A stretch of 32,430 nucleotides of DNA from assembly GCA_903931735.1 (NCBI GenBank), contig CAIZDL010000113.1, positions 1 through 32,430 of the forward strand, given 5' to 3'. Positions within the stretch are counted from its first letter, which is position 1; every line of letters begins with the position of its first letter. Shown here piece by piece: positions 1 to 32,430 of this stretch. Source of the DNA: an uncultured Rhodospirillales bacterium (GTDB lineage: Bacteria > Pseudomonadota > Alphaproteobacteria > Azospirillales > Azospirillaceae). The position numbers were made by a program, and so were the translations under genes. The notes under the pieces are model-generated. The model ran no database searches. It was given only the letters and a program-made list of their open reading frames with translations, and was not told the DNA's origin.

Positions 1-1081
1 AGCGGAAGTCGTAAACGGTGCCTTGGTCAAAATCGGTAACCGGGCTTTCCGCGCCGTCAGCCCCGGCGGCGCAATAGGCGGCGTGGCTGCGGTCAAAAAG
101 CTGACGGAGCGAGGCGCGCATTCCGTGGGTGGCTTCCTTAAACAGCGAGCCGTCAATATCGCCCTCGCCCACCACCGTCAGCGCAACCGGGGCAACGGTG
201 CGCATCGCCTCGGTAAAGCGCAGCTTGGTTGCCAGCGGCGCCACGGTATCGCCTTCGTAATGATAACAATAATAATGCGCACTTGTCGGCCGGAGATGGT
301 CACTGACCGACACATCACGGATCAAAGCATGGTGAGGGGCGAAATAGTGCGGGTCATCCGGCTCGCTACTCCAGACCATCGGCTCATGAGTAATGAGTTT
401 CAACCCACCCATTTGGGTCGTGAAGCGCGAATTACCGAAAACATCGCTATTTACCTCGGTAAATCCGCTGTTATCAACAATCATCCGAAATGTCGCGGGC
501 GCAAATTTCCCCAACAGCAGCGCGATATAGCCGCCATAAGAGGTGCCAAAGGCATAAATCCGCGCCCGATTGACAGGGTAGCGCAGCAATACCTCGTGGA
601 GCACCTGAAGGTGATCGATGGCCGGCAAAAGCCCAAACGACTGGTATTCAGCGCCTTGTCTCACGACACGGCATGATGGATGAAGCTCCGTTATCCCACT
701 ATCGGCCAATATCTTGATAAGATTCAGCACTAAACCCGTCATATCCGAAGTCTTAGGCGCTGTGATCGATACGCCGTGATAACGGCTGAGATTAACGAAA
801 AAATCGGCCGCCGGCACCAATGTTTCAAAGAACTTAACCTGTTGCCCGAAATAGCCCACGGTGACGCACAGGCAATTGTATTTGGCGGCAAGATATCCCC
901 GCAGCTTGCCCGCATAGACCGAGCAAGGCCGGCTGCCATAGCCCTCGATGGCTAGAATAACCCCGGTTTGGGCGTTTATGCCGCCCTCCGGCGACGTGAC
1001 GTAATACGTCACCCCCCGCCGAACGACGTGGTTTTCAATATCGGGATGCGGGCGGGCACAGGTGAAGACTTCAGTCGGCAT
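1..1081 (-). CDS. DUF2920-type alpha/beta hydrolase, C-terminus cut by the window edge
   Basis: An open minus-strand frame runs without a stop from an ATG at 1081 to the left edge, giving 360 visible residues. The fold is alpha/beta hydrolase: the nucleophile elbow GTSYGG has Ser181, Asp278 lies in EGDTVAP, and His319 lies in EATHG, in the correct order for a catalytic triad. The stretch YQSFGLLPAIDHL, followed by the elbow, KFAP and IVDNSGF, closely resembles DUF2920 (PF11144), which I recall from Campylobacter flagellar-modification regions. The substrate is unknown. No secretion signal is visible, so a cytoplasmic location is inferred. The TlpA-like gene ends 53 bp upstream on the same strand, so co-transcription is possible. 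The start has no clear ribosome binding site, and the open frame continues upstream into the TlpA gene, so the start is uncertain. Confidence 0.75.
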   Translation of the reverse strand, partial: MPTEVFTCARPHPDIENHVVRRGVTYYVTSPEGGINAQTGVILAIEGYGSRPCSVYAGKLRGYLAAKYNCLCVTVGYFGQQVKFFETLVPAADFFVNLSRYHGVSITAPKTSDMTGLVLNLIKILADSGITELHPSCRVVRQGAEYQSFGLLPAIDHLQVLHEVLLRYPVNRARIYAFGTSYGGYIALLLGKFAPATFRMIVDNSGFTEVNSDVFGNSRFTTQMGGLKLITHEPMVWSSEPDDPHYFAPHHALIRDVSVSDHLRPTSAHYYCYHYEGDTVAPLATKLRFTEAMRTVAPVALTVVGEGDIDGSLFKEATHGMRASLRQLFDRSHAAYCAAGADGAESPVTDFDQGTVYDFR

Positions 1082-1134
1082 CGACGGGATACTCGGTTGC
1101 GGGAAGTCGGCCGCCGACGCGGCTGGGGGAGGCG

Positions 1135-1749
1135 TCAGCCGCCGGTGCGAATCAGCAGGCTGCCCCGATTGGGCGCGGCGCGCTCCCCGATCGCGTTCAG
1201 AATCAGGCGATGCGCCTCCCCCGTGTCCCAGCCGGGATCGCCCACGACTCGCCCAATAATCCGCCCCGCACGATCGATCAACAGCGAGGTCGGCAGGCCG
1301 CTGACCTGGAGTTGGGTCAGGGTGCGGGAGTCCGGGTCGAAATAGGACGCCAGATGCCCAATGCCCATGCGCGCCAAAAATGGCTCCACCACCCGGGCCG
1401 CCCCCCGATCGACCGAAACCGCCACCACCTGAAAGTCGCGCCCGCCAAGCTGGGCCGCCAAACGATCGAGCGCCGGTATTTCTTCAATACAAGGGCCGCA
1501 CCACGTCGCCCACAGGTTAAGCAGCACCACTTTGCCGGAAAAATCATCAAGGCTGACCCGCGCGCCCTTGGCATCGGCAAAGACCAGGGGCGGCGGGATC
1601 ACCGGCGGGCTGAGCGGACCATACCCAGGCAACCCCTGCTGCGCCCGGGCCGGAGCAAAAACCAACACGATGATCAGCGCCAGCGGCAACAGAGCCATTG
1701 CGATGACGCGCAAAAGCGGCATAGTACCAGCGGCGGTGCCGCCCTTCAT
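1135..1749 (-). CDS. TlpA-like periplasmic thioredoxin (thiol:disulfide reductase)
   Basis: A 204-residue protein with an N-terminal hydrophobic signal or anchor (about residues 10-36, ending APARA) followed by a thioredoxin fold. The active site ATWCGPC (Cys84 and Cys87) and the later cis-Pro motif GLPTSLLID are typical of the TlpA/ResA group, which reduces disulfides in exported apoproteins such as cytochromes c or copper-site proteins. The partner cannot be read from the sequence. In-frame ATGs also occur at 1788 and 1776. The 1749 start was chosen because AAGG lies just upstream and it leaves a normal signal peptide. The gene diverges from argH with only 25 bp between start codons, so the two promoters must lie inside the opposing genes or overlap heavily. 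Confidence 0.85.
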
Positions 1750-1774
1750 GACCTTGCCTGGTTTTTTCCCGACC

Positions 1775-3208
1775 ATGACCAAACCCACCCCACCAAATCA
1801 GACTGTCCACCCGCCCGGCATCAAAATCGGCGCCAACCAATTGTGGGGAGGCCGCTTTGCCGCCGGCCCGGCCGCAATCATGGAGCGCATCAACGCCTCG
1901 ATCGGCTTCGACCAAAAGCTCGCGGCCCAGGATATCGCAGGCTCCAAAGCCCACGCCGCCATGCTCGCCCGGCAAGGAATTATCGCCACCAGCGATGCCG
2001 AAAGCATTATCGCCGGGCTCGACCTGATCTTACACGAAATTGCGAATGGCGTCTTTCCCTTCCAGGTCGCGCTCGAAGACATCCACATGAACGTGGAAGC
2101 CCGGCTGGCCACCTTGATCGGCGAGCCGGCCAAACGCCTCCACACCGGGCGCTCGCGCAACGATCAGGTGGCCACCGACTTCAAGCTCTGGGTGCGGGAC
2201 GCGCTCGACCGGCTCGACGCCGGCCTCAAAGACCTTCAGGCGGCGCTGATCGACCAGGCCGAGCGGCACACCGGCACCGTGATGCCTGGCTACACCCACC
2301 TTCAGCCGGCCCAACCGGTGACCTTCGGCCACCACCTGCTGGCTTACGTCGAAATGTTTGGGCGTGACCGCTCCCGGGCCAAAGACGCACGAACGCGACT
2401 GAACGAGTGCCCGCTCGGCTCGGCGGCTCTGGCCGGCACGCCCTATCCCATCGACCGTGATCACACGGCGGCGGCGTTGGGGTTCGACCGTCCGACCGCC
2501 AACTCGCTCGATGCGGTGTCGGACCGGGATTTTGCGCTGGAGTATCTTGCCACCGCCGCCATCGCCTCGGTGCATCTCTCGCGCTTTGCCGAGGAAATTG
2601 TGCTGTGGTGCTCGGCCCAGTTCCGCTTCATCAAGCTGTCCGATGCTTTTACCTCCGGCAGCTCGATCATGCCGCAAAAGCGCAACCCCGATGCGGCCGA
2701 GTTGGTCCGCGCCAAGTCGGGGCGGGTGATTGGCTCGCTGACCGGGCTGCTCATCGCGCTCAAGGGCCTGCCGCTGGCCTATTCCAAAGACATGCAGGAA
2801 GACAAAGAGCCGGTGTTCGAGGCCGACGACACCCTCGCCCTGTGCCTTGCCGCCACGGCGGGCATGGTGCGGGACCTGATCGCCGACCCGGCGGCGATGC
2901 GGCTGGCCGCCGAGCGCGGCTTCCTCACCGCGACCGATCTCGCCGACTGGCTGGTGCGCGAATTGGGGATGCCGTTTCGCGAGGCGCATCACGTCACCGG
3001 CCGGCTGGTTAAGCTGGCCGAAGACCGGGGCGTTGGCCTTGCCGACCTGGACCTCGCCTCAATCCAGGCGGTCGAGCAGCGCATCACCCTTGGAGTTAAA
3101 GACGTATTGGGCCTGGAGGCTTCGGTTGCCTCCCGGTCTAGTTTTGGCGGCACATCCCCCGAACGGGTCCGCGCCGCACTATCAACCGCCCGGGAGCGTT
3201 TCCTATGA
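1775..3208 (+). CDS. argH: argininosuccinate lyase
   Basis: Last enzyme of arginine synthesis, splitting argininosuccinate into arginine and fumarate; cytoplasmic homotetramer. The 477-residue length is normal. Superfamily motifs are all present: HTGRSRNDQ (about residue 123), [11 protein letters not shown] with the conserved His175, and the signature [12 protein letters not shown] (about 295-306) carrying the catalytic Ser loop. The start at 1775 (MTKPTPP) was preferred. An in-frame ATG at 1748 would add nine residues. The stop codon overlaps the start of the next gene in an ATGA, so argH, the lipoprotein gene and lysA form one translationally coupled operon. Confidence 0.97.
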
Positions 3209-3543
3209 GCGCCGCGTCACGCTTACCGCTGCTGGCCCTGGCAGCGCTCCTGATCACCCTGCCGGCCCTGGAAGGCTGCGGAAAAAAGCCGGCGCTGCTG
3301 GACCCGCCCGAAGGCTCCGGTCCCGAGGCGGTACTTTTTCCGCGCCACTACCCCAGCCCCAAATATGACCCGCCCGCACCCGGCCGCCCGGCGGCGCCAG
3401 CGGTGCAACCCGGCCCCCTGCTGCCGGATCAAACCATCCCCCAAATCATCCGGCCTGAAACCATCGATGACCCCACGGTGCCGGCAGTGCCCGAATCGGG
3501 CGAGGAGACGGCGTGGCCGAACAGCACTGAAAGCAAGCCATGA
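3205..3543 (+). CDS. small LptM-like lipoprotein
   Basis: A 112-residue protein with a short lipoprotein signal peptide and the lipobox LEGC at about residues 22-25. It is followed by [10 protein letters not shown] and a long Pro-rich, probably disordered tail. The CGxK...L..P pattern just after the lipidated Cys matches the LptM (YifL) family, in which the mature protein helps oxidative maturation of the LPS translocon LptD. That role is from family knowledge and is not proven here. In enterobacteria and relatives the LptM gene lies beside dapF/lysA genes; here it lies between argH and lysA. Both junctions are ATGA overlaps (3205-3208 and 3540-3543). The tail is longer than in most LptM proteins. 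Confidence 0.75.
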
Positions 3544-4814
3544 CCCAGTTTTCCTACCGCCAAGGCGCCCTCCACGCCGAAACGGTGCCTCTGGCCACCA
3601 TCGCGGCTTCGGTGGGAACGCCCTTTTACTGCTATTCGACGGCGGCCCTGACCTCGGCGTGGCAGGCTTTTGCCAATGCGTTTGCCGGCCAGGACGCAAC
3701 GATTTGTTTTGCCCTCAAGGCCAACTCGAACCTTGCGGTGGTCCGCACCCTCGCCGGCCTCGGCGCCGGAGCCGATGTGGTTTCCGAGGGCGAATTGCGC
3801 CGGGCGCTGGCGGCGGGCGTGCCGGCCGGGCGGATCGTGTTTTCCGGGGTCGGCAAAACCCGGACCGAAATGAAGGCCGCCCTCGGGGCCGGCATCTTTC
3901 AGCTTAACGTCGAATCCCTGCCCGAACTCGAAGCACTGAGCGAGGTTGCCCGCAGCCTCGGCGTCGTTGCCGACATTGCGCTGAGGGTCAATCCCGACGT
4001 GGACGCCGGCACCCACCACAAAATTTCCACCGGCAAAAAAGAAAACAAATTTGGCATCGACTTCGACCACGCCCGCGAATTTTATGCCCGCGCTGCCGCT
4101 CTGCCCGGCATAAGGGCGGTTGGGCTTGCGGTCCACATCGGGTCCCAGCTCACCAGCCTGGAGCCCTTCCGCCACGCCTTTAAAAAGACCGTTCGGTTGG
4201 TCGAAGCGCTGCGCGCCGATGGCCATGTCGTGCAACGGCTGGATCTCGGCGGCGGCCTGGGCATCGTCTACCGCGACGAAACACCGCCCGACCCGGCCGG
4301 ATACGCCGCGATTGTGCGGGAGGCAACCCACGGGCTCGGGCTGCATTTGGTGCTGGAACCGGGGCGGGCGCTGGTGGGCAATGCCGGGGTGCTGGTCAGC
4401 AGCGTGCTCTATGTTAAAAGCGGCCTCCACCGCCGCTTCGTGATCCTTGATGCCGCAATGAACGACCTGATGCGGCCCTCGCTCTACGATGCTTGGCACG
4501 CGATCGAGCCGGTCACCCAGCCCGGCGCCGACCAGCGTCATGAGCCGTTCGACGTGGTTGGCCCGGTCTGCGAAACCGGCGACACTTTTGCGACCCAACG
4601 CCAATTGGTGCTGCCCCGGGCCGGCGACCTGATGGCCATCCGCTCCGCCGGGGCCTATGGCGCCGTGATGGCATCGGGCTACAACACCCGGCCGCTGATC
4701 CCCGAAGTGCTGGTTGACGGCGGGCGCTTTGCCGTGATCCGTCATCGCCCGAGCTTCGAGGAGATCCTTGCTCTCGATCATATGCCGGACTGGCTGGCCG
4801 GTGGGGCCGGCTAA
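3540..4814 (+). CDS. lysA: diaminopimelate decarboxylase
   Basis: Converts meso-diaminopimelate to lysine, the last lysine step; PLP enzyme of the alanine-racemase fold type III. The protein is 424 residues, normal for LysA. The PLP lysine is Lys60 in CFALKANSN. The glycine-rich phosphate-binding loop is DLGGGLGIVY, LEPGRALVG follows, and the substrate Cys344 lies in GPVCETGD, donated across the dimer. It starts inside the stop of the lipoprotein gene (ATGA). Its TAA stop (4812-4814) lies inside the left end of the palindromic repeat at 4811-4981. Confidence 0.97.
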   Translation: MTQFSYRQGALHAETVPLATIAASVGTPFYCYSTAALTSAWQAFANAFAGQDATICFALKANSNLAVVRTLAGLGAGADVVSEGELRRALAAGVPAGRIVFSGVGKTRTEMKAALGAGIFQLNVESLPELEALSEVARSLGVVADIALRVNPDVDAGTHHKISTGKKENKFGIDFDHAREFYARAAALPGIRAVGLAVHIGSQLTSLEPFRHAFKKTVRLVEALRADGHVVQRLDLGGGLGIVYRDETPPDPAGYAAIVREATHGLGLHLVLEPGRALVGNAGVLVSSVLYVKSGLHRRFVILDAAMNDLMRPSLYDAWHAIEPVTQPGADQRHEPFDVVGPVCETGDTFATQRQLVLPRAGDLMAIRSAGAYGAVMASGYNTRPLIPEVLVDGGRFAVIRHRPSFEEILALDHMPDWLAGGAG

Positions 4815-4981
4815 TCGGGCGCGTCCGTTAAAAGTCCGGGTTTCCAAAGGCCCGTGGCCTTTGGTGGGGTCGGAGGGGCAAAGCCCCTACAAAACTATCA
4901 AATTGCCTTCGGCGACCAAAGGCCGACGGCCTTTGGAAACCCGGACTTTTACCGGGCAATTTAACGGATGCTGTCCACTAA
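4811..4981. repeat. MITE-like palindromic repeat, copy A
   Basis: About 171 bp of nested inverted repeats between two convergent genes. The outer ends are imperfect inverted repeats, CTAATCGGG...CCGTTAA on the left and TTAACGGATG...CCACTA on the right. Inside, each arm has a hairpin formed by CCAAAGGCC and GGCCTTTGG. The core holds GGGGC-AAA-GCCCC and GCCTTCGGC. Copies B and C (25558-25700, 28309-28486) share the core and the right arm. The left end contains the lysA stop and the right end contains the stop of the histidine kinase gene. No reading frame is present, so any mobility would need help in trans. It could also act as a two-way transcription terminator. The repeat itself is seen directly; mobility is inference. 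Confidence 0.85.
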
Positions 4982-6903
4982 AGCGGGGCCGAAAGATCCT
5001 CCCAGCCGGGCAGCTCGATCCAAAACGTGCTGCCCTGGCCAGGTGCGCTGACGAAGGCCAGCGTGCCGCCCATCAACTCAGCGAGGGTGCGGGAGAGCGC
5101 AAGGCCGATGCCGGTGCCCTCGACCACCCCCAGTTCCGCGCCCAGCCGGTTAAACGCCTGAAACACCTCCCCGTGGCGATTCAGCGGAATACCCGAGCCG
5201 GTGTCGCGCACCGAAAGACGAACCCGCCGCTCCGGCCGGCATTCCACCGAAACATGAACCGCACCGCCAGCGGGGTTATACTTGATCGCGTTGGAGATCA
5301 GGTTGACCACGACCTGAATCACCCGCGTTCTATCGCCCTGAACCAGGGGAGACGCCACCTCTGCCCCCCGCATCTCCAGAGTAATGCCGGCATGGGCCGC
5401 AAGCTCGGCCAAACCCTCGCACGCCTCCAGCGCAATGGTGGAAAGGGAAACGGGTTCCACCGCCACTGAAAGCCGCCCACCCTCGATTTTAGCCAGATCG
5501 AGAATATCTTCGATCAACTTAAGCAAATGCTCGCCAGCCCGACGAATGGTAATGATCTGCTGACGCTGAATTTTGGCCAGCGGCTCTTTTTCGTTAAGAA
5601 GCAAGAGCTGGGAGAAGCCGTTAATCGCGTTGAGCGGCGTCCTCAACTCGTGGCTCATGGCAGCAAGAAAAGCCGACTTGGTGCTGTTGGCAACCTCCGC
5701 CCGCTCCCGCGCCTCGGCCAAATTGCGCTCCAACGCTTTATGGCCTCCAATGTCCCGGCAAATGGTGGCGATGAACGCCGGACCGCCGGCCCCATCGCGG
5801 CCAACCAAAACAACCTGACTGACCGGGATTTCCCTCCCGGTATCGAAACTGACCAGCGCGCTCTCGCCCTGCCACAAACCATGCAAGAGCGCGCTCGGAA
5901 TCGCCTCCTCAATCATCTGGGGGTAACCCCAAGCCGCAAAACATTCGGAGAGCTTGAGTTCGCCGGCTTTAAGGTCCCGGGGCAGGCCAAGCAGCCTCAT
6001 ACCGGCGGGGTTGACGTAACGGACAATCCCATCCGGGGTGGCCCAACCAACAAAATCGCTGGTGGAATGAACGATCGCGTTGAGGCGGGCCATGTCCGCT
6101 TCAACCGCCCGCCGCAAGGTGATATCGCGGGCGACCAGCACCACCAGCGTTCCCTCAAGCTCGATCTCGCTGCGAGTCAACTCCAGCGGGAACTCCGAGC
6201 CATCCCTGTGCCGCCCCACCAGCTCCCAAGTCGCCGCGCGCGAAAGGCCATGGCAGGCGCCCGCTTGGGTCAACACGCCCGGAATCAGCGTATCCACCGA
6301 ACGCCCAATCACCTCGGTGGCATCAAAGCCAAAGCAGCTTTCGGCGGCAGCGTTGAAACTATCGATCAGCCCGCCCGGATCGGTGGTGATCACAGCATCG
6401 ACCATCGCCTCCAGAATGGCGTTGGTACGCAAGGTTGCCGTCAATAGCGCGTCGGCGGCGCGCTTGCGGTCTGACACATCCTGAAGGAAGACATCCCACA
6501 CCACCTCCCCCAGCGGATTGACAAACGGGCGCGACGACGACCGCAGCCATGACCCCTCCGCCCCCACCGCCCGAAACTCCACCACCAGCGGCGTTAAATT
6601 ACGCTCCGACTCGGAAAGCGCCCGGCAATAGGCCGCCCGGTGATCGGGGTGCAGCCGTTCGAAAAACAGCTCCGGCTCTTCCATCAACCGCGCGGCGGAT
6701 ATCCCAAGATAAGTATCAGCCCCGGCACTCACGAAATCAAACCGAAAAGCGCCGTCTCGCCCCACCACCTGCCGCAGAAAAACCCCGGTGATATTGGCGG
6801 ACATGGAAAGCAAAAGAGCTTCATCAGGCTCGGCGGTACGCCCCCGACACGATGGCGCCGCCAAAGCGAACCGCAACGAACGAAGGCGTCCCAATTCTTC
6901 CAT
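4978..6903 (-). CDS. soluble multi-PAS sensor histidine kinase
   Basis: A 641-residue hybrid of three PAS-like domains (about 35-150, 160-268, 272-392) and a histidine-kinase core. The H-box AAMSHELRTPLNAI places the phospho-accepting His at 418. The N-box NLISNAIKYN begins at 534, the G1 box DTGSGIP lies at 567 and the G2 box GTGIGLAL at 596. No membrane segment is visible, so it should be cytoplasmic and sense through its PAS domains. The ligand is unknown. No receiver domain and no response-regulator gene lie nearby, so it is an orphan kinase in this window. Its TAG stop is formed by the end of repeat copy A. A start at Met34 (6804) is possible. Confidence 0.92.
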   Translation of the reverse strand: MEELGRLRSLRFALAAPSCRGRTAEPDEALLLSMSANITGVFLRQVVGRDGAFRFDFVSAGADTYLGISAARLMEEPELFFERLHPDHRAAYCRALSESERNLTPLVVEFRAVGAEGSWLRSSSRPFVNPLGEVVWDVFLQDVSDRKRAADALLTATLRTNAILEAMVDAVITTDPGGLIDSFNAAAESCFGFDATEVIGRSVDTLIPGVLTQAGACHGLSRAATWELVGRHRDGSEFPLELTRSEIELEGTLVVLVARDITLRRAVEADMARLNAIVHSTSDFVGWATPDGIVRYVNPAGMRLLGLPRDLKAGELKLSECFAAWGYPQMIEEAIPSALLHGLWQGESALVSFDTGREIPVSQVVLVGRDGAGGPAFIATICRDIGGHKALERNLAEARERAEVANSTKSAFLAAMSHELRTPLNAINGFSQLLLLNEKEPLAKIQRQQIITIRRAGEHLLKLIEDILDLAKIEGGRLSVAVEPVSLSTIALEACEGLAELAAHAGITLEMRGAEVASPLVQGDRTRVIQVVVNLISNAIKYNPAGGAVHVSVECRPERRVRLSVRDTGSGIPLNRHGEVFQAFNRLGAELGVVEGTGIGLALSRTLAELMGGTLAFVSAPGQGSTFWIELPGWEDLSAPL

Positions 6904-7091
6904 AAAAATCGCCCAATCTGCCTTCAGCTACCAGCAGGCCATCTTGTAATCACCAACCCCGGCTCTCCGGAACACCGGTCCGAATGCGAAGTTTGTAGGC
7001 CCTATTTGCTACCAATTGGTAAAAATTTCACCAACGCCCGCCGATTCGCCGCAGTGCAGCAATTCACACCCACCAATGTGTAGATCCATCG

Positions 7092-8429
7092 TCAGCCCGC
7101 CTCCAGCATCGACCGCGCCGCGTCCGCCACCGTGGCGAGGCTCACCTCCCGCTGATTGCCGCTAGCGAGATGTTTCAACGTAACCGCCCCGCGCGCCTTT
7201 TCCTGATCGCCCATCACCAGAACCAGCGGGATGCCGGCGCGATCGGCGTACTTCATTTGCTTACCGATTTTGGCTGGCTCCAAATGCACCTCGGTATTGA
7301 GCCCGGCCGCGCGCAACGTGGTGGCAATGGCGAAATAGTCGGCCGTCAGCGCCGGATCAAGCTGGGTCACCAAAATCTGGCTGGTGGAGCGCCCGGCCCC
7401 ATCGATCAGCCCGGCATCAACCAATTGCGAGAACAGGCGGGTGGCCCCAATCGAGATGCCGACGCCGGGCAGTTTTGATTTGGTGTAATGGCTGGCAAGA
7501 TTGTCGTAGCGCCCGCCGGAACAAACACTGCCAAGACCGGGACACGCATCGAGGAAGGTCTCGTAAACCGTGCCGGTGTAATAATCGAGCCCGCGCGCAA
7601 TGGTGAGATTAAGCCGGAAGTTCTGCTCAGAAACGCCAAATGCCCGCAGCCCCTCCACCACCTGGGTCAACTCCTGCAACCCTTCCCGAACCTGGGGCTG
7701 GTCACTGCCGAGCTGACGGAGCCGGCCCAGAACCTCATCGGTGCTTCCCGCCTCGCCCAACAAATCGAGCAGCCGGGCTTCTTCGGAAGAGAGAGTGGCC
7801 GCCACCGCATCCCGCCCCACCTTGTCGAGCTTATCAAGCTCGCGCAGCACCAACGCCTGCCGTTCGGGCAGCGTGACGCCCACCGTGGCCAGCAGCCCCA
7901 GCAGCAACTTGCGGTTGTTGAGATTGATGGCGAACCCGCCCACCTTCAGCTCGTTAAAAACATGGGCGATCACCGCCGGCATCTCGGCATCGAACGCCAC
8001 CGGCAGCGTGTCTTTGCCGATAACATCGATATCGCACTGATAAAACTCCCGATACCGGCTCTTTTGAGCGCGTTCGCCCCGGTAAACCCGCTGCATTTGA
8101 TAGCGCCGGAACGGAAAAACCAAATCGCGTTCATGCTCGGCCACATAGCGCGCCAACGGCACGGTAAGGTCGAAGCGCAAGGCCAACTCAGGACGACGAT
8201 TTTGCTGCAACGCGCCGGTGGATTGAACGAAGTAAACCTGCTTCTCCGTCTCGCCGCCGCTCTTGGTCAAGAGAACGTCGGTGGTTTCAAACACCGGCGT
8301 CTCCACCGGCAAAAACCCAAACCGTTCATATCCCCGCCGGATGGTATCCAGCATCCCCTGAAACGCAACTTGCTGCCGGGGCAGCAACTCCATCACTCCG
8401 GGCGGGGTCTTGGGGGCAATCAGTGACAT
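7092..8429 (-). CDS. hisS: histidyl-tRNA synthetase
   Basis: Charges tRNA-His; class II synthetase, 445 residues. Motif 2 reads [14 protein letters not shown], the histidine-binding motif is [13 protein letters not shown], and motif 3 includes [11 protein letters not shown]; a C-terminal anticodon-binding domain follows. The start at 8429 ([11 protein letters not shown]) matches family N-termini and has GGAAAA upstream. A longer in-frame start at 8498 would add 23 unlikely residues. It is divergent from rpoZ across a 178-bp promoter region. The motif 2 loop looks closer to the eukaryote-like form (RYREFYQCD) than to the E. coli form (RYRQFHQ). The family call is firm; the subtype comparison is from memory. 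Confidence 0.96.
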
Positions 8430-8607
8430 GGGGCTTTTCCGGTCGAGCGTCGTGGATAGAGGGAGTGATACCGCTCCACCTCGGTTTCCGCAACCCACAG
8501 CGGCGACAAAAGGGACCCCCGAGCGGGACGATCCCAGCGCATCGCCCCTTGCAAGGCCGCGCGAGGGCGCCTATAGTCGCTGGCTCAATGTGGGGAGTTT
8601 ATTCGGT

Positions 8608-9021
8608 ATGGCGCGGGTTACTGTTGAAGATTGCGTGCAACGCGTCCCCAACCGGTTTGAGTTGGTGATGTTGGCGTCGCAGCGGGCGCGGGCCATTGCT
8701 GCGGGCGCCCCCCTGTCCCTCGATCGGGACAACGACAAAAACCCGGTCGTCGCATTGCGGGAAATCGCCGATTTGACGATCTCTCTCGATGTGCTGAAAA
8801 ACGACCTGATCCGGGGTCTGCAAAAGCTGCCCGAGGCCGACGAGCCTGAAGAAGAGGTCGTCGAATTGATGGCCGGCGAAGCCGCGTGGGCGCGTCCTGT
8901 CGACGGCTGCGATGATCTCGACGCTTTGAGCGACGACGAAGCGGACGAGGACGGCGACGAGCCGCTGGACGCCGAAGCCGACGGCCTTGGAGCCGACGGG
9001 CCCGACGACACATTCGCCTGA
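8608..9021 (+). CDS. rpoZ: RNA polymerase omega subunit
   Basis: A 137-residue protein whose N-terminal part ([28 protein letters not shown]) is the conserved omega core that latches onto the beta-prime subunit and assists assembly. The segment [14 protein letters not shown] completes the core. In other bacteria omega also forms part of a ppGpp site on RNA polymerase. The ATG at 8608 follows GGGGAG at a suitable distance. The last roughly 35 residues are strikingly acidic and probably disordered. The gene is 54 bp upstream of the (p)ppGpp enzyme gene rsh in the same direction, the usual rpoZ-spoT arrangement. Confidence 0.95.
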
Positions 9022-9075
9022 TTGCCATGATCGGGGGCCGCAGCCGGTGCGGCCCGGCAGCTAGGGCTTGCAGCC

Positions 9076-11265
9076 ATGATCCGGCAATATGAGCTGGTCG
9101 AACGTATCAAAGCTTACGACCCGTCTGCCGACGAGGATGTCCTTAACCGGGCCTATGTTTATTCGCTGAAGTGCCATGGCTCGCAACTGCGGGCCAGCGG
9201 CGACCCTTATTTCGCCCATCCGGTCGAGGTCGCGGGCATCCTGACCCAGATGAAGCTCGACACCGCGTCGATCGTCACCGGCCTGCTGCACGATACCGTT
9301 GAAGACACCGTTGCCACGCTCGAAGATGTCGAGCGCATGTTCGGCCCCGAGATTGGCCGGCTGGTCGATGGCGTTACCAAACTTTCGCGCATCGAATTAC
9401 AATCGGACCAAACCAAGCAGGCCGAAAATTTCCGCAAGCTGGTGCTGGCAATGTCCGAAGATATTCGGGTGCTGTTGGTGAAACTTGCCGACCGCTTACA
9501 CAATATGCGGACGCTCCATTACCTCAAAGACCCCGACAAACGCCGCCGCATCGCCCGGGAAACGATCGAGATCTATGCGCCGCTCGCAGAGCGCATCGGA
9601 ATTCAGCGGTGGAAGGACGAGCTTGAAGATTTATCCTTCGCCGAGCTAAATCCCGAGGCGCGCGACTCGATTCTAACCCAACTCGCCCGGCTCCGCTCGG
9701 AAGGCGCGGGCCGAGTCGAATGGGTGGTCGAGCAATTACGCCAAACCCTGGCCGAGCAAGGATTGCCAAATACCAAGGTCTTTGGACGGGAAAAGAGCGT
9801 TTATTCGGTCTGGCGCAAGCTGGAACACAAGAGTGTGTCGTTCGAGCAGCTTTCGGACATCATGGCATTTCGCTTAATCGTCGAGTCGGTTGAGGAATGC
9901 TATCAGGCGCTCGGCATTATTCACGCCCGATATCCAGTAGTCCCGGGGCGGTTCAAGGACTACATCTCGACCCCCAAGCCCAACGGCTACAAAAGCTTGC
10001 ATACCGGGGTGATTGGTCCCGACCGCCAACGGGTCGAGATCCAAATCCGCACCACCGACATGCACGAGGTGGCGGAACTCGGAGTCGCGGCCCACTGGGC
10101 CTATAAACAGGGCCAGCCCCGTGCCGACGCCCGCGAATACCAGTGGTTGCAAAAACTGCTGGAAATCGTGGAGCACGCCCAGCGGCCAGAAGAATTTTTG
10201 GAACACACAAAACTGGAACTGTTCCAGGATCAGGTGTTCTGCTTCACGCCCAAGGGCGATTTGATCAGCCTGCCGAGGGGGGCAACACCGGTCGATTTCG
10301 CCTATGCCGTGCATTCGGTGGTTGGCGACCGCTGCGTTGGCGCCAAAATCAACGGCCGCATGTTACCACTGCGGACCCAGTTGCAAAACGGCGATCAGGT
10401 GGAGATCGTCACCTCAAAGTCGCAAACACCATCGCCGGCATGGGAGCGGTTCGTTGTAACCGGCAAAGCCAAGGCGCGCATTCGCAAGTTTTTGCGCAGC
10501 CAACAGCGTACGCAATACATTCAGCTCGGGCGGGCCTTACTGCAAAAGACCTTCCGCCATGAGGGCTATGAGTTTTCAGAACGGGCGGTCGAAGGGGTTG
10601 TTAAGATTTTTCAGGCCGCGACGGTCGATGATCTTTATGCCAACGTCGGCGCCGGGCTAAGGTCGCAGCGCGAAGTCTTTCACGCCGTTTTCCCCGGCCA
10701 CAAGCCGGCCGAAGAACAGCTTTCAAAGGACGCGAAGGAAAACCGCGATAAGGCGGTGACACAGGCCACGGCGGCCCGCGCCGCCAAGCCCAAGGCCAAG
10801 GGCAAAGACCTGCCGCTGCCGATTCGCGGCCTGATTCCCGGTATGGCGGTGCATTACGCCCGGTGCTGCCACCCGCTGCCGGGGGACCGCATCGTCGGGA
10901 TCGTCACCACCGGCAAGGGCGTAACCATTCACACGATCGATTGCGAGACGCTCGAAAGCTTCAACGACTCGCCGGAGCGCTGGATCGATGTCGCCTGGGA
11001 TATCGGCCCCAACCGCCCCGAAGACCATGTTGGCCGGCTCAACGTGGTGGTTGCCAACGAACCGGGGGGCCTCGGATCACTTTCCACCGTCATTGGCAAG
11101 AATGGCGGCAACATTACCAACCTCAAGATCACCAGCCGGAGCCAGGATTACTTCGAAATGTTGATCGATATTGACGTGAAAGACGCCAAACACCTTACCA
11201 ATATCATGGCGGCCCTCCGCGCAACCCCGGTTGTCAATGCGGTGGAGCGGGCGCGCGGACGCTAA
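9076..11265 (+). CDS. rsh: bifunctional (p)ppGpp synthetase/hydrolase (RelA/SpoT homologue)
   Basis: Stringent-response enzyme of 729 residues that makes and degrades (p)ppGpp. The N-terminal HD hydrolase domain keeps His48 (YFAHPVEVA), His72-Asp73 (LLHDTVEDT) and Asp139 (KLADRLHNMR), so hydrolysis should be active. The synthetase domain has FRLIVES and RFKDYISTPKPNGYKSLHT (about 292-310). The RFKD form, rather than the acidic version of dedicated RelA, fits a bifunctional enzyme. A TGS domain starts at about 388 (CFTPKGDLISLPRGATP). A Cys-containing segment (YARCCHPLPGD) and a C-terminal ACT domain follow; these usually sense ribosome or amino-acid state. All catalytic parts look intact. It ends convergently with serA, 18 bp away. 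Confidence 0.97.
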   Translation: MIRQYELVERIKAYDPSADEDVLNRAYVYSLKCHGSQLRASGDPYFAHPVEVAGILTQMKLDTASIVTGLLHDTVEDTVATLEDVERMFGPEIGRLVDGVTKLSRIELQSDQTKQAENFRKLVLAMSEDIRVLLVKLADRLHNMRTLHYLKDPDKRRRIARETIEIYAPLAERIGIQRWKDELEDLSFAELNPEARDSILTQLARLRSEGAGRVEWVVEQLRQTLAEQGLPNTKVFGREKSVYSVWRKLEHKSVSFEQLSDIMAFRLIVESVEECYQALGIIHARYPVVPGRFKDYISTPKPNGYKSLHTGVIGPDRQRVEIQIRTTDMHEVAELGVAAHWAYKQGQPRADAREYQWLQKLLEIVEHAQRPEEFLEHTKLELFQDQVFCFTPKGDLISLPRGATPVDFAYAVHSVVGDRCVGAKINGRMLPLRTQLQNGDQVEIVTSKSQTPSPAWERFVVTGKAKARIRKFLRSQQRTQYIQLGRALLQKTFRHEGYEFSERAVEGVVKIFQAATVDDLYANVGAGLRSQREVFHAVFPGHKPAEEQLSKDAKENRDKAVTQATAARAAKPKAKGKDLPLPIRGLIPGMAVHYARCCHPLPGDRIVGIVTTGKGVTIHTIDCETLESFNDSPERWIDVAWDIGPNRPEDHVGRLNVVVANEPGGLGSLSTVIGKNGGNITNLKITSRSQDYFEMLIDIDVKDAKHLTNIMAALRATPVVNAVERARGR

Positions 11266-11283
11266 CCGGGCTTTACCAACCCG

Positions 11284-12522
11284 CTAATGCAAAAACCGCA
11301 CCTTTATTGTGCCCTCGATATCGCGCAACTCATCGCGAACCTCGTCTTCTGCAACAGCGCCGTCGACATCGACCACCACATAGCCGACCTCGGGGTCCGT
11401 CTGGAGGTACTGCGCGGCAATGTTGAGGTTGCGGGCGGCGAAAACCTCGTTGAGGCGCTTCAGCACACCGGGAACGTTGCGGTGGAGGTGCAAAAAACGG
11501 GTGCCAACACCGTGCTCTCGCCCGGGCAACGCAACCTGGGGGAAGTTCACGGCACCAATGGTCGAGCCATTATCAGAATACTCGATCAACTTATCGGCCA
11601 CCTCCAGCCCAATATTCGCCTGCGCCTCCAGCGTGCTGCCGCCAATGTGCGGGGTGAGGATCACATTATCCATCCCACGCAGAGGGCTCTCAAACACGTC
11701 ATCATTGCCGGCGGGCTCACTCGGAAAAACATCGATGGCGGCGCCGAGCAGGTGCCTCGAGCGCAAGGATTGCGCGAGAGCGTCGACATTTACCACCGTC
11801 CCACGCGAAGCGTTGATGAGATACGAGCGCGGCTTCATCATCCGAAGCTGGTCAGCCCCGATCATTCCGCGTGTTGCAGCCGTATCCGGCACATGGAGGG
11901 ATACAAGATCCGAGGTTTGCAACAACTCATCAAGGGTGTGGCAGGACTGAGCATTGCCGAGGGCGAGTTTGCGCACAATATCGTAAAACCGCACCTTCAT
12001 GCCGAGCGCCTCGGCCAGCACCGAGAGTTGGCTACCAATGTGACCATAGCCGACAATGCCGAGCACCTTGCCGCGCGCCTCAAAGGAATCGGCTGCGCTC
12101 TTGGGCCATTGCCCGCGATGAACCTGCGCCGAGCGCTCATGCAACCCGCGCAGCAACATCACAATCTCTGCCAGCACCATTTCCGCCACCGAACGGGTGT
12201 TGGAATGGGGGGCGTTGAACACCGGAATGCCCGCCCGTCGCGCCGCGCCCAAATCAACCTGATTGGTGCCAATGCAAAAGCAGCCGATACTAAATAACCG
12301 CGGCGCCGCAGCCAGCACCGCTGTGGTTAACTGGGTCCGCGAGCGAATACCCACCACATGAGCGCGCGAAATCTTCTCGATCAACTTGGCGTCGTCGAGA
12401 GCCTTTGGCAGACTTTCGATGGTCGAATAGCCGCGTGAGCGCAGCAAATCTACCGCACTCTCGTGGATGCCTTCCAGTAACAAAATCGATATCTTGTCTT
12501 TGGACAGCGATAACTTGGACAC
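11284..12522 (-). CDS. serA: D-3-phosphoglycerate dehydrogenase, short ACT-type
   Basis: First step of serine synthesis, oxidising 3-phosphoglycerate with NAD. At 412 residues it matches the length and layout of the E. coli enzyme: substrate domain, NAD-binding fold (GIVGYGHIGSQLS), catalytic Arg in NASRGTVV, Glu in DVFPSEP region and His in LTPHIGGST, then a C-terminal ACT domain (NVPGVLKRLNEVF) that in E. coli binds serine for feedback inhibition. Sequence such as AIDVFPSEPA and IGLEVADKLIEYSDNGST closely follows the enterobacterial form, as I remember it. Many alphaproteobacteria carry a longer (about 525-residue) SerA instead. No other serine gene is adjacent. Confidence 0.95.
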   Translation of the reverse strand: MSKLSLSKDKISILLLEGIHESAVDLLRSRGYSTIESLPKALDDAKLIEKISRAHVVGIRSRTQLTTAVLAAAPRLFSIGCFCIGTNQVDLGAARRAGIPVFNAPHSNTRSVAEMVLAEIVMLLRGLHERSAQVHRGQWPKSAADSFEARGKVLGIVGYGHIGSQLSVLAEALGMKVRFYDIVRKLALGNAQSCHTLDELLQTSDLVSLHVPDTAATRGMIGADQLRMMKPRSYLINASRGTVVNVDALAQSLRSRHLLGAAIDVFPSEPAGNDDVFESPLRGMDNVILTPHIGGSTLEAQANIGLEVADKLIEYSDNGSTIGAVNFPQVALPGREHGVGTRFLHLHRNVPGVLKRLNEVFAARNLNIAAQYLQTDPEVGYVVVDVDGAVAEDEVRDELRDIEGTIKVRFLH

Positions 12523-12615
12523 GGCGGCTCACCCTCTTCCAACACCAACACGGCATAGGGCCAGGGTAGCCGATGTGGCGGCATCGTGTCACCCACGACC
12601 AAGGGGCGGAGACAC

Positions 12616-12647
12616 AAAAAAGTCCAGGGGGCGGCTGCCCCCTGGAC
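12616..12647 (-). terminator. intrinsic terminator after acs
   Basis: Read on the minus strand, a perfect 11-bp stem (GTCCAGGGGGC pairing with GCCCCCTGGAC, 12622-12647) with a four-base loop is followed directly by six T residues (12621-12616). This is a textbook factor-independent terminator. It lies 35 bp past the acs stop and protects serA from read-through. Confidence 0.88.
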
Positions 12648-12653
12648 CCAGAA

Positions 12654-12671
12654 CCAAGGACAAGTCCTTGG
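12654..12671. repeat. short hairpin next to the acs terminator
   Basis: A perfect 8-bp inverted repeat, CCAAGGAC and GTCCTTGG separated by AA, between the acs stop and the main terminator stem. The pairing of this hairpin with a G/C-rich terminator resembles short dispersed intergenic elements of Rhodospirillales genomes. No second copy is present in this window, so its status as a repeat is inference. Confidence 0.5.
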
Positions 12672-12682
12672 CAACCTTAGTA

Positions 12683-14626
12683 TCAGCCGCGATTCATGCG
12701 GTTCTCGACCAAGCTGGTAACGACCGTGTTGTCGGCCAGCGTGGTGGTGTCACCAAGAGCGTCGTGCTCGTTCGCCGCGATCTTGCGCAAAATACGGCGC
12801 ATGATCTTGCCCGAACGGGTCTTCGGCAGACCGGGCGCCCACTGGATCATATCCGGGGTGGCAATTGGCCCAATCTGGGTGCGAACCCAGCCCACCAGCT
12901 CCTTACGCAACGCTTCCGACGGCTCAATGCCGGCATTCAGCGTCACATAAGCATAGATGCCCTGGCCCTTAATGTCGTGTGGATACCCAACCACCGCCGC
13001 TTCCGCAACCTTGACATGCGCAACGAGGGCGCTCTCAACTTCAGCGGTGCCGAGGCGGTGACCAGAGACGTTGATCACGTCATCAACGCGACCGGTAATC
13101 CAGTAATACCCATCGGCATCACGGCGTGCGCCGTCACCGGTGAAGTATTTGCCGGCGAAGGTTGAGAAGTAGGTCAGGCCGAACCGAGCATGGTCACCGA
13201 AAACGGTGCGCATCATTCCCGGCCACGCATCAACGAGGCAAAGGTTACCCTCGCACGCCCCTTCGATGATCACGCCATCATTATCGACCATCACAGGCTG
13301 GACGCCAAAGAACGGACGCGTTGCTGAACCAGGCTTCAGGCCGTTGGCGCCGGGCAGCGGGGTAATGAGAATGCCGCCGGTTTCGGTCTGCCACCAAGTA
13401 TCAACGATCGGGCACCGCTTGTCGCCGACCACATTATAGTACCACAGCCAAGCTTCCGGATTGATCGGCTCACCGACCGAGCCAAGAACGCGAATGCTGG
13501 AACGGCTGGTCTTCTTTACCGGGGCTTCACCTTCCCGCATCAGGGCCCGAATCGCGGTCGGTGCGGTGTAGAAGATGTTGACTTGATGCTTGTCGACCAC
13601 TTCCCAGAAGCGCGAGAAGCTCGGATAGTTCGGGATGCCTTCAAACATCAGGGTGATGGCGCCGTTGGACATCGGGCCATAGACGATGTAGCTGTGGCCG
13701 GTAACCCAACCCACATCCGCCGTACACCAGAACACTTCACCGTCTTTGTAGTCGAAGATGTACTGGTGAGTGATCGAGGTATAGACCATATAGCCGCCGG
13801 TGGTGTGCAGCACACCCTTGGGCTTCCCGGTCGAACCAGAGGTGTAAAGGATGAACAGCGGGTCTTCAGCCGACATCTCTTCAGGAACGCACTCGGCCGG
13901 GACCTTTGCGGTCTCTTCGTGCCACCACAAATCGCGCCCGGGCTTCCAATCGATGTTGCCGCCGGTGCGCTTCAGCACCAACACATTGCGAACGCCGGGG
14001 CAAGACTCCAGGGCCTTATCGACATTGGCCTTCAGCGGCACCTTGCGGCCCCCGCGCAGACCCTCATCGGCGGTGATGACGAAATCGCTCTCGCAGTCGA
14101 GAATGCGATCTTTGATGCTGTCGGGAGAGAAGCCACCAAAGATAACCGAGTGAATGGCGCCGATACGAGCGCACGCCAGAATGGCGAACGCCGCCTCAGG
14201 AACCATCGGCATGTAAATGGTGACCCGATCGCCCTTCTTGACACCATTGGCGCGCATCACATTTGCCACCCGGCAGACTTCTTCATAAGCCTGACGATAG
14301 GTGACTTTTTTGCTCTCTTCCGGGTTGTCACCTTCCCAAATGATCGCGGTCTGATCGCCACGCTTCGCGAGATGGCGGTCAAGGCAATTGACCGATGCGT
14401 TCAGCGTGCCATCGTAATACCAACGAATGCGAACGTCGCCAGTAAAGTCAACGTCCTTCACCTTGGTGTAGGGCTTGATCCAGTCGATCCGCTTGCCTTG
14501 CTCGCCCCAAAACCCCTCAGGATCTTTGACCGACTGTTCGTACATCTTTAAGTACTTGTCGTTGTCAATCCAAGCGTTTTTGGCGAATTCTTCACGAACC
14601 GGAAAGAAGGTATTATCGGTCGACAT
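12683..14626 (-). CDS. acs: acetyl-CoA synthetase (AMP-forming)
   Basis: Activates acetate to acetyl-CoA through acetyl-AMP. The protein has 647 residues from the chosen start ([10 protein letters not shown]), normal for Acs. Adenylate-forming motifs are intact: [11 protein letters not shown] (about 261-271), DTWWQTETG, and [13 protein letters not shown] at the hinge. The C-terminal TRSGKIMRR holds Lys607, the site acetylated by Pat-type enzymes in other bacteria to switch the enzyme off. GGAG lies a little far upstream of the 14626 ATG. An in-frame ATG at 14644 would add six residues. It is followed by a strong terminator, so it is probably transcribed alone. Confidence 0.96.
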
Positions 14627-14840
14627 TGGACAGTTAAACTCCATAACAAAGGTTTATGATTTTCTTGATGGAGACAGGAGCGCCGCATATGGCTCCCCCG
14701 AATGACGAACGCATTATCCACACATGAGCGCCCCGTTACAAGACACGAATGTTCGCCGCAATCATCTTTCGCACCAGGGCAATTACCTCCCGCAGGGCAC
14801 CGAATACTGTTCGCACCTGCAATATTGAATTTTCGCAAAT

Positions 14841-15317
14841 TCAGAAATCACGCCGCAGCGGCGCAGAAACCCAGGCCTCGCACCCCGCAAAAGCCGACGG
14901 GGCGCCTGCTGCAACGCCACCAAGATCACAAATCGCCCGCCATTCCGCCTCGCCAACCGGGCAAACCGACAGGCGCGATTGCCGCACCAAAGCCATGCCG
15001 GCGAGCAAGGGATCGGCTTTTATCGCCGTTAGCGTCACCGGCCGGGCCAGCGAGGCCAGCGGCCGAACATCGACGTTTCCAAACTTAGTGAACGGGTCGG
15101 CCGGATCTGGATAAAATTCGCGTATAATCTCAACGATGCCGACAATCTCCTTTCCCACGTTGGAGTGGTAAAAGAATGCCTGTTCTCCGATTCGCATCGC
15201 CCTGAGATTGCCGGCCGCTTGGTGATTACGAACTCCATCCCAGAATGTGCGGCCGTCACGCCGCATCTGATCCCAGGAATACTTGACCGGCTCGGATTTT
15301 AGCAGCCAATACGCCAT
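14841..15317 (-). CDS. EVE-domain protein
   Basis: A 158-residue protein that is essentially one EVE domain (PUA-like fold): MAYWLLKSEPVKYSWDQM at the start, then TFWDGVRNHQAAGNLRAMRIGEQAFFYHSN, KEIVGIVEI and a C-terminal LARQ-like region (ALVRQSRLSVCPV). Family members bind modified bases in nucleic acids, and stand-alone EVE proteins are conserved beside housekeeping genes in proteobacteria. A ligand cannot be assigned here. The ATG at 15317 sits just after a GAGGGG ribosome binding site that overlaps the end of the YciI-like gene, 10 bp away, so the two are co-transcribed. A hairpin (GAATTT-TCGC-AAATTC, 14827-14842) overlaps the stop codon. Confidence 0.93.
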   Translation of the reverse strand: MAYWLLKSEPVKYSWDQMRRDGRTFWDGVRNHQAAGNLRAMRIGEQAFFYHSNVGKEIVGIVEIIREFYPDPADPFTKFGNVDVRPLASLARPVTLTAIKADPLLAGMALVRQSRLSVCPVGEAEWRAICDLGGVAAGAPSAFAGCEAWVSAPLRRDF

Positions 15318-15327
15318 CTCGCGCCCC

Positions 15328-15612
15328 TCAGCCTTTGGGAAACACCCGGCGCCACGGCCGAATCGCGACAGACTCGAAGAGACCGGCCCCGGCATAGGGA
15401 TCGCCCGCCGCAAACGCCTCGGCATCGGCCCGGCTTTCCGCCTCGAACAGCAACAGGCTGCCGAGCGGGGTTTGGCCATCGTCCGACAACAGCGGCCCGG
15501 CGGTGATCAAGCGCGCGCCCTGGCTTTCAAGATAAGCCAAGTGCGCCGGGCGGGTTGACAGGCGCAAATCGAGGCTACCCACCTTATCGAGACAATATAT
15601 CGCATACAGCAT
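15328..15612 (-). CDS. YciI-like small protein
   Basis: A 94-residue ferredoxin-like fold protein of the YciI family (MLYAIYCLDKVGS, RPAHLAYLESQGARLITAGPLL, GSLLLFEAESRADAEAFAAGDPY). The conserved His in RPAHLAYL and the Asp in GDPY are the usual putative active-site residues. The biochemical role of the family is poorly known. It lies between tyrS (11 bp upstream) and the EVE gene, giving an apparent tyrS-yciI-EVE transcription unit. YciI and EVE genes are often neighbours in alphaproteobacteria, from general knowledge. Confidence 0.93.
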   Translation of the reverse strand: MLYAIYCLDKVGSLDLRLSTRPAHLAYLESQGARLITAGPLLSDDGQTPLGSLLLFEAESRADAEAFAAGDPYAGAGLFESVAIRPWRRVFPKG

Positions 15613-15623
15613 GTCGGTTCCTT

Positions 15624-16868
15624 TCAGGTGATCTTAATCAAAACGTGGCGTTTTTTACCGGCCGATAGTTTCAACGTCGCGCCAAGGGTGAGCTGGACAG
15701 TGGCACCCGCCTGATCGACCAATTGATCATCCAGCCGCGCGCCGCCGCCTTCAATCAGTTTTCGGGCTTTGCCTTTCGAGCTTTCCAGCCCCGCCGCCAC
15801 CAGCAAATCCACCACCGGCGCGCCCTGGGGGAATGCGGCGGCGCTCACCACCACGGTTGGCAATCCGTCTGCGGCGGCGCCGTCTTCAAAGGTGCGGCGG
15901 GCGGTCTCGGCGGCCTCAACGGCAGCGGTCTCGCTGTGGGCAAGCTTGGTCGCCTCAAACGCCAACACCTTTTTCGCCTCGTTGATCGCGGCGCCGGGCA
16001 GAGCATCGAGCCGGGCGATTTCGGCTTCGGGCAACTCGGTGAAGAGACGCAAAAAGCGCCCCACATCCGCATCTTCGGTATTGCGCCAATATTGCCAATA
16101 ATCATAGGCACTTAACCGATCCGCGTTGAGCCACACCGCCCCCGCCGCCGTTTTGCCCATTTTGGCGCCCGAGGCGGTGGTCATCAGCGGCGTGGTCAGG
16201 CCATAGAGCGCGGCATGATCCACGCGGCGGCCGAGTTCAATGCCGTTGATAATATTGCCCCACTGGTCCGAGCCGCCCATTTGGAGCACGCAGCGGTGGC
16301 GCCGGGAAAGCTCCAGAAAATCGTAGGCCTGGAGAATCATATAGTTGAACTCAAGAAACGTAAGCGGCTGCTCCCGCTCCAGCCGCATCTTGACCGACTC
16401 GAAGCCCAGCATCCGGTTGATGGTGAAGTGGCGCCCGATATCGCGCAAAAACGGGATGTAAGAGATTTGATCGAGCCAGTCGGCGTTGTTGACCATCACA
16501 GCATCGGTCGGGCCATCGCCAAAGGTGAGAAACTTGGAAAACACCTGCCTGATCCCGGCCATGTTGGCCGCAATCTGCTCATCGGTGAGCAACTGCCGGC
16601 TCTCATCCTTGCCCGAAGGATCGCCGACCTTGGTGGTGCCGCCGCCCATCAGCACGATTGGCTTATGGCCGGTTTTTTGCAGCCAGCGCAGCATCATAAT
16701 CGGCACCAGTGAGCCGACATGAAGGCTGCTCGCGGTGCAATCAAAGCCAATATAAGCGGTGACCGGCCCCGCCAGCGCCAGCGCATCAAGCGCTGCCCCA
16801 TCGGTGCATTGATCGACAAAACCACGGGCGGCGAGGGTGCTTAAAAACTCAGAGCGATATTGGGTCAT
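15624..16868 (-). CDS. tyrS: tyrosyl-tRNA synthetase
   Basis: Charges tRNA-Tyr; class I synthetase of 414 residues. The HIGH-type motif is HVGS in [12 protein letters not shown], the tyrosine site includes [12 protein letters not shown] and GGSDQWGN, and the KMSKS loop reads KMGKT. A C-terminal S4-like RNA-binding domain follows ([29 protein letters not shown]). Everything needed for activity is present. It is divergent from anmK over about 180 bp and starts a minus-strand unit with the YciI-like and EVE genes. Confidence 0.97.
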
Positions 16869-17045
16869 GACGGAAGGCCGGATGCCGGAGAATTTGAGGC
16901 CCCTGGGTTAGCACTTTCCCCCGGCCGGAACAATCTTTGCCCAAGGCATCGCCGTCCGGCCCTGCCCGGAATTCCCAGTTGCGAAACAGCAAAGAATTAC
17001 CGCAGACTCGGGCGCACCGTTTCCACCAGCTTTAAAGCCCCGGCC

Positions 17046-18128
17046 ATGACCATGCGCACCACCATCGGCTTAATGAGCGGCACCTCGCTCGACGGCATCG
17101 ACGCCGCACTGATTACCACCGATGGCCGGGAGAGGGTCGAGACCGGCGCCTTCCTCACCGTACCCTATCCCGACGCCCTGCGCGCACGGCTGCGGGGGTG
17201 CCTCGGCGGCCGTGGTGCGCCGGCTGAAGTTTTGGCGGTGGAGCGGGAGCTTACCCAGGCCCACGCGGCGACGGTGGCGGCGCTCATCGCCAGGGCCGGG
17301 CTCAAACCCGGCGCAGTCGAGTTGATCGGGTTTCACGGCCACACCATTTCCCATGCCCCCGAGCGGGGCCACACCTGCCAGATCGGTGATGGCGGCCTTC
17401 TTGCAACACTAACCGGAATCGCGGTCGTCAACGACTTTCGCAGCGCCGATGTCGCGGCCGGGGGCCAGGGCGCTCCCCTGGTGCCGCTTTATCATCGGGC
17501 GTTGGCGGCAAACTTGGCGCGGCCGGTGGCGGTGCTCAACATTGGCGGGGTGGCCAACGTCACGTGGCTGGGCGCGGAAGAACACGACGTGTTGGCCTTC
17601 GATACCGGCCCCGGCAATGCCCTGCTCGATGATTGGGTGCTGGCCCATACCGGCCGGCGCTACGACGAAGACGGCGCCCTCGCGGCGCGGGGCGATGTGT
17701 GCGAGACAGCCCTCGCGGCACTGCTCGACCACCCCTATTTCCGCCAGCCGGCGCCAAAATCCCTCGATCGCGATGCTTTCAACCCGGCCCCGGTCGCGGG
17801 ACTGACCACCGAGGATGGCGCCGCCACTCTCACCGCCTTCACCGCCCAAAGCGTCGCCCTGGCGCTGCCCCTGCTCCCCGCGCCGCCCACACGCTGGTTG
17901 ATAACGGGCGGTGGCCGCCTCAACAAAACCCTGCTGGCGATGCTGGAAACCCACCTTGCCGCACCAGTGGACCAAGTCGATCAACACGGCTGGTCCGGCG
18001 ACGCGCTGGAGGCCCAGGCGTTTGGCTATCTGGCGGTCCGCAGCCTCGCCGGGCTGCCGCTCAGCTTGCCAACCACCACCGGCGCCCCGCATCCGGTGTG
18101 CGGCGGCCGGCTCCACCGGCCAAATTAG
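17046..18128 (+). CDS. anmK: anhydro-N-acetylmuramic acid kinase
   Basis: Recycles the 1,6-anhydro-MurNAc released during wall turnover, opening the anhydro ring and phosphorylating it to MurNAc-6-phosphate. The 360-residue length is normal. The ATP-binding motif MSGTSLDGID lies at the N-terminus, and the catalytic-loop region VNDFRSADVAAGGQGAPLVP is intact, as are FDTGPGNALLDDW and the C-terminal GDALEAQAFGYLA. The start at 17046 was chosen because the motif lies within ten residues of it; a second ATG follows at 17052. The open frame extends further upstream without family similarity. No murQ is nearby. Confidence 0.96.
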   Translation: MTMRTTIGLMSGTSLDGIDAALITTDGRERVETGAFLTVPYPDALRARLRGCLGGRGAPAEVLAVERELTQAHAATVAALIARAGLKPGAVELIGFHGHTISHAPERGHTCQIGDGGLLATLTGIAVVNDFRSADVAAGGQGAPLVPLYHRALAANLARPVAVLNIGGVANVTWLGAEEHDVLAFDTGPGNALLDDWVLAHTGRRYDEDGALAARGDVCETALAALLDHPYFRQPAPKSLDRDAFNPAPVAGLTTEDGAATLTAFTAQSVALALPLLPAPPTRWLITGGGRLNKTLLAMLETHLAAPVDQVDQHGWSGDALEAQAFGYLAVRSLAGLPLSLPTTTGAPHPVCGGRLHRPN

Positions 18129-18152
18129 CCGGGGCTGCGCACACCCGATAAA

Positions 18153-18197
18153 TCACCCCAGCCCGCTAACTCACCCCAGCCCACTATCTCACCCCAG
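18153..18197. repeat. 18-bp tandem repeat
   Basis: Two full units of TCACCCCAGCCCRCTAWC (18153-18170 and 18171-18188) and a third partial unit TCACCCCAG (18189-18197). They lie between the convergent ends of anmK and the small gene at 18189-18584. The third unit forms the last codons and the stop of that gene. Confidence 0.8.
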
Positions 18198-18584
18198 ATA
18201 GATGGACGACTTTTCGGCGTAGCGCTGCTCTCGGGCTTTGCGCTTTTCATCCTGCTGAGTGCGCCGCAGCTCCCGCTGCGCTTGGCGCCGTTCGGCCGCC
18301 GCCAGCCGCTCTTCATACTGGTCCATCGCCTGGCGGACCCGGCCACTCGGCACCGTATCGTTCTTCCAGGCCCAACGCACAGCATCGCGGACGCGCTGAA
18401 AGGCCGAGCCGAGGATGGTCTGGGCCTCCTCGCCTTCACAAAACCTCACCACCCGCGCCACTGCGGCACGCCCCAATGTCCCGAGTTGGGGACCCAGCCA
18501 CCGCCAAAGCCGGCCACCGAGTTCGGCGGCCGGGCTTGGCGTATTTGGGCGGTTGGGATACGAGTTCTGGTATCTCTGCATCAC
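18189..18584 (-). CDS. unrecognised basic protein with helical C-terminus
   Basis: A 131-residue reading frame I do not recognise. The N-terminal half is neutral (GGRLWRWLGPQLGTLGRAAVARVVRFCEGEEAQTIL region). It is followed by FQRVRDAVRWAWKND and a highly charged helical tail rich in Arg, Gln, Glu and Ala (residues about 90-125) that may form a coiled coil. No signal peptide or membrane segment is clear. It is convergent with anmK, and its stop falls in an 18-bp tandem repeat. It is preferred over overlapping frames because its composition is the most protein-like. Confidence 0.55.
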   Translation of the reverse strand: MMQRYQNSYPNRPNTPSPAAELGGRLWRWLGPQLGTLGRAAVARVVRFCEGEEAQTILGSAFQRVRDAVRWAWKNDTVPSGRVRQAMDQYEERLAAAERRQAQRELRRTQQDEKRKAREQRYAEKSSIYLG

Positions 18585-18793
18585 GCTACTCCCCTATCTG
18601 GGGGCCATCGACGAATGACAGCTATTCTCGCCCAACTCCGGCGCCGGTGGCAAGGGCTTCTTGACCATTAACGAACGCCCCCTTGCGTTGGCGGCCAGGA
18701 AGGGCCATGTCTAGGCAGCGCGGTAGGGCTTGGTTGCCGAGCCGCCGCGCCCCCAACAGGCTGATAATGACAATCCTGATCACGCGAAAAGGC

Positions 18794-18967
18794 ATGACCA
18801 TCACCGCAAATGATGAAAACGGCCGGACGGCACGACTTCACGACTGCCGCAGCGTCCGTAACGCGGTTGCTCTCGAACATAAACTCAATACCGACCAAGC
18901 CTTCGCCGACCAATGGGCGAGGATGGTTGATTTGGGGTTTCAACCCGCTAAATCATTTCGGCCTTAA
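18794..18967 (+). CDS. possible small protein, unrecognised
   Basis: A 57-residue frame starting at an ATG behind AAAAGG (MTITANDENGRTARLHDC) and ending GFQPAKSFRP. It is mostly polar, with an acidic central part (DQAFADQWARMVDLG). An in-frame ATG at 18767 would add nine residues. No family is recognised and no domain is visible. A 91-residue minus-strand frame overlaps it, but looks less like a protein. Confidence 0.35.
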   Translation: MTITANDENGRTARLHDCRSVRNAVALEHKLNTDQAFADQWARMVDLGFQPAKSFRP

Positions 18968-19006
18968 CATCGGTGAATGACCGGTGCGGGCTAAAACGCC
19001 CAACCG

Positions 19007-19038
19007 GCAGAACGGCCACTTAGCAGAACGGCCTCTTA
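19007..19038. promoter_or_regulatory. 16-bp tandem direct repeat upstream of a small gene
   Basis: Two adjacent copies of GCAGAACGGCCWCTTA (19007-19022 and 19023-19038) differing at one base. The second copy abuts the AAAGGAAA ribosome binding site of the gene at 19052. Tandem sites of this size are compatible with an operator, or they could be a chance duplication. No known regulator site is recognised. Confidence 0.35.
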
Positions 19039-19051
19039 AAGGAAATTTTTT

Positions 19052-19315
19052 ATGTCGGAGCAACGCGAGGTTCGCAACCTCGACAAGTTTGCCACTGAAA
19101 CAACGGCCCGAAATGAGCGGAGGCAGGCCGAAGACGCCAGCCGGGCGGAACGCACCGCCTCCGAATCCGCGCTGAGGCTGGCGCGCACCGAGCGTGAAAC
19201 GCTGGTCCGGGCGGAACGAACCGCGGCCGAAAGCATCCAGCGGACGAAACGCCAGGAACGGGACACCGCCCTGCTGGAGACTTGGCAAAAAACGCCGTCA
19301 CCCCACGCCGAATAG
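19052..19315 (+). CDS. small highly charged helical protein, unrecognised
   Basis: An 87-residue protein with a good AAAGGAAA ribosome binding site and ATG at 19052. About half the residues are charged, with no Pro or Gly before residue 81, which predicts one long helix or coiled coil. It contains an internal repeat: RAERTASES at residues 31-39 and RAERTAAES at 53-61. No signal peptide or membrane segment is visible. No family is recognised. A structural, membrane-associated or nucleoid-binding helix is possible, but the sequence does not decide. Confidence 0.6.
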   Translation: MSEQREVRNLDKFATETTARNERRQAEDASRAERTASESALRLARTERETLVRAERTAAESIQRTKRQERDTALLETWQKTPSPHAE

Positions 19316-19373
19316 CCGGCCCAGAACGCTAGCCCGAGCACCAGAGCGCCCGAGCACCAGAGGGAGGGGCCAA

Positions 19374-19622
19374 TCAGCCCTTCTTGCCTGGGGCGGGCTC
19401 GCTTTTATGATCGACTTTTGGCGCGACACCGGGCGGCTGGGTCTCCACCGGGTCGCCCATCCCCACGAGGCAAATCCCCCCCGCCACCAGCAGCAACAAA
19501 AAGCCGAGGATCTGTTCCAGCGCCGCCATCAGGCTACGCTCATAGCTGGTGGCCAAACTGGCGGAGACCAGAAGCACGATGCCGGCAAGGGTCAACAGCG
19601 TGACCTTGACGCCTTTGCTCAT
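19374..19622 (-). CDS. small two-helix membrane protein, unrecognised
   Basis: An 82-residue protein with two hydrophobic segments, about residues 7-26 (VTLLTLAGIVLLVSASLA) and 36-55 (LEQILGFLLLLVAGGICLVG). A short polar tail with Pro and Lys follows. A G-rich stretch (GGTGGGG) lies 8-15 bases before the ATG. It is the first gene downstream of ssrA on the same strand, but the hairpin at 19660-19689 probably separates them. Function unknown. Confidence 0.6.
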   Translation of the reverse strand: MSKGVKVTLLTLAGIVLLVSASLATSYERSLMAALEQILGFLLLLVAGGICLVGMGDPVETQPPGVAPKVDHKSEPAPGKKG

Positions 19623-19659
19623 CGACCGACCCCACCCACACCGAATTAAAATGATAAGT

Positions 19660-19689
19660 GCCGGCGCTTCTGTTCCAAGGCCCGCCGGC
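19660..19689 (-). terminator. probable 3' hairpin/terminator of ssrA
   Basis: On the minus strand a 7-bp stem, GCCGGCG (19689-19683) with CGCCGGC (19666-19660), is followed by a weakly T-rich stretch (ATCATTTTAATT). It lies 14 nt beyond the tag stop codon. It may be a terminator or part of the mature coding-piece fold. Confidence 0.5.
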
Positions 19690-19980
19690 TAGCCCGTGCC
19701 TAACTACGCCGCGAGGCGCATGTCGGCAGGAGCAACGATGTTATCGTTCGCACCTAGAGTTTTGACCCGATAACGGCGGTATCATGCCGGGCAAAAGTTT
19801 CGTCTTTACTGCATCCCGTCGAGCCTATTTCGCCCCCATAACGCCGGCCGGTTTCCCGGGCGGCGGAACTGGTGGAGGCGCCGGGTACCGCCCCCGGGTC
19901 CGAGAAACCTATTCCACAATCCGTTTATCGCCATAGTCGAGTGTTACCCCGACCCACCGATTATGGCACAGACGGTTCGG
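19660..19980 (-). ncRNA. ssrA: tmRNA, circularly permuted two-piece form
   Basis: Ribosome-rescue RNA on the minus strand in permuted order. The acceptor piece comes first: CTCGGACCCGG leads into a perfect 5-bp T stem (CCGGG/CCCGG, seven-base loop GGCGGTA), then CGCCTCC, the discriminator A and an encoded CCA ending at 19870. A 32-nt spacer (19869-19838) follows. The coding piece starts GGGGGCG at 19837, pairs with CGCCTCC to form the 7-bp acceptor stem with one G-U pair, and continues with the tmRNA-like CTCGACGGGAT. The tag frame runs from GCG at 19751 to TAG at 19704 and encodes ANDNIVAPADMRLAA, which has the alphaproteobacterial AND start and LAA end. The outer ends of the gene are approximate. 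A strong hairpin at 19921-19975 lies in the acceptor-piece leader. Confidence 0.93.
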
Positions 19981-20085
19981 GAATAACACCCCCCTCTTGG
20001 CCCCTCTGCCGAGAACCTACTGAGTAAAGCCCCCCCTTGTGTTAGAATGGCCCCGATGAGGCCCAACAGCGACGGAACACCTCAG

Positions 20086-20976
20086 ATGTTTCGCTTTCCC
20101 AGCGTCCTGGCTTTAATGATTGCGGTCGCTTTCGGCGCGACATTGATGCAAAGCGCGTTCCGGGCACCGGGGGCACACGAGACGAGCGCGCCCAGCGCTG
20201 CCGGACAAACCCAGCCGAACGGGGTCACCTTCGCGGTGATTCCCCAATTTGACCCCCGAAAACTCGGGGCGATTTGGACACCGGTGATAACCGAGCTTGC
20301 CGCGCGATCGGGCGTTCGGCTCTCGCTCGTCATTCCGGCCACCATGTCCGAATTTCAGCACGGGCTTGCCGCCGGACGCTATGATTTCGTCTACGCCAAC
20401 CCCTATCAGCTCTTGCGTGAGGCCGACCGGCAAGGCTACCGGCCCCTGGTGCGCGACGCCGAGCCGTTGCGCGGTATTTTGGTGGTGCGTGCCGACAGCA
20501 GGGTGAACAGCCCGGCCGCCCTCGACGGCAAGGTGTTGGCGGTTCCCTCACAAAATGCGGTGGCGGCCAGCCTGCTGCTGCGCGCCGAGTTGGAGCGTGG
20601 CTTTCAGGTCCGGGTAAAATTGCTCGACGCCAAAACCCACGGCGGCGCCTTTTTGGCCGTGGCCGGGCATGACGCCGACGCCGGCGGCGGTGCCGACAAA
20701 ACCTTCAGAGACCTCGACCCGCTGATCAAGGGGGCGCTGAAAGTCATTCACACCACCGGCGAGATACCGCCCCACGCCATTGCCGCTCACCCGCGCGTCC
20801 CCGCGCACATCGCCGAGGCCATCCGCCAAGCCTTCTTAAAACTCGGCACCGCGCCGGAAGGTCGCGCGATGCTCGCCAAGGTGCAGATGAGACAGCCGGT
20901 GCCGGCATCGATGGACGAATACCGCCCCCTCACCGACTGGCACCTCGAACGCTACTGGATCGATGATACCGACTAG
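20086..20976 (+). CDS. PhnD-like phosphate/phosphonate-type substrate-binding protein
   Basis: A 296-residue secreted protein with an N-terminal hydrophobic segment (SVLALMIAVAFGATLMQSAF) and a type 2 periplasmic-binding fold of the PhnD/PtxB family. VTFAVIPQFDPRKLGAIWTPVI, GRYDFVYANPYQLLRE, VRADSRVNSPAALDGKVLAVPSQNAVAASLL, the central DA..GA and HTTGEIPPHAIAAHPRVP are typical. No ABC-transporter ATPase or permease gene is adjacent, so it may serve a distant transporter or a sensor. The start at 20086 leaves a compact signal; ATGs at 20047 and 20056 are also in frame. It diverges from ssrA. Confidence 0.85.
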   Translation: MFRFPSVLALMIAVAFGATLMQSAFRAPGAHETSAPSAAGQTQPNGVTFAVIPQFDPRKLGAIWTPVITELAARSGVRLSLVIPATMSEFQHGLAAGRYDFVYANPYQLLREADRQGYRPLVRDAEPLRGILVVRADSRVNSPAALDGKVLAVPSQNAVAASLLLRAELERGFQVRVKLLDAKTHGGAFLAVAGHDADAGGGADKTFRDLDPLIKGALKVIHTTGEIPPHAIAAHPRVPAHIAEAIRQAFLKLGTAPEGRAMLAKVQMRQPVPASMDEYRPLTDWHLERYWIDDTD

Positions 20977-20985
20977 CCGCCGGGT

Positions 20986-21417
20986 TCAGCCAAAAACCGC
21001 GTGCCAGGCGCCGCCGACTTTATCGAAGATCCAGACGAAGGTTGAGATGATAACGCCGCCAAAAAGCCCAACCGCGCACCCAACCCCCGAAGTTGCGATC
21101 AGCGCAACCACCGCCGGCAGCGCGCCCGCGTAAAATGTCCAGCCAACCATCGGCGGCAAAGCGGTAACCAAGGCTCCGAGCACGGTGCCGGTGGCGCAGC
21201 CGAAAAAGACCGATTGGGGATCGACCAAGGCCGATGGCCGTTTACCCGTTGGCGTCGGCGTTCCAACCACCGAACTATCGGCGCTGGCGGTGGTTGCCAC
21301 CACCAGAGTCGGGCCGCGCGCATCCCCAGGCCAAGCCAGGGAAACGTTGCCCTGGCTCATGAAAATACCGAAGGCGACCATAAGAAGGCTGATACCGGTG
21401 GGCCGCAACGGCTTCAT
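20986..21417 (-). CDS. small exported or membrane protein with Gly-rich helices
   Basis: A 143-residue protein with a signal peptide (LLMVAFGIFMSQGNVSLAW), a polar Thr/Ser/Pro linker, and two or three Gly/Ala-rich hydrophobic segments (FFGCATGTVLGALVTALP, ALPAVVALIATSGVGCAVGLFGGVIISTFVWIF). The GxxxG-like spacing and two Cys residues recall glycine-zipper membrane proteins. No family is recognised with confidence. It is convergent with the PhnD-like gene, 9 bp away. Confidence 0.6.
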   Translation of the reverse strand: MKPLRPTGISLLMVAFGIFMSQGNVSLAWPGDARGPTLVVATTASADSSVVGTPTPTGKRPSALVDPQSVFFGCATGTVLGALVTALPPMVGWTFYAGALPAVVALIATSGVGCAVGLFGGVIISTFVWIFDKVGGAWHAVFG

Positions 21418-21561
21418 GGGGAGAACTCCATTCGATGAACCGGGCCGATAATGCCGTGAAGCCGGGCGCGGGTAAAGGGGTGTCGAGCGTGGCTCTGGAC
21501 CTTAACCGGTCAGCGACCTATAAACAGCGAGCCCCTCCCTCTTTTTTGCCGGCCCCGCCCA

Positions 21562-22839
21562 ATGCTCGACCTCCGATCCATCCGCGATTGCTCTGCCGCC
21601 TTCGACCTCGCCATGACCCGGCGCGGGCTGGACCCGTTATCCGCCACTCTGCTTGGGCTCGATGCCCGGCGGCGAGCGGCGCAAACCACGCTCCAGGAGT
21701 TGCAGCAGCGGCGCAACGAGGCCTCGAAAGAAATCGGCGCGCTGAGGAAGTCGGGGGCCAATGCCGACACTCTGCAAGCCGAGGTGGCCGCCATCAAGGC
21801 CCGCCTGCCCGAGGTGGAAGAAGAAGAGCGCACAGCGGGGGCCGAACTGGAGCGCCTGCTCACCACCCTGCCCAACCCCCCGGCCGACGATGTGCCGGTG
21901 GGGCCGGACGAAAAGCACAATATCGAGGTGCGCCGGGTTGGCACGCCGCCCTCGATCACCACGCCGCTGGAGCATTTCGAGCTTGGCGAAAAGTTGGGGC
22001 TGATGGATTTTTCCGGCGCCGCCGCCCTTTCCGGCGCGCGCTTCACCGTGCTGCGGGGCGGGCTTGCGCGGCTGGAGCGGGCGCTGGGGCAATTCATGCT
22101 CGACCTGCATACCAGCCAGCACGGCTACACTGAAGTCAGCCCGCCGCTAATGGTGCGCGACGCCGCCATGTTTGGCACCGGCCAACTGCCCAAATTTGCC
22201 GAAGACCTGTTCCAAACCACCTCTGGCCATTGGTTGATTCCCACCGCCGAGGTCCCGTTGACCAACCTCGCGGCCGACAAAATCCTCGATTCAGAAGACC
22301 TGCCGTTGCGCCTGACAGCCCTTACCCCGTGTTTCCGGGCCGAAGCCGGGGCGGCGGGAAAAGACACGCGGGGCATGATCCGCCAGCATCAATTCTGGAA
22401 GGTCGAGATGGTCAGCATTACCGGCCCCGACCAATCTGCGGATGAACACGAGCGCATGACGGGTTGCGCCGAAGCCGTGTTGACCAAGCTTGGCCTGCCG
22501 TTTCGCACCGTTGTTCTCTGCACCGGAGATATGGGCTTTTCGGCGCGCAAAACCTATGACATCGAGGTTTGGCTGCCCGGGCAAAACGCCTACCGCGAGA
22601 TTTCATCCTGCTCCAACTGCGGGGATTTTCAAGCCCGCCGCATGAAGACGCGCTGCCGGCCAAAAGGCACCAAAGAAAGCACCAGGATCGTCCACACTCT
22701 GAACGGCTCGGGCGTCGCGGTCGGGCGGGCGCTGATCGCGGTGATCGAAAACTATCAGCGGCCCGACGGCTCGGTGGTGGTGCCCGAGGTGCTCCGGCCT
22801 TATATGGGTGGGCTGGAGGTGATTAGCCGTGGCGTTTGA
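21562..22839 (+). CDS. serS: seryl-tRNA synthetase
   Basis: Charges tRNA-Ser; class II, 425 residues. The N-terminal roughly 110 residues form the tRNA-binding antiparallel coiled coil ([20 protein letters not shown] onward). The catalytic domain has [42 protein letters not shown] (motif 2) and [18 protein letters not shown] near motif 3. All are standard. The stop overlaps the start of surE by 11 bp, opening a serS-surE-pcm-nlpD operon. Confidence 0.97.
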
Positions 22840-23614
22840 GCTGCCAATTGATCTGCAACGGTCGCGGATTCTGCTATCCAACGACGATGGCATCAACGCT
22901 CCCGGGCTGGCGGTGCTGGAGCGCATCGCCCGCACCTTGAGCGATGATGTTTGGGTGGTGGCCCCGGAGACCGAGCAATCGGCCTCCAGCCATTCGTTGA
23001 CCTTGCACCGGCCGCTGCGGCTCCGCGAGATCGACGAACGCCATTTCGCGCTCGATGGCAGACCAACCGACTGCGCGTTGCTTGCGATCAATATGATTAT
23101 GCGCGACCGCAAACCCGATCTGGTCCTCTCGGGCATCAATTTCGGCCGCAACATCTGCGACGACGTAACCTACTCCGGGACCATCGCGGTTGCCATGGAG
23201 GCAACGTTGCTCGGCGTGCCCGCCATTGCCCTCAGCCAAGCGGTGGACGGGGGCGGCGCCACCGATTTTGCGGCGGCCGAACACTGGGGGGCCGAGTTGA
23301 TTCGCCGGCTGGTGCGCGCCTCCTGGCCCGACACCGTGTTGATTAACGTCAACTTTCCCGCCTGCGCCGCAAACGCGGTGACCGGGGTGCGCGTGGTGCC
23401 CCATGGCAAACGCAAGATCGCCGACGACGTTTGCGAACGGGTGGACCCCCGAGGCCGCACCTATTACTGGATCGGCCCGCTCCACGAGTCGGAAGAGGTC
23501 ACCCCCGGGTCGGATCACGCGGTATTATTGAGCCAGGGCATTGCCGTAACGCCCCTGCATCTCGACCTTACACATCAACCGACCATTGCCGCCCTGGATT
23601 TGGCCCTGAGGTGA
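22829..23614 (+). CDS. surE: survival protein SurE (5'/3'-nucleotidase)
   Basis: Metal-dependent nucleoside monophosphatase, 261 residues. The signature SNDDGI (metal-binding Asp19-Asp20), [14 protein letters not shown] and [11 protein letters not shown] with its metal-binding Asn are intact. The start is a GTG at 22829 behind GGAGG, overlapping the end of serS. This leaves a 12-residue extension before RILLSNDDG compared with many SurE proteins. The gene is followed after 3 bp by pcm, its usual partner in stationary-phase survival. Confidence 0.96.
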
Positions 23615-23617
23615 TCC

Positions 23618-24283
23618 ATGCCGCCCACCCCCTGCGTCCAACGCCTGATAAAGGCAATCTACCAAAACGGCGTGAGGGACGAGGCGGTGTTAGAGGCGAT
23701 TGCGGCGGTGCCACGCGAAGCCTTCGTGCCGCCGCTGCTGAAGAATTTCGCCTGGGAGGACCGGCCGCTGCCGATCGGCGAGGGGCAAACCATCAGCCAA
23801 CCCTCGGTGGCAGCTTACATGACCGAGCTTTTAGAGGTTTTGCCGACACACTCCGTGCTCGAAATTGGCACCGGCAGCGGTTACCAGGCGGCAGTACTGG
23901 CGCTGCTCGGCGCTCATGTGTATACCGTGGAACGACGAGCCGCCCTGCTGGTCGAAGCGCAACGCCGATTCGCCGAGTTGGGGCTGGACCGCATCACCGC
24001 CCGCTTGGGCGACGGAACCCAAGGTTGGCCCGAGCACGCGCCGTTTGACCGTATTATGGTCACCGCTGGCGCCGAGGGCCGGGAGCCGCCGCCGGCTCTG
24101 CTGAGCCAACTTGGTGTTGGCGGCGTGTTAGTCATCCCGCTGGCGGGCGAGTGCTGGGAACAGCGCTTGGTCCGAATCCGGCGGAGCGAAACCAGTTTTC
24201 TACGGGAGGAGACGTGGCCCGTTCGCTTTGTGCCCTTGGTGGCCGATCTTCCTTCAGGCACCCGCGCACCGCCGGGCGCCTGA
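23618..24283 (+). CDS. pcm: protein-L-isoaspartate O-methyltransferase
   Basis: Repairs isoaspartyl damage in aged proteins using S-adenosylmethionine; 221 residues. The SAM-binding motif I reads VLEIGTGSGYQAAVLA, preceded by GEGQTISQPSVAAYMTELL, which is typical of the family. FDRIMVTAGAE and QLGVGGVLVIPL complete the fold. It follows surE by 3 bp and overlaps the proposed start of the next gene by 70 bp, so the four genes from serS are probably one transcript. Confidence 0.96.
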   Translation: MPPTPCVQRLIKAIYQNGVRDEAVLEAIAAVPREAFVPPLLKNFAWEDRPLPIGEGQTISQPSVAAYMTELLEVLPTHSVLEIGTGSGYQAAVLALLGAHVYTVERRAALLVEAQRRFAELGLDRITARLGDGTQGWPEHAPFDRIMVTAGAEGREPPPALLSQLGVGGVLVIPLAGECWEQRLVRIRRSETSFLREETWPVRFVPLVADLPSGTRAPPGA

Positions 24284-25554
24284 CCCTGCTGCTGATTGCG
24301 CTGGCGCTACCGCTGATCGGTGGCGGCTGCTCGCAGGTTGGCCTTGCGCCTGTGGTATCCCAAGATACCGAGGTGACACCCGGCCAAACGATCACCGTTG
24401 CATCGGGCGACGCGCTCTATCTCATCGCGAAGCGCTACAATGTTCATTCGCGGGATATTATCAGCCTTAACCACCTCTCCCCGCCCTATCGCCTTGAAAT
24501 CGGCCAAAAGCTTTTGTTGCCGCCGACGCGGACTTACACCGTTCATGTCGGTGACTCGCTGTCTACCATCGCCCAGCGCTACCATTACGAAACCGCCCAA
24601 ATCGCCCGTTTAAACCAAATCGCGCCGCCCGCCTATGTCATTCAGGTCGGGCAAGTGCTGATCCTGCCGGGCGAGTCCGCCCCCCCCTCAACGCCAACAC
24701 CGACGCACAAACCCGAGCCCGCCGAAATCAACCCCATCCACGGCGTCGCGCCCGGCGCGGTGCGGACCGAGCCATTGCCACCGCCCACCCTGCAATCGGC
24801 GCCGGTCCCGCTGGCTCCCGCGCCGGGAACCGGTCTCGCCAGAACCGCGCAATCCAGACCAGCGCCCGGACCAAACTACGCCGCCGCGCCCAAAGCCTCC
24901 GCCCAGGCCGCTCACGCCCTCGCAACTATCGGGCCGGCGGCAAAACGCGACCCGCAGGCCACCAAGCCAACCACGGCCAGAAGGACGGCCCCGCCCGCAA
25001 GACCCACGCCGGTTGAGTTGGCCGCCGTCACACCCGCCGCCGACCCGCTGGCCCCGTCAGCACCAACCCCGGCAGCGTCAGCCCCGCCTGCACGGGCCGA
25101 GCCGGCCAAAACCGCGCCGGTAAAAGCCGAACCGCCCAAGGTGGTTGAGGTGCCGGCACCGCCAGCCGGCGGTGGTCGGTTCATGTGGCCGGTCAAGGGT
25201 CAGGTGATATCGGAATATGGCGGCAAGCCCGATGGCAGCCAGAACGATGGCGTTAACATCGGCGCCCCCCGTGGCGCCCCGGTGGTCGCTGCCGATACGG
25301 GCGTGGTGGCCTATGTTGGAAACGAGTTGCGCAGCTACGGCAACCTCTTGTTGATCCGCCACACCAACGGGCTGGTCACCGCCTACGCCCACCTCGACAC
25401 GACGCTGGTTCAAAAAGGCGCCCGAATCAAGCGCGGCCAAAAAATCGGAACGGTCGGCTTTTCGGGCAAAGTTTCAGCCCCGCAAATTCATTTCGAGGTC
25501 CGGCGCGGCAGCCAAGCTGTGGACCCCGGCGACTATCTTGAGGGCCACACTTGA
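24214..25554 (+). CDS. nlpD: NlpD-like LysM/M23 amidase-activator lipoprotein
   Basis: A 446-residue envelope protein from a GTG at 24214 that follows GGGAGGA and overlaps pcm. The N-terminus is a lipoprotein-type signal ending GGGC (Cys39). Two LysM domains follow (about 60-103 and 107-152), which bind peptidoglycan, then a Pro/Ala-rich linker and an M23 domain (about 319-442). The M23 zinc ligands look degenerate: the HxGxD position reads NDGVN and the HxH position reads QIH. That matches the NlpD/EnvC group, which activates amidases instead of cutting peptidoglycan. An upstream ATG at 24151 lies deeper in pcm and seems less likely. Confidence 0.9.
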   Translation: MARSLCALGGRSSFRHPRTAGRLTLLLIALALPLIGGGCSQVGLAPVVSQDTEVTPGQTITVASGDALYLIAKRYNVHSRDIISLNHLSPPYRLEIGQKLLLPPTRTYTVHVGDSLSTIAQRYHYETAQIARLNQIAPPAYVIQVGQVLILPGESAPPSTPTPTHKPEPAEINPIHGVAPGAVRTEPLPPPTLQSAPVPLAPAPGTGLARTAQSRPAPGPNYAAAPKASAQAAHALATIGPAAKRDPQATKPTTARRTAPPARPTPVELAAVTPAADPLAPSAPTPAASAPPARAEPAKTAPVKAEPPKVVEVPAPPAGGGRFMWPVKGQVISEYGGKPDGSQNDGVNIGAPRGAPVVAADTGVVAYVGNELRSYGNLLLIRHTNGLVTAYAHLDTTLVQKGARIKRGQKIGTVGFSGKVSAPQIHFEVRRGSQAVDPGDYLEGHT

Positions 25555-25557
25555 TTT

Positions 25558-25700
25558 GTTAAAGGCGGCCGCGTGAGGCGCCTTTGGTGGAGTCGGAGGG
25601 GCAAAGCCCCGGCAAAACTTTTAGATTGCCTTCGGCGACCAAAGGCCGGGGCCTTTGGAAACCTGGACTTTTAAAGTGCACTTTAACTGATGCGGTCTAG
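25558..25700. repeat. MITE-like palindromic repeat, copy B (left arm decayed)
   Basis: Shares with copies A and C the core GTCGGAGGGGCAAAGCCCC, TTGCCTTCGGCGACCAAAGG and the right arm CCTTTGGAAACC.GGACTTTTA with terminal TTAACTGATGCGGTCTAG. The left hairpin is altered and the left terminal repeat is reduced to GTTAA. It lies between the convergent nlpD and DUF815 ATPase genes. The ATPase stop TAA is inside the repeat's TTAAC, and its last codons (Leu-Asp-Arg-Ile-Ser) come from the repeat end. Confidence 0.82.
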
Positions 25701-26591
25701 AGCGAAGCCGGACACCTCCCTCAGTTCGCCGGCAAGGTCTTGGATAAACTGCCACGCCACCCGGCCCGAGCGGCTGCCCCGGGTCATGGACCACTCGACG
25801 GCGCGGGCACGCAAGCGCTCCACCGGCATAACCAAACCAAAGTGAGCGGCATAACCTTCGACCATCGCGAAGAACGTCTCCTGATCGCAATTGTGGAAGC
25901 CGAGCCACAACCCGAAGCGATCGGAGAGCGAGACTTTCTCTTCGACCGATTCCGCCGGATTGATCGCCGTTGAGCTTTCGTTTTCGATCATCTCGCGCGG
26001 CATCAAATGCCGGCGATTGGATGTCGCATAGAACACCACCTGCTCCGGACGCCCCTCTAGCCCGCCCTCCAACACCGCTTTCAACGATTTATAATGTGCG
26101 TCCTGGCCGTCAAACGACAGATCGTCGCAAAACACGATGAAGCGCCCCGCACTTTCCCGCACCAAGGCTAACAGGCGGGGCAGCGACGGGATATCTTCGC
26201 GGTGAATTTCCACCAGCGCCAAACTGCGCTCCCGCCCGGCCTCGGCCAACTCCCGGCACACGGCCAAATGAACCGCCTTGACCAACGAACTTTTGCCCAT
26301 CCCACGCGCGCCCCACAAAAGGGCGTTATTGGCCGGAAGCCCGGCGGCAAAGCGCCTGGTATTTCGCAATAAGATACCGCTCTGCCGCTCAATGCCGCAC
26401 AACAGGCCCAGCTCAACCCGATTAACGGCGGCAACCGGCTCCAGCCATCCCGAAGCGGCGTGCCAAACAAACGCATCGGCCGAGCCCAGGCTTTGCGGTG
26501 GCGCTGGTGGCGGCGCCAACCGCTCCAACGCGCAGGCAATCCGCACTAAAACAGGCAGTATCTCGGCGGCGTCTGCGGGGTCGATTTTCAT
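25683..26591 (-). CDS. DUF815-family P-loop ATPase
   Basis: A 302-residue AAA+-like protein. The Walker A motif is GARGMGKSS (about 94-102) and Walker B is FIVFCDDLSF (151-160). EGRPEQVVFYATSNRRHLMPREM, DRFGLWLGFHNCDQETFF and RSGRVAWQFIQDL are characteristic of the DUF815 family. The function is not established. The ATG at 26591 has AAGGA upstream; the open frame continues upstream without similarity. The gene ends inside repeat copy B. It diverges from the PAS sensor gene across about 210 bp. Confidence 0.88.
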   Translation of the reverse strand: MKIDPADAAEILPVLVRIACALERLAPPPAPPQSLGSADAFVWHAASGWLEPVAAVNRVELGLLCGIERQSGILLRNTRRFAAGLPANNALLWGARGMGKSSLVKAVHLAVCRELAEAGRERSLALVEIHREDIPSLPRLLALVRESAGRFIVFCDDLSFDGQDAHYKSLKAVLEGGLEGRPEQVVFYATSNRRHLMPREMIENESSTAINPAESVEEKVSLSDRFGLWLGFHNCDQETFFAMVEGYAAHFGLVMPVERLRARAVEWSMTRGSRSGRVAWQFIQDLAGELREVSGFALDRIS

Positions 26592-26706
26592 GCCATTGGT
26601 CCTTGTTGAAGTCAAAGCCCACCACATCTCTGTTTTCGAGCAATTTGCAAGGCAGCCCAGCGAGACACATTGCCGCATCCTAAGAGGGGCAGCGCTGCTA
26701 TATATT

Positions 26707-26744
26707 GGCAATTGCCTGTTCTAACTAACCTCTTCTAACGAACC
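26707..26744. promoter_or_regulatory. candidate operator: palindrome plus direct repeats
   Basis: The divergent region between the ATPase and sensor genes holds a perfect 10-bp palindrome GGCAATTGCC (26707-26716) beside TATATATT. Two copies of TTCTAACKAACC (26719-26730 and 26733-26744) with a 14-bp period follow. The pattern fits a regulator site, but no known one is recognised. Confidence 0.3.
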
Positions 26745-26802
26745 ACCCGGCCAACCAATCACCCGGAGAATGCCGGCCACCCGTCGGCCGTGAAAGGCAA
26801 CG

Positions 26803-28299
26803 ATGACGAGCGTGTCGGCAGACGATAAACAAACCCCGGCGGTGACCGACCACAACCGCTTGGGGTTTGGCCACCGCCTGCTCCGACCGGACCTTTCCAG
26901 CCAAGCACTCCTCTGGATCGGGGGAACGGTTATCGCTCTGCTGCTCGCGGTGACGACGGGGTTGGTCTACTCCATGCGCGAAGACGCGCTTAACCGGGTC
27001 GAGAGCAATCTCGCCACCACCTCGTTCATGCTGGCCGACACCCTCGATCGGGCGCTGCAAACCATCGACATGACCCTCACCGAAACCGCGCTGGCAGTGA
27101 CGGCAGGCAGCAGCGTTATCGGGGCGGCCGATGTCGGGGCGGCCAGTGTCGAGTCGATTGAGAGCCGGCGCGATTGGCTACGGTCCAAAATCGCGCGCTT
27201 GCCCATGGTGCAACGCCTGTCATTCTCCGACGCCACCGGGCGGGTGGTCGCCACCTCACAAGACTGGGTTCTCACCAAGACGTCGGTATCCGATCGGTCC
27301 TATTTCGCCCTTCTCCGGGATGGCCCCGACCAAGGCGCAGTCATTAGCGAGCCCATTCAGAGCCGTGCCGATGGACAGTGGACCTTCATCGTCGCCCGGC
27401 GTATTTCGGGGGCCGATGGCGCCTTCATTGGCGCGGTCTGGACAACCATCAACCTTGATGTTCTGGGCCGGTTGTTTGCGGCCTCGGCGCCCGAAGCGGG
27501 TGCGCGGGTGACGCTGCTACGCAACGACCTGATCATGCTGGTCCGCTACCACTTCGTTCCCAACCTCTATGGCCGGGTGATGACCTTCACACCGACCATC
27601 GACGGCATCTTCGGCGACGGGAAAAGCACCGGCTCGGGGCGCTATTACAGCTATATCGAAAGCCGCAGCCAGGTGGCCGCCGGGCGCAGGCTCACGCATT
27701 ATCCACTGGCGGTGAGCATCACGGTGCCCGAGGCCACGGTTCTGGCGCCCTGGTATCAGCTCGCAACCGGGATCGGCACGGCGGCGGGGGGCTTGGCGAT
27801 TGGGCTGACCGCGCTATTCTGGGCGCTCTATCGCCAACAGCTTAAACTCCAGGCCGGCGCCACCGCTCTTGCCGAAAGCGAGACCGGCCTGCGCAACGAG
27901 CGGTCCCGGCTCTCCTCGGTGGTCGATGTTTCAAATGATGGCTTCTGGGAATGGGATGCCGGCACCGGCATGATCGACTGGTCGGAGCGGTGCTGTCTCC
28001 AAATGGGGCTACCGGCGGCAGGAGGCGTGCTTCACTTCGAACAAATCATCGACATGATCATGCCCGAGGACCGGGAGCGTTACCGCGCAGCGGTCCGTGG
28101 GCTTTTTAATCAAAACCAGCCGTTCACCATCGAAGCGCGTTGGCGGGGCTTTGATGGCGGCGTGCGGTGGATCGAGTCTCGCGGACGACTGATTCGCGAT
28201 GCACAAGGACAGCCCACCCGGATGGTCGGCGCCAACACCGACATAACGGAACGCAAATTGATCGAAAGCTGCCTCACCCCCCTCGACGCCGCGGAATAA
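26803..28299 (+). CDS. membrane cache-PAS sensor with no output domain
   Basis: A 498-residue protein with TM1 at about 36-58, a periplasmic cache-like domain (about 59-310, with a DRSYF motif), TM2 at about 319-343, and a cytoplasmic PAS/PAC domain (about 365-485: SNDGFWEWDAGTG, EARWRGFDGGVRWIESRGR, GANTDITERK). Twelve residues after DITERK it stops. In relatives this point leads into a histidine kinase, GGDEF/EAL or further PAS domains. The lost output suggests a truncated gene or a stand-alone sensor that works through a partner. Its stop lies 10 bp from repeat copy C, so the truncation may be linked to that repeat. No frame resembling a detached output domain follows. Confidence 0.85.
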   Translation: MTSVSADDKQTPAVTDHNRLGFGHRLLRPDLSSQALLWIGGTVIALLLAVTTGLVYSMREDALNRVESNLATTSFMLADTLDRALQTIDMTLTETALAVTAGSSVIGAADVGAASVESIESRRDWLRSKIARLPMVQRLSFSDATGRVVATSQDWVLTKTSVSDRSYFALLRDGPDQGAVISEPIQSRADGQWTFIVARRISGADGAFIGAVWTTINLDVLGRLFAASAPEAGARVTLLRNDLIMLVRYHFVPNLYGRVMTFTPTIDGIFGDGKSTGSGRYYSYIESRSQVAAGRRLTHYPLAVSITVPEATVLAPWYQLATGIGTAAGGLAIGLTALFWALYRQQLKLQAGATALAESETGLRNERSRLSSVVDVSNDGFWEWDAGTGMIDWSERCCLQMGLPAAGGVLHFEQIIDMIMPEDRERYRAAVRGLFNQNQPFTIEARWRGFDGGVRWIESRGRLIRDAQGQPTRMVGANTDITERKLIESCLTPLDAAE

Positions 28300-28308
28300 C
28301 CGGGAAGG

Positions 28309-28486
28309 CTAGTGGGCCGCAGCAGTTAAATTGCACGGTAAAAGTCCGGGTTTCCAAAGGCCCCCGGCCTTTGGTCGCCGAAGGCAATCCAAATGTTTTG
28401 TAGGGACTTTGCCCCTCCGACCCCACCAAAGGCCGGCGGCCTTTGGAAACCGTTACCCCAGCACGTTAACTGACGCACCCCACTAG
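28309..28486. repeat. MITE-like palindromic repeat, copy C (inverted, both ends intact)
   Basis: The best-preserved copy, about 178 bp, in the opposite orientation to A and B. It begins CTAGTGGGCCGCAGCAGTTAA and ends TTAACTGACGC followed by ACCCCACTAG, so both ends are recognisable inverted repeats bounded by CTAG. The inner arms carry CCAAAGGCC/GGCCTTTGG hairpins, and the core is the complement of the A and B core. It lies between the convergent sensor and CRP-type genes. The TAG of the right terminal CTAG is the stop codon of the CRP-type gene. Confidence 0.86.
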
Positions 28487-29178
28487 CCCCGAACGTCCTC
28501 GACCATCCGCCGCAACCCACGCAGATCGCGGATCAACAACGCAGACTCGCCCCGTTCGACCAAGCCATCGCGCGCCAAATCATTAAGGACCCGCGCCACG
28601 GTTTCCCGGGTGGTGCTAACCCGGCTGGCAATATCGGAATGAACGGGGATTGGGCTGATCGCGGCGGTGTTGGCCCCCCTCTCGTCTGGTTTGGCCAGCC
28701 GCAACAGTTCCGCGTGAATACGGTTGTTGGCGCCAAGGGTGCTGAGGTCCATGATTCGCTCGGTGGAAATCCGAACCATGCTCACCAGCCGTTTCATTAC
28801 CAGCAACCCCACCCGGGGCGTTCCGAGCACCAACTCCTCAAACCGCTTGGGTGAAAGAAACGCGACCACGGCGGGGGAGAGCGCAATCACCGTCGCCGAC
28901 CGGGGCTTGCCATCGATCGCCGACATTTCGCCAAAAAACCCACCCGGCTCGACATCATCGAAGCTGATCTCCCGACCGCTCATGGAGTGGTTGACCACCC
29001 GCGCCCGGCCCTCGACAACAAAACACAAATCGTGGGTATCGCCCAGCCGGTCGACAATCTGCTCGCCCTCGTCAAAATGACGCCATTTGCACTGACGGGC
29101 CAACGCCCCCCGGTCAGCCGGAGAAAGCGCCGCCAATACCGGCACATGATCGAGGGTGGCGGGGCGAATTTCGGTCAC
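28483..29178 (-). CDS. CRP-type transcription regulator
   Basis: A 231-residue protein with an N-terminal cyclic-nucleotide-binding barrel. The phosphate-binding cassette is GGFFGEMSAIDGKPRSATV, with Gly83-Glu84 and Arg93-Ser94 at the cAMP-contact positions. A dimer helix and a winged helix-turn-helix follow. The recognition helix reads RETVARVL (191-198); its Arg, Glu and second Arg are those by which E. coli CRP reads TGTGA. FNR-type N-terminal cysteines are absent. A cAMP-responsive regulator is likely but not proven. The stop codon is part of repeat copy C. It is divergent from the DUF502 gene. Confidence 0.9.
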   Translation of the reverse strand: MTEIRPATLDHVPVLAALSPADRGALARQCKWRHFDEGEQIVDRLGDTHDLCFVVEGRARVVNHSMSGREISFDDVEPGGFFGEMSAIDGKPRSATVIALSPAVVAFLSPKRFEELVLGTPRVGLLVMKRLVSMVRISTERIMDLSTLGANNRIHAELLRLAKPDERGANTAAISPIPVHSDIASRVSTTRETVARVLNDLARDGLVERGESALLIRDLRGLRRMVEDVRG

Positions 29179-29368
29179 GGGGCTGGCTCCTGAACGTCTC
29201 TAAACCTCACCGCCGCGACGATACCGGCGCTGGTGGTGTCGACAATACCCCCGGAGGGCATCGCCGGTCCAGTCCCGGTTCCCGTGGCGGCCGCCCGGAA
29301 AGGATGCTATATCGTATCCCGCCGTCAGCCGCCCCCTTTGAGCACCAAACCTGCGAGTTTCCCCGCCC

Positions 29369-30097
29369 ATGGAGAAAGAACCGCCCCTTTCCCAACCGCC
29401 CGGTTCGGTAAAGGCTTCCGCTTCTTCCCATACCCACAAGCTCGGACTGGTCGGGAGGCTGCGCGCCTATTTTCTGGCTGGCATCCTGGTGAGCGCACCG
29501 GCCGCGATTACTATTTACCTCTCGTGGTTGTTTATAAATTTTATCGACACCGCAATCGGCACTGTGCTGCCTGGAAAATACAACCCTGAGCAATTCACTC
29601 CATTTACCATCCCCGGAATCGGGTTGGTAACGGTGGTGGTTGGTTTGATTTTTATTGGCGCATTCGCCGCCGGCTATGTTGGACGGCTGGTGGTTGGGCT
29701 GGGCGAAAATATCGTCGAGCGGATGCCGGTGGTGCGGAGCATTTACGGCACCATCAAACAAATCTTTGAAACCGTACTCGCCCAGCGGTCCACCGCCTTT
29801 CGCGAAGTGGTCCTGCTGGAATATCCGCGCCTTGGCATCTGGTCGATGGGCTTCATTACCGGCCCGCCCCACGCCGACATTCAGCGCCTTTCCGAGCATG
29901 ACCTGATCACCGTGGTGGTGCCCACCAGCCCGATCCCCACCGCCGGATACCTGCTGTTTATCCCGCGAAAAGACGTGGTGGTGCTCGATATGACCGTCGA
30001 CGAAGGCTTGAAGGTCGTCATGTCCGGCGGCATCGTCAACCCGCCCGACCGCCGCAAGCGCGCGCTCGTTGCCCCCACCCCGGGCACCCCCTCGTAA
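29369..30097 (+). CDS. DUF502-family membrane protein
   Basis: A 242-residue inner-membrane protein with two membrane segments, about 34-57 (YFLAGILVSAPAAITIYLSWLF) and 83-106 (GIGLVTVVVGLIFIGAFAAGYV). The family hallmark ERMPVVRSIYGTIKQIFETV and a C-terminal soluble domain (EYPRLGIWSMGFITG, VVVPTSPIPTAGYLLFIPRKDVVVLDMTVDEGLK) follow. The role of the family is unknown. The start at 29369 lacks an evident ribosome binding site. The C-terminal tail is basic and Pro-rich. Confidence 0.92.
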   Translation: MEKEPPLSQPPGSVKASASSHTHKLGLVGRLRAYFLAGILVSAPAAITIYLSWLFINFIDTAIGTVLPGKYNPEQFTPFTIPGIGLVTVVVGLIFIGAFAAGYVGRLVVGLGENIVERMPVVRSIYGTIKQIFETVLAQRSTAFREVVLLEYPRLGIWSMGFITGPPHADIQRLSEHDLITVVVPTSPIPTAGYLLFIPRKDVVVLDMTVDEGLKVVMSGGIVNPPDRRKRALVAPTPGTPS

Positions 30098-30157
30098 TCC
30101 ACGCCGCCGATGCGCGACCGCGACTCGCGACTGGGCGGGAGGCCTGCACGGACCACT

Positions 30158-31814
<1,657 letters not shown>

Positions 31815-31856
31815 CGGTCTTTCGGTTGTTGCGAGACCATACGGTCGGTTCTAAAA

Positions 31857-31899
31857 CCAAACGAGCGCGGGGGGCGGTGCCTCCCGCGCTGCGGTTTGG
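31857..31899. terminator. two-way hairpin terminator between convergent genes
   Basis: A long inverted repeat: CCAAAC pairs with GTTTGG, and AGCGCGGGG pairs with TCCCGCGCT through one wobble. It lies 42 bp past the groEL stop and 15 bp past the end of the minus-strand gene. On the minus strand the stem is followed by GGTTTTAG, a short T tract. Confidence 0.7.
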
Positions 31900-31914
31900 C
31901 CTCGACGCCCTCTG

Positions 31915-32127
31915 CTAGTCCCGATCGGTATCCGCGCCGGCTGCGGCGGCCGACGCATCGGACCGGGCCTCGGTCAGGGTTGCCGAAGCGCCCTCTTTTA
32001 CCACGTGACTATCGGCGGTCACAAACCAATGCCAATGTCCCCAATCCCGTTGCTCGATAATCAAGCTGGAGCCGCAAGTTTCGGTCCGCCAGCGGCCGTC
32101 TTCGCCGAATGCCCAGGTTGTGTTCAA
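31915..32127 (-). CDS. small Trp-rich protein with TTG start
   Basis: A 70-residue frame starting at TTG (32127), placed by an excellent AGGAGGT ribosome binding site five bases upstream. The N-terminal half is aromatic (TTWAFGEDGRWRTE and RDWGHWHWFVTADSH) and contains five Trp and one Cys; the C-terminal half is Ala/Asp-rich. There is no signal peptide or membrane segment. No family is recognised. It is convergent with groEL. Confidence 0.6.
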   Translation of the reverse strand: MNTTWAFGEDGRWRTETCGSSLIIEQRDWGHWHWFVTADSHVVKEGASATLTEARSDASAAAAGADTDRD

Positions 32128-32430
32128 GAGGACCTCCTTTTATCGGTCAACCGAAATATGATAACCGCCGGGTTAATGTCTCACCGAATGACATACTCTC
32201 TAAGGCTGCGCTGCGCAGCAACAAAAATAGCCTTTCCCGGGGGGGAGCGCCGGGGATGGGCCGGGGGTAATAGCGCGACGTGATGTCGCAAACGGAAGCG
32301 GCGCTGCCAAGGCCCCGCTCGCTGGCCCCCAAGGCGCGCGGTATCACTGGACTTTTTCGTGTCTATTCTGTTAGTCTCGTAGTCAGGCTCGCTGGAAACT
32401 GTCCGAGCAATGGCGCACGGACGGGGCATC
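32128..32430. other. no gene seen to the right edge
   Basis: The last 303 bp hold short open frames on both strands, but none has a ribosome binding site, family resemblance or protein-like composition. A GCTGCGC-T-GCGCAGC palindrome occurs at 32205-32219. The stretch may be the upstream region of the Trp-rich gene and of a gene beyond the edge. Confidence 0.4.

Follow-up and report, generated by a model that had tools for sequence, protein, structure and literature searches.

Does the minus strand between about 19,660 and 19,980 of a 32,430-nucleotide stretch of DNA from an uncultured Rhodospirillales bacterium (contig CAIZDL010000113.1, assembly GCA_903931735.1; the whole stretch is referred to below as the window) encode a two-piece tmRNA, and does it depart in any respect from others of its family? 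The initial annotation, made from the sequence alone, had read a circularly permuted tmRNA at 19660-19980 and proposed a search with the alphaproteobacterial covariance model as a check, and this reading is borne out by RF01849, RF04321 and ARAGORN.

Identity and layout of the locus

The RF01849 (alpha_tmRNA) model matched the window at 19992-19657 on the minus strand, close to the limits first given, over its full length (model positions 1-355 of 355) with a score of 190.2 bits, far above the gathering score of 50 (E = 1.2e-53). RF04321 (tmRNA_permuted) gave a full-length match of 139.8 bits at 19932-19704 on the same strand (E = 1.1e-27), and these covariance E-values place the identification beyond chance. 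RF04321 merges alphaproteobacterial, betaproteobacterial and cyanobacterial permuted tmRNAs (PMC11915505) and its base pairs are limited to the shared tRNA domain, so that the 3′ pseudoknot lies outside its test. ARAGORN called a permuted tmRNA at 19962-19613, with a 3′ end 44 nt past that of Rfam and with the same tag, ANDNIVAPADMRLAA, as had been read by eye. The sequence has the permuted order, in which an acceptor piece with its CCA is followed by a spacer and then by a coding piece, and the encoded CCA, the 32-nt spacer and the GGGGGCG/CGCCTCC stem lie where they had originally been placed. The window locus is a real, correctly read and ordinary member of a known tmRNA family. Its elements are as follows.

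19657-19992, minus strand: whole permuted ssrA gene including the upstream region (RF01849 limits)
19960-19965, minus strand: CATAAT, a -10-like box and putative promoter element, placed by its position before the 5′ hairpin, approximately where most relatives have CTATAT
19870-19953, minus strand: acceptor RNA with 5′ hairpin, 3′ half of P2, T arm, acceptor 3′ strand and encoded CCA (sequence, Rfam; predicted 5′ end)
19936-19953, minus strand: hairpin at the 5′ end of the acceptor RNA (Rfam alignment and cofold)
19881-19897, minus strand: T arm, CCGGG-GGCGGTA-CCCGG, with a 7-nt loop at 19886-19892 (sequence)
19874-19880, minus strand: CGCCTCC, 3′ strand of the acceptor stem, giving G3:U70 (pair conservation)
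19870-19873, minus strand: ACCA, that is, A73 and the encoded CCA (sequence)
19838-19869, minus strand: spacer of 32 nt, expected to be removed (sequence)
19656-19837, minus strand: coding RNA with acceptor 5′ strand, D-loop analogue, P2 5′ strand, PK1, tag frame and 3′ pseudoknot (predicted 3′ end)
19831-19837, minus strand: GGGGGCG, 5′ strand of the acceptor stem (sequence, pair conservation)
19764-19792, minus strand: candidate PK1 region, CGGC/GCCG and GATA/TATC (permissive search without a control)
19704-19751, minus strand: tag frame ANDNIVAPADMRLAA with GCG resume codon and TAG stop (ARAGORN)
19658-19695, minus strand: candidate 3′ pseudoknot with stem GCCGGCG/CGCCGGC, GGGCT pairing with loop GGCCT, and the motif GGAACAGAA

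This gene shares with RF01849 and with the ssrA of Caulobacter crescentus its gene order, T arm, G3:U70 acceptor stem and P2, as well as a tag of the ANDN...AA kind and a candidate 3′ pseudoknot with an AACAGAA motif. The differences are of detail only. The tag has 15 residues, GGAACAGAA stands where GCAACAGAA is usual, P2a and the pseudoknot stem take the form seen in this genus, and CTATAT is missing upstream. The predicted acceptor RNA (19870-19953) compares with the 83-residue chain B described for Caulobacter (PMC1168896).

The T loop had been singled out as lacking the usual TTC-type sequence. The loop is indeed GGCGGTA, but it is not unusual, since this is both the T loop of the Rfam consensus and that of 26 of 38 alphaproteobacterial loci, the others having GGCAGTA (seven), GGCGGAA (two), GGCGGCA (one) or, in two paralogues, a loop of another kind. 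It was therefore ruled out as a novelty, and departures in the T loop have been published for C. crescentus and the R. americana mitochondrion (PMC1168896). The further expectation that such genes are often missed by standard annotation does not hold for ARAGORN, which detects the tmRNA in 36 of 39 loci, that of the window included, a count that is silent on tmRNAs missed by both tools because the loci were preselected by RF01849. The 39 tmRNA-bearing loci (L001-L031 and L033-L040) include that of the window as L001; counts over 38 loci omit L029, which the T-arm pattern missed, and counts over 36 additionally omit L036 and L037, which are divergent paralogues.

These two paralogues are permuted tmRNAs in their own right (L037, G010:C1:5116873-5117263, and L036, G019:C29:47851-48266; 83.2 and 83.8 bits), with T arms GGGGG-CTGCAATG-CCCCC and GGGGG-CTGCGATG-CCCCC, respectively, and the tag ANDNHNAQDLRVAA. 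Genome G010 has L037 besides a normal tmRNA copy at another place, while in G019, a draft genome of the same genus as G010, L036 is the only match. The two-tmRNA genome also has a guanidine-I riboswitch (L042, 17563-17688, 73.6 bits).

Pairing, candidate pseudoknots and the low covariance score

Support for the proposed architecture comes from homology and from the conservation of base pairs rather than from stability, because the folding energy of the tRNA-like part (−43.4 kcal/mol) equals the mean of 300 mononucleotide shuffles (−43.4, sd 3.7); folding energy was discarded as evidence, as the shuffles fold equally well. Across 36 loci, the acceptor stem pairs in 251 of 252 cells, compared to 141-180 of 252 when the partner strand is slid by 1-3 columns, and P2d pairs in 180 of 180 (slid, 56-116 of 179 or 180). 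The corresponding values are 124 of 142 for P2b (slid, 19-80 of 142 or 144) and 143 of 180 for P2a (slid, 31-120 of 180), where the P2 registers were read from the window sequence, which favors them, and P2a fits other lineages less well. Within the genus of the window, a set of four loci consisting of that of the window and L033-L035 (contigs G001:C41, G002:C183, and G004:C9), all 20 cells of P2a are paired, as are 15 of the 16 of P2b. Two-sided changes are present in all four helices among the 36 loci, and the predicted pairing between the acceptor and coding pieces is supported across relatives by this comparison. Cofolding gave P2-like helices for the tRNA-like part of the window and for L033; with L034, L035, and the full-length two-piece RNA it gave other pairings and no P2.

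Permissive searches, run without a control, found candidates for the 3′ pseudoknot in 36 of 38 loci and for PK1 in 29 of 38; in the window, a structure of either kind can be drawn. The sequence CTTGGAACAGAAG occurs in four of 43 loci, which are the four of the window's genus. A gap in the Rfam alignment had prompted the idea that a shortened coding piece is a trait of this genus, and this was rejected since other lineages likewise have few bases between tag and pseudoknot (for example, L009).

The RF01849 search of relatives matched 38 of 39 genomes, that of the window counted in, and gave no match in G003, a draft genome of the same genus in 310 contigs that is 91% complete. At 190.2 bits the window locus is second lowest among the 38 matching genomes, and the 30 best loci score 227-313 bits. 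Such a low score might point to a decayed copy of a tmRNA gene whose functional counterpart lies elsewhere. No such counterpart came up, however, as RF01849 matches the genome, listed as 100% complete, at this one place only. The same low-scoring form (196-203 bits), with tags and pairs intact, is also present in the three relatives of the same genus, and one C-G pair of the 3′ pseudoknot is replaced by U-A in two of the four genus members, a compensatory change that may represent a single event and that likewise speaks against decay. A decayed copy is accordingly considered very improbable.

Tag, partner proteins and the proposed route of trans-translation

The tag of the window, ANDNIVAPADMRLAA, has 15 residues and ends in Ala-Ala, and together with those called by ARAGORN in the genus relatives (ANDNIVAPAEVRLAA, ANDNTVVPAELRLAA, and ANDNNVAPAEMRLAA) it fits the pattern ANDNxVxPA(D/E)xRLAA. 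G3:U70 and A73 are determinants for alanyl-tRNA synthetase, and a G:U at the third acceptor pair and A73 are each present in 38 of 38 loci. The same genome encodes SmpB on another contig (G000:C226, 182.2 bits) and has a single match to SspB (152.3 bits), also on a contig other than that of the tmRNA. Elsewhere in the set, the tag frames of L012, L038, and L039, which come from genomes of 1.4-1.9 Mb, seem long; the tag called by ARAGORN has 25 residues in L012 and 15 in L038, where the frame appears to open further upstream, and L039 received no call.

The sequence data show the gene and its architecture, the conserved pairs, the tag, G3:U70, and smpB and sspB in the genome. From what is known of the family we infer their transcription, processing, alanylation, tagging, and degradation in the source organism. 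A precursor would be transcribed leftwards from about 19.95 kb, and the 32-nt spacer would be removed by two cuts, one at the encoded CCA and the other where GGGGGCG begins. The acceptor and coding RNAs would stay joined through the acceptor stem and P2, and the alanylated complex with SmpB would enter stalled ribosomes, where Ala and ANDNIVAPADMRLAA would be appended to the stalled protein, which ClpXP, assisted by SspB, would then degrade. In the two-piece family, the precursor is cut at two places, the CCA and the start of the coding piece, and the two RNAs remain paired. The CATAAT box is not among the promoters listed by the consensus scan, and nothing resembling a terminator came up in 19500-20100. 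A single promoter-like site was listed by the scan, at 19678-19651 on the minus strand (9/12, with 0.3 expected in shuffles), where it overlaps the end of the coding piece and precedes an 82-residue frame at 19622-19374. This frame, by eye a small membrane protein, and that at 20986-21417, both on the minus strand, have no Pfam or NCBIfam match at 0.001.

The cutting step is the one at which a different outcome can be envisaged, in which the permuted transcript would stay uncut, its two parts joined by the 32-nt spacer, and would function in that form. The spacer, 4-80 nt long over 38 alphaproteobacterial loci, is as short as 4 nt in relatives, which leaves room for a joined form. Alanylation, however, requires a free 3′ CCA end, which an unprocessed transcript would not offer. 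In Orientia, the precursor and both the acceptor and coding RNAs were reported on a Northern blot with matching read coverage (PMC7335160), and the two-piece tmRNA of Caulobacter is described as functional in trans-translation (PMC3985003, citing Keiler et al. 2000). These reports likewise argue against an RNA that works uncut, which we regard as highly unlikely. It is nearly certain, by contrast, that the single ssrA gene detected in this genome belongs to the circularly permuted, two-piece kind found in alphaproteobacteria, with the processing and trans-translation role predicted above.

Upstream box, sspB and gene neighborhood in the genus

Two small lineage features are seen beside the gene. 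CTATAT or TTATAT was looked for in the 50 nt ahead of the 5′ hairpin and is present in 30 of 38 loci, all of them among the 34 outside the genus of the window; the eight loci without it are the four of the genus and L012, L013, L037, and L040. Downstream, over up to 1.8 kb from the start of the coding piece (less where a locus stopped short), sspB, sought as a match to the SspB of the respective genome, lies on the same strand in 27 of 38 loci, and these 27 are among the 34 outside the genus, versus 0 of the four inside it. The 11 loci where it was not found in this stretch are those four and L003, L014, L025, L031, L036, L037, and L040. The sspB match of L006, as an example, spans 256-756 from the start of the coding piece. 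The neighbors of the window tmRNA are not shared either, as tblastn (E up to 1e-4) with 12 of the window's open frames gave no match in the 19.0, 17.4, and 5.7 kb surrounding the relatives' three tmRNAs, ruling out a genus-conserved neighborhood for the stretches examined.

The lack of a CTATAT box, the lack of an adjoining sspB and the unshared neighbors together suggest that ssrA may have moved within or before the genus of the window. A more specific reading, which we put forward tentatively and consider somewhat doubtful, is that in this genus ssrA has become detached from sspB, its ancestral neighbor, and from the conserved CTATAT promoter, which would have uncoupled the making of the tag from that of the adaptor bringing tagged proteins to ClpXP. 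A limited literature search returned no title on the ssrA-sspB pairing, which may yet be in print.

For the most part, the finding is a correct but ordinary annotation, that of a housekeeping gene from a Rhodospirillales lineage about which little is known. Only the adjacency of ssrA and sspB, seen in most of the loci and in none of the genus, is of some wider use, and it suggests a regulatory link between the tmRNA and the adaptor protein.
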